Source of the DNA: Chryseobacterium fluminis
GTDB taxonomy: Bacteria > Bacteroidota > Bacteroidia > Flavobacteriales > Weeksellaceae
Reading direction: 5' to 3'
DNA: 64,000 nt
Assembly (NCBI RefSeq): GCF_026314945.1
Contig: NZ_CP111121.1
Location: 3,224,001 to 3,288,000 of the forward strand
Part shown: positions 1-64,000 of the stretch, in pieces
How the letters are laid out: each line of letters begins with the position of its first letter
Numbering within the stretch: position 1 is the first letter of the stretch
The notes under the pieces: generated by a model
What the model saw: the letters and a program-made list of their open reading frames with translations, nothing else
Told to the model about the DNA's origin: nothing
Databases searched by the model: none
Program-made: the position numbers and the translations under genes

Positions 1-1177
1 TCCAGTCCCCGTTTACATTTTTAAGACCGAATGTTACCTTCAGCGAGGTTGTTTTTCCACTTTTATCTGTAACGTCATACGTTGCATTTACACTTGCCAC
101 ATTCGGATTGGTAGCATTGGTAGTAAGATTTTTTACACTTACATTTTTTACGGAACCAAAACCTGATGTAGGATTAGAGAATGATTCATAGCTTCCCCAA
201 TTAGGATTGCTGGAAGCATTATAAGCTGCTTTAAGATTTTGTGCACTTACATTATTCAGAAAGCTGGATACTGTATTTTTGGGATCAGCTGCGGGCTGTT
301 TTGGAGTCGCCGGAGCTGTTGTTGCAGGGGTAGCTGTCGTGGCATTAGGGTCTGAAGGTACTACAGATCCGGGATTATTAGGATCAGTTACTGCAGGAGT
401 CTGGTTTACAGCCATAGAATCTACTATCGCGGGAGCAGGAACTTTCAGTGCTGATGGATTTACCTCTAAGCCGATTTTTGACATTTTAAGTGTTTTTGCT
501 GTTGTTTTTACAGAAACCGTGATGTCAATTTTATTGTCAACTACTTTTGCAGCAGGAATGGATGAGAATTTTAAGTTAAATCCTTTGAAATTATTATCCT
601 GCATTAGGTTTTTAGCTGTCGCAAGCCTTACGCCATTGCTGAAAACTTCTAAAGTCGCTTCCAGACCCGCTCCTGTAAAGGAAACCGGATTTCCCGCGGC
701 ATCCACCAGTCTGGGAACAATCTGAATAGCGGTGGCTGCACCCGATCCGTCATCTCCCGTAGGTCTTGTTGTGATGCTTAGCGAGCTGGCCTTTACATCA
801 TTTGGATCACTTTCCTTAGCTTTATCGTCGCCGAAAATATTCATTTCTCCTAAGGACGGAGGTGCTGTACTTGCCCATTCAATCCCGTTTTTCTGTGCTA
901 CCTCATCGGCCAGTGCCAGAATTTCGGGAACTTTTTTACCGTTGATCAGCGCTCCAAGAGCTTTTAGTTCTGCAACATCACCGTCTGCTTCCACACCAAA
1001 AGTTTTCAGGATGTAGAGTGCCTCGTTAAACTTAATCTGTTTAATCGTCGTAAGGCTGGAAGTCATATCATTGATACTTGACTGCAGGGTTTGAGTATTC
1101 GTTGCATCTACATGGTCTTTCTTGCATGCTGTAAAAAGCAATAAGCTGAAAACGAGTAGAAAAGAAAACTTTTTCAT
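1..1177 (-). CDS. Putative lipoprotein, C-terminus beyond window edge
   Basis: The frame is open from an ATG at 1175-1177 to the left edge, so the gene is partial (about 392 codons visible). The N-terminus is a lipoprotein signal ending in the lipobox FTAC (Cys18) followed by Lys-Lys-Asp. The middle holds a predicted beta-rich segment, and residues of about 260-300 form a Pro/Thr/Ala/Asp-rich linker. The last visible part (ending near LKNVNGDW) resembles the small NTF2-like/DUF4878 domains of Bacteroidota lipoproteins. That resemblance is by eye only. It is probably anchored to the outer membrane or cell surface; function unknown. A TAnnTTTG box lies just upstream of the start. Confidence 0.75.
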   Translation of the reverse strand, partial: MKKFSFLLVFSLLLFTACKKDHVDATNTQTLQSSINDMTSSLTTIKQIKFNEALYILKTFGVEADGDVAELKALGALINGKKVPEILALADEVAQKNGIEWASTAPPSLGEMNIFGDDKAKESDPNDVKASSLSITTRPTGDDGSGAATAIQIVPRLVDAAGNPVSFTGAGLEATLEVFSNGVRLATAKNLMQDNNFKGFNLKFSSIPAAKVVDNKIDITVSVKTTAKTLKMSKIGLEVNPSALKVPAPAIVDSMAVNQTPAVTDPNNPGSVVPSDPNATTATPATTAPATPKQPAADPKNTVSSFLNNVSAQNLKAAYNASSNPNWGSYESFSNPTSGFGSVKNVSVKNLTTNATNPNVASVNATYDVTDKSGKTTSLKVTFGLKNVNGDW

Positions 1178-1193
1178 TTTTAATGATTTGCTA

Positions 1194-1201
1194 CAAATTT
1201 A
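1194..1201 (-). promoter_or_regulatory. -7 promoter box of the first lipoprotein gene
   Basis: On the minus strand this reads TAAATTTG, the Bacteroidota TAnnTTTG -7 element, 16 nt before the ATG at 1177. No clear TTTG -33 partner is seen. Confidence 0.5.
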
Positions 1202-1226
1202 ATAAAACCTTTATTAATAGAAAGTT

Positions 1227-2246
1227 TTATTTTTTATTTTGTTGTTCTTTCAAATCATCTTTAAAAAATGAGCTGAACACTTTCTGCATATTGGGAAATG
1301 AGGCCTCTTCCCAGTAGTTTGTTGTATAGTTACTGTTATGGGTGTTGAATTTTACTTTTGCCTTATCCGCTTTATCGGTGAAGCTGAGTTCTGAAGGGTA
1401 GAAGTTGGTGTAAAGTATCAGCTGATTATAATCCGGTTCACTTTTGTGTTTTAATTTTAGAAATGAGATTTCATTAAACTCTACAAAGTCTTTAAGCGTT
1501 TTTTTGGAATCTTTCTCATATGAAACGTTGAGAATACTTCTGACATCGAAAAAACGATATCCGAGGAAAGCGAATTCTTTTTTCTGTAATGCTTCCCCGG
1601 TAATTTCTATCTGGTCTTTCCGGGGTCCCTTTAGCTCTTTGATCACCGTATTTTTTTTGGTTTTATAATCGAGAATATTTCCTACTTCTTTAATATCCGG
1701 GATTTCCAGTGCAGCGTCGTAATCCCACGATGAAGTCTGCTTTCTATCGTTTTTCTGATTTTCCAGTCTGAACATCCTATATTGTTCCACATATGTATTT
1801 TTCAGTTTCTTGGTCTCGTTGTCAAAAACATAGGCTGCAATTCCGTCTGCATAACAATTTAATGTATTGTTTACGGTCACATAAGCGTTGAAATTACCTT
1901 TGACAATAATGTATTTTGCCGGCTTTCCGTTTCTGAGGACAATGGGAGCAATTTCTTTCACCACATCATTTAACTTTATAACTTCCTTATTGAGATCAGC
2001 ATAAGATAAGGTAGCAATAGGGTAGTTATCATAGACAAGCTGAAATTTTTCCTGATCGGGACGTAATACTTTTTTATCTATTTTACCCTCGATATCTGAA
2101 TACGCCAGGATGCTTCCGTCTTTTCCAAACACGGAAACCTGGGGTAAAGGTTTTCCGTTGTTTTCTGAAATAAAAGTGATGGACTGCCCGCTGAACATCT
2201 GTGCAGTAAGAATAATAACAAGGAAAATGAAGTAATTTCTTTTCAT
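1227..2246 (-). CDS. Secreted protein with carboxypeptidase-like regulatory domain
   Basis: 339 aa with an N-terminal Sec signal peptide (cleavage likely near MFSGQS). Residues about 22-75 (ITFISENNGKPLPQVSVFG then YSDIEGK) match the pattern of the CarboxypepD_reg-like beta-sandwich found at the N-terminus of many Bacteroidota outer-membrane proteins. The rest is not recognised; no catalytic motif or membrane segment was found. It lies 49 nt upstream of the lipoprotein gene in the same direction but that gene has its own promoter box. Periplasmic or surface location is inferred from the signal peptide. Function unknown. Confidence 0.7.
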   Translation of the reverse strand: MKRNYFIFLVIILTAQMFSGQSITFISENNGKPLPQVSVFGKDGSILAYSDIEGKIDKKVLRPDQEKFQLVYDNYPIATLSYADLNKEVIKLNDVVKEIAPIVLRNGKPAKYIIVKGNFNAYVTVNNTLNCYADGIAAYVFDNETKKLKNTYVEQYRMFRLENQKNDRKQTSSWDYDAALEIPDIKEVGNILDYKTKKNTVIKELKGPRKDQIEITGEALQKKEFAFLGYRFFDVRSILNVSYEKDSKKTLKDFVEFNEISFLKLKHKSEPDYNQLILYTNFYPSELSFTDKADKAKVKFNTHNSNYTTNYWEEASFPNMQKVFSSFFKDDLKEQQNKK

Positions 2247-2320
2247 AATGATTTAATTGAGTGGTTGAAGAGTTTTTATTGTGATAGATATTCCATCTTT
2301 ATGATGTAAGTATGGGTATA

Positions 2321-2354
2321 AAAAAAGACTGATTATTTTACTAATCAGTCTTTT
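2321..2354 (-). terminator. Rho-independent terminator of the act operon
   Basis: A perfect 13-bp stem (2323-2335 with 2342-2354) and 6-nt loop. The A run at 2321-2326 gives a U tract on the minus-strand transcript. It lies 25 nt after the actF stop codon. Confidence 0.85.
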
Positions 2355-2378
2355 ACAATTTTATTTTGTTACAAGTCC

Positions 2379-3710
2379 TTAGAAAGGATACTCATAAATT
2401 TCAGATTCGTGTAGGTAAGGGTTACCGGTAGGAATAAGTTTAAGTCTAGATAATGCAGTAAGCACTGTAAACATAAATAATCCAACGACGAATAAAACAG
2501 CCCCTAATATTAATATAAATACTTCAGGAGTTTTCCAGTATGGTCCTACTGTTCCCGGCATTACCATGTTGAAGTAATCTAGAAGGTGACCAAGGATAAC
2601 CACTACTGCCATTGTGGTAACTACTTTGTAGTTTCTCTTGATACTGCTGCTTACTAATACTAATAATGGTAACACAAAGTTTACAATCAGCATAGGTAAG
2701 AATGTTGTACCATAGTGTTGGAATCTTCCGAAGAAGTAGTTAACCTCTTCCGGTACGTTGGCATACCAGTATAACATAAACTGAGCAAACCACGTATATG
2801 TCCAAAGCATACTTGTAGCGAAAAGGAATACTCCCAAATCATGAAGGTGATTATCATTGAACTGAGGTAAGAATCCGTTTTTCTTCAAGTAAACACTTAA
2901 AAGAATAATGACAGCAATACCACTTGACAGACAGCTCACCATTGAATACCAGATGTACATGGTAGAATACCAGTGAGGGTCAATAGACATCAACCAGTCC
3001 CAAGCCCATGCTGCAGAAGCAAATCCAAAGAATGCGATATATCCTACTGCCCATCTGTAAAGCATCTGGTACTCTACTTTAGACTTGGTTTCATCCACTT
3101 TTTTAGACTGATCTTTCAGTTTCCAGGCAAAGAAAGATGCTCCGGCTACGTAAATAATCGTTCTAATTGCGTAAAAAGGAATATTTAAAAATCTTTTCTT
3201 TTCGAATAAAATCACATCGAAATGAGCAGAATTAGGATCTGTAAGGTCCGGATCCATCCAGTGGAAAAGGTGTGCCTGGTGGAAAATGTTTAAAAACATT
3301 AATATTACTAATATAATACCACCGTAAGGAATATAAGAAGCAATAGCTTCCATTACTCTTGTAATAATAATTGGCCAACCTGCGTGTGCAGCGTGCTGAA
3401 TACAGTAAAAAAACAATACAGCACAACTAATTCCAAAGAAAAATACAGCCACAAAATGCAGAGATGCCAACGGTTGATTATGAACCTGTAAGGCAGCATG
3501 CTCTAAATGAGCCTGGTGATCCTGGGGACCTACCATTTCACTTGAGTGTGTAGGAGCATTATGACCGGAAGCATGTACCGCTTCCATCATATGTTCGATT
3601 TTTTCAGTAGAAATTTCTTTGTTTAAAAAGAAACCAATACCAAACAGCACTAAACCTACAACAAGAAGTATTATAGAAGTTGATTTTAATTTTGGTGAAA
3701 AACTATACAT
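2379..3710 (-). CDS. actF: Quinol:cytochrome c oxidoreductase membrane subunit ActF
   Basis: 443 aa, a polytopic membrane protein with about ten hydrophobic helices. It is the second quinone-site membrane subunit (ActF) of alternative complex III, which oxidises menaquinol and passes electrons to a cytochrome c or directly to an oxidase. The N-terminal helix is followed by a His-rich stretch at about residues 40-70, which is unusual in look and perhaps exposed. It is the last gene of the act operon: the ActE start lies 8 nt upstream and a strong terminator follows. In many flavobacteria the cytochrome oxidase genes follow actF; here they do not. Confidence 0.92.
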   Translation of the reverse strand: MYSFSPKLKSTSIILLVVGLVLFGIGFFLNKEISTEKIEHMMEAVHASGHNAPTHSSEMVGPQDHQAHLEHAALQVHNQPLASLHFVAVFFFGISCAVLFFYCIQHAAHAGWPIIITRVMEAIASYIPYGGIILVILMFLNIFHQAHLFHWMDPDLTDPNSAHFDVILFEKKRFLNIPFYAIRTIIYVAGASFFAWKLKDQSKKVDETKSKVEYQMLYRWAVGYIAFFGFASAAWAWDWLMSIDPHWYSTMYIWYSMVSCLSSGIAVIILLSVYLKKNGFLPQFNDNHLHDLGVFLFATSMLWTYTWFAQFMLYWYANVPEEVNYFFGRFQHYGTTFLPMLIVNFVLPLLVLVSSSIKRNYKVVTTMAVVVILGHLLDYFNMVMPGTVGPYWKTPEVFILILGAVLFVVGLFMFTVLTALSRLKLIPTGNPYLHESEIYEYPF

Positions 3711-3718
3711 TTCTTTTC

Positions 3719-4402
3719 TTATTTTTTAGTTTCGGTAGTAGTTTCAGTGGTTGCTGTCGCTGTAGCTGCTGCCGGTGCTGCTGCTCCTTTTTTGAAAGCA
3801 TTCATCACATACATTGCCACTCTCCATCGATCTCCTGCAGTAAGTTGACCTGCATAAGATCCCATGTTGTTTCTACCGTTTGTTATTACATAATGAACAG
3901 ATCCTACCGTAAGTTCTCTGTCAGCATAGTTCGGAACTCCGGAATATGCTCCGCTCTGTACGATTGGTCCTTGTCCATCTCCTCCTGTTCCGTGACAAGC
4001 CGCACAAGTTTTGTCAAATAACATTTTCCCTCTTTCGATATCTTTTGCAGCATTAGCAGAAGTTAAGGGAGAAGCTGTCATTTTTTTAGAAGCTTCATAT
4101 CCTGCATTGTATTCGTCTACATTTTTAGGAAGCAGTGTTTCTTCAAAAACGCCGTCTTTATTTTGAGCAACACTTCCTTCTACCGGAGAAAGTCCTGTGG
4201 CACCATTATTTTTAACAAACGCAGGAATTTCATTGTCATGATCCGAATAGGCATCCTCAGCTTTCATCAATGGATCATAAGCTACAGGAAAGTACATATC
4301 AGGGAAATAAACCAACGGAGTATTTTCTTTCGGTCCGCAAGAATTAAGTAAAACTGTTGTTAAACCTAAAACCGCTGTAATTCTTAATACATTCTTTTTC
4401 AT
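3719..4402 (-). CDS. actE: Alternative complex III monohaem cytochrome c lipoprotein ActE
   Basis: 227 aa. The signal peptide ends in a lipobox (LNSC, Cys22), so it is membrane-anchored facing the periplasm. One haem-binding motif CAACH (Cys133, Cys136, His137) starts a class I cytochrome c domain; the Met ligand is probably in NNMGSYAG. The tail is a low-complexity Ala/Thr/Glu stretch. It is the monohaem ActE subunit that carries electrons out of complex ActABCDEF. The gene starts 1 nt before the end of actD and 8 nt ahead of actF, so it is translated within the operon. Confidence 0.92.
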   Translation of the reverse strand: MKKNVLRITAVLGLTTVLLNSCGPKENTPLVYFPDMYFPVAYDPLMKAEDAYSDHDNEIPAFVKNNGATGLSPVEGSVAQNKDGVFEETLLPKNVDEYNAGYEASKKMTASPLTSANAAKDIERGKMLFDKTCAACHGTGGDGQGPIVQSGAYSGVPNYADRELTVGSVHYVITNGRNNMGSYAGQLTAGDRWRVAMYVMNAFKKGAAAPAAATATATTETTTETKK

Positions 4403-4403
4403 T

Positions 4404-4925
4404 TTAAGCGTCTTTAACAGTTATTTCTTCAACTCCAGTTTCAATAAGCAACTGTTTTACAGATTCTACATCTTGAGTTACAAATTCCATCATGAATTTA
4501 TCATCGGTTGTTCTTGGATCCGGATTCTGAGCCGGAGCTCCAGGATACATTTTATTTCTTACCAAGAAAGTTAATGACATCATGTGAGCGGCACAGAATA
4601 CCATCAATTCAAACATGGGAACTACGAATGCCGGCATGTTGTGTGCCCAGTCAAAGGCAGGTTTACCACCAATGTTCTGAGGCCAGTCATGATTCATCAC
4701 ATACCAGGTTACCGTAGCACCGATGGTCACTCCATAAAGAGCATAGATAAATGCAGCATCAGAAATTCTTGTTTTCTTTAACCCTAAAGCTTTATCTAGT
4801 CCGTGAACCGGGAATGGAGTATAAACTTCGTTTATCGCAATCCCTTTATCGTTGAATGCCTTAACGCCGTTCATTAAGTCGTCGTCATCGGCATAAAGTC
4901 CGTATACAATTTTAGTGGTGCTCAT
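4404..4925 (-). CDS. actD: Alternative complex III subunit ActD (DUF3341)
   Basis: 173 aa when started at the ATG at 4923-4925 (MSTTKIVYGLYADDDDLM). This start is preferred over one nine codons upstream because it gives the conserved DUF3341 N-terminus. The soluble N-terminal part is followed by two membrane helices (about residues 55-75 and 98-120). ActD is a structural, cofactor-free subunit of the act complex. The start overlaps the 3' end of actC by 14 nt, consistent with translational coupling. Confidence 0.92.
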   Translation of the reverse strand: MSTTKIVYGLYADDDDLMNGVKAFNDKGIAINEVYTPFPVHGLDKALGLKKTRISDAAFIYALYGVTIGATVTWYVMNHDWPQNIGGKPAFDWAHNMPAFVVPMFELMVFCAAHMMSLTFLVRNKMYPGAPAQNPDPRTTDDKFMMEFVTQDVESVKQLLIETGVEEITVKDA

Positions 4926-6309
4926 CTCCTTCTTTTGCTTTATAAGTTTCACCTGAGATTTTCAGAATCGATTTCAATTCGGCCTGTGCAATTACAGGGA
5001 ATGTTCTTGCGTATAGTAAGAATAATACAGAGAAGAATCCGATTGTTCCTAAATATACACCCACATCAATGATCGTTGGCTTAAACATAGTCCAAGATCC
5101 AGGTAAGTAGTCTCTTGAAAGGTTGATAACGATAATATCAAAACGCTCAAACCACATACCGATGTTAATGATCAAAGCAATAATAAATGTTGCGATGATG
5201 TTTGTTCTGATTCTCTTGAACCAGAATAATGCTGGGATTACAAGGTTACAGATAATCAGTGACCAGAAAGCCCACCAGTAAGGTCCAACAGCAGCTCCCG
5301 GAGAAAGATAGGTAAAATCTTCAAATCTTGACCCGGAATACCATCCGATGAAATATTCGGTAGCATAAGCAACGGTTACCATACCTCCTGTTAGGATGAT
5401 TACGATGTTCATAATTTCGATATGATACATGGTAATATAGTCTTCTAAGTGACATACTTTTCTGGCGATCAACAATAAGGTCTGCACCATTGCGAATCCT
5501 GAGAAGATAGCTCCTGCAACGAAGTAAGGAGGATAGATCGTAGAGTGCCATCCTTTAATTACCGAAGTAGCGAAGTCAAAAGATACGGTAGTGTGTACTG
5601 AGAATACTAGTGGTGTTGCTAAACCTGCAAGAACCAAAGAAAGTTCTTCGAATCTTTGCCAGTGTTTTGCTTTACCACCCCAACCGAAAGCCAGGAATGT
5701 ATAAATTTTCTTAGTCCAAGGCGTTTTTGCTCTGTCTCTGATCATTGCAAAGTCAGGGATTAATCCCATAAACCAGAATACAGTGGATACCGAGAAATAA
5801 GTAGAGATCGCAAATACGTCCCAAAGTAGAGGAGAGTTGAAGTTCCCCCAAAGAGAACCGAACTGGTTTGGTAAAGGGAATACCCAATAACCTACCCAAA
5901 CTCTACCCATGTGGATTACAGGGAAGATTGCCGCCTGTACAACTGCGAAGATGGTCATCGCTTCAGCTGAACGGTTAACAGACATTCTCCATCTCTGTCT
6001 AAATAATAATAATACTGCGGAGATAAGTGTTCCGGCGTGACCGATACCTACCCACCATACGAAGTTGGTAATATCCCAACCCCAGTTAATAGTTCTGTTA
6101 AGCCCCCATGCTCCAATACCTGTCCCGATCGTATAAGCGATACATCCAAAACCATAGAGGAATAGAACCAAGGCTGCATATAATGAAATCCACCATAATT
6201 TACCTGCTCTTTCTTCGATAGGTCGTGCAATATCTTCTGTGATATCGTGATAAGTTTTGTGACCAATAATTAGAGGTTCCCTTATCGGAGCTTCGTAATG
6301 TCCTGACAT
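4912..6309 (-). CDS. actC: Alternative complex III membrane subunit ActC (NrfD-like)
   Basis: 465 aa, polytopic membrane protein of the NrfD/PsrC family with about ten helices. It forms the main menaquinol-oxidising site of the complex next to the iron-sulfur subunit ActB. The N-terminus MSGHYEAPIREPLIIGHKTY is typical of the Bacteroidota ActC. It lies 25 nt downstream of actB and overlaps actD. Confidence 0.93.
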   Translation of the reverse strand: MSGHYEAPIREPLIIGHKTYHDITEDIARPIEERAGKLWWISLYAALVLFLYGFGCIAYTIGTGIGAWGLNRTINWGWDITNFVWWVGIGHAGTLISAVLLLFRQRWRMSVNRSAEAMTIFAVVQAAIFPVIHMGRVWVGYWVFPLPNQFGSLWGNFNSPLLWDVFAISTYFSVSTVFWFMGLIPDFAMIRDRAKTPWTKKIYTFLAFGWGGKAKHWQRFEELSLVLAGLATPLVFSVHTTVSFDFATSVIKGWHSTIYPPYFVAGAIFSGFAMVQTLLLIARKVCHLEDYITMYHIEIMNIVIILTGGMVTVAYATEYFIGWYSGSRFEDFTYLSPGAAVGPYWWAFWSLIICNLVIPALFWFKRIRTNIIATFIIALIINIGMWFERFDIIVINLSRDYLPGSWTMFKPTIIDVGVYLGTIGFFSVLFLLYARTFPVIAQAELKSILKISGETYKAKEGDEHH

Positions 6310-6334
6310 TTTTTACCTATTTATTATTTAAACT

Positions 6335-9300
6335 TTATTTTTCTACTCTGTTTCTTACTTTAGCGTGATAGAACACATTTGGTTTTGTTCCGATCTCTTC
6401 AAGTAAATAATATCTTCTGTTGCTCGAGTATAATTCTCTCACTTTAGATTCTTTGTCATTCATGTCTCCAAACTTGATCGATCCTGTAGAACAAGCCGCT
6501 GCACAAGCAACAGAGTCCTGGAATTCACCGTCTGTAACCCTTCTTCCTTCTTTCTTAGCATTAAGGATCGTTGCCTGTGTTTTCTGAATACACATAGAGC
6601 ATTTTTCCATTACCCCTCTCGTTCTTACCACTACATCTGGGTTTAGAACCATTCTTCCAAGATCGTTATTCATGTTGAAATCGAACTTGTCATTCAGGTT
6701 ATACGTAAACCAGTTGAAACGTCTTACTTTATAAGGACAGTTGTTTGCACAATATCTCGTACCGATACATCTGTTGTAAGCCATGTGGTTCTGACCTTGC
6801 TTACCGTGTGAAGTAGCCGCAACCGGACATACCGTTTCACAAGGAGCGTGGTTACAGTGCTGACACATTACCGGTTGGAAAATTACATCCGGATTATCAG
6901 CAGGGTGGTTCAATGCACCTCCGTCACCGAATGCAGTTCCGTATAATTCAGGAACAGCCAATCCGTCTTTTAATCCTTCGTATACCTCTACCTTTTGTCT
7001 TGAAGAATAGTAACGGTCGATTCTTAACCAATACATATCTCTTGACATTCTGATCTCTTCTTTACCTACAACAGGAACGTTGTTTTCTGCCTGACAAGCA
7101 ATGATACATGCTCCACAACCAGTACAAGAATTCAGGTCGATTGATAAGTTAAAGTGAGGTCCGTCTGTATCATCAAATGCATCCCACAGGTCAATTTTTC
7201 TTGCCGGCAATGCACCGCTTATCGTATGGTATTCCAAAGGTCTGTTCCATCCTTTGTGTTCATCGTCAAATGCTACGTTAATATAATCTGCTAAAGGAAC
7301 TTCCTTCGCAATTTCATAACGACCCATTAATGTGTTTTGAAGCTGAATACCGGCGAATTCATGATCTTCTCCTGTTTTCTCGATTTTAACACCGGAAACA
7401 ACCAGGTTAGATCCATCAAATAAAGGATAAGCATTTACTCCTGTATCAGCTGTAGCTCCTGAGTTTTTCTTACCGTAACCAAGTGCAAGACCTACAGATC
7501 CTTCAGCTTGACCAGGTTGAATGAATACAGGAACGTTTTCTATTTTTACTCCGTTTACCGTAAGATTTACAATAGATCCATCCAACTGCATTCTGGCATT
7601 AAGATCATTTTCTATTTCAAACTTTTCAGCGTCTTTTGGAGAAATTGTCAGATAGTTATCCCAAGACATTCTTGTTAACGGATCCGGTAATTCCTGCAAC
7701 CATGGATTGTTGGCCTGAGTACCGTCACCAATAGAAGTCTTCGTATATAATACTAATTCTAATTCGGAAGCTTTGAAATTACTTAGTTCAGCCACGGCCT
7801 GAGCACCATTTCCTCCTGCATAAGATAACGTTGTTGCGTTATTAGAAGTAGTGATACCGTTATATAAAGCCTTGTTGAAAGAAGTCCCTCCTAAAATAGA
7901 AGCTGCATTAGACTTTAAATAATCATAATAGTTGTTGGCAGCATTGTTTTTTCCGTTTTTCCAAACCAATAAAGATTCTTCGATCTGTCTTGATTTGTAA
8001 ATTTTCTGGATGGTTGGCTGCATTAATGTATAAACTCCGGTCTGAGGTTCCATATCACCCCAGGATTCCAGCCAGTTAGCCACAGGAATAACAGCTTTCG
8101 CTGCCTTATACATTGCATTTTTCTTATCCGCAACGGCTACTACATAAGGAACTTTCTTAATTGCTTTTTCAAATTCAGCACCTTTATAGTGAGAGTAAAT
8201 AGGATCTACATTATTCGTAATCAATACTCCAACCTGTCCTGCATTTACCCAGCCTAAAAATTCATTATATCTTGCTTTATCGAATTCTTTCAGGAAATTC
8301 GCTTTACCTGTGAAAGCTACTGAACCTAATTTCTGGTTTATCAAGTGTGCCAGAACCTGAGCACCTTTGGAGCCATCTGCGAATACAACCGCCTTACTAC
8401 CTTTAGCCTGAATTTCTTTTACGATTTCAGCAGCAGACTGGTCAGCCGGAGCAGCACCTCCTACGATAGCATTATAAACTTCAACTAATGTTTTGTTTAC
8501 GGCACTTGGCTTTAATCTGTATCTTGAATCGGCATTAGCACCGGTTAAAGACATATTAGATTCTACCTGGATGTGTCTCATCATGCTTGCTCCCGGAGTT
8601 CTCGCTGCAGCATAAGATGTTTCTAGGCTAGCAGCGTTATAATCTCCTAAGAAATCTGCCTGGAAAGATACTACCAGTTCTGTTCCTTTAAAATCATAAA
8701 CCGGTAAAGCTCTTGTTCCGAATACTTCCTGAGCTGCATCTAAAGCAGCAGAATAAGGGAAAGCATCATAAGTTACCAGTTCAGCGGTAGGATATTTTGC
8801 TTTAAATTCAGCAAATAATTTTTTGAATGTAGGGGAAGCAAAAGATTGAGATAAAAGAACAATTCTTTTGTTTCCTGCTGCTGCTTCAGTTAATCCTTTA
8901 AGAACAAAATCATCTACTTTATCAAATGTCTCGTCCTTACCGTCCAGCTTAGGCTGTTTTACTTTATCGTTATCATAAAGAGAAAGTACAGCTGCCTGGG
9001 CTCTGGCGTTAGTTTTACCTAATTCACCAGCAGCCGGGTTCGGTTCAATTTTGATGGGTCTACCTTCACGTGTCTTTACTAAAACACTGGCGAAATCGAA
9101 ACCGTCAAAATATGTTGAAGCGTAGTAGTTAGGAACCCCAGGGATAATATCGTGAGGTTTTACTACATAAGGAATCGTTTTAATTACGGGAGCTTCACAA
9201 GCAGCAAGCGTTACCGCAGCTGTAGAGAATCCTAGCAACTTTAAGAAATCTCTTCTTGAAGTACTTGATCCGTTTTGTTCAGCATCTCCAAGGAAATCTT

Positions 9301-9403
9301 CTACCGGAATTTCTTCCTGAAACTCTTTCTGAGCCAGCTTGTTATTTAAAGCCGGGTCTTTAAGTTCATGAATACTTCTAAATTGTATTTTGTTTGAAGC
9401 CAT
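6335..9403 (-). CDS. actB: Alternative complex III iron-sulfur subunit ActB, TAT-exported
   Basis: 1022 aa. A twin-arginine motif (TSRRDFLKLLGF, about residues 48-59) precedes a hydrophobic stretch, so the folded protein is exported. The first ~700 residues form a molybdopterin-oxidoreductase-like domain that in ActB carries no molybdenum cofactor. The C-terminal ferredoxin-like part has four Cys clusters (CTGCGACIIAC, CQHCNHAPCETVC, CIGTRYCANNC, and CSMC with a later CAAAC), matching three [4Fe-4S] and one [3Fe-4S] clusters. It moves electrons from the quinol site to the haem subunits. Its stop is 25 nt before actC. Confidence 0.95.
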   Translation of the reverse strand: MASNKIQFRSIHELKDPALNNKLAQKEFQEEIPVEDFLGDAEQNGSSTSRRDFLKLLGFSTAAVTLAACEAPVIKTIPYVVKPHDIIPGVPNYYASTYFDGFDFASVLVKTREGRPIKIEPNPAAGELGKTNARAQAAVLSLYDNDKVKQPKLDGKDETFDKVDDFVLKGLTEAAAGNKRIVLLSQSFASPTFKKLFAEFKAKYPTAELVTYDAFPYSAALDAAQEVFGTRALPVYDFKGTELVVSFQADFLGDYNAASLETSYAAARTPGASMMRHIQVESNMSLTGANADSRYRLKPSAVNKTLVEVYNAIVGGAAPADQSAAEIVKEIQAKGSKAVVFADGSKGAQVLAHLINQKLGSVAFTGKANFLKEFDKARYNEFLGWVNAGQVGVLITNNVDPIYSHYKGAEFEKAIKKVPYVVAVADKKNAMYKAAKAVIPVANWLESWGDMEPQTGVYTLMQPTIQKIYKSRQIEESLLVWKNGKNNAANNYYDYLKSNAASILGGTSFNKALYNGITTSNNATTLSYAGGNGAQAVAELSNFKASELELVLYTKTSIGDGTQANNPWLQELPDPLTRMSWDNYLTISPKDAEKFEIENDLNARMQLDGSIVNLTVNGVKIENVPVFIQPGQAEGSVGLALGYGKKNSGATADTGVNAYPLFDGSNLVVSGVKIEKTGEDHEFAGIQLQNTLMGRYEIAKEVPLADYINVAFDDEHKGWNRPLEYHTISGALPARKIDLWDAFDDTDGPHFNLSIDLNSCTGCGACIIACQAENNVPVVGKEEIRMSRDMYWLRIDRYYSSRQKVEVYEGLKDGLAVPELYGTAFGDGGALNHPADNPDVIFQPVMCQHCNHAPCETVCPVAATSHGKQGQNHMAYNRCIGTRYCANNCPYKVRRFNWFTYNLNDKFDFNMNNDLGRMVLNPDVVVRTRGVMEKCSMCIQKTQATILNAKKEGRRVTDGEFQDSVACAAACSTGSIKFGDMNDKESKVRELYSSNRRYYLLEEIGTKPNVFYHAKVRNRVEK

Positions 9404-9426
9404 TTATACTTCTAATTTTTTAGTTA

Positions 9427-10788
9427 TTAATAATGACATTTACCACACTCAAGACCTCCAATAGCATCTACAGTAATTTTACCACCATCTTTAGGGTATT
9501 GCTTCTTAAGCTTGTCATGTAGATTCTTGAAGTATTCTTTATTATAACCGTTGTTCATATCAACTTCCGTCGTTCTGTGACATTCGATACACCATCCCAT
9601 AGTGAAGTCATTGGCCATCTGAACAACATTCATCGTGTCAATTTTTCCGTGACAGGCTTTACAGACAACATCAATCTTGTTTGTAGGATTCTTTTTGTTA
9701 AAAGAATTAATAATCGCCTGCTCACCAGCTACTACGTGCTGAGAGTGGTTGAAATATACGAAATCAGGCATGTTGTGGATTCTCGTCCATTCCACCGGCT
9801 GAGTTTTGCCCGTATACTGAGCTTTTTCAGGATCCCAACCTGTTGCGGCATAAATTTTCTGGATTTCTCCATCGTAGAATGCTTTGTCTTTTCCTGGCTC
9901 AAGATATTTTCCGTTATATTCAGAAATAGCTTTGTGACAGTTCATACAAACGTTCATGGATGGTATTTCGGAAACCTTACCGTATTTAGCACTGGAGTGA
10001 CACAACTGACAGTCAATTTTGTTTTCTCCTGCGTGGATTTTATGAGAGAAGTAAATAGGCTGTTCTGGCTTATATCCTTTGTAGACCCCGATCCACATGA
10101 TCCAGTTCCAAACTCCATAAGTAGCCAATAGCGCAAGGACAGCAATTAATCCTTTACCTACATAGTGGTATTTTTCATAAATTTCACTGAAAGATTTTAC
10201 TCGCGTCTCATTAAGACCGGATAAATCTTCAGACTGACCTAATTTAACCAATTGTCTCAGTTTAATTAAGATCCAAACCAACAAACCTGCAATCGCCAAA
10301 AGTGAAATGATAACAACGCTGGTGGTGGTTTTGTCTGCTGGTGCCGCTGCTGTGGTAGCATCGGTTGCAGTCGCAGTTTCTGCAGCTTTTTCCGGCTCAG
10401 GTGCCGGAGGATTAGTTGTATAGGCTAAGATATCGTCTATATCCTTATCGGTAAGATTTGGAAAGACCTGCATCTCAGTCTTGTTATACTTTTCGAAAAT
10501 TTCATTGGCGTATTTGTCCCCGGAAGCTCTCAGAGCTTTGTTGTCCTTGATCCACTTGTGAAGCCAATCAGTATCTACACCACCTTCTGTCTTTACACGT
10601 TCTACAACCCCTTTCAGAGGTGGTCCTACAACTTGTTTGTCCAGCGCGTGACATGCAGTACAATTCGCTTTGAAAAGTTTCTCACCGTTTTTAGGATCGC
10701 CGTCTTGCCCGTAAATTGAAGCACTTGTCGATAGCAATAAGCCTATTGCGATCAACGTTTGTTTATAATGCTTTCTCCAACTAATCAT
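9427..10788 (-). CDS. actA: Multihaem cytochrome c subunit ActA
   Basis: 453 aa, first gene of the act operon. It has a signal peptide, then a monohaem cytochrome c domain (CTACH, Cys43-His47), an Ala/Thr linker, two membrane helices (about 155-178 and 210-232), and five more haem motifs in the periplasmic C-terminal half: CQLCH, CMNCH, CKACH, CIECH and CGKCH. Six haems in all: a pentahaem ActA with a fused N-terminal monohaem domain, a layout seen in flavobacterial complexes. With the hem operon at 27-31 kb this unit explains a high haem demand. Confidence 0.94.
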   Translation of the reverse strand: MISWRKHYKQTLIAIGLLLSTSASIYGQDGDPKNGEKLFKANCTACHALDKQVVGPPLKGVVERVKTEGGVDTDWLHKWIKDNKALRASGDKYANEIFEKYNKTEMQVFPNLTDKDIDDILAYTTNPPAPEPEKAAETATATDATTAAAPADKTTTSVVIISLLAIAGLLVWILIKLRQLVKLGQSEDLSGLNETRVKSFSEIYEKYHYVGKGLIAVLALLATYGVWNWIMWIGVYKGYKPEQPIYFSHKIHAGENKIDCQLCHSSAKYGKVSEIPSMNVCMNCHKAISEYNGKYLEPGKDKAFYDGEIQKIYAATGWDPEKAQYTGKTQPVEWTRIHNMPDFVYFNHSQHVVAGEQAIINSFNKKNPTNKIDVVCKACHGKIDTMNVVQMANDFTMGWCIECHRTTEVDMNNGYNKEYFKNLHDKLKKQYPKDGGKITVDAIGGLECGKCHY

Positions 10789-10832
10789 TTAAATTATCTT
10801 ATGTTAGTAAAATATTGAACCAATCAATTCCG

Positions 10833-10840
10833 CAAAAATA
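10833..10840 (-). promoter_or_regulatory. -7 promoter box of the act operon
   Basis: Minus strand reads TATTTTTG, matching TAnnTTTG, 45 nt before the actA ATG. No good -33 TTTG at normal spacing. Confidence 0.45.
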
Positions 10841-10923
10841 ATATTTTTAACAGGAATTTAACGGTATATGCAAAGGGGAAAATATCATTTACGTTTAATT
10901 TGTAATAATTCTAAATAACTCAG

Positions 10924-10954
10924 TTTGGTATAAATTTTTAATTGTATAAATTTG
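10924..10954 (+). promoter_or_regulatory. Promoter with -33 TTTG and -7 TAAATTTG
   Basis: TTTG at 10924-10927 and TAAATTTG at 10947-10954, separated by 19 nt, fit the Bacteroidota sigma consensus. It would drive the SPOR-domain gene starting at 10970. Confidence 0.65.
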
Positions 10955-10969
10955 CGGAAACAAGTTGAA

Positions 10970-11509
10970 ATGAGAAAATTGATCAGAATATTTTCGGTAT
11001 TGTCTCTTTTGGGATTTTATACTGTTGAAGCACAACAGGTTGTAAAAAGAGATACCTTGGCCGGTACGGAACTGGTGATGACTATGGATTCTAAAGTGAG
11101 CAGTGCATTGGAAAATATTGAAGGTAAATGTGCTAAAGTGGCTGCTACTACATCGGTAAAAGACATGGATGGAGGAGAGCACTATGTACGGCCTGCAAAA
11201 ATATATGTTCCTAGCAGAGAGCTTACCAATGCCGAAATCTGCAGAAAGAACCCCAGGATTCTGGGCTTTAAGATTCAGATTACTACGGTGAAAAGTAATG
11301 AGGAGGCCAATGAGGTGAAGTCTTATTTCAGAAAGAGGTTTCCGAGCCTGAAAGTTGAAACGGATGCTTCTTTAAGACCTAATTATAAAATTCTGGCAGG
11401 AAGTTATTTTACAAAGCAGAGTGCAGCGTCTGACCTTTCGAAGATCAGAGAGTATTTTAAATCTGCGGTTGCAGTACAGTACAGGATTTTCTGTGCAGAA
11501 GCGAAATAA
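10970..11509 (+). CDS. Secreted SPOR-like domain protein
   Basis: 179 aa from the ATG at 10970 (MRKLIRIFSVLSLLGF); the upstream TTG falls inside the -7 box and cannot be used. Signal peptide about 1-22. Residues about 100-175 (LGFKIQITTVKSNEEANEVKSYF, then YKILAGSYFTKQSAASDLSKI) have the repeated beta-alpha-beta pattern of the SPOR domain, which binds denuded glycan strands of peptidoglycan. A cell-wall or division-site role is inferred from that family. It is monocistronic, with its own promoter and terminator. Confidence 0.75.
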   Translation: MRKLIRIFSVLSLLGFYTVEAQQVVKRDTLAGTELVMTMDSKVSSALENIEGKCAKVAATTSVKDMDGGEHYVRPAKIYVPSRELTNAEICRKNPRILGFKIQITTVKSNEEANEVKSYFRKRFPSLKVETDASLRPNYKILAGSYFTKQSAASDLSKIREYFKSAVAVQYRIFCAEAK

Positions 11510-11530
11510 TATTATTTTTATATAAATGGG

Positions 11531-11558
11531 GCTGAGAATGAAAATTCTCAGCTTTTTT
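11531..11558 (+). terminator. Terminator of the SPOR-domain gene
   Basis: 9-bp perfect stem (11531-11539 with 11544-11552), GAAA tetraloop and a following T run. Confidence 0.85.
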
Positions 11559-12831
11559 ATTGGTAATTCTGATCTAAAAAAACAAAAAATTCTGACATTC
11601 TGATGATGTTATTGATGACTAAATACACACTGAGAAAAATGACTGTTATGGTCAAAACTGAAAATGCTTTTGAAGACTTTCTGTAAGCATAAAAAAGCCA
11701 TCCCAACAGTAATGGATAAACGAAAACAAAGTGCCCGCCGTAAATGTATGACGTATGTATCCCGAATTTTAGAATACAGTGTATAATGATGTCTACCATA
11801 AAAGAAATCACGAGAATATGAACCAGTTTATTCTTAATATTTTTGACATAACTCCACAAAATAAGCAGCAGTAAAATCAGGATAAATACATAAGGAATCC
11901 ATGAAGAATAGATGTCCATAATCAGTCCTTTGTAATGGAATCCCTGCATATTATGTTTATTACGGATGATAAAGTTTGAAAGTAAGATGTTTTCTCCGAA
12001 AAAGTAGGATAAAACAGCGTCCCACAAAGGAGTGGACCGGACATTCGAAAATTTCTCATATTGCTCATTGGTCCTGTGAAATATATTTTCGTACTTGAAA
12101 TTGATTCTGTTTAAATATAACAGGGCAAAGCAGATGCAGGTAAGTATTATACTCAAAATGGCATGTCCGATTTTTTTCCTGTCTTTAAAAAGCCCTCTCT
12201 GGAAGCCTACAGGAATAAATACTTTGACAATGTTTGTGACGGTTAATCCTCCGATTGAAACTCCGGCAAAAATCAAGGCTAATGCGGGTATTTGCTGCTC
12301 TTTCTGAACTTTAAGGGCTGAATAGTGATTGAATAAAGTTAATAAAAACAATGTATATGTGAAGTTCTCCGGAGTAAAGGAGAGTATGATACTGGTGGAA
12401 AAAAAACTGAAAAAAATAACCAAAAGCAGGTTGACCTTAAAGGGTAGTTTAATGATGTTTTTTAAATATTTGAAAATTTGAAGTATACTTAAGCTTACCG
12501 CAAGATTGCTGAACCATGCCAGTACCAGTCTGAAAGTGGTGTCTGTTTTGCCGCCTGAGATATATAAAGCTAAACTCCGTAGCCAGTTAAAAAAATAGTA
12601 GGATAAAGGATGTCTTTCAAAGCTTCCTCCGGACATAACGATTGATTTGTTGTCGAAGCTGAAATAAGCATCCCAGGGTATTCTGCTGTCAAAAATAACC
12701 GTATAGTTAATGGCTATATAGGATCCCAAAATTCCGTATACTGAAAAAAACAGTAAGAATATACCTGATTCAATAGGCGATGCAGGGAAGATGAGTTTAA
12801 AGACATTTACAATCTTTGATTTGATTTCCAC
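11557..12831 (-). CDS. Polytopic membrane protein, glycosyltransferase-C-like (possible DUF6080)
   Basis: About 424 aa from a GTG at 12829-12831. I chose it because the frame upstream has no ATG, and a TATTTTTG -7 box lies 15 nt before the GTG. Ten or more hydrophobic helices; the first loop has an acidic/aromatic cluster (FDSRIPWDAYFSFDNK) and FERHPLSYYFFNW. This arrangement recalls GT-C membrane glycosyltransferases, where the first periplasmic loop carries the acidic catalytic residue. It may belong to the DUF6080 group, from memory only. Donor and acceptor are unknown. Single gene, convergent with the SPOR gene, whose T run meets its stop codon. Confidence 0.6.
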   Translation of the reverse strand: MEIKSKIVNVFKLIFPASPIESGIFLLFFSVYGILGSYIAINYTVIFDSRIPWDAYFSFDNKSIVMSGGSFERHPLSYYFFNWLRSLALYISGGKTDTTFRLVLAWFSNLAVSLSILQIFKYLKNIIKLPFKVNLLLVIFFSFFSTSIILSFTPENFTYTLFLLTLFNHYSALKVQKEQQIPALALIFAGVSIGGLTVTNIVKVFIPVGFQRGLFKDRKKIGHAILSIILTCICFALLYLNRINFKYENIFHRTNEQYEKFSNVRSTPLWDAVLSYFFGENILLSNFIIRNKHNMQGFHYKGLIMDIYSSWIPYVFILILLLLILWSYVKNIKNKLVHILVISFMVDIIIHCILKFGIHTSYIYGGHFVFVYPLLLGWLFYAYRKSSKAFSVLTITVIFLSVYLVINNIIRMSEFFVFLDQNYQ

Positions 12832-12846
12832 AGGTGAATTTTTTTG

Positions 12847-12854
12847 CAAAAATA
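12847..12854 (-). promoter_or_regulatory. -7 promoter box of the GT-C-like gene, inside a terminator U tract
   Basis: Minus strand reads TATTTTTG. It is embedded in the T-rich tail of the upstream gene's terminator (12858-12886) and supports the GTG start at 12831. Confidence 0.45.
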
Positions 12855-12857
12855 AAA

Positions 12858-12886
12858 TAAAAAAACTCACCAAAATTTGGTGAGTT
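12858..12886 (-). terminator. Terminator of the T9SS cargo gene
   Basis: Stem of about 11 bp around ACTCACCAAA/TTTGGTGAGT (about 12864-12886) followed on the minus strand by a long T-rich tract. Confidence 0.8.
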
Positions 12887-12908
12887 CAATATACTTTTGT
12901 AATTAAAA

Positions 12909-13823
12909 TTATTCTTTAATTACTTTTTCTGTAGAAGTTGTTCCGTCTGCGAATTCAACTTTTACCAGGTATGCTCCTTTTGGTAAAGAAGACAAATCTA
13001 CTTTTTGTGTTGTAGAACTTAATACTGCTCTTCCTGAAACATCTAACACTGTTGAAGTTTTTATTTTCTTATCCGTTTTGATGTTAAGTTCTCCTTTTGT
13101 AGGATTAGGATAGATGCTGGTTTTTGTTTTTGAAGCAGAAACTTCACCTGTAGCAAGGGTTCCTGTTGTAACTTTTACATCATCCACCATAAACATATAA
13201 CTATCTGCAGATACGCACTGGATACCGATACGCACGGTTTGTCCTGCATAGGCGTCCAGGTTAAATGTTTTTTGTTCCCAGTTCGGATAAGGAGCTGTTA
13301 ACGAAGCTGCACCTGAAATAATGGTGAAGTTTGAAGAAGTAGTAGGCGTTCCAGAACCAACGTATACCCCGATCTTGTATTTTTCAAGGCCGTAAGAGCT
13401 AGACATTGATTTTACCCATAAAGACAATAGATTAGCACTTGCTCCTAATGTTATGGCAGGTGATACAAGCCAGTCATTATTAGCAGTAACAAGATCTGGA
13501 GAACCAGCCCAGCAAGCTGCATACTTTAAACCGCTGTGAGGATCGAAATTTCGAACTTCTGTACCGCTGGTTGCATTAGTTACGCCTGCAGCAGTAGGGT
13601 TAAAAATCTGAAATGCCATAGGAGCTCCCGCATTAGCCCACTGAGGATCATCAGAACCACCTGTGTAAGTGAAAAGCTGATCCAGATCTAAAGTTTGCCA
13701 GTTTCCAAAGCCGGAAATGACAAAATCCGTGTAAGAATCAAAATTTTCATTTAGTAATACGGTCTGACCTTGAGCTGCCGCTGCCGTAAATAATAAACTT
13801 AGAGATAGTAGAATTTTTTTCAT
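12909..13823 (-). CDS. T9SS type A sorting domain protein, adhesin-like
   Basis: 304 aa. Signal peptide 1-19 (cut near AAAQGQ). Residues about 22-210 form a jelly-roll 'choice-of-anchor J'/cleaved-adhesin domain (NENFDSY, WLVSPAITLG, DDVKVTTG). The C-terminal ~70 residues (IYPNPTKGELNI ... LPKGAYLVKV ... EKVIKE) are a clear type A sorting signal for the type IX secretion system. The protein is therefore exported across the outer membrane and anchored or released. No catalytic domain is present; a binding or adhesion role is inferred. Monocistronic with its own terminator. Confidence 0.88.
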   Translation of the reverse strand: MKKILLSLSLLFTAAAAQGQTVLLNENFDSYTDFVISGFGNWQTLDLDQLFTYTGGSDDPQWANAGAPMAFQIFNPTAAGVTNATSGTEVRNFDPHSGLKYAACWAGSPDLVTANNDWLVSPAITLGASANLLSLWVKSMSSSYGLEKYKIGVYVGSGTPTTSSNFTIISGAASLTAPYPNWEQKTFNLDAYAGQTVRIGIQCVSADSYMFMVDDVKVTTGTLATGEVSASKTKTSIYPNPTKGELNIKTDKKIKTSTVLDVSGRAVLSSTTQKVDLSSLPKGAYLVKVEFADGTTSTEKVIKE

Positions 13824-13913
13824 GATACTTTATTTTCCGTAAAAGTACTAAAAAAACTCAATTGTGCATAAAATTTTAAGTTAAAACTTATATTAATAAG
13901 AATAATATAAAGT

Positions 13914-15458
13914 TTATGAACTGCACGAAAGGGTAGATGATCCTGAAATATCATTGTATTTTGAAGGTCTTTTCACTGATAGTTCAGAATATATTTCTTC
14001 GTAAGGATTTTGCAAAGCGTTCAATAAAATATTTAATTTTTCTGTCTTTCCTGAATTAATTTCTTCAATACATTCATAAAGCAGATAATTTCTTAATGTA
14101 AATTTTGGATTGGTGATTTTCATTAAAGCAACAGATTCTGTTTCGGAGATATTATTTTTCTTTAATCTCGTGTGGTATGATTTTATAAAATCTGTAATTT
14201 TTCCTAAATCGTCATTGTTTAAAAAAATATAGGAAATATTTTCAAATTGTTTACTCAAATCTGTTTCCATATCAAATTTCTCAATTTGTGTAAAAAACAA
14301 AGTGTAATCAAGCTGCAGTTCCTGCATCAGGCCCTGCCAGTTGGTGAAAAATTCTTCATCTCCTTCCAGAAGTTTATCAAACCCGAATTTTCTGCACAGC
14401 ATCTGATCATGCTGTTTCCAGAAGTAATCTCCATATTTATTCAGGGTATCTTCCAGAAACTTTTCATCTTGAATGAGAGGGTGAAGAGCATTGGCCAGCT
14501 GCCAAAGATTCCACTGTGAGATTTGTCCCTGTTTTCCGAAGGCATATCTTCTGCCGGGAAGATCGGTAGTATTGGGAGTAAAGTTCAGGTCATATTCGTC
14601 CAGCATCGAAAAAGGACCATAGTCTATTGTCAGTCCCAGAATAGACATATTGTCGGTATTCATTACGCCGTGAACGAAACCCACCCGAAACCATTCCACC
14701 ATTAAGTCGGCTGTTCGTTTTGAAACATTTTCAAAAAAGTCTTTGTATTTTTGAGGCCCTTCCGGGCTGATTTCTGTGAAATAGTTTTCAATAGTAAAAT
14801 CAACAAGCTCCTGTAGGGTTTTATACTCTCTCTGGGCAGACATTAATTCGTAATGCCCGAAACGAAGAAAACTTTCTGCTGTTCTGACCACCACAGCTCC
14901 TTTTTCCTCCTGAGGATTTCCGTTATACATCATATCACGGACTACATTTTCCCCGGTGAGGCTTAAACTTAATGCCCGGGTAGTAGGAACTCCAAGATAA
15001 TACATTGCTTCACTCATCAGATATTCCCTGAGTGAGGACCTTAAAACGGCTCTTCCATCAGCATGTCTTGAGTAAGGAGTGGCTCCGGCTCCTTTCCACT
15101 GTATTTCGGTTTTCCTTCCGCTGTCATTTGTTATTTCTCCGGCTAAAATAGCCCTTCCGTCACCCAATTGTCCGGCCCAGTTCCCGAACTGATGTCCTGC
15201 ATAAGCTGTGGCGTATGCTTTAATATTTTCCGGAAGATCTGTTCCCACAAGAAAATTCAGGTCTTTTTCTTCGAACTTTCCAATACCTATTTCGGCAGAT
15301 AATTCATCATTAAAAATAATGAGTTCCGGATTGGTAAAGCCGGCTGGGTCGATCGTGGAAAATAGAACTTTGGGAGTGTTTCTTTGTCTGTTGTTGCGTG
15401 AGAAATCCCCGGGAAATATATCGATAAAAGGTTGTTTAATATTTTGTGTATTCATCAT
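13914..15458 (-). CDS. selO: Protein adenylyltransferase SelO (YdiU/UPF0061 family)
   Basis: 514 aa, matching the family's usual length. SelO is a pseudokinase-fold enzyme that transfers AMP to protein hydroxyl groups. Family landmarks seen: AYAGHQFGNWAGQLGDGRA near residue 90, the QWKGAGATPYSRHADGRAV glycine-rich region, RTAESFLRFGHYE, and GVMNTDNMSILG with DYGPF. The chain ends in SCSS, so the Cys at the position that is selenocysteine in animal SelO is kept. Start ATG at 15456-15458; a second ATG follows immediately. Separate transcription unit. Confidence 0.93.
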   Translation of the reverse strand: MMNTQNIKQPFIDIFPGDFSRNNRQRNTPKVLFSTIDPAGFTNPELIIFNDELSAEIGIGKFEEKDLNFLVGTDLPENIKAYATAYAGHQFGNWAGQLGDGRAILAGEITNDSGRKTEIQWKGAGATPYSRHADGRAVLRSSLREYLMSEAMYYLGVPTTRALSLSLTGENVVRDMMYNGNPQEEKGAVVVRTAESFLRFGHYELMSAQREYKTLQELVDFTIENYFTEISPEGPQKYKDFFENVSKRTADLMVEWFRVGFVHGVMNTDNMSILGLTIDYGPFSMLDEYDLNFTPNTTDLPGRRYAFGKQGQISQWNLWQLANALHPLIQDEKFLEDTLNKYGDYFWKQHDQMLCRKFGFDKLLEGDEEFFTNWQGLMQELQLDYTLFFTQIEKFDMETDLSKQFENISYIFLNNDDLGKITDFIKSYHTRLKKNNISETESVALMKITNPKFTLRNYLLYECIEEINSGKTEKLNILLNALQNPYEEIYSELSVKRPSKYNDISGSSTLSCSS

Positions 15459-15479
15459 TCAAAGATATTAATTATAAAA

Positions 15480-15511
15480 GAAAGACCTTCCAATTATATT
15501 GAAAGGTCTTG
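15480..15511 (-). terminator. Terminator of the PBP1A operon
   Basis: AAGACCTT/AAGGTCTT stem, extended by CAAT/ATTG with one mismatch (15482-15510), followed on the minus strand by a T-rich tail. Lies between the PBP gene end (15531) and selO. Confidence 0.75.
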
Positions 15512-15530
15512 TATATTTCTAAAAGAGAAT

Positions 15531-17904
15531 TTATTTATTAAAATCTACCTCATCCGAGGAATGAAGATTTTCATTAATATTTTCTTCTTTTTTGTCTGTA
15601 CTCTTGGGAGTAGGATCTGCAGGCTTAGGGTTTTTAATCTCATCGATAGTCTGAAGTCCTCCTTCGTCTCCGTAGCCGCCGCCAATACCTTTAAGGTTGG
15701 AGCATCCGTCTTTCCAGTCAGAAGGTTTTACAAACTTATCATCCGGTGACACGCCCAGGGTTTTATCGGCCCAGACTTTTTTCATAAAAATAGCCCAGAT
15801 CGGCAATGCCATCTTAGCACCCTGACCTTCACCGGTCCCATAGAAGTGGGTTGCCCTGTCTTCCCATCCGACCCATGCTCCGGTTGCTAATTTTGGAGTA
15901 ATTCCCATAAACCATCCGTCAGAGTTGTTTTGGGTAGTCCCTGTCTTGGCAGCGATCTCTGTGTCTTTGGAAATTCCTCTTCTTCCTAACTCTCCCGAAG
16001 CAGTACCATATTGTGCCACTCCTTTCATTAACTCTATCATCGTATAGGCATACAGTGGGTTCATTACTTCTTTCGGCTCTACATTTACCTCTTTAATGAC
16101 TCTGCCGTTAGCATCTTCAATTCTCCAGATCATTTCCGGTTTGTTGTGATTTCCATAGTTTGCAAATGTGCTGTAGGCACCCAGCATCTCATAGATCGTG
16201 ATATCGGATGAGCCTAAGGCTATCGTGTTATTTCTGGGAATATCTTCTGTTACGCCCAAATCTCTTGCTGTTTGGATAACTGCATCTACCCCTGTCATTT
16301 CAATAAGTCTTGCAGCAATGGGGTTTTGAGAGTGTGCCAAGCCATCCTTGAGAGTGAGCATTCCCCCCGGCCCGGTACATGCCATCCCTTGTGGTCGTAG
16401 GTTGCATTAGATACTGCTGAACATGGAGTCATTCCAAGTTTCATAATAGCGGTAGCATAGACGAATGGTTTAAATGTTGAACCTACCTGTCTTTTTCCCT
16501 GTTTGATATGGTCATACTGGAAATGCTGCCAGTCGATACCTCCGACCCAGGCCTTAATCTCACCTGTTCCTGGAACCATAGACATTAGTCCTGCCTGTGC
16601 AATTTGTTTGTGATATCTGATAGAATCCCACGGAGACATTTCTACTTCTTCTTCACCATTCCATGTAAAACGTGATGTTTTAATGGGCTTTTTGAATTCC
16701 ATCATGATAGAATCATCCGGCATTTTTTCAGCTTTAAGCATTTTATAACGCCCGGTTCTTCTTACTGCCTGCATCATCACGCTGTTGATCTGCTTATCAT
16801 TCAGATAGTAGAAAGGCCTGTTCTTTCTTCCTCTCTGCTCTGCATCAAATCTTTTCTGTAGATCTGTTAAATGTTCCCTGATGGCATCTTCTGCATATTT
16901 CTGCATTTTTGAATCAAGAGTAACATATATTTTTAAACCGTCTTTAAAGAGGTTTAGTTTCTTGCCGGTTTCCTTTTCGTAATCGCTAAGGTATTTATCG
17001 ATCTCCTTTCTCAGATAAAACTTATAGTAAGCCGAATAGCCGTCTGAAATGTTCTTGATCGGATGAAAGTCAACTTCAACGGGCGTACTGATCGCTTTAT
17101 CATACGTTGCCTGGTCAATATAACCGGTCTTAAGCATTTGCTCCAGTACGACATTTCTTCTTTCTTTTGCTCTGTCCGGATTCCTGTAAGGATTGTTTTT
17201 CTCGGGTTCTCAAGCATGGCTACGAAAGTAGCTGCTTCCGGAAGGGTAAGCTCAGATGTTTTTTTGTTGAAATATACTTTGGAGGCCATCTCAACGCCGT
17301 TTGCATTGAAGAGAAAATCGAATTTATTAAAGTATAATGTAATGATTTCTTCTTTGGTATATCTTTTTTCAAGACTCACGGCAACGATCCATTCTTTAAG
17401 CTTCTGGAAAGCTCTCTGAACTTTATTCTGGGAGGCATTTCCTGTGAAAAGTAATTTGGCAAGCTGCTGGGTAATCGTAGATCCACCCCCTCTTTTGCCT
17501 CCATAAACAACGGCCCTGGCCACAGATTGTAAGTCTATGCCCGAATGTTCTTTGAAACGCTCATCTTCTTTGGCCTGTAAGGCATAAATAAGATAAGGTG
17601 GAAGATCCTTATAAAAGATAGGCTGTGTTTTCTCTTTTTCAAATTTTCCTAAGGTAACACCGTCTGAAGAAATAATTTCAGAAGCGACAAATATATCCGG
17701 ATTCTCGAGTTCTTTTACATCGGGCATCTCGCCAAGAAACCCCTGGGAGACGGCAAAGAAAAGCCCTGAAATACCTAAAATTACCGCGATAAGCCCAATC
17801 CAAATAAATCTAACCCACTTTTTCCAGGAGGTATCTTTCTTCTTTTTAGGAGGAAGTGGGAATGTTTTTCCTTTACTTCCAGCGTTTTGCTTATTTTGTT
17901 CCAT
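15531..17904 (-). CDS. Class A penicillin-binding protein 1A, split by two 1-base frameshifts
   Basis: Full length would be about 791 aa, normal for PBP1A, the bifunctional peptidoglycan glycosyltransferase/transpeptidase. Frame 1 (from 17904) has a membrane helix and the GT51 domain (QAKEDERFKEHSGIDL, GGSTITQQLAKLL). Frame 2 resumes at the conserved LEQMLKTGYID and carries STFK of the active site. Frame 3 carries SQNP and KTGT. The breaks sit at a T5 run (17196-17200, plus strand) and a C6 run (16363-16368); adding one base at each restores a single frame. All catalytic motifs are kept, so sequencing error is likelier than true decay. Downstream of ricT-like and gldH in one operon. Confidence 0.88.
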
Positions 17905-17910
17905 TTATAA

Positions 17911-18375
17911 TTACGGTTTAGCCGTTTCTATTTTTACTCCGATATCTTCAATTCCCGGAAGAATGTCGTTTCTCATGGCCTGGATTAAGCCAATTTCGTA
18001 TTTGCCCTTCTTCGGGAATTTATAATTCAGTTTATACTGAAAGAAAGTTTCCTTCGTATCGCCGAATCCTGTACCAAGCCACTCCCCATTAGGTTTTGCC
18101 AAAACATAATTCAGGGTATCCGTTTCCTTTTTTCTGGTTTGAAGATCTGTAAAATTGACAATAAATCTTATGTTGCTGTAAGGGAAATCGTTATTATTTC
18201 TTACAACAAATATAATATTTTTAGGATTTTGCGGATCTGAAATTTCAAGATTAAATTTCTGTTCACTTTTCTTACTCCATTTGCTGTTAACAGAATTCAT
18301 CATCACGTCTCCTTCAGAAGAAGAGTTGCAGCTCAGGAAAAGGATAAGACTTAGTAATCCTAAAAATTTACGCAT
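17911..18375 (-). CDS. gldH: Gliding motility lipoprotein GldH
   Basis: 154 aa. Signal peptide with lipobox (LILFLSC, Cys16). Sequence from about residue 35 (NLEISDPQNPKNIIFVVRNNNDFPYSNI) and the GTGFGDTKE segment match the GldH family. GldH is required for gliding and cell-surface secretion in Flavobacterium johnsoniae; in non-gliding relatives it accompanies the type IX secretion machinery. The start overlaps the end of the ricT-like gene by 8 nt, and the PBP1A start follows 6 nt after the stop, an order common in this family. Confidence 0.92.
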   Translation of the reverse strand: MRKFLGLLSLILFLSCNSSSEGDVMMNSVNSKWSKKSEQKFNLEISDPQNPKNIIFVVRNNNDFPYSNIRFIVNFTDLQTRKKETDTLNYVLAKPNGEWLGTGFGDTKETFFQYKLNYKFPKKGKYEIGLIQAMRNDILPGIEDIGVKIETAKP

Positions 18376-19837
18376 TATTATCTTTTTTTGGAGGAAATTT
18401 CTTTTTAAACTTTTTCTTATTCGGATTTTGTTGTGGTTTTTTATCCTGTTCAGAACCTGCCGCTTCTACTTTCTCCATTTGAGGCTTCGGTTGCTGAGGC
18501 TTGTGCTGTTTGGACTGATTGTTAGGCTGGGAATTCGGTCTTTCCTGTTTCTCCTGTCCTTCCTGCCGAGGCTGTTTTGATCTGTCTGATCTTTCCGCTC
18601 TCTCAGGACGATCGGCTCTTTCCGTACGTTCTTGTCTTTCAGGTCGGTTGTTGGGTCTTGTATTTCTGTTCTGACCCTGCTGTTGCCCCTGGTTATTCTG
18701 ATTATTGCTCGGTTTATTCTGATTTCTGTTCTTGTTATTTCCTCTGTTTTTCTTTTCGAATCGGTCAACACTGTTTTCCTGAATCAAATCGATCGTTGCC
18801 AAAGGAATTTCCGGTTGTTTTAAATCTTCAAGAGGAAGAATTTTTTCACCCTTTTTGTTTTTGGCAATTAGTTTTTTAACTAAGTCAATATCAAAATCAT
18901 ACCATGCCATTGAACTGTCAACGTAGGCAAACCACATTTTCTTTTTGAAGACATCGATCTTGATACAAAAAGCCCTTCCTTTTTCGGTGTCCAGCATGGT
19001 GGAAGAAGAAGGGAAATTACTTAATGCGTCAAGGTAGCTGTCCAGTTCATAATTAAGACAGCATTTAAGCTTACCACACTGGCCTGCCAGTTTCTGAGGA
19101 TTTATGCTAAGCTGCTGGTATCTGGCAACATTGGTGTTTACAGATCTGAAATCCGTTAACCAGGTTGAGCAGCAGAGTTCTCTTCCGCACGAACCTATAC
19201 CTCCTACTTTTGCAGCTTCCTGTCTGAAACCGATTTGTTTCATATCGATTTTAGTTCTGAAGGCTCCTGCATAATCTTTTATCAGCTGTCTGAAGTCTAC
19301 GCGGTTATCCGCAGTATAATAGAAAGTGACTTTGGAGCCATCTCCCTGATACTCGACATCCGTTACCTTCATTTCAAGACCTAGCCTCTGCGCTATTTTT
19401 CTGGCCTCCAGTTTTATGCCGTCTTCTTTTTTTCTTGCTTCCTGCCAAACTTCCAGATCTTTCTGGTTGGCCTGTCTGTATATTTTAAGGACAGATTCTT
19501 CTGAAAATTTTTTCTTTTTCATCTGAATCTTTACCAGTTCGCCGGTGAGACTTACCACACCTACATCATGTCCGGGACTTGATTCTACTGTTACTACGCT
19601 ACCTATATGTAAAGGAACATTATTTACATTTTTATAAAAAGATTTTCTGTCATTTTTAAATCTAACTTCTACAAAATCACACCTGTTCGGTGCCGGATTG
19701 TTAATGTTAGAAAGCCAGTCAAAAACACTTAATTTATAACTATTACCACAGGTATTTACACTTTCACAGCCATTCGCGGTCTTCTTGGGTCCGCAAGAAT
19801 GTGCAGAATCGCCGGATGTTTTACATCCACAACTCAT
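18368..19837 (-). CDS. PSP1-domain (RicT/YaaT-like) protein with long basic tail
   Basis: 489 aa from the ATG at 19835-19837. The upstream in-frame start is rejected because it lies beyond the -7 box at 19858. The N-terminus is Cys-rich (MSCGCKTSGD). Residues ~60-310 contain the PSP1 domain with the paired Cys clusters CGRELCCSTW and CGKLKCC, which in RicT help bind [4Fe-4S] clusters; RicT works in RNA processing with RicA and RicF in Bacillus. From ~370 the chain is a disordered, Asn/Gln/Arg/Lys-rich tail of ~120 residues, suggesting RNA or acidic-partner binding (inference). Heads the gldH-PBP1A operon. Confidence 0.88.
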   Translation of the reverse strand: MSCGCKTSGDSAHSCGPKKTANGCESVNTCGNSYKLSVFDWLSNINNPAPNRCDFVEVRFKNDRKSFYKNVNNVPLHIGSVVTVESSPGHDVGVVSLTGELVKIQMKKKKFSEESVLKIYRQANQKDLEVWQEARKKEDGIKLEARKIAQRLGLEMKVTDVEYQGDGSKVTFYYTADNRVDFRQLIKDYAGAFRTKIDMKQIGFRQEAAKVGGIGSCGRELCCSTWLTDFRSVNTNVARYQQLSINPQKLAGQCGKLKCCLNYELDSYLDALSNFPSSSTMLDTEKGRAFCIKIDVFKKKMWFAYVDSSMAWYDFDIDLVKKLIAKNKKGEKILPLEDLKQPEIPLATIDLIQENSVDRFEKKNRGNNKNRNQNKPSNNQNNQGQQQGQNRNTRPNNRPERQERTERADRPERAERSDRSKQPRQEGQEKQERPNSQPNNQSKQHKPQQPKPQMEKVEAAGSEQDKKPQQNPNKKKFKKKFPPKKDNNA

Positions 19838-19857
19838 ATTGTATATATTTAATCTTG

Positions 19858-19865
19858 CAAATTTA
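19858..19865 (-). promoter_or_regulatory. -7 promoter box of the ricT-gldH-PBP1A operon
   Basis: Minus strand reads TAAATTTG, 20 nt before the ATG; decides the start at 19837. Confidence 0.5.
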
Positions 19866-20084
19866 TATATTTTTATCTTATGCGATTGTAAAATAAGCAA
19901 ATATTCCTAATCTGCATGTTTAACATTAAACTTTAAATTGGTTTAGCCTTGTCATATGTATTAAATGCTTATAAACTATGGGTTTAAGAACTGTATTTTC
20001 TAAACTGTTATTTTAAACATAATTTTATTTAGTTAGAATGTTTAAAATTTTAAGATTTATTAACAGACGTAAGTAAAATAATTT

Positions 20085-20092
20085 TATATTTG
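20085..20092 (+). promoter_or_regulatory. -7 promoter box of the FadL-type porin gene
   Basis: TATATTTG, 19 nt before the ATG at 20112. No clear -33 element. Confidence 0.45.
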
Positions 20093-20111
20093 GGTTATAT
20101 AATAATAGTCT

Positions 20112-21344
20112 ATGAAAAAAATCTTAGTATCAACTGCTTTATTGGCGGGTGTTCTATCTTATGCAGGAGGCTTCAGAGTCTCTTTGCAGGGGGTAAAACA
20201 ATTGGCAATGGCACATACCAGTGCGCATGCTGAAGATGCAAGTGTGGCATTCTTTAATCCGGCAGGTATGTCATTCATCCCTTCGAAGCTGAGTATATCA
20301 ATAGGAGGTTTTGCAGCAGGTAATAAAGTTACATTCCAAAACCTGAATACTTTACAAAGCACAGAAACGGATAACCCTATCGGGACTCCTCTTTATGGCG
20401 CGATTACCTATAAACCTCTGGAAAAACTATCTGTAGGTTTCAGTTTCTCCACACCTTTCGGGAGTACCATTAAATATCCTTACGACTGGGAAGGAAAAGA
20501 AATGGTACAGAAGCTGGAGCTTAAGAGCTTCTACTTCCAGCCTATGATTTCATATAAATTTAACGACTGGTTCGCATTTGGAGCAAGTTATATTTATGCA
20601 AAAGGGCAGGTGAATTGGGATAAAGCGGTTACGCAGTTTAGCGGGAATCTTAATATTAAGGATGAAAAAGCAAGCGGCAGCGGATATGGCTTCGGTTTTT
20701 ACTTCAGACCTGATCCAAAACTGGATGTGAGTATTGCTTACCGTTCACCTGTGGATATGAAAGCGAAAAATGGGACAGCAACCTTTGAAATATCACCGGC
20801 GGTATATTCTCAGTTGGGCTTAAATGCTCAGGGACAGGATAGCTTCACAGCAACATTGCCACTGGTAGAAGAATATACGGTTGGTTTAACCTATAAAATT
20901 ACTCCAAAGTGGTTGGTTTCAGCTGATTTCAATTACCATGGATGGGAGAGATATAGCAAGCTTACTTTGGATTTTGCGAATGCTCCTGTTGGAAACCAGC
21001 CAGACCCGACTGTTTTGGTTGCTCCGAAAAATTTTAAAAATACAAAAACCTTCAGATTGGGAACACAGTATGCGTTCACAGACATGATCTATGGCCGTCT
21101 TGGAGCTTACTATGACGAATCTCCTTATTCTGACCAGAATTTCATTCCTGAAACTCCTTCTTATAACACCTATGTAGTTACCGGTGGGGTAGGATTTAAA
21201 CTGAAAAAGTTCGGAGTAGATTTATCAGGAGGATACGCGATACCTCAGGCAAGAGATGTGAAAAACGACTATCTGCAGTTTTATGGACAATCTACAGCGA
21301 CTGCGTTTTATGTAGGTCTGGGTTTATCTTATAATCCATTTTAA
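20112..21344 (+). CDS. OmpP1/FadL/TodX family outer-membrane transporter
   Basis: 410 aa. Signal peptide 1-19, then the FadL N-terminal plug pattern (FRVSLQGVKQLAMAHTSAHAEDASVAFFNPAGM), with the NPAGM motif that marks the family. The rest is alternating beta-strand sequence ending in LGLSYNPF, with a terminal Phe typical of outer-membrane barrels. The family moves long-chain fatty acids or other hydrophobic compounds across the outer membrane. The lipoprotein hydrolase gene starts 10 nt after its stop, so the two probably work together on lipid-like substrates. Confidence 0.9.
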   Translation: MKKILVSTALLAGVLSYAGGFRVSLQGVKQLAMAHTSAHAEDASVAFFNPAGMSFIPSKLSISIGGFAAGNKVTFQNLNTLQSTETDNPIGTPLYGAITYKPLEKLSVGFSFSTPFGSTIKYPYDWEGKEMVQKLELKSFYFQPMISYKFNDWFAFGASYIYAKGQVNWDKAVTQFSGNLNIKDEKASGSGYGFGFYFRPDPKLDVSIAYRSPVDMKAKNGTATFEISPAVYSQLGLNAQGQDSFTATLPLVEEYTVGLTYKITPKWLVSADFNYHGWERYSKLTLDFANAPVGNQPDPTVLVAPKNFKNTKTFRLGTQYAFTDMIYGRLGAYYDESPYSDQNFIPETPSYNTYVVTGGVGFKLKKFGVDLSGGYAIPQARDVKNDYLQFYGQSTATAFYVGLGLSYNPF

Positions 21345-21354
21345 TTAAAAGACT

Positions 21355-22941
21355 ATGAAAAAAATTATAATTTCAACATTAGCTGTTTCTGCGCTATTTG
21401 TAACAACAAGTTGCGAGCACGATTTTGATACGGATGTAAAAGATATTCCTGTAACGAGTGGTGAGGCTGATTTCACCAGATACGTTTCTTTAGGAAACTC
21501 TTTAACTTCAGGATACAGAGATGGCGCGCTGTACAGTTCGGGACAGAACGAATCTTATCCAAGCATGATTGCAGGTCAGATGAAACTTGCAGGAGGAGGA
21601 GATTTTAACCAGCCTATGATGCCTAATGACATCGGTGGTTTTAGCAATTTAAAGGATGCGGCTGGAAATTTTTTATTTCCGGGAAAACTTGAATTAAAAG
21701 TGGTCAACGGAGCGCTTTCTCCTGAGGCTCTAACTACTACCACGGCTTTAGACAATATTTCAGCGGGAAGACCATACAGAAATATGGGTGTTCCGGGTGC
21801 TAAATCTTTCCATCTGGTGGCTCCTAATTATGGTAATCCTGCAGGATTAGCTGGGGGAACTGCCAACCCGTATTTTGCAAGATTCGCTTCTTCAGCTTCC
21901 ACTACGGTCTTAGCCGATGCAATGTCTCAGGCTCCAACATTTTTCTCTCTATGGATAGGAAATAACGATGTACTTTCTTATGCGACTAATGGAGGTACAA
22001 ATTCACAGGCCTCAGGAACGGTTACCACGTACTCGGCAGCGACAGTACAAACCGGAAACTTAAATCCTGGCACTTACAAATCTAATGATATTTCAGATCC
22101 GAATGTATTGGCCGGTTCTATAAAAGGGGTGTTGGATGGTCTTAAAAGTGTGGGCGCTACAAAAGGGATCATCGCAAATATTCCAGATGTAACCAGTATC
22201 CCCTTCTTTACAAGAGTGCCGTATAATGCTATTCCTCTGGATGCAGCCACTGCTCAGAAGTTGAATACAACTCTTTACGGTCCTTTAAAAGCTGTGCTTA
22301 ACATCTATGGGCAGGGAAACAGACTTAATCCTGTAACGGCAGGAAACAACCCTGTTCTGATTAAGGATAACAAATTGGCCAATCTTTCTGCTCAGCTTAC
22401 CGGTGCTCTCGTAGCTGGGGGATATCCTTTGGATCAGGCAACCTTTATCGGCAATGCTTTTGGGCAGACCCGTCAGGCAAAACAGGGTGAACTCATTCTC
22501 CTTACGGCAAGCAAGCTTTTAGGTCTGGATGCTATTACAAATCAGGCTCCTACAGCCAACTCTCAGTTTATATATGGTGCCAGTTTCCCGATTGGAGACC
22601 AGCTTTCTCTGACAGCAGATGAAGTAAGTAATATTTCAACAGCAGTTAAAGCATATAATGTTGCCATTAAAGGGCTGGCAGATTCTTACAATCTTGCTTT
22701 TGTAGACGCAAACACGAAAATGAAAGAACTGGATTCCAAAGCAGGAATTACCTGGAATGGGGTGAAGTATACGGCAACTTTCGTTACGGGTGGAGCTTTC
22801 TCTTTAGATGGGGTTCACTTAACCGGAAGAGGGTACGCCATCATTGCTAATGAATTTATTAAATCAATTAACGCAAAATACAAATCTACTTTACCACAGG
22901 TAGATCCCAACAAATATTCAGGGGTAAAATTCCCTCAGTAA
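21355..22941 (+). CDS. SGNH/GDSL-hydrolase lipoprotein
   Basis: 528 aa. Lipobox TTSC (Cys20). SGNH blocks are visible: GNSLTSG (nucleophile Ser49) in block I, IGNND in block III, and DGVHLTGRGYAIIAN with the catalytic Asp/His in block V. It is therefore an esterase or lipase at the outer membrane. Being 10 nt downstream of a FadL-type transporter suggests it releases acyl groups that the porin imports (inference). A strong terminator follows. Confidence 0.88.
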   Translation: MKKIIISTLAVSALFVTTSCEHDFDTDVKDIPVTSGEADFTRYVSLGNSLTSGYRDGALYSSGQNESYPSMIAGQMKLAGGGDFNQPMMPNDIGGFSNLKDAAGNFLFPGKLELKVVNGALSPEALTTTTALDNISAGRPYRNMGVPGAKSFHLVAPNYGNPAGLAGGTANPYFARFASSASTTVLADAMSQAPTFFSLWIGNNDVLSYATNGGTNSQASGTVTTYSAATVQTGNLNPGTYKSNDISDPNVLAGSIKGVLDGLKSVGATKGIIANIPDVTSIPFFTRVPYNAIPLDAATAQKLNTTLYGPLKAVLNIYGQGNRLNPVTAGNNPVLIKDNKLANLSAQLTGALVAGGYPLDQATFIGNAFGQTRQAKQGELILLTASKLLGLDAITNQAPTANSQFIYGASFPIGDQLSLTADEVSNISTAVKAYNVAIKGLADSYNLAFVDANTKMKELDSKAGITWNGVKYTATFVTGGAFSLDGVHLTGRGYAIIANEFIKSINAKYKSTLPQVDPNKYSGVKFPQ

Positions 22942-22963
22942 AACTGAAATAGTAAAAACTTAG

Positions 22964-22996
22964 AAACCACAAGACTAATTCTTGTGGTTTTTTTTT
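22964..22996 (+). terminator. Terminator of the porin-hydrolase operon
   Basis: 11-bp perfect stem (22964-22974 with 22980-22990), 5-nt loop and a T9 run. Confidence 0.9.
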
Positions 22997-23003
22997 AAAT
23001 TTG
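22996..23003 (+). promoter_or_regulatory. -7 promoter box of prs-rplY
   Basis: TAAATTTG directly continuing the T run of the preceding terminator, 22 nt before the prs ATG. Confidence 0.5.
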
Positions 23004-23025
23004 CAAAATCTTTTAAAAAGTAAAA

Positions 23026-23964
23026 ATGGCCGATCAGTTAAGTTATCTATTTTCTACAAGGACGAGTAAGGACCTGGCAGAGAAAATTGCCCAGTATTAT
23101 GGGAAAGAATTAGGAAAAATCAACTTTCAGGAGTTCAGCGACGGGGAATTTGAGCCTGTTCTTGATGAATCTGTAAGAGGAGGAAGAGTATTCCTAATCG
23201 GATCTACATTCCCGCCTGCAGACAATCTTTTAGAGCTTCTTCTAATGATTGATGCTGCGAAAAGAGCTTCTGCAAAAAGCATTACTGTCGTACTTCCGTA
23301 TTTCGGACTTGCAAGACAAGACAGAAAAGACCAGCCAAGGGCGCCGATCGGTGCAAAGCTGGTAGCTAATCTCTTAACAGCTGCGGGAGCAACAAGAGTG
23401 ATGACCATGGACCTTCACGCAGATCAGATTCAGGGGTTCTTCGAAATTCCGGTAGATCACTTATATGCATCTACTATTTTCGTAGATTATATCAGAGACC
23501 TGAATCTTGAAGATCTTACCATTGCTTCTCCGGATATGGGTGGAGCAAAAAGAGCCAAAAACTATGCGGGTCACTTAGGCGCAGAGGTAGTGATTGCTTA
23601 CAAAGAAAGAAAGAAAGCTAATGTAGTGGAGGAAATGTTCCTGATCGGTGATGTAGAAGGGAAGAATGTGATTCTTATCGATGATATGATTGATACCGCA
23701 GGTACCCTTTGTAAAGCGGCAGAGATTCTTATTGAAAAAGGAGCAAAATCTGTAAGAGCAATGGCTACACATGGAGTCCTTTCAGGTAAAGCTTATGACA
23801 ATATAGAAAACTCAAAATTATTGGAAGTGATTGTAACTGACTCAATTCCTGTTAAAAATAATTTGTCAACTAAAATAAAAGTGCTATCTTGCGCCCCATT
23901 ATTTGCAGACGTTATGAAGATGGTACATGAGCACCAATCTATTAGTAGCAAATTTGTTATTTAA
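23026..23964 (+). CDS. prs: Ribose-phosphate pyrophosphokinase
   Basis: 312 aa, full length. It makes PRPP from ribose 5-phosphate and ATP for purine, pyrimidine, His and Trp synthesis. Motifs: FSDGEFEPVLDESVRG near the N-terminus, YFGLARQDRKDQPRAPIGAKL (flexible ATP loop), MDLHADQIQGFF, and the PRPP-binding VILIDDMIDTAGTLCKAA. Precedes rplY by 56 nt, a common flavobacterial pair. Confidence 0.97.
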   Translation: MADQLSYLFSTRTSKDLAEKIAQYYGKELGKINFQEFSDGEFEPVLDESVRGGRVFLIGSTFPPADNLLELLLMIDAAKRASAKSITVVLPYFGLARQDRKDQPRAPIGAKLVANLLTAAGATRVMTMDLHADQIQGFFEIPVDHLYASTIFVDYIRDLNLEDLTIASPDMGGAKRAKNYAGHLGAEVVIAYKERKKANVVEEMFLIGDVEGKNVILIDDMIDTAGTLCKAAEILIEKGAKSVRAMATHGVLSGKAYDNIENSKLLEVIVTDSIPVKNNLSTKIKVLSCAPLFADVMKMVHEHQSISSKFVI

Positions 23965-24020
23965 TTGGTTTTCAGTGAGTTTGCGAATTAAACTTAAAAC
24001 AATTTTTTAAATTTTTATAA

Positions 24021-24662
24021 ATGAAATCTATTACAATTCAAGGTACAAAAAGAGAAAGCGTGGGTAAAAAATCTACAAAGGCTCTACGTGATGCTGAATT
24101 AGTTCCTTGTGTTGTTTACGGAGGTGGTGAGCCATTGAATTTCTCTGCAGAAGAGAAGTCATTCAAAGGTTTGGTATATACTCCTGAAGCACACACGGTA
24201 TCTATTGAAATCGACGGACAGGTAATCCCTGCTGTTCTTCAGGATATTCAGTTCCACCCGATTACAGACAAAATCCTTCACGCAGACTTCTATCAGTTAT
24301 CTGAAGATAAGCCGGTAGTGATGGAGGTTCCTGTAAGAATTACAGGTCGTTCTAAAGGTGTTGTAGCTGGTGGTGTTTTGCGTCAGTCTTTCAGAAAATT
24401 GAAAGTAAAAGCTATTCCTGCTAACTTACCTGACGAAATCGTTGTTGATGTTACTCCGTTAAGAATTGGTAACAAACTTTATGTTGGAGGTATCAAGGCT
24501 GAAGGATACTCATTCGTTCACCCTGACAACGCAGTAGTAGTTGCTGTTAAGATGTCTAGAAATGCAATGAAAGGAGGTGCAGCAGCAATGGATGATGAAG
24601 ATGAAGAAGAAACTGCAGCTGAAGGAGAAGCTCCGGCAGCAGAAGAAACTGCAGCAGAATAA
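24021..24662 (+). CDS. rplY: 50S ribosomal protein L25/Ctc
   Basis: 213 aa, the two-domain Ctc form of L25, which binds 5S rRNA. The N-terminal L25 domain begins [22 protein letters not shown]; the C-terminal TL5-like beta domain contains [20 protein letters not shown]. The last ~25 residues are an acidic Glu/Asp/Ala tail typical of Bacteroidota. Probably cotranscribed with prs; ends at a terminator. Confidence 0.96.
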
Positions 24663-24687
24663 GAATTGCTTATTTAAACAATATAAG

Positions 24688-24718
24688 AACCTGTCAACTC
24701 AGTTTGACAGGTTTTTTT
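24688..24718 (+). terminator. Terminator of prs-rplY
   Basis: 10-bp perfect stem (24688-24697 with 24704-24713) followed by T7. Confidence 0.9.
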
Positions 24719-24843
24719 GTGTGCTAAAAGATGAATATAAATGTGTACTAATGACTTGGTTGGATGAAGCCTGCCATATGATCCATTGAATCTTTCTATA
24801 AATGACAACCGTCAGCATCCGGGAGGAATCCGAAAAAAAGGCG

Positions 24844-24851
24844 TAAATTTG
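24844..24851 (+). promoter_or_regulatory. -7 promoter box of sufS
   Basis: TAAATTTG, 42 nt before the ATG at 24894; no clear -33 element. Confidence 0.4.
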
Positions 24852-24893
24852 AGGTGTTCTAAATAAGAACGTTTTAATTTAAAATTTTAATAA

Positions 24894-26114
24894 ATGTTTG
24901 ACATTCAGGAAATCAGAAGTCAGTTTTCTATATTAGATCAGAAGGTAAACGGTAAACCATTGGTTTATTTAGATAATGCAGCGACATCACAAAAGCCCGA
25001 CTCCGTTCTGGAAGTCTGGACTAAATATTATACGGAGCTCAATGCCAATGTACACAGAGGAATTCATACTTTAAGTCAGCTGGCAACAGAGGAAATGGAA
25101 CTTTCGAGAAGAAAAATCCAGAAATTCATCAATGCCAGGCATGATTTCGAGGTGATTTTTACAAAAGGCACTACAGAAGGTCTTAATCTTATTGCTTATA
25201 TTCTGACGCAGAAGCTTAAAAAAGATGATGAAATTATCATCTCTTATCTTGAGCACCATTCGAATATTGTTCCGTGGCAATTGCTTTGTGAAAGAACAGG
25301 AGCAAAATTGAGAGTACTTCCGATTAATGAAGATGGAATTGTGCAGCTGGAGCATCTGGATAAGTTTTTAAGTGAAAAAACAAAGGTTGTTTCTATTAAT
25401 CAGGTTTCGAATGCGTTGGGGGTAGTAAATCCTATCGAAGAAATCATTGCGAAAACAAGGAAAAATTCTGATGCTTATATTGTAATTGACGGAGCCCAGT
25501 CCGCTCCCCATTTTACCATTGATGTTCAGAAGATGGATTGTGATTTTTTTGTGTTTTCTGGCCATAAAATGTATGCACCGATGGGAACAGGTATTTTGTA
25601 CGGGAAACAGGAAATTCTTGAAGATTTACCGCCATTTCATGGGGGCGGAGAGATGATCGCCACCTGCTCGTTCAACGGAACAACCTATGCAGCCCTTCCG
25701 TTTAAATATGAAGCAGGAACACCCAACGTAGGCGGAAATATCGCTGTAGGAGCAGCTATTGACTTTATTTATAAAGTAGGGCAGGAGAATATTCAGAAAC
25801 ATGAAAATGCTTTACTGGAATATGCTCAAAAGCGTCTGTTGGAACTGGACGGGATCCGAATCTATGGTGAAAAGGCCAAAAGAACAGGAGTGGTTTCATT
25901 CAATCTGGAAGGAATAGGCATTGCTTCTGACGTGGGTATGATCCTTGATAAAATGGGAATTGCCGTACGGACAGGACATCACTGTACCCAGCCGATCATG
26001 GATTTCTTTAATATTGCAGGAACTGTAAGAGCAAGTTTCGCCGTTTACAATACCTTTGATGAAATTGATGCATTGGTGGAAGGGGTGAAAAAAGCACAGA
26101 GAATGTTGAGCTGA
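24894..26114 (+). CDS. sufS: Cysteine desulfurase SufS
   Basis: 406 aa, group II PLP enzyme that takes sulfur from cysteine for Fe-S cluster assembly. The PLP lysine lies in SGHKMYAPMGTG, and the persulfide Cys is in RTGHHCTQPIM. N-terminus (IRSQFSILDQKVNGKPLVYLDNAATSQKP) is typical SufS. It stands alone here with its own promoter and terminator; the other suf genes must lie elsewhere. It supports Fe-S-rich proteins such as ActB. Confidence 0.95.
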   Translation: MFDIQEIRSQFSILDQKVNGKPLVYLDNAATSQKPDSVLEVWTKYYTELNANVHRGIHTLSQLATEEMELSRRKIQKFINARHDFEVIFTKGTTEGLNLIAYILTQKLKKDDEIIISYLEHHSNIVPWQLLCERTGAKLRVLPINEDGIVQLEHLDKFLSEKTKVVSINQVSNALGVVNPIEEIIAKTRKNSDAYIVIDGAQSAPHFTIDVQKMDCDFFVFSGHKMYAPMGTGILYGKQEILEDLPPFHGGGEMIATCSFNGTTYAALPFKYEAGTPNVGGNIAVGAAIDFIYKVGQENIQKHENALLEYAQKRLLELDGIRIYGEKAKRTGVVSFNLEGIGIASDVGMILDKMGIAVRTGHHCTQPIMDFFNIAGTVRASFAVYNTFDEIDALVEGVKKAQRMLS

Positions 26115-26133
26115 TATTATAAGATATATTTAG

Positions 26134-26162
26134 ACACTCCGGTCATCTGTCCGGAGTGTTTT
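26134..26162 (+). terminator. Terminator of sufS
   Basis: 9-bp perfect stem ACACTCCGG/CCGGAGTGT (26134-26142, 26151-26159) followed by TTTT. Confidence 0.8.
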
Positions 26163-26228
26163 CCATTTATAGATATTAACAATAAGTCAAATCTGAAAAA
26201 TCTTTAATCTTATTCAGCATACTTGAAG

Positions 26229-26236
26229 TAATTTTG
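26229..26236 (+). promoter_or_regulatory. -7 promoter box of the nitroreductase gene
   Basis: TAATTTTG, 19 nt before the ATG at 26256. Confidence 0.4.
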
Positions 26237-26255
26237 CAGTGTTAAATTTAAATTT

Positions 26256-26888
26256 ATGGAATTAATTGAAAAGCTCAACTGGAGATATGCCACTAAGGCA
26301 ATGAACGGTGAGAAAGTACCACAGGAAAAAGTGGATAAAATATTGGAGGCAGCCAGACTGGCCCCTACTTCCAGTGGTCTTCAGCCTTTTGAAATTTTGG
26401 TGATCACCAATCAGGAAATTAAGGAGCAGATTAAGCCTCACGCCTGGAATCAGCCACAGATCACCGATTGTTCGCATCTTTTGGTTTTTGCTGCCTGGGA
26501 TAATTATACAGAAGAAAGAATCAATAAAATGTTTGATCTAACCAATGATATCCGCGGATTTAAAAATGAAGGCTGGGAAAACTACAGACAGATGCTACTG
26601 AGCACCTATCCGCAGAGATCTGCTGAAGAGAACTTCATACATGCTTCAAAACAGGCTTATATTTCATTTGGAGCAGCGATTATTGCAGCGGCCTTTGAAG
26701 AGGTGGATTCCACGCCAATGGAAGGGTTCTCCCCGGAAGCTGTTGATGAGGTTTTACATTTAAAAGAAAAGGGATTAAAAAGTGTACTGTTACTGCCAAT
26801 TGGCTATAGGGATACTCCTGATGACTGGCTCGTAAACCTTACCAAAGTAAGAAAGCCCAAAGAAGATTTTATCACAGAGATCAACTAA
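26256..26888 (+). CDS. NAD(P)H-dependent nitroreductase family oxidoreductase
   Basis: 210 aa, single-domain FMN protein of the nitroreductase (NfsB-like) fold. Seen: LNWRYATKAMNGEKVP and ARLAPTSSGLQPFEILV (FMN phosphate/ring contacts), FGAAIIAAAFEEVDSTPMEGF, and a C-terminal LLPIGYRDTPDDWLVNLTKVRKP. The family reduces nitro compounds, quinones or flavins; substrate here unknown. Monocistronic. Confidence 0.9.
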   Translation: MELIEKLNWRYATKAMNGEKVPQEKVDKILEAARLAPTSSGLQPFEILVITNQEIKEQIKPHAWNQPQITDCSHLLVFAAWDNYTEERINKMFDLTNDIRGFKNEGWENYRQMLLSTYPQRSAEENFIHASKQAYISFGAAIIAAAFEEVDSTPMEGFSPEAVDEVLHLKEKGLKSVLLLPIGYRDTPDDWLVNLTKVRKPKEDFITEIN

Positions 26889-26904
26889 TTATTTTACCCA
26901 TAGA

Positions 26905-26935
26905 AAAATCCCTTTCGAAAATAGAAAGGGATTTT
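26905..26935. terminator. Bidirectional terminator between nitroreductase and hemE
   Basis: 12-bp perfect stem AAAATCCCTTTC/GAAAGGGATTTT with A and T tracts on both sides; it can end both converging transcripts. Confidence 0.85.
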
Positions 26936-26981
26936 GGTTTATGATAACAGTAAAGCCAGTTTCTTCTGAAATTAACGTAAA

Positions 26982-28018
26982 TTAAAACTGAGAAGCAGGT
27001 TTCCAGTCCACTACCGCTCGGATAAACGCTTCTGCATTTTCCAAAGGAATGTTAGGTAAAATTCCGTGGCCAAGATTGGCAATATACCGGTCTTTCCCAA
27101 AACGGTTAATCATTTCATTGACCATCTTTTTAATTGTCTCAGGCGTAGAATGAAGTCTCGCCGGATCAAAGTTCCCCTGAAGGGTCATCGTATGGTTGGT
27201 AAGGGTTCTGGCGAATTCCGGTTTGATCGTCCAGTCCACACCTAAAGCCGAAACCGGTGACTGAACCATTTCTTCCAGAGCAAACCAGCATCCTTTTCCG
27301 AAAACAACAACATGTGTTAGCGGGCTTAAAGCTTCCACAATCTGGTTAATGTATTTCCATGAAAATTCCTGATAGTCTGCCGGAGAAAGCATTCCCCCCA
27401 CGAATCAAAAACCTGAACAGCAGAAACGCCTTTCTCTACTTTTCTTTTCAGATAAGCAATGGTAGTATCCGTGATTTTCTGAAGCAGCAGATGAGCAGCT
27501 TCCGGTTGTTGGAAACAGAAAGATTTGGCAATATCAAAAGCCTTGCTTCCTTTTCCTTCCACACAGTAGCAAAGAATGGTCCAGGGTGAACCTGCGAAAC
27601 CAATTAACGGGATTTCATTGTCGAGCTTCTGTAAAGTCAGTTCAATGGCATCAAAAACGTATCCCAGCGTATCATTCACATCCGGAACAATCACATTTTG
27701 AACGTCTGCCATTGTTCTGATCGGATTATCAAGCCACGGACCTACATTTTCTTTCATTTTAAAATCGATTCCCATGGCCTGGGGAACTACTAAAATATCA
27801 GAAAACAGAATAGCAGCATCCAAAGGATATCTTCTGATGGGCTGTACTGTAATTTCAGAAGCCAGCTCCGGGGTCTGACATCTCGTAAAGAAGTCATACT
27901 TGTCACGCAGAGCAATGAATTCCGGTAAGTATCTTCCGGCTTGTCTCATCATCCAGACAGGCGGTCTTTCTACGGTTTCACCACGGAGAGCCTTTAGGTA
28001 TAGGTCGTTTTTGATCAT
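26982..28018 (-). CDS. hemE: Uroporphyrinogen decarboxylase, broken by a 1-base frameshift
   Basis: The whole would be 345 aa, normal for HemE, which turns uroporphyrinogen III into coproporphyrinogen III. The first frame (from 28018) has [17 protein letters not shown] and [12 protein letters not shown] and runs to VQVFDSWG. The second continues from [17 protein letters not shown]. The join is a C6 run at 27394-27399 (plus strand); one more C restores the frame. All other haem genes here are intact and haem proteins are abundant, so a sequencing error is more likely than a lost gene. Last gene of hemACDE. Confidence 0.9.
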
Positions 28019-28052
28019 AATTTATTTAGATTATAATTTGCCAATGTTGTTA

Positions 28053-28733
28053 TCATGAAGCATGAAGAAATTTTTTAATCAGTGAAAAAATGGAGATTAA
28101 ATTATTCTCTTCCGAAGTGAAAATTTCTTTGGAAGTGTACTTTTTCAATTCGGAGGAAGTCGTTTCCCCGATGGAAAAAAGCTTCATGTTTTCCAGTGAA
28201 TTGTTTTTTGCAAAACTACGAACTCCACTCGGACTAAAAAAAACAGCAGCATGATATTTTTCAGGTATCAGAGGATTTAGCTCTTCAGTGTTGTAAACGG
28301 TAACTTTTTTATATTTAATGTTTTGCAGCGGAAGTTCCCGGTCAAGGACACTGATGGCCAGATTGCCGCAGAAGTGCAGGAAATTCTCATGCTGACAATG
28401 ACCAATCAGGAATCTGGAGAGGGTGTCTGCATTTTTCAGAACCTTAAAGGTCCCGAAACCGTATTTTCTTAATGCTCTTTTTGTCTTTTCACCAACACAA
28501 TAGATCTTATTATAATTTTTTGCAGTAAAATCTTCATTGGGTGTAAAGCCGTTTTTAAAAAAGGAATGTACCCCGTTTGCACTGGTGAAAATTAAGGAAT
28601 GATCCTTTAAATCAAAAGAACGAACGGTCAGATGACTTGTCCTGATTACCTCAATACAATCGACCGCAATATGCTCTCCTAATTCTTTGGATATAACAGA
28701 TGGGTCTATATTTTTGGTAAATAAGATTTTCAT
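28053..28733 (-). CDS. hemD: Uroporphyrinogen-III synthase
   Basis: 226 aa. HemD family with low overall conservation; supporting features are ILFTSANGVHSFFKNGF, IYCVGEKTKRALRKYGF and AAVFFSPSGVRSFAKNN with a late SIGETTSSELKKY, the two-domain repeats of the fold. It closes and inverts ring D of hydroxymethylbilane. Position between hemC and hemE fits. Confidence 0.92.
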   Translation of the reverse strand: MKILFTKNIDPSVISKELGEHIAVDCIEVIRTSHLTVRSFDLKDHSLIFTSANGVHSFFKNGFTPNEDFTAKNYNKIYCVGEKTKRALRKYGFGTFKVLKNADTLSRFLIGHCQHENFLHFCGNLAISVLDRELPLQNIKYKKVTVYNTEELNPLIPEKYHAAVFFSPSGVRSFAKNNSLENMKLFSIGETTSSELKKYTSKEIFTSEENNLISIFSLIKKFLHAS

Positions 28734-28765
28734 TTTTTGAAGCGTAAAGCTTAAGAAAGTATATT

Positions 28766-29674
28766 TTAAATCTGGCTTTTAATTTCGGACATGAGTTCTT
28801 TTCCGCCGTTTTCAAGAACTATTTTTGCGAATTTTTTCCCAAAGTTTTCTTCATCATTATATACAAAGCTTTCATCTGTGGTGATGCAGCTTTTGCCATC
28901 TAAAGAACAAAGGCCTGCTTTGAAACGGATCTGATCTTCAAATATTTCTGCGAATGCGCCAATCGGAGCAGTACAGCCGCCTTCTAATGTATTCAGGAAG
29001 TTTCTTTCCATCTCTACACAGATCTGTGTAGGCTTGTGATTGATCGAGCTTAGGATTTCGTTGATCTCCGTCTTTTCAGAATGTCCTGCAACAGCAATGA
29101 CGCCTTGTGAAGGAGCCGGAATTAAGAAAGGAAGCATTTCGTAGTCGATTTCCATTTTCATCCGCATGATTCCTGCTAACGATAAAATGGTTGCATCAAA
29201 ATCACCGTCCTCCAGTTTTTGTAGACGCGTCTGTATATTTCCGCGGATGTCGGAAAACTCTGCATGAGGATAGTTTTTCAGCCAAAATGCTCTCCTCCTG
29301 AGGCTGCTGGTTGCCAGCTTCAGCTCATGAAACTCCTTGTTTTTAGCTGATTCCTTGCGGATCAGAACATCCTGGGGAAAATCTCTTTCCAGGCAGGCAA
29401 TGATTTTAAGGTTTTCAGGAAGATTGGTGGGAACGTCCTTTAAAGAATGGACCGCAATGTCGATCTCGTCATTTAATAAGGCGATATCCAGGTCTCTTGT
29501 GAACACGCCCGTGATTCCTAAAGAATAAAGCGGCTGGTTAAGATTTTTATCACCAGAAGATACAATAGGAACAATTTCGGTTAAATAATTTTTGTTCTGA
29601 AGATGTCTCGCAACTTCTCTCGCCTGCCAGAGTGCAAGGGCGGAATTTCTGGTACCGATTCTAATGCTTTTCAT
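28766..29674 (-). CDS. hemC: Hydroxymethylbilane synthase (porphobilinogen deaminase)
   Basis: 302 aa from the ATG at 29672-29674 (MKSIRIGTRNSALALWQA); the upstream in-frame start only adds a non-conserved leader. It polymerises four porphobilinogens. Seen: VHSLKDVPTNLPENL, ATSSLRRRAFWLK, and the dipyrromethane-cofactor Cys in EGGCTAPIGAFA. It overlaps the hemA 3' end by 14 nt. Confidence 0.95.
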   Translation of the reverse strand: MKSIRIGTRNSALALWQAREVARHLQNKNYLTEIVPIVSSGDKNLNQPLYSLGITGVFTRDLDIALLNDEIDIAVHSLKDVPTNLPENLKIIACLERDFPQDVLIRKESAKNKEFHELKLATSSLRRRAFWLKNYPHAEFSDIRGNIQTRLQKLEDGDFDATILSLAGIMRMKMEIDYEMLPFLIPAPSQGVIAVAGHSEKTEINEILSSINHKPTQICVEMERNFLNTLEGGCTAPIGAFAEIFEDQIRFKAGLCSLDGKSCITTDESFVYNDEENFGKKFAKIVLENGGKELMSEIKSQI

Positions 29675-30935
29675 TGAATTCGTTGTTTGGTTGTTCAACT
29701 AATATTTCGTGCATTAATTTACTGATTTCTTCTGCTTTTAAAGGATTGTCAATAATATATTTTGCAAAACGGCTGGTGATTTTCTGAATCATCTTATCAG
29801 AAAGCTCCATATCAGGGATATTGATATATTTATTTTTTCTGTAAAAATTATGCATTTCATTGCGTTCCATATTTTTTAAAACCGCCTTAAAATGATGGAT
29901 ATTAGGTGCCAGTCTTCTCTTTTTTTCCCATTCAAGAAAATCTTTGGTCATTTCCTTGATGATTTTTTCGGCTTTCGGAATTTCTTTCTCTCTTTGCTGA
30001 ATGGTTTCCTGAATCTGTTTCGAAAGCTCGTCAACATCAATTAAGGTTACATTCTTATTTTCCACTACGTTTTTATCAACGTTATTGGGGATCGAAAGGT
30101 CAATGACTAATGTTTCCTTTCCGTTGGGGAAGTGGGATTTATTTACAATAGGATGTCTTGCTCCGGTAGCGACAATCAGAATATCCGTGCCGCTGAGTTC
30201 CTGATCAAAATCAGAATAATCGATGTGAGGAATATTGTATTTCTCGGAGATCTTCACTGCTGTTTCCTGTGTTCTGTTGGCGATTTTAATTTTTGGCTGG
30301 TACACATGCTTTACCAGATTCTCAACAGTGTTCTGGCCGATCTCTCCTACACCCAATAGCAGGATATTTTTCTCAGTAATTCTTTTTTGGTTATTTAAAA
30401 TATAATGTACTGCAGCGTAAGAAACGGAAGCTGCACCATTGGAAATTCCTGTTTCATTTTTGATTCTTTTCGAAATCTGAATAGCAGAATTAATCGATCT
30501 TTCTAAAAAAGGATTAGAATTTTTTCTTTCTTTTTTAAAGCGGTTGTATGCTTTTTTGATCTGCCCGATAATTTCAAAGTCACCGATGATCTGGCTTTCA
30601 AGACCTGCTGCCACTCTGAACAGATGGGTCAGTGCTTCTTCTTTCGTATGGATATTCGCAAATTTGATGAAATCGGTAAAATGCACTCTGATCGTCTTGC
30701 AGTATTCTTCGGCAACCAGAAGATAATTGGGCGAAGTAGTGTAGATTTCGGTTCTGTTACAGGTCGATACCACAAAAGCATCCCCTAAATCTTCATTGTG
30801 AATTCGGGTGACAAAGTTTTTGATATTTTCATCAAAGAATGCAAATTTTCCCCTGGTTTCTACATCAGCCTTTTCAAAGCTTATAGAAAGTACGGCGAAA
30901 TTCGAAGTTTGATGTATATTGGAATACTGTAACAT
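29661..30935 (-). CDS. hemA: Glutamyl-tRNA reductase
   Basis: 424 aa. First step of C5-pathway haem synthesis: reduction of glutamyl-tRNA to glutamate semialdehyde. Seen: STCNRTEIY with the catalytic Cys, EEALTHLFRVAAGLESQIIGDFEI, and the NADPH fold LLLGVGEIGQNTVENL. First gene of hemACDE, with a TAAATTTG box just upstream. Confidence 0.96.
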   Translation of the reverse strand: MLQYSNIHQTSNFAVLSISFEKADVETRGKFAFFDENIKNFVTRIHNEDLGDAFVVSTCNRTEIYTTSPNYLLVAEEYCKTIRVHFTDFIKFANIHTKEEALTHLFRVAAGLESQIIGDFEIIGQIKKAYNRFKKERKNSNPFLERSINSAIQISKRIKNETGISNGAASVSYAAVHYILNNQKRITEKNILLLGVGEIGQNTVENLVKHVYQPKIKIANRTQETAVKISEKYNIPHIDYSDFDQELSGTDILIVATGARHPIVNKSHFPNGKETLVIDLSIPNNVDKNVVENKNVTLIDVDELSKQIQETIQQREKEIPKAEKIIKEMTKDFLEWEKKRRLAPNIHHFKAVLKNMERNEMHNFYRKNKYINIPDMELSDKMIQKITSRFAKYIIDNPLKAEEISKLMHEILVEQPNNEFNEKH

Positions 30936-30943
30936 AAGCGGAG

Positions 30944-30951
30944 CAAATTTA
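30944..30951 (-). promoter_or_regulatory. -7 promoter box of the hemACDE operon
   Basis: Minus strand reads TAAATTTG, only 8 nt from the hemA ATG, so the leader would be very short or absent. Confidence 0.45.
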
Positions 30952-31291
30952 CGGTTTTTTTAATTAAAGATTTTCTGATAATGTATATGATAATTATCGT
31001 AAAAAACTATTTTGGTTTGCTTCTAAATAAGCAGTCTGGAATATGAAAAGTTAAATTTTCCAGATTAATTTTAACGTTTAAGAGCTCATAAATCATCCGG
31101 AGAATAATTTCTTTCAGATCCTCAAAATGATTACCTTCCATCTAACCCCTTCTAATCAATCATTAACTGAAATCTGGTTGAGATCAGGCTGTCTAATTGA
31201 TTAATGTAAAAGTTAATAGAGGAGTTAAAATTTTAATAAAATTTTAACCAAATTAAGTGCTTGCGGAATTTCTTTGGTTGTCTTAAATTTA
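30952..31291. other. Intergenic region between divergent hemA and mreB
   Basis: AT-rich, no credible ORF. A two-part inverted repeat lies at 31153-31203 (outer arms TAATCAAT/ATTGATTA, inner ATCT/AGAT) without a U tract. A second weak inverted repeat lies around 31035-31065 (CTGGAA/TTCCAG). Their role is unknown. Confidence 0.4.
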
Positions 31292-31299
31292 TATCTTTG
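31292..31299 (+). promoter_or_regulatory. -7 promoter box of the mreBCD-mrdA-rodA operon
   Basis: TATCTTTG, 28 nt before the mreB ATG; a TTTG at 31273-31276 is 15 nt upstream, a short spacing for a -33 element. Confidence 0.5.
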
Positions 31300-31327
31300 T
31301 AACTCTTTAAAAAATCAGAAGGAAAAT

Positions 31328-32353
31328 ATGAGTTTATTCGATATGTTTACGCAAGAAATTGCGATAGACCTTGGTACTGCCAACACCCTTATCATCCATA
31401 ATAATAAAATTGTTATAGATCAGCCGTCAATTGTTGCAATTGAGCGTTCTACAGGGAGACCGATTGCGGTCGGGGAGCATGCGAAGCATATGCAGGGTAA
31501 AACTCACGAGGATATCAAGACCATTCGTCCATTGAAAGACGGGGTTATTGCAGATTTTCATGCTTCTGAACATATGATTAAAGAATTTATCAAAAAAATT
31601 CCTGGAATCAAAGGTAAATTTATTCAACCGGCTTTAAGAATTGTGATCTGTATTCCTTCCGGAATCACTGAGGTTGAAAAGAGAGCAGTAAGAGATTCTG
31701 CCCAGAAAGTAAATGCTAAAGAAGTACGATTGATCTATGAGCCAATGGCAGCAGCTATAGGAGTCGGGATCGATGTACAGAAACCTGAAGGTAATATGAT
31801 TATCGATATCGGTGGGGGTACTACGGAAATTGCCGTGGTTGCTTTAGGAGGTATCGTTTGTGATAAATCTGTGAAAATTGCCGGGGATGTATTTACTAAT
31901 GATATTGCATATTACCTGAGAACGCACCACAACCTTTACATCGGTGAAAGAACGGCTGAGAGAATCAAAATTGAAGTGGGCTCTGCTGTTGAGGATCTTG
32001 ATGTTGATATTGAAGATATTCCGGTGCAGGGTAGAGACCTTATCACAGGGAAACCTAAAGAAATTATGGTTGGGTATAAAGAGATTGCCCGTGCATTAGA
32101 CAAATCCATTATCAGGATTGAAGATGCCGTTATGGAAACGCTTTCCCTTACTCCTCCTGAGTTGGCTGCAGATATCTATAAAACAGGTATTTATCTTGCT
32201 GGTGGCGGTGCATTGCTGAGAGGGCTTGCGGATAGGTTACACAAGAAAACAGGTCTGCCTGTATTCGTTGCAGAAGATCCTTTGAGAGCCGTAGTTCGCG
32301 GAACAGGTATTGCGCTTAAGAATATGGATAAATTCAATTTCTTAATTAAATAA
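31328..32353 (+). CDS. mreB: Rod shape-determining actin MreB
   Basis: 341 aa from the ATG at 31328 (MSLFDMFTQEIAIDLGTANTLI); the earlier in-frame start lies upstream of the -7 box. Actin-fold motifs: IDLGTANT (phosphate 1), IDIGGGTTEIAVV (phosphate 2) and YLAGGGALLRGL (adenosine). It polymerises under the membrane and positions the elongasome. First gene of a five-gene cell-wall elongation operon. Confidence 0.97.
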   Translation: MSLFDMFTQEIAIDLGTANTLIIHNNKIVIDQPSIVAIERSTGRPIAVGEHAKHMQGKTHEDIKTIRPLKDGVIADFHASEHMIKEFIKKIPGIKGKFIQPALRIVICIPSGITEVEKRAVRDSAQKVNAKEVRLIYEPMAAAIGVGIDVQKPEGNMIIDIGGGTTEIAVVALGGIVCDKSVKIAGDVFTNDIAYYLRTHHNLYIGERTAERIKIEVGSAVEDLDVDIEDIPVQGRDLITGKPKEIMVGYKEIARALDKSIIRIEDAVMETLSLTPPELAADIYKTGIYLAGGGALLRGLADRLHKKTGLPVFVAEDPLRAVVRGTGIALKNMDKFNFLIK

Positions 32354-32378
32354 TTTTAACTTTTACGAACACATCTGA

Positions 32379-33233
32379 ATGGGATTTTTGCTGAGATTAT
32401 TTTCGAAGAACGCACTTTTTGTCTTCTTTATATTCCTGCAAATTATTGCTCTGGTTCTGATATTCTCTAAAAATGCCATGCAGAAATCCTGGATCGCAGG
32501 TCAGTCTGCTGCGTTAAACTCCAGGGTTTCGGGATATATTGACGAAGGAGTTTCTTATCTGAAGCTTAAACAGATCAACGAAGATCTGGTTTCTCAGAAT
32601 AAAGCATTAATGGTAGAGCTCTACGGAAAACAGGGCGCTGCAAATCCTCAGTTCAGAAAAGTTCATGACACCCTGGGTGGTGGACAGATCTATACATTCG
32701 TTGATGGTGAAATTGTTTTTAACAGCATCAACAGAAGAAACAATTACTTTACTATAAACAGAGGCAGAAGAGACGGGGTGTTTCCGCAGATGGGCGTAAT
32801 GGCTCCAAAGGGAATTGCCGGAATTGTCATTAACTCTACCGATAGCTACGCATTGGTTCAGTCTGTTTTGAGTGTAAACACAATCCGAATAAATGCTGCC
32901 TTAAAAAATTCAGGATATTTCGGAACCTTAACCTGGAATGGTGATAATTCGAGAGTAATGCACCTGGCAGACATTCCTAAATATGTAGCTTTAAAAGTAG
33001 GAGATACCGTGATTACCGATGGTAAATCAGCAATTTTTCCTAAAGGGGTAATGATCGGTACCATTGCAGGATATTCGGTAGATAATAAAACAGGTTTCTG
33101 GGATATTTCAGTTGAATTAAGCGAAAAAATGGGCGCTTTGAATAAAGTGTTCGTTGTTAAAAATCTTAAAAAAGCTGAAGTACAAAAGATTCAGGATACC
33201 ATGCAGGCTGTAATAAAAAAAGAAAATGATTAG
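32379..33233 (+). CDS. mreC: Rod shape-determining protein MreC
   Basis: 284 aa. One N-terminal membrane helix (about residues 10-30), a coiled coil near 55-85, then the periplasmic beta domain with INRGRRDGVFPQMGV and GVMIGTIAGY. It links MreB to PBP2 in the periplasm. Starts 25 nt after mreB and overlaps mreD by 8 nt. Confidence 0.94.
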   Translation: MGFLLRLFSKNALFVFFIFLQIIALVLIFSKNAMQKSWIAGQSAALNSRVSGYIDEGVSYLKLKQINEDLVSQNKALMVELYGKQGAANPQFRKVHDTLGGGQIYTFVDGEIVFNSINRRNNYFTINRGRRDGVFPQMGVMAPKGIAGIVINSTDSYALVQSVLSVNTIRINAALKNSGYFGTLTWNGDNSRVMHLADIPKYVALKVGDTVITDGKSAIFPKGVMIGTIAGYSVDNKTGFWDISVELSEKMGALNKVFVVKNLKKAEVQKIQDTMQAVIKKEND

Positions 33234-33732
33234 CAGGACTTTATTTACGGACATATTAATCATGATTTTTCTGGTTGCATTACAAATATTTGTTTTGAAC
33301 AGGATTACGATTTTCGGAAAATACACGCCGGTATTATATCCTGTATTTGTCATGTTTTATCCTTTTTTCAGAAATAAATTTCAATTCCTTGCGCTCAGTT
33401 TTTTAATCGGTCTCTCGGTAGATGCTTTCCTTTACTCATGGGGAATCAATGCGTTTGCTACAACATTGATCGCGTATTTCAGAACCTTAATTTTCAGAAC
33501 CTCTACCGATACTTCCACCGATTTTTTCTCATTTCAGTCCCTCCAGTGGGCGCAGTTTTTGCTGTTTTTATTTTCAAGTATCTTTTTACATCAGCTTTTA
33601 GTGCAATATATAGAGTTCTTTAAGTTGAGTAGATTTTTTGAAATATTAATTAATGTATTGGTAACGAGTATAATTTCATTTATCTTTATTGTTATTTATG
33701 CATTAATATTTAAAATCAAACAAAAAGTTTGA
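33226..33732 (+). CDS. mreD: Rod shape-determining membrane protein MreD
   Basis: 168 aa, five predicted helices, poorly conserved in sequence but clear by position between mreC and mrdA. Overlaps both neighbours. Confidence 0.9.
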   Translation: MISRTLFTDILIMIFLVALQIFVLNRITIFGKYTPVLYPVFVMFYPFFRNKFQFLALSFLIGLSVDAFLYSWGINAFATTLIAYFRTLIFRTSTDTSTDFFSFQSLQWAQFLLFLFSSIFLHQLLVQYIEFFKLSRFFEILINVLVTSIISFIFIVIYALIFKIKQKV

Positions 33733-35765
33733 ACACACGTTATTTAAAAGTTTTTTCCGCTCTTGCTGTTATCGCCTTGATTTTCGTGGCGAGACTTGCT
33801 TATTTACAGTTGTTTACAGACCGGTATGCCTTAAATGCGGCCAATACATCCATTAAAATCGAATACGTCATTCCACAACGGGGAGTCATTTTCGACAGAA
33901 ACGGGAAAATCATGGTAGGCAACCAGCCTGCATACGAGATTTCTTTTACACAAGCCTTAATGAAGCCTGATTTTGATACCATTGGCTTTTGTAATTTAAT
34001 GAAGATCAGTAAATCTGACTTCATCACCAGGGTAAATATCATCAAAAAAGAAAAATATTATTCGAAGCTGACGCCGATGACTTTTATTAAGGACCTCAGC
34101 AGAGAAGATATCGCCAGAGTTCAGGAAATTATATTTAAATATCCTGCGTTCAGTATTGTTTCAAGACCTCAGCGTCAGTACGAAGTTTCTACTTCAGGAA
34201 ACCTTTTAGGCTACACGAGTGAAGTTAATGAAAGAGAAATAAAAAAAGATTCTACATACTATCTGCCTGGAGATTTTATCGGGAAAACGGGAGTGGAAAA
34301 ATCTTATGAAAAAGAACTTCGGGGCGTAAAAGGAATGAAATATATCCAGAAGGATATCCGGCTTCGAAACATTGGTTCTTACAAAAACGGGGCACTGGAT
34401 AAGGATGTTATTACGGGAAAAGACATCACGCTGACTATTGATTATGATCTCCAGAGAATGGCCGAAGAAATGCTTGTGGATAAGCATGGCGCTATCGTCG
34501 CCATAGACCCTAATAACGGTGAGATATTAACCATGGCCACCGGCCCGGATATTGATCCGAACTTATTTACAGGTCCTAACAAATCCAAGAATCTATACGC
34601 CTTATCAAAAGATACGATTTATGAAAATAAACCTACTTTTGACAGGTCCGCACAGGCTGCTTACCCTCCCGGTTCCACTTTTAAGCTGCTGACCGCACTT
34701 TCAGCGATGCAGATGGGAGTGATGACAGAGAATACCATATTTCCCTGTGGAGGCGGTTTTAATTACAGAGGATTAAGAATTAAAGGTCACGGAGGAGCAG
34801 ATCCTTTGATTCCGTCTATTCAGATTTCCAGCAACTGTTACTTTTCCTATGCTTATCTGGCTATTATTAATAAATATCCGGGCAATCCATCCAAGGGAGT
34901 AGATGAGTGGAAAAAAATCATGAACAGCTTCGGTGTGGGGGAATTTTTAAATAATGACCTGGCAGTAGGAGCAAAAGGCAGAATTCCATCAGGAGAATTT
35001 TATGAGAAAAGACAAAAAACGCTGAACAAATACAGCGGTAAAAAAGATTATAAAAACTGGGATCCTCTGGCCACCGGTGCCGTTTTTAACGGAATGGGGC
35101 AGGGGGACATCATGATCACGCCTCTCCAGCTGGCCAATTATGTGGGAGCGATTGCCAACAAAGGCTGGTACTATACGCCCCATATTGTAAAAGCGATCGA
35201 TGGAAAACCTAATCCTGATCCGAGATTCAAAAAGAAACATAAGACTTTGGTAGATCCGAAACACTTTGAGCCTGTACTGAAAGGAATGGAGGCCGTAGTA
35301 CTGAGGGGAACCGCGAGAAGTTTAAAATCCAACGACTTTACGATGTTGGCAAAAACGGGTACGGCACAGGTTCCGCAGGGAAAAGACAACTCAATTTTTG
35401 TACTGATTGCTCCTGCAGATAAACCTAAAATTGTGGTAGTTGCCGTGATGGAGCATGCCGGATTCGGTGCCACATGGGCGGGCCCTGCTTCTGCAGTCAT
35501 TGCTGAAAAATATATTACAGGAGATTTAAAAAGAGAAAATCTTTATAAAAAAATGACAGGCGCCAGTTTCATGCCTGAATATAAGAGACAGTGGGTAGCT
35601 GATCTGAAACGTAAAGGTCTTTATAAAGATCCTGCTATGGATTCTGTGAAACAAAAAAGAATTCAGGATAGCCTTAAATTGGTTAAGGAACAGAAGCTTA
35701 AACTGCAGAAAAGGATTGACGAAGAAACAAAGAACAGTAAAAATACAAAACCTGCGAAGCAATGA
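33729..35765 (+). CDS. mrdA: Penicillin-binding protein 2 (elongasome transpeptidase)
   Basis: 678 aa from a TTG start at 33729 that overlaps the mreD stop (TTGA). This start is needed because the membrane anchor (VFSALAVIALIFVARLAYLQLF) begins eight residues in and no ATG precedes it. Dimerisation domain follows (VIPQRGVIFDRNGKIM), then the transpeptidase with STFK, SSNC and KTGT (LAKTGTAQVPQG). Ends in a charged Lys/Gln-rich tail. Works with RodA, whose gene overlaps by 4 nt (ATGA). Confidence 0.95.
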   Translation: MNTRYLKVFSALAVIALIFVARLAYLQLFTDRYALNAANTSIKIEYVIPQRGVIFDRNGKIMVGNQPAYEISFTQALMKPDFDTIGFCNLMKISKSDFITRVNIIKKEKYYSKLTPMTFIKDLSREDIARVQEIIFKYPAFSIVSRPQRQYEVSTSGNLLGYTSEVNEREIKKDSTYYLPGDFIGKTGVEKSYEKELRGVKGMKYIQKDIRLRNIGSYKNGALDKDVITGKDITLTIDYDLQRMAEEMLVDKHGAIVAIDPNNGEILTMATGPDIDPNLFTGPNKSKNLYALSKDTIYENKPTFDRSAQAAYPPGSTFKLLTALSAMQMGVMTENTIFPCGGGFNYRGLRIKGHGGADPLIPSIQISSNCYFSYAYLAIINKYPGNPSKGVDEWKKIMNSFGVGEFLNNDLAVGAKGRIPSGEFYEKRQKTLNKYSGKKDYKNWDPLATGAVFNGMGQGDIMITPLQLANYVGAIANKGWYYTPHIVKAIDGKPNPDPRFKKKHKTLVDPKHFEPVLKGMEAVVLRGTARSLKSNDFTMLAKTGTAQVPQGKDNSIFVLIAPADKPKIVVVAVMEHAGFGATWAGPASAVIAEKYITGDLKRENLYKKMTGASFMPEYKRQWVADLKRKGLYKDPAMDSVKQKRIQDSLKLVKEQKLKLQKRIDEETKNSKNTKPAKQ

Positions 35766-36991
35766 AATGGACAGAAGGAATAGATAAATTAGGTCTTGGC
35801 TTATATTTCCTGCTTTGCATTTTTGCCATTGCAAATATTTACAGTGTAGACCAGAAATTGGGCGAAAAACAATTGATTTTCTTCGGTATTTCTCTGTTTG
35901 TAGGACTTATTATTTTTGTCGGAAGAAGTAAATTCTTTGAAAATATGGCTGGGATCATCTATATAAGCGGTGTTTTACTGCTTATCGGTCTTTTTCCTTT
36001 CGGAAAAGAAATTTTGGGCCAGAAAAACTGGTATAAATTCGGAAGTTTTACGATGCAACCTGTAGAATTTGCAAAGATAGGAACAGCCCTTATGGTTTCC
36101 AACTATGTTTCCGGTCCAGACTTTAATTTAAAAAACAGAAAATCACTTTTAACGGCACTTGGAATTATAGGGATTCCTGCAGTTGTGGTTCTTGCCATTC
36201 CTGATGTGGGTTCTATGTTGGTGTTCATCGCTTTTTTTATCGCGTTATACCGGGAAGGGCTGAGCGGTCTGCTTTTCGGCGTGGGCTTTCTTTTTGCAGG
36301 TGTATTTCTTGTTTCACTGGCTATACCTCCGGTATACGTTGTTATTACCATTTTGCTGATTGCAGGAGGATGGATCGCGATGAATTATTATAAAATGTCC
36401 TGGAATGTTATTTCTATTTCTGGGATTGCGGGATCTATTCTGGTCTTATGCGGACTTGCTTTTGGGTCGCCTTATATTTTAGAAAAACTGCCAAAACACC
36501 AGAGAGAGAGAATTGAGGTTCTTTTTAAAGGTGAAAAGGCTTTCAGGGATACTTCAGGATATAATTTACTGTATTCAAAAACCGCAATAGGATCGGGCGG
36601 CTTTTTAGGAAAAGGGTACAGGGAAGGTTCTGTAACCCAAGGGAAATTTGTTCCGGAGCAAGAAACCGATTATATCTTCTGTACCGTGGGAGAAGAATGG
36701 GGGTTTCTGGGCAGTGCTGTGCTGGTGTTATCTTATATGGTATATATAGGTAGGATCTATTACCTTGCAGAAAAGCAGAAATCTACCTTTAACAGGGTTT
36801 TCGGGTATTGCTTTGCCTCTATTCTTCTCATGCACTTTACGATTAATTTAGGGATGGTTATGGGACTTTTTCCTACCGTCGGTATTCCTTTACCCTATTT
36901 CAGCTACGGAGGAAGTTCTCTATTAGCCTTCTCGATCATGACTTTCATTTTCTTTAAACTGAATTACGCTGATAAAAACAGCCTGGTTTAA
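35762..36991 (+). CDS. rodA: SEDS peptidoglycan glycosyltransferase RodA
   Basis: 409 aa with about ten membrane helices. SEDS signatures: FGKEILGQKNWYKFGSFTMQPVEFAKIG near residue 80-108, EQETDYIFCTVGEEWGFLG, and GIPLPYFSYGGSSLLA. Polymerises lipid II with PBP2 during elongation. Last gene of the mre operon. Confidence 0.96.
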   Translation: MKWTEGIDKLGLGLYFLLCIFAIANIYSVDQKLGEKQLIFFGISLFVGLIIFVGRSKFFENMAGIIYISGVLLLIGLFPFGKEILGQKNWYKFGSFTMQPVEFAKIGTALMVSNYVSGPDFNLKNRKSLLTALGIIGIPAVVVLAIPDVGSMLVFIAFFIALYREGLSGLLFGVGFLFAGVFLVSLAIPPVYVVITILLIAGGWIAMNYYKMSWNVISISGIAGSILVLCGLAFGSPYILEKLPKHQRERIEVLFKGEKAFRDTSGYNLLYSKTAIGSGGFLGKGYREGSVTQGKFVPEQETDYIFCTVGEEWGFLGSAVLVLSYMVYIGRIYYLAEKQKSTFNRVFGYCFASILLMHFTINLGMVMGLFPTVGIPLPYFSYGGSSLLAFSIMTFIFFKLNYADKNSLV

Positions 36992-37067
36992 AAATTTGAA
37001 GCGACAGGTTGGATAAAGCATTATCGAATAAATTCCTGATTTATATTTACGACAAAATCATACTCTC

Positions 37068-37643
37068 ATGAAAGAAGCATACATTTTGGACCAGACTTTC
37101 GAAGATGCCGTTTTTTCACAGTTTGAAAAAGGTGAATATGAAAACTGTGTATTCCGGAATTGTAATTTTGAATACGCAGATCTGTCGGGTTTCAGTTTTA
37201 GCGACTGTCAATTCGTAGCGTGTAATCTGAGTATGTCAAAACTTGTTTCTACGGCCTTTCGTGAGGTTATTTTTAAAGAATGTAAGATGTTCGGACTTCA
37301 CTTTGATGACTGCAATGCATTTGGAATGGCTTTTAGTTTTGAGGGCTGCCTGTTGCACCATTCAATTTTCTACAGAACAAACATAAAGAGAACTCAGTTT
37401 AAAAATTCAAAGCTTATAGAGGCGGATTTTTCCGACTGTGATCTTTCTTTTGCCGTCTTTAACCACTGCGATCTGGCTGGGGCTGTTTTCGAGAATACCA
37501 ACCTGGAAAAAGCAGATTTCAGAACATCAGTCAACTATTCGATAGATCCTGCTCAGAACAGGCTGAAAAAGGCTAAATTTTCACTTTCCGGAATCGACGG
37601 ACTTTTGCAACAGTTCGACATCGAAATTGATAAAAATAGCTAA
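37068..37643 (+). CDS. Pentapeptide repeat protein
   Basis: 191 aa of nearly continuous A(D/N)LxF-type five-residue repeats forming a right-handed quadrilateral beta-helix (Rfr fold), with a small break near residue 95-105. Similar in size and organisation to the McbG/Qnr group, some of which bind DNA gyrase and protect it from quinolones or microcin. No member-specific loops can be recognised, so resistance is only a possibility. No signal peptide: cytosolic. Single gene after rodA. Confidence 0.85.
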   Translation: MKEAYILDQTFEDAVFSQFEKGEYENCVFRNCNFEYADLSGFSFSDCQFVACNLSMSKLVSTAFREVIFKECKMFGLHFDDCNAFGMAFSFEGCLLHHSIFYRTNIKRTQFKNSKLIEADFSDCDLSFAVFNHCDLAGAVFENTNLEKADFRTSVNYSIDPAQNRLKKAKFSLSGIDGLLQQFDIEIDKNS

Positions 37644-37710
37644 CATCAGACAGAGTAGATATAGACTGGAAAAGATTGGCGATATAGAAAGTTATTAAAA
37701 TTTAAAAATA

Positions 37711-37737
37711 AAAAAACCATCAACATATTGATGGTTT
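37711..37737 (-). terminator. Terminator of the NlpC/P60 gene
   Basis: 10-bp perfect stem AAACCATCAA/TTGATGGTTT (37714-37723, 37728-37737); A run upstream gives a U tract on the minus strand. Confidence 0.85.
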
Positions 37738-37762
37738 CATTATTTAAATCAATTATTTAAAA

Positions 37763-38476
37763 TTAAAAACTTGTTGCGTTTGATGCTGGAGTTGTACTGG
37801 CCAGATTATTATAGGCTTCTCCGTTTTCGTTGATTACTCTTTTTCCGAATCTGTATTTAGGTCCCCAGTAAGAGTCATTTAATGAAGAAATCATTACCCC
37901 CCTTGATGTAGCAGCGTGAATGAATTTAACCTCCCCCTCTTCTGTTACACTTTCTACAATACCAACGTGAGAAATTCTTCTTCCATGAGAAAAGAAAATA
38001 AGGTCTCCTTTCTGAAGGTTTTCCTTTTCAATTTTTTCTCCTTCCTGTGACTGAGAGGCAGCTACTCTAGGTAAGCTAAGGCCTGCTGCGGCACCGAATA
38101 CAGAAAGAACGAAAGCTGAACAATCGATACCATTTCTTGTCATCCCTCCATATCTGTAAGGTGTTCCCAAGTATGTTTCAGCTTCTGTTAAGACATTGTC
38201 GATCGTTTTGTTGTGTCTGATTGCCTTGGCTATCTCAGAATTCTTAACTGCGTTTTTAGCATTTACTAAAGATGCCGCTTTTTCTGCAAGGAAAGAATCA
38301 ATTAATCTTTGCTTGTCCTGCTCCATCTTCTTCGTATCAAGAGAAGCAAGTTTGGCATCTGTTTTGTATTCTTTAGTGTAAGTTGCTGGTTTTGAAACTA
38401 CATAATTGGTAGCGCAAGACTGTAAGGAAACTGTAGAAACTAAAGCAACTAAATAAAACAAAACTCTTTTCTTCAT
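37763..38476 (-). CDS. C40 family (NlpC/P60) peptidoglycan peptidase lipoprotein
   Basis: 237 aa from the ATG at 38474-38476. Lipobox LQSC (Cys19 or so). The C-terminal NlpC/P60 domain has the catalytic Cys in GIDCSAFVLS, His in SHVGIV, and the third polar residue in FIHAATS. Cuts gamma-D-Glu-diaminopimelate bonds of peptidoglycan stems, probably at the outer membrane. The middle third is a Lys/Ala-rich helical linker. Single gene with own terminator and a TACTTTTG box at 38530-38537. Confidence 0.9.
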   Translation of the reverse strand: MKKRVLFYLVALVSTVSLQSCATNYVVSKPATYTKEYKTDAKLASLDTKKMEQDKQRLIDSFLAEKAASLVNAKNAVKNSEIAKAIRHNKTIDNVLTEAETYLGTPYRYGGMTRNGIDCSAFVLSVFGAAAGLSLPRVAASQSQEGEKIEKENLQKGDLIFFSHGRRISHVGIVESVTEEGEVKFIHAATSRGVMISSLNDSYWGPKYRFGKRVINENGEAYNNLASTTPASNATSF

Positions 38477-38529
38477 ATAAATTTGATTTAACCGTGTTAA
38501 AAAAGGAATAGTATTTTTCAAAAGCACTA

Positions 38530-38537
38530 CAAAAGTA
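38530..38537 (-). promoter_or_regulatory. -7 promoter box of the NlpC/P60 gene
   Basis: Minus strand reads TACTTTTG, 53 nt before the ATG. Confidence 0.4.
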
Positions 38538-39023
38538 TGTATTCCAACTAAAAAAGCCCTGATATGATAATTGTCAGGTTCTTATTTTAACACATTTTAA
38601 CATATTATTTAGGTATGTTAAAAAAAAATAAACCGCAGCCGCCTGTTTTAGGCAAGGATGCGGTTTTTTTTATTAAGATTCTTTAACAAAACCAATTCGA
38701 TTTCCGTTGTTAATCAGGTGTTCAGTTTTAAAACTCTAATTTTTACGTTTGTTAATAAAGCAGAATATTTTAAACTAAGTTTACCTGCATTGCAATTCTA
38801 ATTGCTCAAATCAGATGTTTTTTTATAATACGATCATCAATAGGTTTAAAAAGTTAAATAACAATTATCGATACATCATCAGAGGCATATACTTTTATAA
38901 GATGCCGAAAAAAAGGAGAATTAAAATAACGATATTTTAATTCTCCTATGGTTGGTATGATCATACAAACAGTATGCTCCAGTCTTAAATTAACTGTACA
39001 ATTAATGGGAATGTTACGGCAGA
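38538..39023. other. Long intergenic region with two hairpins
   Basis: No credible ORF. A GC-rich hairpin at 38631-38665 (outer stem AACCGCA/TGCGGTT, inner GCCT/AGGC) is flanked by A8 and T8 tracts and could terminate transcription either way. The AT-rich hairpin at 38914-38947 is the likely terminator of the kinase-regulator pair. The 240 nt between them has no gene that I can recognise; a small RNA is possible. Confidence 0.5.
38908..38947 (-). terminator. Terminator of the LOV kinase-response regulator operon
   Basis: 14-bp perfect stem AGGAGAATTAAAAT/ATTTTAATTCTCCT, then a U tract from the A run on the minus strand; 76 nt after the regulator stop. Confidence 0.75.
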
Positions 39024-39404
39024 CTAATTGACTTGTCGTATATCTGATAATACATTTTGAATTTTCACAGATACTTCATCCATATCAAATGGTTTGGCAA
39101 TAAATCCGTCGGCCCCGGCATTACTGGCGATTTCGTTGCCATCAACACTGGCGGAAAGAATAATTACAGGCAGATGCTCCAATTCTTTCGTTCCTCTGAT
39201 TGTTCTTAACAACTGGTCTCCCGACAGTACCGGCATCCAGAGATCCATAAGGAGCAGGTCCGGCAGGGTCTGACTGATCTCTTTGATTAAATTGGTACTG
39301 TTGCTTTCTGTATAAACGGTATACCCTTCGATTTCAAGGATCATTTCCAGAACTTCCAATATTCCGGGGTCGTCATCACAAATCATTATTTTTTTTCCTT
39401 CCAT
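39024..39404 (-). CDS. Single-domain response regulator (CheY-like)
   Basis: 126 aa: one receiver domain and no output domain. Acidic pocket Asp10/Asp11 (ICDDDPG), phospho-acceptor Asp54 (LLLMDLWMP), Ser84 (IILSAS) and Lys104 (FIAKPFD) are all present, so it should be phosphorylated. It starts 4 nt after the LOV kinase gene, its evident partner. The lack of an output domain suggests action by protein contact or as a relay. Confidence 0.93.
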   Translation of the reverse strand: MEGKKIMICDDDPGILEVLEMILEIEGYTVYTESNSTNLIKEISQTLPDLLLMDLWMPVLSGDQLLRTIRGTKELEHLPVIILSASVDGNEIASNAGADGFIAKPFDMDEVSVKIQNVLSDIRQVN

Positions 39405-39408
39405 TTTC

Positions 39409-40938
39409 TTATCTTTTCATAATTGGTAAAGTGAAATTGAATGTAGATCCCGAACCTATTTCACTTTCTACCCATAATGTTCCATTGTGTTTAGCGATGA
39501 TCTCATGGCATATATAAAGCCCTATTCCCATACCCGGAAATTTTTTCTGAATGTCCCGGGCGCGGAAGAACCTGTCAAAAATCTTTGCCTGATCCTGCTG
39601 GCTTATGCCCATACCATAATCCTTTACAGAGACCTTTACAAAATTTCCGACCCTGTTACAGTATACATCAATCTTGTCTTTTCCCGGTGAGTACTTAATG
39701 GCATTGGATACAAGGTTATTAATCACCTGCGAGATTTGCAGCTCATCTCCCAGAATGTCTGCTTTAGTGTTACTGATGATGTTAATTTTATATTCCGGTG
39801 TTGCCAGTGCAAGATTTTCAACGGTATCTTTTATCAGTTTGTCGATATCGAACGGTTCCTTATGGATCTCAATATTTCCGGACTGGATTTTGGATGTATC
39901 CAACAGTTCTGATATCAGATTATTCAGCCGGTCTACATAAACGGATACTTTCCCCAGCGTAGTGACAAATTTTTCAGATGAATTTTCCGGAATCATTCTT
40001 TCAAGCAACTGCACAAAGCCCTTAATCGTCGTCAAAGGTGTTTTTAATTCGTGGCTTGCGATAGAAAGAAAGTCATCCTTGCGTCTGTCAATCTCTTTTT
40101 TGTCAGTAATATCCTCGATAGCAATTAGGATGCGGTCTTTATACTGCCCCTCAAACTCTACCCGGTAAGCATTAACCAGCATGATCTTTTTTCCTATATA
40201 AGGAAAATCGTGCTCGACTTCAAAATCGATCACCGGATTGTTCGTAGGCAGAATTTTTGTTAAAAGATCCTTTAACCGGTCAATATCCCACTGGTGATTA
40301 CCCAGCTCAAAAAGGACTTTTCCAATGGTATCTTCAGAAGTGACTTTAAAAGAATTAAGAAAGTGCGTATTGGCACTGAGGACTTTATACTCTGCATCTA
40401 ATACCAGCAGGCTCTCTCTTACCGTCTGAATAATACTTGAAAGAAATGCCTCGTTATCGCGAAGTTCCTTGGTGCGCTCTTTGATCTTTCTATCTACCGA
40501 TGCTTTTTCTTCCCTCAACTCTGTTTCGTATTTCTTACGTTCTGTAATGTCATTCTGTACACCGATAAAGTGGGTTACATTTCCGTTATGATCAAGAACC
40601 GGAGAAATGATCAGTTCGTTCCAGAATAAATTTCCGTTCTTTTTGTAGTTTCTGATCTCTACTTTGCATTCAGTACCGTTCTGTATAGCATCCTTAATCT
40701 TTTGACGTTCAGGCTGAGACCTGTCCTGAGCCTGTAAGAAACGGCAATTATGACCTATAACCTCATTGTGTGAATATCCGGTCATATTCTCAAAGGATTT
40801 ATTACAGTAGATAATGGGATTGTCCGGCTGTCTGTTATCTGTGATGATGATGCCTGATCTTGCTGAATTTAGTGCCTGCAGATAAATATTGTTATTCAGA
40901 TTATCATTTATTGCATCACTGTCAATATATGTTTCCAT
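39409..40938 (-). CDS. LOV-PAS hybrid: blue-light-type sensor histidine kinase
   Basis: 509 aa, soluble, no membrane helix. Residues ~20-135 are a LOV domain with the full flavin-photochemistry set: GHNCRFLQ (adduct Cys65), Asn97 in RNYKKNG, Asn107 in FWNEL, and Gln128 in FIGVQNDIT. A helical linker, a second PAS domain (~165-280), HisKA (FLSIASHELKTPLT, His296) and HATPase (QVINNLVSNAIKY, DYGMGIS, GMGIGLYI) follow. The pieces predict light-regulated autophosphorylation passed to the adjacent receiver protein. Confidence 0.93.
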   Translation of the reverse strand: METYIDSDAINDNLNNNIYLQALNSARSGIIITDNRQPDNPIIYCNKSFENMTGYSHNEVIGHNCRFLQAQDRSQPERQKIKDAIQNGTECKVEIRNYKKNGNLFWNELIISPVLDHNGNVTHFIGVQNDITERKKYETELREEKASVDRKIKERTKELRDNEAFLSSIIQTVRESLLVLDAEYKVLSANTHFLNSFKVTSEDTIGKVLFELGNHQWDIDRLKDLLTKILPTNNPVIDFEVEHDFPYIGKKIMLVNAYRVEFEGQYKDRILIAIEDITDKKEIDRRKDDFLSIASHELKTPLTTIKGFVQLLERMIPENSSEKFVTTLGKVSVYVDRLNNLISELLDTSKIQSGNIEIHKEPFDIDKLIKDTVENLALATPEYKINIISNTKADILGDELQISQVINNLVSNAIKYSPGKDKIDVYCNRVGNFVKVSVKDYGMGISQQDQAKIFDRFFRARDIQKKFPGMGIGLYICHEIIAKHNGTLWVESEIGSGSTFNFTLPIMKR

Positions 40939-41263
40939 ATGGACTTATTACTAGATATTATATTATACGAAATATTAATATTTCACTTTTTTTCTAAATC
41001 AACTAAAATTGTGCCTTAATATTATTTAATAGTTATTAATAATAGTTTAATTTTTTACTTGTGAAGTATGGTAGGTAAGAAGTATATTTCATTCTCCATT
41101 TTTTATAGTTAACTGTCTTATTTATACTGTTTTTCTTGCAAACTAATAAATGATTTTTAACATATACAAAATATGACAGTATTTATAAAAATTGTATTGG
41201 TGAAAATATTTAAAATTTTAATAACCGAATACATATAATAGATTAATTTTATTATTCAAAAAT
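40939..41263. other. AT-rich intergenic region before the palindrome regulon
   Basis: About 325 nt of very AT-rich sequence separating the LOV kinase (leftward) from the M15 peptidase (rightward). I see no ORF, terminator or recognisable repeat apart from the palindrome that begins at 41264. Confidence 0.4.
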
Positions 41264-41298
41264 ACGTCAAGTTTTGACGTTCATGAAACATAATTTTG
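41264..41298 (+). promoter_or_regulatory. Palindrome-plus-promoter unit 1 (M15 peptidase)
   Basis: Perfect palindrome ACGTCAA-GTT-TTGACGT at 41264-41280, 10-nt gap, then -7 box TAATTTTG at 41291-41298. Its centre is 19 nt from the -7 box, as in three other copies downstream. It covers the -33 position, fitting a repressor operator or an activator site. Confidence 0.85.
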
Positions 41299-41325
41299 TT
41301 TATCAAAACATACAAACTTATAATT

Positions 41326-41826
41326 ATGGACAAAGTTAGCCTAGGAAGAATCGAAAAACTGCACCCTTATGTCAGAGAGGAAGTGAAGCAAATTATTAAA
41401 GAATGCGATGAAGCATTAGAAGGAAGAGCAAAAATCAGAATTACCCAGGGTTTAAGAAGTTTTGAGGAACAGGAAAAACTCTACGCGATCGGTAGACTGA
41501 CCACAGGAAAAAAAGTAACGAATGCCAAAGCAGGACAAAGTATTCATAACTATGGTCTTGCTGTAGATATTTGTTTAATTATTGACGGAAAAACCGCAAG
41601 CTGGGATACCGCTAAAGACTGGGATAATGACGGCGTTGCCGATTGGTACGAATGTGTAAAAATTTTTGCAAGACATGGCTGGGACTGGGGAGGAAACTGG
41701 AAAACTTTTAAAGACCTGCCGCATTTTGAAAAAAAGAATATTACTACGAAAAAAGGAGTGATTAAGACAAGCTGGAGAACTCTTTTGAAAATGACCAGGG
41801 ATAAAGAAGGATATGTTATTTTATAA
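41326..41826 (+). CDS. M15 family peptidoglycan peptidase (endolysin-like)
   Basis: 166 aa from the ATG at 41326, which lies 27 nt after the -7 box. M15 zinc ligands His74 and Asp81 (QSIHNYGLAVDI) and His133 (DLPHFEK) are present; RITQGLRSFEEQEKLYAIGR is the usual substrate-binding arm. Resembles phage-type L-alanyl-D-glutamate endopeptidases. There is no signal peptide, so it stays in the cytoplasm unless exported or released. First unit of the four-promoter regulon at 41.2-45.6 kb. Confidence 0.88.
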   Translation: MDKVSLGRIEKLHPYVREEVKQIIKECDEALEGRAKIRITQGLRSFEEQEKLYAIGRLTTGKKVTNAKAGQSIHNYGLAVDICLIIDGKTASWDTAKDWDNDGVADWYECVKIFARHGWDWGGNWKTFKDLPHFEKKNITTKKGVIKTSWRTLLKMTRDKEGYVIL

Positions 41827-42094
41827 AACTTCGGTGAATGCATGTCCGATAAAATGATTAACGGCTGATCTTTTGTACTGAAGATGTTGATAATACAGGC
41901 TTCTAAACTGTATAAAACAAAATGTATGGAAAATTCACCATCATATGATATTATAGTAGACGAAATTTTTCAGATTCTACAAATGGTTTCTGTGAAAACT
42001 AAAACCTTGGATGCTAATGGATATTATTACATACAATTAAATACTTAGAAATATTTCAAACAAATTTCCCCTTTTAGAGAATTTATTTTTTAAT
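41827..42094. other. Spacer between M15 peptidase and phospholipase unit
   Basis: Apart from the possible 40-aa frame at 41926-42048, no feature is seen. No terminator hairpin follows the M15 gene, so transcription may read on into the phospholipase unit. Confidence 0.35.
41926..42048 (+). CDS. Possible 40-aa protein downstream of the M15 peptidase
   Basis: ATG at 41926, TAG at 42046-42048; protein begins MENSPSYDIIVDEIFQIL and ends YYYIQLNT, predicted helix then strand. It is not recognised. It lies 99 nt after the M15 stop in the same direction with no terminator between, so it could be cotranscribed. Support is only an open frame and a plausible composition. Confidence 0.3.
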   Translation: MENSPSYDIIVDEIFQILQMVSVKTKTLDANGYYYIQLNT

Positions 42095-42129
42095 ACGACA
42101 AGTTCTGTCGCTTTCCGCGTCTACCTTTG
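42095..42129 (+). promoter_or_regulatory. Palindrome-plus-promoter unit 2 (patatin phospholipase)
   Basis: Imperfect palindrome ACGACAA-GTT-CTGTCGC at 42095-42111, 10-nt gap, -7 box TACCTTTG at 42122-42129. Same spacing as unit 1. Confidence 0.82.
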
Positions 42130-42166
42130 GATTGCAGAAACGCTAAAGCAATATCTATAAAAGAGC

Positions 42167-42203
42167 TAAAACCAATAGTAAAAATCATCAACTATTGGTT
42201 TTA
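42167..42203 (+). promoter_or_regulatory. Hairpin in the phospholipase mRNA leader
   Basis: Perfect 13-bp stem TAAAACCAATAGT/ACTATTGGTTTTA (42167-42179, 42191-42203) with an 11-nt loop, followed by the moderately T-rich ACTTGTCTTAGG. It lies inside the ~117-nt leader of the phospholipase gene; it could act as an attenuator or stabilise the mRNA. The U tract is weak. Confidence 0.55.
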
Positions 42204-42246
42204 CTTGTCTTAGGTTGCCAGGTTTTCTGTGAAAAAGTAAAATAAC

Positions 42247-43284
42247 ATGAAAAAAACAACCATTCTTTCTTTAGACGGGGGCGGAATACGGGGGATCATC
42301 ACCTGTATTATTCTACGCTACATAGAGGAGCAATTGCAGATTCATGATAAGCCAAGCGCCAAACTTGGTGATTATTTTGATCTGGTAGCCGGAAGCAGTA
42401 CAGGAGGTCTGATTGCGTCTATTATTCTATGCCCTGACGAACACCGAAAAGCAAAATATTCTATTCAAAAAGGATTAGAGCTATATGCTGAAAAAGGGGG
42501 AGACATATTTCAGGTCTCTTTTTGGGAAAGATTAGTAAATCCTTTTGGATTACTGAACGAAAAAATTTCTCAGGAAGCTCTTGAAAAAAATTTAAATGAC
42601 TTTTTTGGAAAGTTAGAATTAAAAGAACTGATAAAACCATGCCTGATCACCAGTTATGATATAGAGAACCGAAGAGCAAAACTTTTTAACTCCTGGAAGG
42701 CCAATGTAAGCACAGATAATTTTTATGTAAAAGATGTCTGCAGAGCTACTTCTGCTGCTCCAACCTATTTCAGCCCTGTTCAGATAAAATCGATGTACGG
42801 ACAGATTTTCAGTCTGATTGACGGCGGAATGTTTGCCAATAATCCTTCACTCTGCGCTTACGCCGAAGCCCGGAAAATATCTTTTGCAGAAGTGTTAAAA
42901 AACCATCAGAAAGCAAATCATCCGACGGTTAATGACATGATTATGATTTCTATCGGAACCGGTATCGAATCCAGGAGCTATTCATTTAAAAAAATGGAAA
43001 AATCCGGCAAACTGGGATGGGTGAATCCTATTATTGATATTTTAATGTCTGCCAATGCAGAGACTGTAGATTACCAGCTTTGTCAGATGTTTCAGACCTT
43101 GGGACTGCGGAATCAGAAAAATTACTACCGACTGAATCCTTCACTGAAAAATGCTTCTCCGGCGATGGATAACGTAAGAAGATCAAATATTGAGAATCTG
43201 ATTCAGGCCGGATTAAGTTATATAGATGATAACAGGGAAACCCTGAACCAAATTGTACAGAAACTTATTAAAAACAAAATATAA
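42247..43284 (+). CDS. Patatin-like phospholipase
   Basis: 345 aa, nearly all one patatin domain. Oxyanion loop DGGGIRG (residues 10-16), nucleophile Ser51 in GSSTGG, and catalytic Asp192 in IDGGMFANNPS form the Ser-Asp dyad. Expected reaction: release of fatty acids from membrane phospholipids. Length and layout resemble the CapV-type effectors of CBASS, but no cyclase, Cap2/Cap3 or signalling gene is near, so that role is not supported. No signal peptide. Second unit of the palindrome regulon, with a long structured leader. Confidence 0.92.
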   Translation: MKKTTILSLDGGGIRGIITCIILRYIEEQLQIHDKPSAKLGDYFDLVAGSSTGGLIASIILCPDEHRKAKYSIQKGLELYAEKGGDIFQVSFWERLVNPFGLLNEKISQEALEKNLNDFFGKLELKELIKPCLITSYDIENRRAKLFNSWKANVSTDNFYVKDVCRATSAAPTYFSPVQIKSMYGQIFSLIDGGMFANNPSLCAYAEARKISFAEVLKNHQKANHPTVNDMIMISIGTGIESRSYSFKKMEKSGKLGWVNPIIDILMSANAETVDYQLCQMFQTLGLRNQKNYYRLNPSLKNASPAMDNVRRSNIENLIQAGLSYIDDNRETLNQIVQKLIKNKI

Positions 43285-43355
43285 GCAGTTTTCCTTATAA
43301 TTATTAGATATAAGCAATTCAGCTAATATTTAAATTTAAAAATATTTCTAAAAAC

Positions 43356-43390
43356 ACGTCAAGTTTTGTCGTTCTTCGCTTCTATCTTTG
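43356..43390 (+). promoter_or_regulatory. Palindrome-plus-promoter unit 3 (small acidic protein)
   Basis: Palindrome ACGTCAA-GTT-TTGTCGT at 43356-43372, 10-nt gap, -7 box TATCTTTG at 43383-43390. Confidence 0.85.
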
Positions 43391-43460
43391 AAATATAAAC
43401 AAAGGCACAAAATACATCATTAAAAACTTTTAAACCTTATGGAATTCAACATTTATAAAT

Positions 43461-43495
43461 GCTGGACAGCCTGAAATATGTTCAAATTATAAAAC
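43461..43495 (+). repeat. Leader repeat, copy A
   Basis: 35 nt starting GCTGGACAGCC, 27 of 35 positions identical to copy B at 43773-43807. Ends 7 nt before the start codon of the 56-aa gene. Confidence 0.55.
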
Positions 43496-43502
43496 GCCAA
43501 AC

Positions 43503-43673
43503 ATGGAAACACCAAATTGCCAACCTGATATACTTTTCGATGAAGAGCTTTACACCATTGAATGGAGCGATATCGAAAATGCAGAGATAGACTATGAAAA
43601 CTATCTCAACGATATTGAAAATTTCTTCCGACAGGATTTTGAGAGTGACATTCTCGAAGAAGATATTTATTAA
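43503..43673 (+). CDS. 56-aa highly acidic protein
   Basis: ATG at 43503, TAA at 43671-43673. The protein starts METPNCQPDILFDEELYTIEW and ends ESDILEEDIY. Roughly a third of its residues are Asp or Glu with very few basic ones, so it is strongly negative. Not recognised. Small acidic proteins beside toxic enzymes often act as inhibitors or DNA mimics, but nothing here proves that. It is first in unit 3, ahead of the BspA-like gene, with no terminator between. Too short for ordinary gene callers. Confidence 0.6.
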   Translation: METPNCQPDILFDEELYTIEWSDIENAEIDYENYLNDIENFFRQDFESDILEEDIY

Positions 43674-43697
43674 ACAATTTAAACACATCGGTTCTGT

Positions 43698-43782
43698 GCT
43701 GTTCAGCCTATTCCTCAAAAACCAATAATCATTTTTATGTCTCACCACCTTTGAACTCACCATTCACAAGATGCTGAACAGC
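43698..43782. repeat. Short inverted repeat between the acidic and BspA-like genes
   Basis: GCTGTTCAGC (43698-43707) and GCTGAACAGC (43773-43782) are exact reverse complements. Each arm is flanked by AAACACA-like sequence on one side, so the element extends beyond 10 nt imperfectly. Confidence 0.5.
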
Positions 43783-43807
43783 CGGAACTGTGTTTAGATT
43801 ACAATAC
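43773..43807 (+). repeat. Leader repeat, copy B
   Basis: 35 nt starting GCTGAACAGCC, 27 of 35 identical to copy A; ends 37 nt before the next start codon. Confidence 0.55.
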
Positions 43808-43844
43808 ATCATACCATTTTATTAAATACCAACACAAAAATATT

Positions 43845-44489
43845 ATGACAACAAGAGAAAAACTAAAAAAATATTTTGAGGCCGGAGATAAGCCTACCCA
43901 ACAGGAATTTTACGAATGGCTGGATTCTTACTGGCATAAGGAAGACGCGATTCCTCAGGACTCGCTTAACATTTTATACACGCATGTAAATCCCGAAAAT
44001 TATTGGCAGGATTCAACCCTATTAACTACACCGGTTTTATGCCTTACCGTTCCTGAACAGATCAAGTCAATAGCAATTGGATCTTTTGCTTATGATACCA
44101 AAACAGAACAGATTGTGGAAGTTGTTTTTAACGACGGGTTGGAAATAATAGGAATGTTTTCATTTTACGGACAGAATATCAGGCATATTAAAACGCCCCC
44201 CAATCTAAAATCTGTTGAACCCGGTGTTTTTCAGAATCAGGAATATTATGGAGGTGCTTATGCAAGACTGGAAAAAATAACACTCAACGAAGGATTGATC
44301 AATATTGCAAGTGATGCATTCAATATTCCCAAAGCCACATTTATAAGGGATTTGTACATTCCTTCATCGGTTACCACCGTAAGTTCTAATGGTCTTGCCA
44401 TTGCTTCGTTGGAGACGGTTTCTGCACCTGCGGGTTTAAATCTGAGTACTTCAGGTATTCCCGCTAATGCTGTGATTACTTATCGATAA
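43845..44489 (+). CDS. BspA-like leucine-rich repeat protein with phage-tail-type N-terminus
   Basis: 214 aa. The first ~40 residues (MTTREKLKKYFEAGDKPTQQ then FYEWLDSYWHKEDAIP) resemble the N-terminal segment of many Bacteroidota phage or injection-system fibre proteins; this is by-eye recognition. Residues ~60-214 hold LRR_5/BspA-type repeats (IAIGSFAYDTKT, SVEPGVFQNQEYY, INIASDAFNIPKA, LYIPSSVTTVSSNGL), usually binding modules. No signal peptide. Second gene of unit 3; a target-recognition partner for the hydrolases is a guess. Confidence 0.7.
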   Translation: MTTREKLKKYFEAGDKPTQQEFYEWLDSYWHKEDAIPQDSLNILYTHVNPENYWQDSTLLTTPVLCLTVPEQIKSIAIGSFAYDTKTEQIVEVVFNDGLEIIGMFSFYGQNIRHIKTPPNLKSVEPGVFQNQEYYGGAYARLEKITLNEGLINIASDAFNIPKATFIRDLYIPSSVTTVSSNGLAIASLETVSAPAGLNLSTSGIPANAVITYR

Positions 44490-44543
44490 TTGTAGATATA
44501 AATTGAGAATATGGATTAGATTTCTTTTAAAAAAAAATAAAAC

Positions 44544-44578
44544 ACGACATATTTTGTCGCATTAAGAGCATATCTTTG
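44544..44578 (+). promoter_or_regulatory. Palindrome-plus-promoter unit 4 (WYL regulator)
   Basis: Palindrome ACGACAT-ATT-TTGTCGC at 44544-44560, 10-nt gap, -7 box TATCTTTG at 44571-44578. Its place before the regulator gene predicts autoregulation. Confidence 0.85.
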
Positions 44579-44652
44579 TGGTACCAAACTTTTAACTGTG
44601 AAACAGGCTCAGTATTTTATCAGAAAATGCCGGCCAAAAAAAATTATTTCGA

Positions 44653-45573
44653 ATGAAAAAAGATTTTTACCTGACCAGATATGCCTTAATCATAAAAAGA
44701 TTAGAAAGTTCTCCGGCTACCTATTCGCAGCTGGAGGACTATCTGCTCAACTCTTTTGAATTTCAGGATGCGGGCATCAAGAGTTACTCGATCCGCACGC
44801 TGCAGAGGGATATCCGGGAAATTTCTGATCTTTTTAATCTTTCCATTCATAATAAAAAAAAGGGCGATAACCGGTATTATATCGAAAGCCGGCCCATCAT
44901 GGAAGTAGACGAATACAACCAAAAATTATTGGAATCTTTCCAGGTGAGCAATGCTTTAAATCTTCATCCGGATTTTTCAAACTTTATCTTTTTTGAAAAC
45001 CGGAAACCTACGGGAGTAGATCATTTTTATGATCTTTTCTTTGCGATCCGTAATAGAAGAATTGTCAGCTTCGAGCATTATAATTATAAAAATAAACTGA
45101 TGACCTCACGAAAAGTTCATCCGCTGGCTTTAAAAGAATCTAAAGGACGGTGGTATCTTATTGCCATCGATACTAAGGATGAAATGCTGAAATCTTTCGG
45201 ACTCGACAGAATCAATTATCTGGATGTCGATAAAAACAAATTCCGCGAAAAATACAAATACAACCTTAGAGAACATTTTAAAAATGCTTTCGGAGTGATG
45301 AACCTTGCCGAACAGAAACCTCAGCAGATTGTTATCAAATGCAGTAAACATCAGGGAGAATATATTAAAAGCTTCCCACTTCACCAATCTCAGAAAGAAA
45401 CCAAAGAAACCCTTACAGAAACTTTTTTCGAATTTTTTCTCCATCCGACTTATGACTTTATGCAGGAAATCCTTTCTTATGGAAAAGAAGTACAGGTTTT
45501 GGAACCAAAAGGTTTAGTGGATGACATCCGCAATCACCTGCAGGAATCCCTGAACAAATATTTTGAAAATTAA
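44653..45573 (+). CDS. WYL-domain transcriptional regulator
   Basis: 306 aa. N-terminal winged helix-turn-helix (about 10-80, with SIRTLQRDIREISDLFNL as recognition region), WYL domain (~125-195, with Trp167-Tyr168-Leu169 in KGRWYLIAID), and a WCX-type C-terminal domain. WYL regulators bind palindromes as dimers and often repress defence or stress genes, responding to nucleic-acid or nucleotide ligands. Preceded by the fourth copy of the palindrome, so it most likely controls the whole 41.2-45.6 kb set and itself (inference). Confidence 0.92.
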   Translation: MKKDFYLTRYALIIKRLESSPATYSQLEDYLLNSFEFQDAGIKSYSIRTLQRDIREISDLFNLSIHNKKKGDNRYYIESRPIMEVDEYNQKLLESFQVSNALNLHPDFSNFIFFENRKPTGVDHFYDLFFAIRNRRIVSFEHYNYKNKLMTSRKVHPLALKESKGRWYLIAIDTKDEMLKSFGLDRINYLDVDKNKFREKYKYNLREHFKNAFGVMNLAEQKPQQIVIKCSKHQGEYIKSFPLHQSQKETKETLTETFFEFFLHPTYDFMQEILSYGKEVQVLEPKGLVDDIRNHLQESLNKYFEN

Positions 45574-45622
45574 TTGTCCTTCAATCTCTGTTTTTTCATT
45601 ACATTTACATAAATAACATATC

Positions 45623-46249
45623 GTGAAATCTCTGTTTCTTTACTTTTTTTGTTGGATCCCCTTTTTCTGTTTTTCTCAGCAGGCAGAAGAATTTAAGAAT
45701 GTAAAGAACTATTACAACCAGCATCGCGTACTGCTTAATAACGAATTTCGAAAGAAATATGACGGTGAGCCCAATATGTTGAATAAAGATGCCATAAAAA
45801 GAGATTTTGTCTTTTTTATGAAGAAAATGGACAGTATCGAAAATACGGCATTAGTAGGTGCTTTACTGAAGGTTAAAAATCTGGAAGATCTTAGCAACAT
45901 CAGGAATAAAACAGCAAGGCTTCCTGAACCGACCTCAGACATCACCTCATCCGAAGGTCAGATGGCTGAATATCCCGGCGGCATGAACACCCTGAGACAA
46001 CAAGTCGCTAATCTTTTTTATATCGAAGGGGTACATTCCGAAATGAAGACCGCAAAAGCTCTTGTAGCCTTTATTGTAGAAAAAGACGGGACCATCAGCA
46101 ATGTACAGGCGTCAGGAGATAATTTTACTTTTAACAGACAGGCAGAAATTGCTTTATATTCCGTTCCCCAAAAATTTACTCCTGCTGTTTTTAACGGGGA
46201 ATCTGTACGATATCGTTTCAAACTTCCTTTAACGATGACTATTGAATAA
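45623..46249 (+). CDS. Secreted TonB C-terminal domain-like protein
   Basis: 208 aa from a GTG start at 45623. A signal peptide (MKSLFLYFFCWIPFFCFSQQ) leads the chain. Residues ~115-208 (YPGGMNTLRQQVANLFY, ALVAFIVEKDGTISNVQ, FTPAVFNGESVRYRFKLPL) have the TonB/energy-transducer C-terminal fold pattern. It lacks the usual membrane anchor with Pro-rich arm, so it is not a classical TonB. The gene ends just before tadA (4 nt gap). Confidence 0.75.
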   Translation: MKSLFLYFFCWIPFFCFSQQAEEFKNVKNYYNQHRVLLNNEFRKKYDGEPNMLNKDAIKRDFVFFMKKMDSIENTALVGALLKVKNLEDLSNIRNKTARLPEPTSDITSSEGQMAEYPGGMNTLRQQVANLFYIEGVHSEMKTAKALVAFIVEKDGTISNVQASGDNFTFNRQAEIALYSVPQKFTPAVFNGESVRYRFKLPLTMTIE

Positions 46250-46253
46250 ACCA

Positions 46254-46685
46254 ATGTTTACAGATGAATATTACATGAAAATGGCTCTGCAGGAAGCCGA
46301 AACTGCTCTTGAAAAAGATGAGGTTCCCATCGGATGTATTGTCGTTTCCAATAACCGTGTGATTGCCAGAGCCCATAATCTTACAGAAACCCTGAATGAT
46401 GTCACTGCCCATGCCGAGATGCAGGCCATAACGTCAGCAGCTAATTTTCTGGGTGGAAAATATCTGATCAGCTGCACCCTGTATGTTACCATGGAACCTT
46501 GCGTGATGTGTTCCGGGGCACTTTCGTGGTCTCAGATATCAAAGGTAGTCATTGGAGCCCGCGATGAGCAAAGAGGATTCATCAATAAACACCTTTCCTT
46601 ACATCCCAAAACAGAAATCATTACCGGAATTATGGAAAATGAATGTTCAGCGATTGTAAAAGATTTTTTTAGGTCAAAGCGTTAA
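46254..46685 (+). CDS. tadA: tRNA-specific adenosine deaminase TadA
   Basis: 143 aa from the ATG at 46254 (MFTDEYYMKMALQEAETAL); an upstream TTG overlaps the previous stop and is less likely. Zinc motifs HAEMQAI with catalytic Glu and PCVMCSGAL are intact. Converts A34 to inosine in tRNA-Arg(ACG). Its end overlaps the convergent GNAT gene by 4 nt. Confidence 0.95.
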   Translation: MFTDEYYMKMALQEAETALEKDEVPIGCIVVSNNRVIARAHNLTETLNDVTAHAEMQAITSAANFLGGKYLISCTLYVTMEPCVMCSGALSWSQISKVVIGARDEQRGFINKHLSLHPKTEIITGIMENECSAIVKDFFRSKR

Positions 46686-47215
46686 TCTTTATCCCTGAAA
46701 ACAGAATACATCGGAATATCATAGTATTTGCCGTCTTTCTTGAGATGTTGTTTCAAAACAGCCTCCTGTTCCATTCCTATTTTCTGCATGATCTTTCCGG
46801 AAGCCGGGTTGTGAGGAAAATGAGTGGCGTAAATCTTATTAAAGCCCAGCTCTTTAAACCCGAAATCAATGACTGCTGTTGCCGCTTCGGTTACATATCC
46901 GTTATTCCAGAATGGTTTTGCCAGCCAGTATCCTATTTCAGCTTTATCAGAACCTTCATCATGAAGGCCGATCGCCCCGATGATCTGCTCATTTTTATTC
47001 CTGATAGCGAAAGTAAATCCTTTGTTTGCCGCAAATGTTTCTTTTGAAATTTTAAGCCAGAACTCAGCGTCTTCCTTTCGGTAAGGATAAGGAATGTTGG
47101 TTGTGAGCTCCGAAAAAATTTTTTCCTGAAGATATTCAACAATCAAATAAAGATCTTCTTCTCTCAGTTCAGAAAGAATTAATCTTTCCGTTTCTATTTT
47201 AGGGAAATTTTTCAT
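46682..47215 (-). CDS. GNAT N-acetyltransferase, RimJ/RimL type
   Basis: 177 aa. Typical start TERLILSELREEDLYLIVEYL, acetyl-CoA region EIGYWLAKPFWNNGYVTEA and late ATHFPHNPASGKIMQKIGMEQEAVLKQH. Family members acetylate ribosomal proteins or other amines; substrate unknown. Confidence 0.9.
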   Translation of the reverse strand: MKNFPKIETERLILSELREEDLYLIVEYLQEKIFSELTTNIPYPYRKEDAEFWLKISKETFAANKGFTFAIRNKNEQIIGAIGLHDEGSDKAEIGYWLAKPFWNNGYVTEAATAVIDFGFKELGFNKIYATHFPHNPASGKIMQKIGMEQEAVLKQHLKKDGKYYDIPMYSVFRDKD

Positions 47216-47261
47216 TGCTTTAAGGTTGAGATTTTAAAGTGATTATTTCATTTCAGTAGAA

Positions 47262-48020
47262 TTATAGATCTTTCCCTAAAAAATAGAGCCCTTTTAAGGT
47301 GTGCAGCCGGTCCATTAAATGAATTTTATCCGTTAATGGTTTATAGACATGGGAAACTCCACCGGTAGCGATGACGAAACAGTCATCATTCACCTCATCA
47401 TTAATTCTGTCGACAAATCCTTCTACCATTCCTAAAAAGCCGTATACCATCCCGCTTTGCATACAGCTTACGGTATCTAATCCTAATACGGTTTCCGGTT
47501 TTTTTAATTCAATTTCAGGGAGTTGGGCGGTCTGACTGATGAGAGAATTCAGCGCTGTAATAATTCCAGGGGCAATAATGACACCCAGGGATTCTCCGGT
47601 TTCCGAAATGCAGCTGGCTGTAAGTGCTGTTCCAAAATCGAGAACAATCTTCTTTCTTCCCGGATAAAGCATGTGTGCAGCTACCAGATTGGCATAAATA
47701 TCGGTTCCTCTCGACTTTGATTTTGCCTTAACGACAGACGGTGTCGTACTGTCAACAATTACCGGATTTATGCTATGAATTTTCCTTATTGCCGCACTCA
47801 TTACTTTTGTAAGCTGAGGGACCACAGAGCCGATGATTACTCTGTCAATGTTTTCCGGTTCAACTTTATAGGTCTGGTACAGCATGAGCATCTGCACATA
47901 TAATTCGTCTGCGGTTCTGTACGGTTTTGTATTGATGACCCAGGATATATCACAATTGTCATCATCAAAAAGACCAAATCTGATATTGCTGTTTCCTACG
48001 TTGATTACGATTGAATTCAT
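47262..48020 (-). CDS. coaX: Type III pantothenate kinase
   Basis: 252 aa. ATP-binding NVGNSNIRFGLFD, IGSVVPQLT, RGTDIYANLVAAHMLYPG, DFGTALTAS and GIITALNSLISQTAQLP are the family blocks. Phosphorylates pantothenate, the first step to coenzyme A. Single gene. Confidence 0.95.
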   Translation of the reverse strand: MNSIVINVGNSNIRFGLFDDDNCDISWVINTKPYRTADELYVQMLMLYQTYKVEPENIDRVIIGSVVPQLTKVMSAAIRKIHSINPVIVDSTTPSVVKAKSKSRGTDIYANLVAAHMLYPGRKKIVLDFGTALTASCISETGESLGVIIAPGIITALNSLISQTAQLPEIELKKPETVLGLDTVSCMQSGMVYGFLGMVEGFVDRINDEVNDDCFVIATGGVSHVYKPLTDKIHLMDRLHTLKGLYFLGKDL

Positions 48021-48165
48021 TGACCTGTTTTTTCTGAAGGGTCTGCTTACAACAGAAACTCCTGTTTATTTTAAGGGGATAAATTTAATGATTTTCATAA
48101 AAACTATGGGTCAATCTCCCATAAATTCGTCCTGTCCTTAAAAAAGATTAAATAAATTTCCACGA

Positions 48166-48196
48166 ACAAAAAATCCCACAGCATACGTGTGGGATT
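48166..48196 (-). terminator. Terminator of the M1 peptidase gene
   Basis: 9-bp perfect stem AATCCCACA/TGTGGGATT (48172-48180, 48188-48196) with a U tract from the A run on the minus strand. Confidence 0.85.
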
Positions 48197-48218
48197 CAGT
48201 AATTATTTTTCAGGCGTG

Positions 48219-50057
48219 TTATTTCACTTCAACAAAATTATCCGCCGGATTAACATCTGCTATTCTCTGGCTGAAATCAATTCCTAAAACAGACAATTGA
48301 TCTTTTGTGTAAGGCACCGTTATTACATATTCTTTCTGTGTCCACGGCCAGTAAAGCATTGTTTTAAAATCTCCGTACCCGTCTTTTGTTTTCCAGGTAT
48401 GGGTCATATTTAACGGAATCTGGTAGGTGACCACTTTTTTATCTTTGGTCAGTACACTGAAGTCGATGGGCATTGGCACCTGACCGTTGTTCACTAAAGT
48501 AACAGTGGTAGATTTTGCTTCATACTTCACCTCTTTGATTCCATAATCGATTGTTTTTGTGGTATAGATCCAGTAATTATGAAACCATTTCAGATCCATT
48601 CCGGAAACTTTTTGGGCAATATGTAAAAAGTCTCTGTCCGAAGGATGTTTCAGGCTCCATTGATCATAGTATTGCTTCAGGGTCTCCGATAAATTCTGCT
48701 CCCCCATAATGTATCCCAACTGCACCAGATACAATTCTCCCTTTACATAAGAAGCATATGAATATGAAGTTCCGTTATCATGATGGTCGCCGAACCATAT
48801 GGCAGGCTCCTCAATTCCTTTTTTGATAAAACTTCTGTAGGCATTCAATTTATCGGTAAACGGATTCGGAAGTTTTTCCGGAAAAAGCTGATGCATCACA
48901 AAGCTTTCGGCGTAGCTGGTAAAGCCTTCATCCATCCACGGGCGCATCGGTTCATTGGTAGCCAGCATCTGCTGGTACCAGGAATGAGAGCCTTCATGAG
49001 CCATTAACCCCATTAAATCTTTAATATCTTTGGATTCACCCAGAATCATTGTACACATGCCGTATTCCATGCCACCGTCTCCGCCTTGAATAAATGCATA
49101 GGTAGGATAGGCGTATTTTCCGAAATGAGAATTCATGATCTGGAAATATTTCGTCACGTAAGGTTGGGCTTCTTCCCAAACTTTAGTTTTATCATTGGGT
49201 TGATACACGAAGAAAACTTTAGGTCCCTGCGGAACATCAAAACTTTTTACAATATAATCCCGATCTGCACTCCAGGCAAAGTCCAGAATATTTTTAGCAG
49301 TCCATTTCCAGGTTGCTTTTTTATTTTTTTCAGCTTTAATTTTTGCATTGGTATTATAACCTTTTACTTCTGCGGGGTTTTCAAGAATCCCTCCGGCTCC
49401 GATGACATAGTCTTTGTCAATTTTAATAGTTACGTCGAAATCTGAAAACGGAGCATGAAATTCTCTTCCGATATAGTCGAAGGTTGCCCAGCCATCATAA
49501 TCATATTCTGCAATTTTCGGATACCATTGGGTCATGGTCATATCAACGCCTTCTCTGTTGTTTCTTCCGCTTCTTCTGATCTGCTGAGGAATCACGGCAT
49601 CCCATTCCATGGTAAAAGTCGTTGTGGAATTAGGTTTAATAGGTTCTGCCAGATATACTTTCATCACGGTCTCCTGAACCTCAAACTTTACCGCTTTACC
49701 ATTCTGTTTAAGCCAGTGAATGTTTTGGGCCCCTTCTTCATTTTTCGGAATCGAAGCTAACCTCGAAATACCGTCTTTCTGTAATCTGGAGTCTCCGTTT
49801 TTTCCCTGGGCGGCTACTCTCTGATCCATCATAGAATTAGGCTTAAAAGCATTCCAGTACAGATGAAAATAAACCACATTCAGTTCATCCGGTGAGTTGT
49901 TGGTGTATTCTAAAGTCTGATTTCCCTGGTAAGTAAATTTTTCAGCGTTCACATCAATATCCATCCTGTACTTCGCACTCTGCTGATAGTAAGCTCCCTG
50001 CTGAGCCTGAAACTGAGAAATGATAAACGCAAAAATGATTGCAACCGATTTTTTCAT
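48219..50057 (-). CDS. Secreted M1 family metallopeptidase
   Basis: 612 aa. Signal peptide to about residue 18. Zinc site HEGSH (HExxH) in LMAHEGSHSWYQQM with the third ligand Glu in MDEGFTSYAES; the substrate motif reads GGMEYGMCTMI, in place of the classic GAMEN. The altered GxMEN-like motif suggests a substrate preference different from typical aminopeptidase N. Periplasmic or surface. Single gene. Confidence 0.92.
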   Translation of the reverse strand: MKKSVAIIFAFIISQFQAQQGAYYQQSAKYRMDIDVNAEKFTYQGNQTLEYTNNSPDELNVVYFHLYWNAFKPNSMMDQRVAAQGKNGDSRLQKDGISRLASIPKNEEGAQNIHWLKQNGKAVKFEVQETVMKVYLAEPIKPNSTTTFTMEWDAVIPQQIRRSGRNNREGVDMTMTQWYPKIAEYDYDGWATFDYIGREFHAPFSDFDVTIKIDKDYVIGAGGILENPAEVKGYNTNAKIKAEKNKKATWKWTAKNILDFAWSADRDYIVKSFDVPQGPKVFFVYQPNDKTKVWEEAQPYVTKYFQIMNSHFGKYAYPTYAFIQGGDGGMEYGMCTMILGESKDIKDLMGLMAHEGSHSWYQQMLATNEPMRPWMDEGFTSYAESFVMHQLFPEKLPNPFTDKLNAYRSFIKKGIEEPAIWFGDHHDNGTSYSYASYVKGELYLVQLGYIMGEQNLSETLKQYYDQWSLKHPSDRDFLHIAQKVSGMDLKWFHNYWIYTTKTIDYGIKEVKYEAKSTTVTLVNNGQVPMPIDFSVLTKDKKVVTYQIPLNMTHTWKTKDGYGDFKTMLYWPWTQKEYVITVPYTKDQLSVLGIDFSQRIADVNPADNFVEVK

Positions 50058-50280
50058 TTAAAATTTTATTTTTTTTAAAGGTATGTATTTTAAATAACAA
50101 CCTCAAACGTGGCGTTATATTGAGGTTGTCCTGTTTGTTATGGTTTTAGATTAATATTATTTTAATTGTTAAATTTTATCCTCTGAACTTTTTTTAACAT
50201 CATGGTTGTCCGATATATAAAAAAGCAATGAGTTCGACAGTCTTTTGATCGCAGTAATCTGGTCAGATCTTCCCTAAAAC

Positions 50281-50313
50281 AAAAAATCCTTCAAGATTTG
50301 AACTTAAAGGATT
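50281..50313 (-). terminator. Terminator of the DUF6909-type gene
   Basis: AATCCTT/AAGGATT stem (50285-50291, 50307-50313) with inner CAAG/CTT pairing and a T-rich minus-strand tail. Confidence 0.65.
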
Positions 50314-50341
50314 AGATCGATTCTTAATGAAGTTAAGAAAA

Positions 50342-52033
50342 TTATTTTTTAACGGCAATTTCTTTATTTCCGCTGCGAAGGATCTTTTCAAGGATTCTTA
50401 ACGTGATCAGGTAAGTCGGTTTTACACCAGTAAGCCCCAAACCTCCTGAAGAAAGTGTGCTTCCTGTTTCCAAAGGATTATCCGAAGCATAATAGGCATA
50501 CATTACGAATAGATCCGGTGAAATATGATGTCTGATTTTAGAGGCTACCTGAATGGCTTTCTGGTAATGTGCACCTTCCATTTCAAGTCCGATTGCCTTC
50601 CAGGAAGTATTCATAAAATAGGAGAGGATGTCTCTGTTTTGAAGTGAGGTGCCTAAAACAGTGATCATCGGGCCTTCAAAAGCTTTTAATTCATCATCAT
50701 CAAAATCTTCCAGCTTTAAAGCATTTTCAAAAGGGTAGTTGTCTGCGGTACCTTCAAAAATATGAGATGTAGGAATCATGATGTCTCCCTTTCCGCCAGC
50801 CAGAATCCCGGCTTTACCCATAATGGAGACAGATTTTACTTTCATCATATAAACCTCGCTTTTATGCTCATAAGGTCTTAATAGTTCGTCCATTACCTCG
50901 TAAGCCTGTTCGCCAAAAGCATAATCGAAAACCATAATCACATCGTCTCCGTCATATTTTATACCGCTGAACGGCGTATTTTTAAGATTCGTTTTACTTA
51001 AATCAATGATCTGAACATCAATATTACTTCCACTTTTATCATTAATATAAATCAAACCTTCCTCCAGCGCGTATTTAGAAACTTTATCCCGGAGTTCTTT
51101 TTTATCAGAAATCTCTCCGTAGAGTTTATAATCTACCTCTTTCGTGTCTTTTTTCTTTAAGGCATCGTTGGCATATAACATATTTTTCACCGAGTGCATA
51201 TTGGCGGAAATAATATGCAGCGGGCGCATGTGAAGATTATTTTCAAATAAAACTTCTTTCACTTTATCTGCCCATTTTTCACCGAAATAATGATGCCCCA
51301 CTCTTTCTTTTAATATGGCACTGAAATGAATTTCTCTTTCCCTTGTCTGTTTAGCATCTTCCAGACTTACTTTTCCTAAGTTGTAGATTATCTTAAATAA
51401 ACGGTCCGGGTTGCTGTCATCACCGAAAGTATTGTAGGCATTTAGTGTTTCTTCAAAAGTCCTTCCGATTAAAGAAGACAAATGAATCAAAGCGACCTCT
51501 TTTTCTTTTCTGCTGAATTTCTTTTCCCCTTTCACCACTTCTTCAATAATTTTAAAAGCCCGCGTAGGTTTCCAGTTTTCTTCCTGGTTGAAAGCCAGGT
51601 TTCTGATCTTATCAGCCTCTATAAATAAGAAGGTAAGGTGCGTAAGAATATCATAAATTTCAGAACGTCCTAAAAGAACCTCAATATTCATTTGATGTTC
51701 ATCTATTCTGTAACAGTTTCTTCTTCTCTTTTTAGGTACAATAGGTTCGAAACTTCCCTTATCAAAACCTTCATCTGATGTAAGATGAATAAAAGCACAT
51801 TCTTCAATGCCTTCTGGAAGTCTGTCTAAAACATACATCAAACCATTCAATTCCAGCTTGCCTGGAACACTCATGGTACCGTAAATTTCCGGATTGATCG
51901 TCTTTAACAAACTTCTAATGCTTTCTCCGGAAACTCCGCTCGGCTTGAAAAAACCTCTATAAAACAGGTGTCTCATAGATATGTATAGTCTTTCAATGGC
52001 CTCGGTAGTTTCTCTTGCTCTAGAATTTGTCAT
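50342..52033 (-). CDS. DUF6909-type protein with nucleoside-phosphorylase-like C-terminus
   Basis: 563 aa, soluble, no signal peptide. I recall this as a flavobacterial family annotated DUF6909. The C-terminal ~200 residues look like a purine nucleoside phosphorylase/AMP nucleosidase fold: VKSVSIMGKAGILAGGKGDI with MIPTSHIFEGTADNYPF, then VLGTSLQNRDIL and GLEMEGAHYQKAI (compare the EMEAA ribose-binding motif). A nucleotide-related activity is thus plausible but unproven. Divergent from glnN across about 310 bp. Confidence 0.72.
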   Translation of the reverse strand: MTNSRARETTEAIERLYISMRHLFYRGFFKPSGVSGESIRSLLKTINPEIYGTMSVPGKLELNGLMYVLDRLPEGIEECAFIHLTSDEGFDKGSFEPIVPKKRRRNCYRIDEHQMNIEVLLGRSEIYDILTHLTFLFIEADKIRNLAFNQEENWKPTRAFKIIEEVVKGEKKFSRKEKEVALIHLSSLIGRTFEETLNAYNTFGDDSNPDRLFKIIYNLGKVSLEDAKQTREREIHFSAILKERVGHHYFGEKWADKVKEVLFENNLHMRPLHIISANMHSVKNMLYANDALKKKDTKEVDYKLYGEISDKKELRDKVSKYALEEGLIYINDKSGSNIDVQIIDLSKTNLKNTPFSGIKYDGDDVIMVFDYAFGEQAYEVMDELLRPYEHKSEVYMMKVKSVSIMGKAGILAGGKGDIMIPTSHIFEGTADNYPFENALKLEDFDDDELKAFEGPMITVLGTSLQNRDILSYFMNTSWKAIGLEMEGAHYQKAIQVASKIRHHISPDLFVMYAYYASDNPLETGSTLSSGGLGLTGVKPTYLITLRILEKILRSGNKEIAVKK

Positions 52034-52313
52034 ATAGTAAAATTTTTATAAAAAGTCTGCTAAGTTACGAAAAATATATTTAATAATATAATTGATTAAT
52101 AATCAGGTATATAATCATTGAAGCTTCTGTTATGCGTTTTAAAATTAATATATATTAAACAATCCGGGAAGCGATTCAGAATAAATTTTATTAATGTATG
52201 AACTGTAGCTTTATAACCGTTACCAATTATCAAATATTTGTTTAATTTTTAGTTAAAATTTAACTGACCCCTTAAATTTTGAGGGTAAAAACATTTTCAA
52301 TACATTTTTTTTG
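52034..52313. other. Intergenic region between the DUF6909 gene and glnN
   Basis: AT-rich with no ORF. No clear operator, hairpin or second promoter recognised. The glnN promoter box lies at its right end. Confidence 0.4.
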
Positions 52314-52321
52314 TAAATTTG
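52314..52321 (+). promoter_or_regulatory. -7 promoter box of glnN
   Basis: TAAATTTG, 21 nt before the ATG at 52343. Confidence 0.5.
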
Positions 52322-52342
52322 CCCCGTAAAAATTAACCTCAT

Positions 52343-54538
52343 ATGTCAACTTTAAGATTCAAAGCGTTAGAAACTTTACCATTCAAGGACTTTAGAAAGG
52401 ATAATTCTATTGAAGTTCCTGTAAAATTGTCAGAATTATTCTGTCAGAATGTTTTCTCGGAAGAAACCATGAGAGAATATTTAACGAAAGAAGCATTCCA
52501 GTCTATTCTGGATGCTATGAAAAAGGGAACTAAAATCCAGAGACACATTGCAGACCAGGTAGCAGTGGCTATGAAAGACTGGGCAATGAGCAAAGGAGTA
52601 ACACACTATACTCACTGGTTTCAGCCTTTGACAGGAACGACAGCAGAAAAGCACGATTCTTTCTTTACGCCGATAGAAGGGGGCAGAGCCATTGAAAGAT
52701 TCAGCGGAAACTTACTGATTCAGCAGGAACCGGATGCATCTTCCTTCCCGAACGGTGGGATCAGAAACACATTTGAAGCAAGAGGTTATACAGCCTGGGA
52801 TCCTACATCTCCGGCATTTATTATGGGAACTACATTGTGTATTCCTTCTATTTTTATCTCTTATACAGGAGAAACACTGGATTATAAAGCACCTCTTCTG
52901 AGAGCTTTGAACGCGGTAGACGAAGCGGCAACCCAGGTGATGCAGTATTTCGATAAAAACGTAACGAAAGTAACGCCTACTTTAGGGTGGGAACAAGAAT
53001 ATTTCCTGGTGGATTCAGCATTATTCCAGTCTCGTCCGGATCTCGTGCTTACCGGGAAAACTTTGCTGGGACACTCTCCTGCTAAAGGACAGCAGTTAGA
53101 CGATCACTATTTCGGTTCTATTCCTACAAGAGTCATGAATTTCATGAAAGAGCTGGAAATCGAATGTATGAAATTGGGTATTCCGGTAACAACAAGACAC
53201 AACGAGGTGGCTCCTAACCAATTTGAGCTGGCTCCGATGTTTGAGGAAGTAAATGTAGCTGTAGACCACAATTCTCTTTTGATGGATATTATGGCAAGAA
53301 TTGCGCACAGACATCATTTCCATATTTTATTCCACGAAAAACCATTCGCAGGAGTAAACGGAAGCGGGAAACACAACAACTGGTCTTTAGCAACGGATAC
53401 AGGTGAAAACCTTTTAAGCCCGGGGAAAAATCCTAAGAAAAACTTACAGTTCTTAACATTCTTTGTAAATACCATTAAAGCGGTTCACGAATATGCCGAT
53501 CTTTTAAGAGCAAGTATCGCTTCTGCGAGCAACGACCACAGATTAGGGGCCAACGAAGCACCACCGGCAATTATTTCGGTATTTATCGGAAGTCAGTTGT
53601 TCAGAGTGTTGGAAGAGCTTGAAAAAGTAACGGAAGGAAAGCTTTCACCGGACGAAAAAACAGATTTAAAATTAAATGTAGTTGGAAAAATTCCTGAAAT
53701 CCTGTTGGACAACACCGACAGAAACAGAACTTCTCCATTTGCGTTTACAGGAAATAAATTTGAGATCAGAGCGGTAGGTTCTTCTGCCAACTGTGCAGAA
53801 TCGATGACGGTAATGAATACCATCGCTGCAAAACAGTTAAACGATTTCAAAAAAGAAGTTGATGCTTTAATTGAGAAAGGGCTTAAAAAAGATGAAGCCA
53901 TTTTCAATGTATTGAGAGAATACATCAAGCAGTGTAAAAACATCATGTTTGAAGGAGACGGATATTCTGATGACTGGGCTCTGGAAGCTGAAAAAAGAGG
54001 GTTAAACAATCTGAAAACCACTCCTGAAGCGCTTAAGCAGGAAATGGATCAGAAATTCGTTGACTTATACGAAGAGATGGGAATTTTTAACCACAGAGAA
54101 GTTGAAGCCAGAAACGAAATCAAATTAGAAAAATATTCTACAGTTATTGATATTGAAGCAAGAGTTTTAAGTGATATCGCAAGAAACCACATTATTCCTT
54201 CTGCTTTAAAGTATCAGAACAGATTAATTGAAAACGTAAAAGGTCTTAAGGAAATTTTCGGAGATCAAGAATTCAGGACTTTGGCGAAAGAGCAGATGAG
54301 CTTAATTTCCCATATTTCTGAAAATGTTTCTAAAATTAAATTAGGGGTTGAAGATCTTATTCAAGCCAGAGAAACCGCAAAAGCTGTATCTGAAAGTCAG
54401 GAGCAGGCAGAAGCATACTGTAACGAAGTAAAACCTTTATTTGATATCATCAGAGAGGCGTCCGACGATCTTGAAATGATGGTGGATGATGAGCTTTGGC
54501 CGATGACAAAATACAGAGAAATGTTGTTTACAAAATAA
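52343..54538 (+). CDS. glnN: Glutamine synthetase type III
   Basis: 731 aa, the long GSIII form common in Bacteroidota. N-terminus RFKALETLPFKDF; catalytic part shows TPTLGWEQEYFLVD, TTRHNEVAPNQFELAP, KPFAGVNGSGKHNNWSL (ATP/Glu site) and NDHRLGANEAPPA, and DRNRTSPFAFTGNKFEIRAVG. Makes glutamine from glutamate and ammonia. Single gene with own promoter and terminator. Confidence 0.97.
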   Translation: MSTLRFKALETLPFKDFRKDNSIEVPVKLSELFCQNVFSEETMREYLTKEAFQSILDAMKKGTKIQRHIADQVAVAMKDWAMSKGVTHYTHWFQPLTGTTAEKHDSFFTPIEGGRAIERFSGNLLIQQEPDASSFPNGGIRNTFEARGYTAWDPTSPAFIMGTTLCIPSIFISYTGETLDYKAPLLRALNAVDEAATQVMQYFDKNVTKVTPTLGWEQEYFLVDSALFQSRPDLVLTGKTLLGHSPAKGQQLDDHYFGSIPTRVMNFMKELEIECMKLGIPVTTRHNEVAPNQFELAPMFEEVNVAVDHNSLLMDIMARIAHRHHFHILFHEKPFAGVNGSGKHNNWSLATDTGENLLSPGKNPKKNLQFLTFFVNTIKAVHEYADLLRASIASASNDHRLGANEAPPAIISVFIGSQLFRVLEELEKVTEGKLSPDEKTDLKLNVVGKIPEILLDNTDRNRTSPFAFTGNKFEIRAVGSSANCAESMTVMNTIAAKQLNDFKKEVDALIEKGLKKDEAIFNVLREYIKQCKNIMFEGDGYSDDWALEAEKRGLNNLKTTPEALKQEMDQKFVDLYEEMGIFNHREVEARNEIKLEKYSTVIDIEARVLSDIARNHIIPSALKYQNRLIENVKGLKEIFGDQEFRTLAKEQMSLISHISENVSKIKLGVEDLIQARETAKAVSESQEQAEAYCNEVKPLFDIIREASDDLEMMVDDELWPMTKYREMLFTK

Positions 54539-54562
54539 CATTTGTAAAGTTCCATATTGGTG

Positions 54563-54598
54563 AAACTCTCCGATTTTATCGGGGAGTTTTTATTTTTT
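54563..54598 (+). terminator. Terminator of glnN
   Basis: 12-bp stem (54563-54574 with 54578-54589, one U-G pair) with a 3-nt loop and a long T-rich tail. Confidence 0.85.
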
Positions 54599-54785
54599 CT
54601 TATCAGCTTGTTTGTACTGGCTTTGCTAGCTGAGGAATAAATTAATTGAATATTGGATGATCAGATTACCAAATTGATTGAAATTAAATATGAAAAGTAT
54701 ACTGATTAATAAAAAGTAGAACTTCAAAAAAAGTTTAATACGGCTAATGTTTTGTAGAAAAAATGGTTTTGAATTTATTTATCGT

Positions 54786-54829
54786 AGGCCGGCCCTATAA
54801 TACTATTATTATTGGGCCTTTTATTTTTT
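54786..54829 (+). terminator. Orphan plus-strand terminator-like hairpin
   Basis: GGCCC/GGGCC outer stem (54791-54795, 54814-54818) with an AT-rich inner stem and a T-rich tail on the plus strand. glnN already has a terminator 190 nt upstream, so no known transcript needs it. It overlaps the stop codon of the convergent dehydratase gene. Confidence 0.45.
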
Positions 54830-55468
54830 AGAAATAATTATAAACTTGGTTTTATTATTTTTATCATCCTGAATATCTGTGTAAATAACTTTCAGTTTGT
54901 ATAATTTTGCTGCTTCGGAATTGGCAATTGCCGCCGCTTTTTCTTCGGGATGTTCTGACACCCATTTCGCCGCTGCGGAAGTAGAAGAATATTCTATTCT
55001 GGGAATAACGGGATAAAGGCTGTCAAGAAAGTGTCTTGACTGCCTTAGAGCCTGTGGATGAGAATAGATCTTTCTAACAGCTACTGTGCCGGGAACAATC
55101 ATTAAGTTTTGAGATATCGGGAGTTCTACCGAATCTTCTATCTTTAAATCTGAAAATTCTTTCAGTGCCCTTTCAGTGGCTAAAACGACGCCTCCTATTG
55201 AATTTTTTAAAGGAACAACTGCTTTTTCCACGCTTCCTGAACGTACAGAAACAAAACAATCTTCAATGCTGTTTTGAAAAACCAAAATTTGTGATGGAAA
55301 TTTCTTTCCTGCTGCCTGATGAGTGAACGATCCCATAGGGCCCAGGCAAGCTATTTTTTTTGTATAAAAACTTTTGTTTGATATACATGCGCAGAGAAGA
55401 AGACTTACAAACAGGATAAATCCTGTTAGATACTGTATTGATTTAATTCTTATTGTGTTTTTTTTCAT
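54821..55468 (-). CDS. Exported prephenate dehydratase-domain lipoprotein
   Basis: 215 aa from the ATG at 55466-55468. Residues 1-28 form a signal with basic start, hydrophobic core (YLTGFILFVSLLLCAC) and lipobox LCAC (Cys28). The rest is a prephenate dehydratase catalytic domain: CLGPMGSFTHQAA, VVPLKNSIGGVVLATERAL, SQNLMIVPG, SHPQALRQSRHFL, and a final NNKTKFIII where the family usually has TRF. No ACT regulatory domain. A membrane-anchored, non-cytosolic version of this Phe-synthesis enzyme is unusual; a ligand-binding role is an alternative. The next gene leftward is glnN, convergent. Confidence 0.8.
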   Translation of the reverse strand: MKKNTIRIKSIQYLTGFILFVSLLLCACISNKSFYTKKIACLGPMGSFTHQAAGKKFPSQILVFQNSIEDCFVSVRSGSVEKAVVPLKNSIGGVVLATERALKEFSDLKIEDSVELPISQNLMIVPGTVAVRKIYSHPQALRQSRHFLDSLYPVIPRIEYSSTSAAAKWVSEHPEEKAAAIANSEAAKLYKLKVIYTDIQDDKNNKTKFIIISKK

Positions 55469-55754
55469 AATAAATGGGAATATTAAGATTATTGATGATG
55501 TTTTAATTAATTTCAATAAACACTCTTCCTGATGTCTTTGCTCATAATGGTTTATACATGACAGAATATTGCTGGAAACAACAAACAGCAGAAATTTTAA
55601 AAGTACCTCATCATTCGTTTTTTTAAAATTAAACTAATTAATTGAGTTTTTAATGAAGCTTTAATATATCTGCCTTATAGGTCTGAGTTTTAATAACCGG
55701 GTTAGAGTTCTGTTTAAAATATTATGAAATTTATCCGCTTTTTTTTGAAAGAAT
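55469..55754. other. Intergenic region upstream of the dehydratase-like lipoprotein
   Basis: About 286 nt, AT-rich, no gene. No convincing terminator for the repressor gene or promoter for the lipoprotein gene was found. Confidence 0.4.
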
Positions 55755-56528
55755 TCAATGTGGCGGAAGTTTATTACTTAATTTTTCAATATCTTTTCTT
55801 AATTCCAGAAACAGGTCTTTCAGATTATAATTTTCAAGCTGGTCGGGTTCAAAGTCTTCAGGAAAAATTCCGGATGCGTACTGCCATATTTCTACAACTT
55901 CTCCCAAAGAAATATCGTAAGGCTTATAAAATGAATTATCAGCAGCTACAGTGATCGACTTTTTCTTTTTGGCTTTCAGTCTTTTATAGGAAATACCGTC
56001 ATTGAGGGTTACAAAAACATAGCTTTTATTCACCTTCAGTTCCTCTGTATTTTCAACATATTTTCCGATAATGTAGGATCCGTCTTTGAAAGGAGGCATG
56101 GAGTCACCCTGAGCAGGAAATGCCCTGTATTTTCCATTCGTTAAAAACGGTAATGAGATTCTCTGCAGGTTTTCAATGTATTCCGGATCACTGTAACCGG
56201 ACAAATATCCCATAGATGCTTTCTGGGGAACAATTTCAATACTGTTGTTTCCCAGCCTGTCGACCACTACCGGTAATACGATTCTGTTGTCAGGAAGTTT
56301 CAGGATATCCTCAAGTGGGTATTTTCGGATATCCACGGTAAGAAGCAGATCAATACTTACATTAAAATACTTCGAAATTTTAATTAAAACTTCGTACGGT
56401 GCTTCTGAACGTCCATCTTCATATTTTGAATACCGAACCCTGCTCATCAAAATTTCATCCGCGAGTTCTTTCTGGGATATATTTTTCTGAGCTCTTAAAA
56501 ACCTGATGTTATCTGAGAAAATTGACAT
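55755..56528 (-). CDS. S24/LexA-like repressor with XRE helix-turn-helix
   Basis: 257 aa from the ATG at 56526-56528. N-terminal XRE-type HTH (IRFLRAQKNISQKELADEI, ~8-60), then a S24 self-cleavage domain with nucleophile Ser143 (GDSMPPFKDG) and Lys182 (SYKRLK). The cleavage region QKASMGYLSGYSDPEYI has Met106-Gly107 where relatives usually show Ala-Gly. It diverges from dinB; two matching palindromes lie between the starts, so it probably represses itself and the polymerase operon until DNA damage triggers self-cleavage (inference from the family). Confidence 0.88.
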   Translation of the reverse strand: MSIFSDNIRFLRAQKNISQKELADEILMSRVRYSKYEDGRSEAPYEVLIKISKYFNVSIDLLLTVDIRKYPLEDILKLPDNRIVLPVVVDRLGNNSIEIVPQKASMGYLSGYSDPEYIENLQRISLPFLTNGKYRAFPAQGDSMPPFKDGSYIIGKYVENTEELKVNKSYVFVTLNDGISYKRLKAKKKKSITVAADNSFYKPYDISLGEVVEIWQYASGIFPEDFEPDQLENYNLKDLFLELRKDIEKLSNKLPPH

Positions 56529-56545
56529 TGATACAAATTGTATCA
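56529..56545. promoter_or_regulatory. Operator 1 for the S24 repressor
   Basis: Perfect 8+1+8 palindrome TGATACAA-A-TTGTATCA. It lies between the repressor's own -7 box (56547-56554, minus strand TATATTTG) and its start codon, covering the transcription start. Confidence 0.85.
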
Positions 56546-56546
56546 G

Positions 56547-56554
56547 CAAATATA
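56547..56554 (-). promoter_or_regulatory. -7 promoter box of the S24 repressor gene
   Basis: Minus strand reads TATATTTG, 18 nt before the start codon, between the two operators. Confidence 0.55.
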
Positions 56555-56561
56555 TGAAAAA

Positions 56562-56585
56562 TGATACAGTTTGTATCTAATTTTG
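56562..56585 (+). promoter_or_regulatory. Operator 2 and -7 box of dinB
   Basis: Imperfect palindrome TGATACAG-T-TTGTATCT at 56562-56578 shares the GATACA/TGTATC core with operator 1. Its last base is the first base of the -7 box TAATTTTG (56578-56585). Repressor bound here would block the polymerase operon. Confidence 0.85.
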
Positions 56586-56589
56586 TAAA

Positions 56590-57738
56590 GTGAACCGAGC
56601 AATTGTACATATGGACCTGGATACATTTTTTGTATCCTGCGAGAGGCGTAATGACGAGCGGCTTGACGGGATTCCCCTGATTATAGGAGGCGGAGACCGT
56701 GGAGTCGTTGCTTCCTGTTCTTATGAAGCACGGAAATTCGGAGTCCGGTCGGCCATGCCCATCCGGATGGCGCTCAGATTGTGTCCGGAGGCCAAAGTGA
56801 TCCGGGGTGATCATGAACTTTATTCCAATTTATCTCATACCGTTACCGAAATTATTCAGGAAAAAGTTCCCGTCATGGAAAAAGCAAGTATCGATGAATT
56901 TTATCTGGATCTTTCCGGAATGGATAAGTTTTTCGGCTGTTATCAGTGGACGCAGGAAATTGCGGCTGCAGTGACCAAAGAAACGGGGCTGCCGATAAGT
57001 TTTGCCTTATCCACGAACAAAACGGTTTCGAAGATCGGAACAGGGGAATCTAAACCGGTGGGAAGGCTGGAAATTAAGGAAATGGAAGTTCAGCCTTTCT
57101 TGAATCCACTATCCATCAAAAAGATTCCGATGGTAGGGGATAAGACGTTCCATCTGCTGTCACGGATGGGAATTCGTGCCATTCATACTTTAGCGGAAAT
57201 GCCGGTGCAGGTCCTGCAGCAGATGATCGGGGTGAATGGTCAGGAACTGTGGAAAAAAGCAAATGGCATCGATGAAAATCCTGTGATTCCCTATTCGGAA
57301 CGAAAGTCGATTTCAACAGAGAAGACCTTTACGAATGATACGATGGATATGCCAGAGCTCAGAAGACTCATCTCGGGAATGGCAGAACAGCTGGCTTATC
57401 AGTTAAGACAGGAGAAATGGCTGACTTCTACGGTCGTTGTAAAGATCCGTTATGCCAATTTTGATACGGAAACCAAACAGCATAAAGTTGCCTATACTTC
57501 AGCTGATCATACCTTGTCAAGGGTGGCACTGGAACTCTTCAGTAAAGTGTATACAAGAAGAATGCGGCTGAGGCTGGTAGGGCTGCGTTTCACAGGGCTT
57601 GTGCATGGTCATCATCAGATGAACCTGTTTGAAGATACGGAAGAACAGATGAGTTTATACCAGACGATGGATTATCTGAAGAACAGGTTTGGTACTGATG
57701 CAGTCGGCAGGGCATCCGGTTTTGATTTTGGAAAATAA
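56590..57738 (+). CDS. dinB: Y-family DNA polymerase IV
   Basis: 382 aa from a GTG start at 56590, only 4 nt past the -7 box, so the mRNA is leaderless or nearly so. The GTG is needed because the first beta-strand RAIVHMDLDTFF must be complete. Active-site acids: Asp in MDLD and SIDEFYLDLSG are intact, so it should be catalytic, unlike ImuB. Little-finger domain ends with the clamp-binding motif QMNLF (343-347). Performs translesion synthesis; first gene of dinB-dnaE-alkB under the S24 operator. Confidence 0.94.
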   Translation: MNRAIVHMDLDTFFVSCERRNDERLDGIPLIIGGGDRGVVASCSYEARKFGVRSAMPIRMALRLCPEAKVIRGDHELYSNLSHTVTEIIQEKVPVMEKASIDEFYLDLSGMDKFFGCYQWTQEIAAAVTKETGLPISFALSTNKTVSKIGTGESKPVGRLEIKEMEVQPFLNPLSIKKIPMVGDKTFHLLSRMGIRAIHTLAEMPVQVLQQMIGVNGQELWKKANGIDENPVIPYSERKSISTEKTFTNDTMDMPELRRLISGMAEQLAYQLRQEKWLTSTVVVKIRYANFDTETKQHKVAYTSADHTLSRVALELFSKVYTRRMRLRLVGLRFTGLVHGHHQMNLFEDTEEQMSLYQTMDYLKNRFGTDAVGRASGFDFGK

Positions 57739-57756
57739 CGTGTAAACCTTTCTCAT

Positions 57757-60700
57757 ATGTTTTTAAATTGTCATTCCTTTCACAGCCTCCGTTACGGAGC
57801 TTTATCGGTAGAAAAACTGGTGCAGCAGGCGGAGGCGCTGGGTATTAAAGAATTAGTGCTGACGGATATCAATACGGTTACCGCGATTTATGATTTCAAG
57901 AAAGTGTGCGAAGGAAAAGGAATTAAACCCATCGCAGGAATGGAAGTCAGAAAAGAGAGCAGATTACTTTATATTGCCATTGCAAAAGAATTTTCAGGGA
58001 TCGGTGAGGTCAATACAATAATTACGGCACACAACCGTAATGAAGAAGAACTTTCTGAAGCAGCTCCTGAATTTAAAAACGTTTTTGTGATCTACCCGTT
58101 ACACAATATTCCGGAGCGCTTAAGAGAAAATGAATTCATAGGAATCCGCGAAGAAGAGCTGAATCTTCTGGTGCGTCCCGAGCTTAAAAAAAGGATTTCT
58201 GAAATGGTTGTTCTGCATCCTGTTACCTTCAGTACGAAAGAAGAATACAACCTGCACAGGATTTTGAGAGCGATCGATAATAATACGATTATTTCAAAGC
58301 TTGCCGAAGGAAATCTCTGTCGCAAGTCGGAGTATTTTAAATCCGAAAAAGAGATGATTCATACCTTTCAGCACCATCCGGAGATTATTCGGAATACCCG
58401 GTTTATTTTAAACCAATGCCATTTTGAATTTACCTATAAAGAGAAAGGAAGCACAGAAAATAAGAATAAAAAATATTATACCCAATCCCGGGAAGAAGAT
58501 ATAGAACTGTTGACCAGGCTTGCCTACGAAGGTCTGGAGAAAAGATATGGTACAAACGAAACGGCAAGATTAAGAGTTGAAACTGAATTAAAAGTAATAA
58601 GTGACCTTAATTTCTCTGCCTATTTTTTGATTACATGGGATATTGTTCAGCATAGCAACAGGATGGGATTTATGCATGTGGGAAGAGGAAGCGGGGCCAA
58701 TTCCATTGTGAGTTATTGCCTGGGAATCACAGATATCTGTCCGGTGGAACTTGATCTTTATTTTGAACGCTTTCTGAATCTCAACCGTACCTCACCTCCT
58801 GATTTTGACCTCGACTGGAGCTGGCAGGACCGCGATGCCATTCTTAAATATGTTTTTGAAAAATACGGAAAAGAACATGTGGCATTCTGTGGAACCAATG
58901 TAGAATTTAAGTACCGGTCAATTTTCAGGGAAGTGGGAAAAGCCTTCGGGCTTCCGAAAGAAGAGCTCGATATGCTGGCGACAAAACCACCGGAAACGCA
59001 TTATTCTGATAAAATCATAAAATCGGTGTATAAATATGGGAAGCTTCTGGAAAAATATCCGAACCAGCGGAGTATGCACGCCTGCGGCATTCTGATCTCT
59101 GAAGATCCCATTACCAATTTTACCGCTTTAGAAAGGCCCCCGAAGGGATTCCCGATTGCCCAGTTTGATATGGATGTGGCGGAAGACATTGGTCTTGAAA
59201 AATTTGATATTCTTTCTCAGAGAGGGTTGGGAACCATACAGGATACTGTAGATCTGATCAGAAAAACAAGAGGAATTGATGTTGATATCCGCGATACAAG
59301 GCTTTCCAAAGATGAAAAAAAAGCCAATGAATATTTAGCCATAGGGAAAACAATCGGATGCTTTTATATAGAATCACCGGCCATGCGCGGACTACTCAGA
59401 AGATTAAAATGTGACAATTACAGGATACTGGTTGCCGCTTCCTCTATTATCAGACCGGGAGTGGCCCAGAGTGGCATGATGCGGGAATACATCTTCAGGC
59501 ATAATCATCCGGATCAGTTTCAGTATTTCCACCCCATATTTGAGGAGCATCTGAAAGAGACCTATGGCATTATGGTCTATCAGGAAGATGTGATTAAAAT
59601 TGCCCAGTATTTCGGAAATCTGTCTCTGGCTGACGGAGATATTCTGCGGAGAGCAATGAGTGGAAAAGGCCGCTCCATTAAAAAACTTCGGGAAGTAAAA
59701 GCTAATTTTTTTAAATCCTGTACCGACAAAGGGCATTCGCTTCAGTTAACAGCCGAAGCATTCCGGCAAATAGAATCTTTCGCAGGGTACTCTTTCTGTA
59801 AGGCACATTCGGCATCGTATGCAGTAGAAAGCTATCAGAGTCTATACCTGAAGGTCTATTATCCTTTGGAATTTATGGTTTCGGTGATCAATAACCAGGG
59901 AGGATTTTACCGGACCGAAGTCTATATTCATGAAGCAAGAATGTCGGGAGGCAATATCCGGGTTCCGTGTGTCAATTCCAGTGATCTTCAGACAACACTA
60001 AAAGGAAAAGAGATCTTTTTGGGGCTGATGCTCCTGGAAGGCCTGGAGACCAAAATTGCGCACGGAATTGTTGAGGAACGGGAAAGAAACGGGGCTTATT
60101 CCTCTTTACAGGACTTTATTAAACGTGTTCCTGTCGGTATTGAAACCATACAGATCCTGATTTTTATCGGGGCATTCGGATTTACGGATAAACCTAAAAA
60201 TGAACTCCTGGTGGAAGCCAGAATACTGCTGGTAAATTTCAAACCTGAAAACAGGGGACTTATGTTGATTCAGGAGCCCGTTCAGGAATTTCGGCTTCCT
60301 GAGTTAAAAAGAGAAAAGTTTGAGGATGCTTTTGATGAAATCGAACTGATAGGCTTTCCGGTTTCATGCAGCCCGTTTGATCTGTTGCAGACCCAATACA
60401 GAGGCTCGGTTTTTGTGAAAGATCTGTTGAGGTTCCATAAAAAACAGGTAAAGATGATGGCCTATCTGATTTCCAGAAAACATGTGCCGACTAAGAAAGG
60501 CGAGATGTATTTCGGAACCTGGATTGATGCGGACGGTGATTATTTTGATACGGCCCACTTTCCGGATAGCCTGAAACAATATGATTTTCAGGGTGGAGGA
60601 TGCTACTTACTTTTAGGAACGGTAGAAGTAGATTATCATTTTCCGACCATTACCATTCATAAGATGGCGAAGATGCCCATGATCCCGGATCCCCGGTATG

Positions 60701-60822
60701 CTTACGATAAAGAAAAGCAATATGATATTCACCGGCAGATTAAGGAAGATGTAAGCATGACTAATAGAAAACCCTATCCTCAGGCCCATGAGATCGGATT
60801 GCCACGATATAAGATAGAATAG
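57757..60822 (+). CDS. DNA polymerase III alpha subunit, DnaE2/ImuC-like
   Basis: 1021 aa, shorter than a replicative DnaE and in the range of error-prone DnaE2. N-terminal PHP domain (CHSFHSLRYGALSVEKLV), C-family palm with catalytic acids Asp349/Asp351 (PDFDLD), fingers with SMHACGIL and YQEDVIKIA, and SFCKAHSASYAVESYQ; C-terminal OB-fold region. Starts 18 nt after dinB and ends 21 nt before alkB, so it belongs to the damage-response operon. ImuA/ImuB are absent here; DinB may take ImuB's role (inference). Confidence 0.9.
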   Translation: MFLNCHSFHSLRYGALSVEKLVQQAEALGIKELVLTDINTVTAIYDFKKVCEGKGIKPIAGMEVRKESRLLYIAIAKEFSGIGEVNTIITAHNRNEEELSEAAPEFKNVFVIYPLHNIPERLRENEFIGIREEELNLLVRPELKKRISEMVVLHPVTFSTKEEYNLHRILRAIDNNTIISKLAEGNLCRKSEYFKSEKEMIHTFQHHPEIIRNTRFILNQCHFEFTYKEKGSTENKNKKYYTQSREEDIELLTRLAYEGLEKRYGTNETARLRVETELKVISDLNFSAYFLITWDIVQHSNRMGFMHVGRGSGANSIVSYCLGITDICPVELDLYFERFLNLNRTSPPDFDLDWSWQDRDAILKYVFEKYGKEHVAFCGTNVEFKYRSIFREVGKAFGLPKEELDMLATKPPETHYSDKIIKSVYKYGKLLEKYPNQRSMHACGILISEDPITNFTALERPPKGFPIAQFDMDVAEDIGLEKFDILSQRGLGTIQDTVDLIRKTRGIDVDIRDTRLSKDEKKANEYLAIGKTIGCFYIESPAMRGLLRRLKCDNYRILVAASSIIRPGVAQSGMMREYIFRHNHPDQFQYFHPIFEEHLKETYGIMVYQEDVIKIAQYFGNLSLADGDILRRAMSGKGRSIKKLREVKANFFKSCTDKGHSLQLTAEAFRQIESFAGYSFCKAHSASYAVESYQSLYLKVYYPLEFMVSVINNQGGFYRTEVYIHEARMSGGNIRVPCVNSSDLQTTLKGKEIFLGLMLLEGLETKIAHGIVEERERNGAYSSLQDFIKRVPVGIETIQILIFIGAFGFTDKPKNELLVEARILLVNFKPENRGLMLIQEPVQEFRLPELKREKFEDAFDEIELIGFPVSCSPFDLLQTQYRGSVFVKDLLRFHKKQVKMMAYLISRKHVPTKKGEMYFGTWIDADGDYFDTAHFPDSLKQYDFQGGGCYLLLGTVEVDYHFPTITIHKMAKMPMIPDPRYAYDKEKQYDIHRQIKEDVSMTNRKPYPQAHEIGLPRYKIE

Positions 60823-60843
60823 CAGTTAAATTTAAATAATAAA

Positions 60844-61458
60844 ATGATGGATCAGCTGAGTTTATTTGATGCAGAAGAATTATACGAATTTCCAAAAGAT
60901 CTTCTGGAGTACAGAGAACATTTTTTAAGTAGGGAAGAAGCAGACCGATTAAAAGAGACTCTGCTGGATACTGCTCCGTGGGAACAGCATACCCAGAAAA
61001 TGTATGATAAAATCGTACTGACTCCCCGGCTGACAGCCTGGTATGGAGATCCAAAAGATGATAAGGCTGAAGAAGAAAGAAAACCGACAAATCTATGGAC
61101 CCCTGAGCTGTTTTCTTTAAAGGAAAAAATAGCGAAAGAGTTTGGCTGCCGGTTTAACGGGGTCCTGCTGAACCTTTACAGAGACCACAATGATTCTGTG
61201 GCCTGGCACAGGGATAAGGAAAGCAGGTATGGGAAACGGCCTGTCATCGCATCCATTAGTCTGGGGCAGACCCGGAACTTTGATTTCAGGAAAAAAGATC
61301 ACCATCAAAGCAAATACAGCCTTCCTCTTCCCCACGGCTCGCTACTTATTATGAAAGGCGATCTGCAGGAACATTGGGAGCATAGGATTGCTAAATCTGC
61401 CATTCCAATGAAGGAAAGGATTAATCTTACTTTCAGATTAGTGAATGATCTTATATAA
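60844..61458 (+). CDS. AlkB-type 2-oxoglutarate/Fe(II) DNA repair dioxygenase
   Basis: 204 aa. Iron ligands His122 and Asp124 (AWHRDKES) and His180 (HWEH); 2-oxoglutarate Arg192 and Arg198 (ERINLTFR). Removes methyl groups from alkylated bases by oxidation. The N-terminus MMDQLSLFDAEE contains QLSLF at residues 4-8, an exact match to the bacterial sliding-clamp-binding consensus. It is the last gene of the dinB operon. Confidence 0.93.
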   Translation: MMDQLSLFDAEELYEFPKDLLEYREHFLSREEADRLKETLLDTAPWEQHTQKMYDKIVLTPRLTAWYGDPKDDKAEEERKPTNLWTPELFSLKEKIAKEFGCRFNGVLLNLYRDHNDSVAWHRDKESRYGKRPVIASISLGQTRNFDFRKKDHHQSKYSLPLPHGSLLIMKGDLQEHWEHRIAKSAIPMKERINLTFRLVNDLI

Positions 61459-61586
61459 CCGGAATCATCTGATAAATAGTTTATCTTTCTGTAGGTATTA
61501 AAGCCCATTGTGAAATGACTGCCTCAATTTTACTAAATCAATACAGGGTTAACTAAAGATTTAGGTCAAATGTGTATCGAAGGGTT

Positions 61587-62201
61587 TCATAACTTTTTTT
61601 CATATTTCCAGTTTCTTCCTTTGCCTTCGGCAATCCATTCCAGCGCCTGTGCTATTCTTTTGTTCCTGGTAGCTTCAGTTTTTGCTTCAGCAATCCAGCT
61701 GATATACTCTTTTCTGAATGAAGCTGATCCTTTCTCAAAAACAGCAAGAGCTTTCTGATGGTCATTCAGTGCATTTTGAAACGCATCCGGAATTTCAGGC
61801 TCCTTTGCAGAAGGGACTGCTTTTTTTACGGTAACTCCCATGTCGGTCAGCTCCATCGCCTCAAGAATGGCATTTTTAAGCTGAGGTTTTGAAGGCAGCT
61901 CTTCAATTCTGGTAATTTTTCCTAAGCTGAACATCGAATTTTTCTCAATATTTTTCGTGATCTCCCGCATCGTTTTCATCTCCTTTTCCAGCCAGAATCC
62001 AAAGGTACAGTGCTGCTTAAATGAAGCCATTGAACAAAGTATTTTGCCTTTATAAGTGAAATTCGGGAAGCTCCATTTTATTGTTTCTTCCGCATCGGGG
62101 CAGTATTCATGAACAAGTTCGCGGAGATAATGTAAAACAGGCTTTGCAAAATCCCGGGACTTCTCAATATATTCATCCACCTGAGCGCTGTACTTTTTCA
62201 T
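61587..62201 (-). CDS. DUF1801 plus YdeI/OmdA-type protein
   Basis: 204 aa. N-terminal DUF1801 (iron-chaperone-like) fold, VDEYIEKSRDFAKPVLHYLR and EETIKWSFPNFTYKGKIL, and C-terminal YdeI/OmdA domain (IPDAFQNALNDHQKALAVFE, RKEYISWIAEAKTEATRNKRI). Relatives are annotated as bacteriocin-protection or OmpD-associated proteins, without firm function. It starts 4 nt after the serine hydrolase stop, so the two are an operon. Confidence 0.88.
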   Translation of the reverse strand: MKKYSAQVDEYIEKSRDFAKPVLHYLRELVHEYCPDAEETIKWSFPNFTYKGKILCSMASFKQHCTFGFWLEKEMKTMREITKNIEKNSMFSLGKITRIEELPSKPQLKNAILEAMELTDMGVTVKKAVPSAKEPEIPDAFQNALNDHQKALAVFEKGSASFRKEYISWIAEAKTEATRNKRIAQALEWIAEGKGRNWKYEKKL

Positions 62202-62205
62202 ATTT

Positions 62206-63345
62206 TTATTGAAATAATTTTACCGTTTCGTTCACCAGGAATTTCACCTGATCAGGTCTTCCCCTGTCATTTTTAGGAAGGTTATTATAGCTTCCTGTTC
62301 TTACAATCACCATATTGTGTTCAGGAATCATAATGATATACTGGCCCTGTAATCCAAGGAAATAATAATGCCGGACAGGATTATCGTGATTAATCCAGAA
62401 TCCCATTCCATAAATTTCTCCGGATTTCTGAGTAGGCATTCTCATTTGGTTAATAAAATCAGGATTTAAAATTTGCTGGTTTCCCACTTTTCCGTTGTCC
62501 AGAAAAAACTGTCCCAGTTTTGCAAAATCTCTTGCGTTGGAGTGGATGCAGCAATAGGTTTTTTCCATTCCGCTTTCATCAGTACTCCATTCTGCATTTT
62601 GTTCCATGCCCAATGGTGTCCAGAATTTTTCAGATAGATAACCGGCTAAAGACTGATTAACAGCCTTTCGTACCGCAAACCCAAGAAGCTGTGTGGAGCC
62701 GCTCTGATATTCAAATTTTTCACCGGGCTTATGTTTAAATTTTCTTGAAAAGGAAGCCTTTACCAGACTTCTTCCGTAGTATGCTTTGGCATTGGGAAGA
62801 AAAGGGTTTTTATAGTCTTCATTCCAGTTTAACCCGGCTTCCATTTGGGCCAGATTTTTTAACGTGACCTCCTTTCCGAATTCTTTTTGTTTGAATTCAT
62901 CAAAATAATCGGATAATTTATCATCAATACTTTTAATTTTCCCTTCTTCCAGGGCTTTTCCCAGAAGCATGACAGTAACTGCTTTCGCCATGGAAAAAGA
63001 ATTGGTTTGTGACAATGGAGTATAGCCGTTAAAATACTGTTCATGAACCAGTTTCCCGTTTTTAACGACAATGAAAGAAGCGGTGTGGGAATGGATCAGA
63101 TCATCCGTTATATTCTGAGGCAGTTCCGTTGCATTATAGCCGGGAGCTTCTTCCCAGAGAACGGGATTTTTCGTTGCAATGATATTTCCTGAAAAGAGTT
63201 TGCCGTCATCAATATTGGCACTTGATTTTCCTTTCAGGTAGGTTTTTGAAATTCCGTTAAAAAGATATCCATATCCGAAAATATAAGTAAGGACGATGAT
63301 AATGATAAGAATAATCAGAAAGGTCTGTAAAATGATCAGCCACAT
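62206..63345 (-). CDS. Membrane-anchored class C beta-lactamase-like serine hydrolase
   Basis: 379 aa from the ATG at 63343-63345; the upstream TTG lies in the -7 box. One N-terminal membrane helix (WLIILQTFLIILIIIIVLTY). Active-site SxxK in SMAKAV, then a YQS motif (EYQSGSTQLLG) at the Tyr position. The family includes esterases and D-amino peptidases as well as beta-lactamases; the substrate cannot be told. Periplasmic. Confidence 0.87.
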   Translation of the reverse strand: MWLIILQTFLIILIIIIVLTYIFGYGYLFNGISKTYLKGKSSANIDDGKLFSGNIIATKNPVLWEEAPGYNATELPQNITDDLIHSHTASFIVVKNGKLVHEQYFNGYTPLSQTNSFSMAKAVTVMLLGKALEEGKIKSIDDKLSDYFDEFKQKEFGKEVTLKNLAQMEAGLNWNEDYKNPFLPNAKAYYGRSLVKASFSRKFKHKPGEKFEYQSGSTQLLGFAVRKAVNQSLAGYLSEKFWTPLGMEQNAEWSTDESGMEKTYCCIHSNARDFAKLGQFFLDNGKVGNQQILNPDFINQMRMPTQKSGEIYGMGFWINHDNPVRHYYFLGLQGQYIIMIPEHNMVIVRTGSYNNLPKNDRGRPDQVKFLVNETVKLFQ

Positions 63346-63366
63346 ATTTAAATGATTAGGGTAAAA

Positions 63367-63374
63367 CAAATTTA
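63367..63374 (-). promoter_or_regulatory. -7 promoter box of the serine hydrolase operon
   Basis: Minus strand TAAATTTG, 21 nt before the ATG at 63345. Confidence 0.45.
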
Positions 63375-63417
63375 AAATAAAATTGACACGAAAATTAAAA
63401 TGGATATGTAAATAAAC

Positions 63418-63425
63418 TATTTTTG
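63418..63425 (+). promoter_or_regulatory. -7 promoter box of the M48 peptidase gene
   Basis: TATTTTTG, 18 nt before the ATG at 63444. Confidence 0.45.
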
Positions 63426-63443
63426 TGATTATTTGATAAAAAC

Positions 63444-64000
63444 ATGAATTTCAGACTTATTAACGGGTTATTTATTTTTATTTTCGGATTGTCTTTCAGT
63501 CAGATAAATAAGACTACAGACACCGCAGATTACGCACAGCGAAAAGAATTTATACAAACTTTCGATATCAATAATGAGCTGTTTATTAAAAAGATAAAAT
63601 CGCAATATTCGGGTAAAACAGGGACTGAGCTTGCCAAAATTTATAAAGAATTCGGGACTGATTTTATGAAGCAGGTGAAAAACCGGGATTTTATCTTTAA
63701 ATCAGATTATGACATCCACGTAAAATCGCTGATTCAGCGGTTAAGAAAAAATAGTCCCCAGATTCCGCAAAATTTAAAAATACTAATCGCTAAAGACAAT
63801 ACACCCAACGCATATTGCCTTCTGGACGGAACTTTTGTGATCAATATGGGGCTTTTTTACTGGCTTGACAATGAAGAGCAGATGGCTGCTGTTATTTCTC
63901 ATGAGCTGGGCCATCGGATCAAAGAACATTCTTTTAAGCTTTTTGTGGAATTTGTTGAAAATAATGAAAAAGATAAAGTCGCCGTCAAAAATCTGAAAAT
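63444..64000 (+). CDS. Secreted M48 family metallopeptidase, C-terminus beyond window edge
   Basis: The frame is open from the ATG at 63444 to the right edge (185 codons seen). Signal peptide to about FGLSFSQ. Residues ~95-165 (LKILIAKDNTPNAYCLLDGT then ISHELGHRIKEH) carry the zinc-binding HELGH of M48, as in BepA/LoiP-type periplasmic proteases that handle outer-membrane proteins. The third ligand lies beyond the window. Confidence 0.88.
   Translation, partial: MNFRLINGLFIFIFGLSFSQINKTTDTADYAQRKEFIQTFDINNELFIKKIKSQYSGKTGTELAKIYKEFGTDFMKQVKNRDFIFKSDYDIHVKSLIQRLRKNSPQIPQNLKILIAKDNTPNAYCLLDGTFVINMGLFYWLDNEEQMAAVISHELGHRIKEHSFKLFVEFVENNEKDKVAVKNLK

Follow-up and report, generated by a model that had tools for sequence, protein, structure and literature searches.

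A palindromic operator phased to the -7 box and its very probable WYL-family regulator in Chryseobacterium fluminis

Introduction

Four neighbouring promoters in the genome of Chryseobacterium fluminis carry a similar palindrome just upstream of the -7 box. Which protein reads this element, and what is encoded behind it? The window analysed here is the whole stretch of 64,000 nucleotides (contig NZ_CP111121.1, positions 3,224,001 to 3,288,000). A first-pass annotation proposed that the four sites join four odd genes into one unit, with the WYL protein behind the fourth site as the regulator. To our knowledge, polymorphic-toxin control in Bacteroidota is largely unknown, and the answer of LexA-less flavobacteria to DNA damage is an open question. 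No recognisable description of such a regulon was found among open-licence PMC papers, as judged by titles and abstract openings.

Results

Operator-promoter units of the window

The sites were recomputed on the window (Table 1). All four 17-bp palindromes are imperfect, and a TAnnTTTG box is located exactly 10 nt downstream of each, in agreement with the first-pass annotation. The motif ACGWCAA given there describes three sites; the fourth, ACGACATATTTTGTCGC, deviates at position 7 (one mismatch). The sites cover the -33 region, as had been claimed. In Flavobacterium, the TA of the -7 box corresponds to -12/-11 (PMC6847099, in excerpt). Searched alone with up to three mismatches, the palindrome gives 16 matches in the window against a shuffle mean of 8.4, and 2 of 100 shuffles reach 16. 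The palindrome without the box is only mildly enriched in the window. A further palindrome at 47731-47747 of the window is intragenic, and was left out of the site count.

Table 1. Operators, -7 boxes and downstream genes (window coordinates)
Feature	Position	Strand	Evidence
Operator 1, ACGTCAAGTTTTGACGT	41264..41280	+	Motif matching in window
-7 box TAATTTTG, 10 nt past operator 1	41291..41298	+	Window sequence
M15 peptidase, phage-type endolysin family, 166 aa	41326..41826	+	Pfam Peptidase_M15_4 1.1e-18; PHROG endolysin 3e-30
Operator 2, ACGACAAGTTCTGTCGC	42095..42111	+	Motif matching in window
-7 box TACCTTTG, 10 nt past operator 2	42122..42129	+	Window sequence
Patatin-like phospholipase, kin to CBASS effector phospholipases, 345 aa	42247..43284	+	Pfam Patatin 3.2e-25; PADLOC phospholipase effector 8.1e-63
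Operator 3, ACGTCAAGTTTTGTCGT	43356..43372	+	Motif matching in window
-7 box TATCTTTG, 10 nt past operator 3	43383..43390	+	Window sequence
Acidic 56-aa protein, recurs in the cluster	43503..43673	+	Homologues in 39/67 full-length named loci
Protein starting GDKPTQ..WLDSYWHKED, with LRR_5 domain, 214 aa	43845..44489	+	Pfam LRR_5 7.9e-15
Operator 4, ACGACATATTTTGTCGC, upstream of WYL gene, autoregulatory position	44544..44560	+	Motif matching; named loci
-7 box TATCTTTG, 10 nt past operator 4	44571..44578	+	Window sequence
WYL/WCX transcription factor, N-terminal winged HTH, 306 aa; inferred regulator	44653..45573	+	Pfam WYL 1e-13, WCX 5.2e-8

The phospholipase scores 163 bits against NCBIfam CBASS_lipase, under the 200-bit cut-off. 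In a PADLOC scan of four window proteins and three from a relative, matches were obtained for the phospholipase and for the WYL protein itself, and for none of the others.

Composite site across the genome

With no mismatches and a spacer of 9-11 nt, the earlier pattern is found three times in the 5.07-Mb genome and not in the reversed control; with up to three mismatches, the counts are 21 and 1. The refined consensus RCGWCRAGTTTTGWCGY-N10-TANNTTTG, which was tuned on hits of the same genome, gives 15 units with up to three mismatches, against none in the reversed control. The relaxed palindrome without the box has 42 matches on both strands (21 places) versus 28 in the control. It exceeds the control only somewhat, and therefore the box belongs to the signal. 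The composite of palindrome, N10 and box is not due to chance.

The view of the four genes as one unit holds as to a shared regulon, and is too narrow as to its size, which is 14-15 promoters in this genome. Formally, the unit does stand before many further genes genome-wide, an outcome that the first-pass annotation had counted against itself. Yet 62 of the 77 examined sites precede recurring gene families, where the families were derived from the very sites counted and adjacent sites within one cluster have common downstream genes. Thus, the genome-wide spread enlarges the regulon and does not refute it.

Co-occurrence with the WYL gene

Composite units are present in 146 of 148 Chryseobacterium genomes, with 0-26 sites per genome as tabulated. 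The two site-free genomes, and no others, lack the WYL gene. Across the order (246 genomes), 43 genomes have a WYL homologue; these include all 34 site-bearing genomes, and the other nine have no sites. All 80 named loci have a site upstream of the WYL gene. The C. fluminis genome contains one match to the WYL protein at 1e-50. One WYL gene is present at the locus, and the gene following it has no Pfam match.

According to the perfect co-occurrence in the genus and the homologue in 34 of 34 site-bearing genomes of the order, the sites are very probably regulated by the WYL protein, as first supposed. Alternatively, the palindrome may mark the promoter class of another regulator or sigma factor, and the WYL gene may be merely one target; the gene is itself preceded by a site, and hence is also a target. 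We regard this alternative as highly improbable, because sites are found in none of the 203 order genomes without a WYL homologue and track it across families, and because three of five genomes in another family have a site ahead of the WYL gene or of the operon that contains it. Neither the sites nor either of the two tested target families is present in the two Chryseobacterium species that lack the regulator. Among the 146 gene-positive genomes, G062 (75% complete) has the WYL gene only with four internal stops, yet carries 14 sites.

Fold and ligand residues of the WYL protein

The WYL and WCX domains are over the cut-off, the HTH, WYL and WCX architecture is present, and the whole chain is aligned to DriD of Caulobacter crescentus. 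With a mean pLDDT of 75.9, the model has moderate quality; its N-terminal part is helical and HTH-like. DriD is the top fold match in both Foldseek and VIA superposition. By Foldseek E-value, PafBC (9fnd_X, 1.7e-13) practically ties with DriD, and the TM-scores are 0.35 for PafBC versus 0.50 for DriD. Superposed at full length, the model fits DriD only loosely (251 residues, 12.4 Å). When the family profile is compared with solved chains, PafBC (2.8e-18) is ahead of DriD (8tp8, 5e-12) over the WYL/WCX part, and no BrxR or CapW chain is found at 1e-3. BrxR and CapW do appear in the fold search, with lower VIA scores than DriD.

The RxxR arginine pair of the WYL domain is half kept. The second Arg is conserved and the first is Gly or Ala: all eight aligned family members read FGLDR or FALDR, and all 80 named loci read FGLDR. 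As judged from the alignment, the window protein has Asp where PafB has R204, and both arginines are present in the aligned DriD chain. In the excerpted reports on PafBC and SiwR, mutation indicated that the pair is required for ssDNA binding (PMC11804915, PMC10693628). Since the pair is only half present here, the ligand of the WYL protein may be other than ssDNA.

Spacing and mode of action

The operator-box distance is 10 nt in 149 of the 150 rows shown, where 3-22 nt was permitted, and in 198 of 202 sites of the named loci. The earlier claim that the phasing is under selection holds. In the matrix of 294 distinct sites, the spacers vary from site to site, and the operator and box are constant; as the sites were picked by operator and box, the spacer variability alone is informative.

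This variability bears on the reading that one promoter was copied along with duplicating or moving toxin operons and has no regulatory meaning. Three RHS-lead operons of this genome do share one identical degenerate site (ACGACTTATTTTGTCGC...), as copying would give. Nevertheless, spacers that vary beside a fixed operator and box, and unrelated genes among the targets, make copying highly improbable.

The first-pass annotation left undecided whether the dimeric regulator is a repressor or an activator. The spacing is rigid, and the operator and its position match those of DriD; thus, an activator is favoured. A BrxR/CapW-type repressor, which would cover the -33 region and be released on sensing phage or damage, is unlikely. 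Such a repressor should allow varied distances, in contrast to the counts above; the operator has the sequence and placement known for the activator DriD; and the BrxR and CapW chains all miss the 1e-3 threshold with the family profile.

Regulon content

The targets look like an antagonism set: operons of RHS and other polymorphic toxins, large carriers with variable partners, the phage-type endolysin and the CBASS-like phospholipase. Rhs_assc_core is over the cut-off in three of five own-genome target proteins; DUF6443 is found in four of eight target proteins, and RHS_repeat is over the cut-off in two of eight. Among 20 target proteins, Tox-REase-7 (8.9e-17) and Tox-MPTase4 (2.4e-15) are over the cut-off, and EndoU and Toxin-deaminase are below it. 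A gene for a 239-aa protein with no Pfam or PHROG match is located downstream of a site in five of five genomes examined. No obvious DNA-repair genes were seen among the regulon genes inspected by eye, and no LexA is over the cut-off in the 148 genus genomes.

A 1244-aa carrier was considered as a T6SS or eCIS effector, and this assignment was rejected, as no family match was found in Pfam, PHROGs or PADLOC. Its homologues are mostly unnamed or hypothetical, and the visible organisms are nearly all Chryseobacterium (best 120 of 239).

Discussion

Proposed mechanism

We consider it likely that the WYL dimer works like DriD from the palindrome and activates an antagonism regulon that includes its own promoter. 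The dimer would bind the operator at about -39 to -23, and would aid RNA polymerase at promoters with a good -7 box whose -33 region is occupied by the operator. The WYL protein would also occupy its own promoter. The trigger would most likely be ssDNA that arises through damage or phage attack. The endolysin and phospholipase would then lyse the cell, and toxins without a signal peptide would be released. We infer the binding, activation rather than repression, the DNA damage or ssDNA signal, and the role of lysis in release.

More tentatively, the system is possibly equivalent to the colicin programme but free of LexA: a DriD-like WYL activator would convert damage or phage attack into toxins and the lysis that releases them, under a WYL promoter code common to two phyla. 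If so, secreted and cytoplasmic polymorphic toxins would be expressed simultaneously with the endolysin and phospholipase in Chryseobacterium and relatives, and the same operator and promoter geometry would serve a damage checkpoint in Caulobacter. The analysis provides a named candidate regulator, an operator searchable in any genome and a promoter code that matches that of DriD across phyla. Unannotated toxin families may be found via their promoter, and the two species without the regulator are natural deletion strains.

Comparison with known systems

In the LexA-controlled colicin and pyocin regulons, toxins are under damage-linked control together with lysis functions. These regulons are repressor-based, in contrast to the genus studied here, where no LexA exceeds the cut-off (148 genomes). 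BrxR and CapW are WYL repressors of BREX and CBASS, with a similar domain order and an association with defence genes. We know of no rigid promoter phasing for BrxR or CapW, nor of symmetric palindromes of this kind at PafBC sites.

PafBC of mycobacteria has the best profile score among the solved chains and is second in Foldseek. It is a WYL activator of the damage response by sigma adaptation, and a heterodimer of two WYL proteins (PMC11804915, in excerpt), whereas one WYL gene is present at the locus here. SiwR of Mycobacterium smegmatis is a WYL homodimer and activator, and its imperfect palindrome is located between -35 and -10 (PMC10693628, in excerpt). The HTH arginine pair R-x3-R is shared, as R38/R42 in SiwR and R48/R52 here.

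DriD (PDB 8tp8, 8tpk, 9pfq) and the window protein both have winged HTH, WYL and WCX domains. DriD is an ssDNA-triggered activator of a handful of genes, didA, bapE, recJ and dnaG (PMC12340889, in excerpt). The two systems differ in several points. Caulobacter is an alphaproteobacterium with LexA, unlike this Bacteroidota genus; few genes are controlled there, against 14-15 promoters for toxin, endolysin, phospholipase and other genes here; the -7 box here is of another type; and one ssDNA-contact arginine is Gly/Ala here. When the 294-site matrix was applied to Caulobacter promoters, the place fitting N10 was the best hit in didA and driD; in bapE it ranked only third and scored below zero. 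The DriD operator consensus is ACGAC-N7-GTCGT, and a site is located before driD itself (PMC12340889, in excerpt). The two systems share the half-sites, the 10-nt offset to -12, the operator over -35 at a fixed distance to -10, and the site upstream of the regulator's own gene.

The palindrome-box unit

On re-checking the sequence, the four palindromes lie exactly where the first-pass annotation had placed them; its sequences are exact for the first three sites, and the fourth has one deviating base. In the 5.07-Mb genome, the refined unit RCGWCRAGTTTTGWCGY-N10-TANNTTTG gave 15 matches at up to 3 mismatches versus 0 in the reversed control. With up to 2 mismatches, it was found in 146 of 148 Chryseobacterium genomes (0–26 per genome, as read from the table of counts), and control matches total 5 over the 148. 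In a search accepting any spacer of 3–22 nt, the 150 matches listed, tallied by eye, comprise 149 with exactly 10 nt and one with 9 nt. The 80 named loci (the best 80 of 148 relatives, all Chryseobacterium or Weeksellaceae MAGs) show a palindrome-to-box distance of 10 nt 198 times and 4 nt 4 times, and no palindrome at any other distance from 0 to 30 nt. These units form a regulon. The sites of the four-gene unit proposed earlier hold, and the regulon is larger than was claimed.

Features in the window and in other genomes (G, genome, G000 being the own genome; C, contig; L, locus from a genome)
Feature	Coordinates	Observation
Site 1	41264-41280	M15 peptidase gene behind, phage-endolysin type
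Site 2	42095-42111	Patatin phospholipase gene behind, close to CBASS effector lipases
Site 3	43356-43372	Genes for 56-aa acidic protein, then LRR protein
Site 4	44544-44560	WYL regulator gene behind
Palindrome ACGACAGACGGTGTCGT	47731-47747	Within coding gene, no box; probably chance
Split RHS-lead copy	G000:C2:253724-255276	Outside window; split by stop codon; promoter palindrome without good -7 box
Two frames	L058:7113-8299	Between pieces of RHS-type gene; resemble an IS3-type transposase pair
Protein of ~233–247 aa	L020:8228-8926	Follows site in all five genomes of the target-gene survey; equivalents in L145, L159, L168, L179
IVLLEGKR-start proteins	L107:6559-7203, L108:9259-9921	Distant family; related, preceded by site; resemble SLOG/DprA-type folds
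Operon frames	L109:10688-11735	Another distant genome; between site and WYL gene; we take them to resemble DUF262/GmrSD, a defence-type gene
WYL gene	L106	Directly behind site
WYL gene	L108	Second gene behind site
WYL gene	L109	3.3 kb beyond site
WYL match	G062:C1:2156505	Sole match there; four stops inside
WYL genes	G117:C25:10892, G066:C5, G066:C15	Interrupted or partial; extra copies

The WYL gene and the sites

Between the window and Chryseobacterium sp. JUb7, the WYL protein shows 99% identity. At E up to 1e-50, 146 of the 148 genus genomes have a WYL orthologue. The two genomes lacking it, G059 and G104, are also the only two without a site, an absence that could be one event, as they may be sister lineages. 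The RHS-operon lead protein and the patatin are absent from both; each of the six other genomes tested has the two proteins. Counted among the 146 is G062 (75% complete), whose only WYL gene has four internal stops, yet 14 sites are found there.

The comparison over the order took in 246 genomes. A WYL homologue (E up to 1e-30) is encoded in 43 of them, and sites occur in 34, each of which also has the homologue; the 203 genomes without a homologue contain no site. Outside the genus, sites occur in 12 of 21 WYL genomes versus 0 of 202 without WYL, counts on which the Fisher tests ignore relatedness. With no more than 2 mismatches allowed, nine of the WYL-bearing genomes of the order show no site; one of these (locus L139) carries a diverged palindrome, with 4 mismatches, upstream of its WYL gene. 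In another family, the WYL gene lies behind a site in three of five site-bearing genomes; in the other two, WYL matches and sites are on different contigs. A site is located upstream of the WYL gene in all 80 named loci and, at up to 3 mismatches, in 31 of 33 examined loci (25/25 in the genus, 6/8 outside). The co-occurrence of gene and sites supports very well the earlier proposal that the WYL protein is the regulator of the units.

Target genes

The genes behind 77 sites were surveyed across five genomes: the own genome (14 sites, up to 2 mismatches), G031 (21), G086 (17 of 18 counted), G002 (15) and G145 (10). A member of a recurring family lies within four genes downstream of 62: patatin (12 sites), T9SS-sorted RHS-operon leads (11), 'TLFRF' carriers of ~1250 aa (11), the acidic protein (11), M15 (9), GDKPTQ-type proteins (8), WYL (7) and others. 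The other 15 have no recurring family, one having no frame by the rule used. Since the families were chosen from the same sites and cluster neighbours share genes, this tally is descriptive and not a test. The protein of ~233–247 aa, for whose own-genome copy neither Pfam nor PHROG gave a match, is apparently a core member.

The RHS-operon lead protein carries a Por_Secre_tail sorting domain. Own-genome copies gave nine match rows, two being pieces of one split copy. Of seven copies with the upstream checked, three have a site at up to 2 mismatches, three have one with 4 mismatches, and one has the palindrome and lacks a good box. Of five own-genome target proteins scanned, three have Rhs_assc_core over the cut-off; DUF6443 is found in 4 of 8 target proteins and RHS_repeat, over the cut-off, in 2 of 8. 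A scan of 20 target proteins gave toxin domains in targets of relatives, with Tox-REase-7 (L154) and Tox-MPTase4 (L177) over the cut-off and EndoU (L103) and Toxin-deaminase (L101) below it; 11 of the 20 have no match. Two homologues of the 1244-aa carrier, P0077 and P0103, out of 120 listed, have source names that mention a domain: a TcA C-terminal TcB-binding domain in one and a MACPF domain in the other. Pfam supports neither domain in the carrier itself. By eye, the starts of the carriers, M15 and patatin have no evident signal peptide, and we therefore infer that release may occur by lysis.

Comparison with known systems

Within the genus, none of 148 genomes has a LexA match that reaches the cut-off; among the 14 control genomes (9 ring), 6 do. 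Matches below the cut-off occur in 30 of the 148, including G059, mostly as frames of ~155–165 aa.

In operator and promoter geometry, the closest relative of the regulon is the response of DriD, the ssDNA-triggered WYL activator of Caulobacter. The WYL system shares four tested features with the DriD family and differs in one, the arginine pair (RxxR) of the WYL domain, of which only the second Arg is kept. By this analogy, the WYL system would work like DriD.
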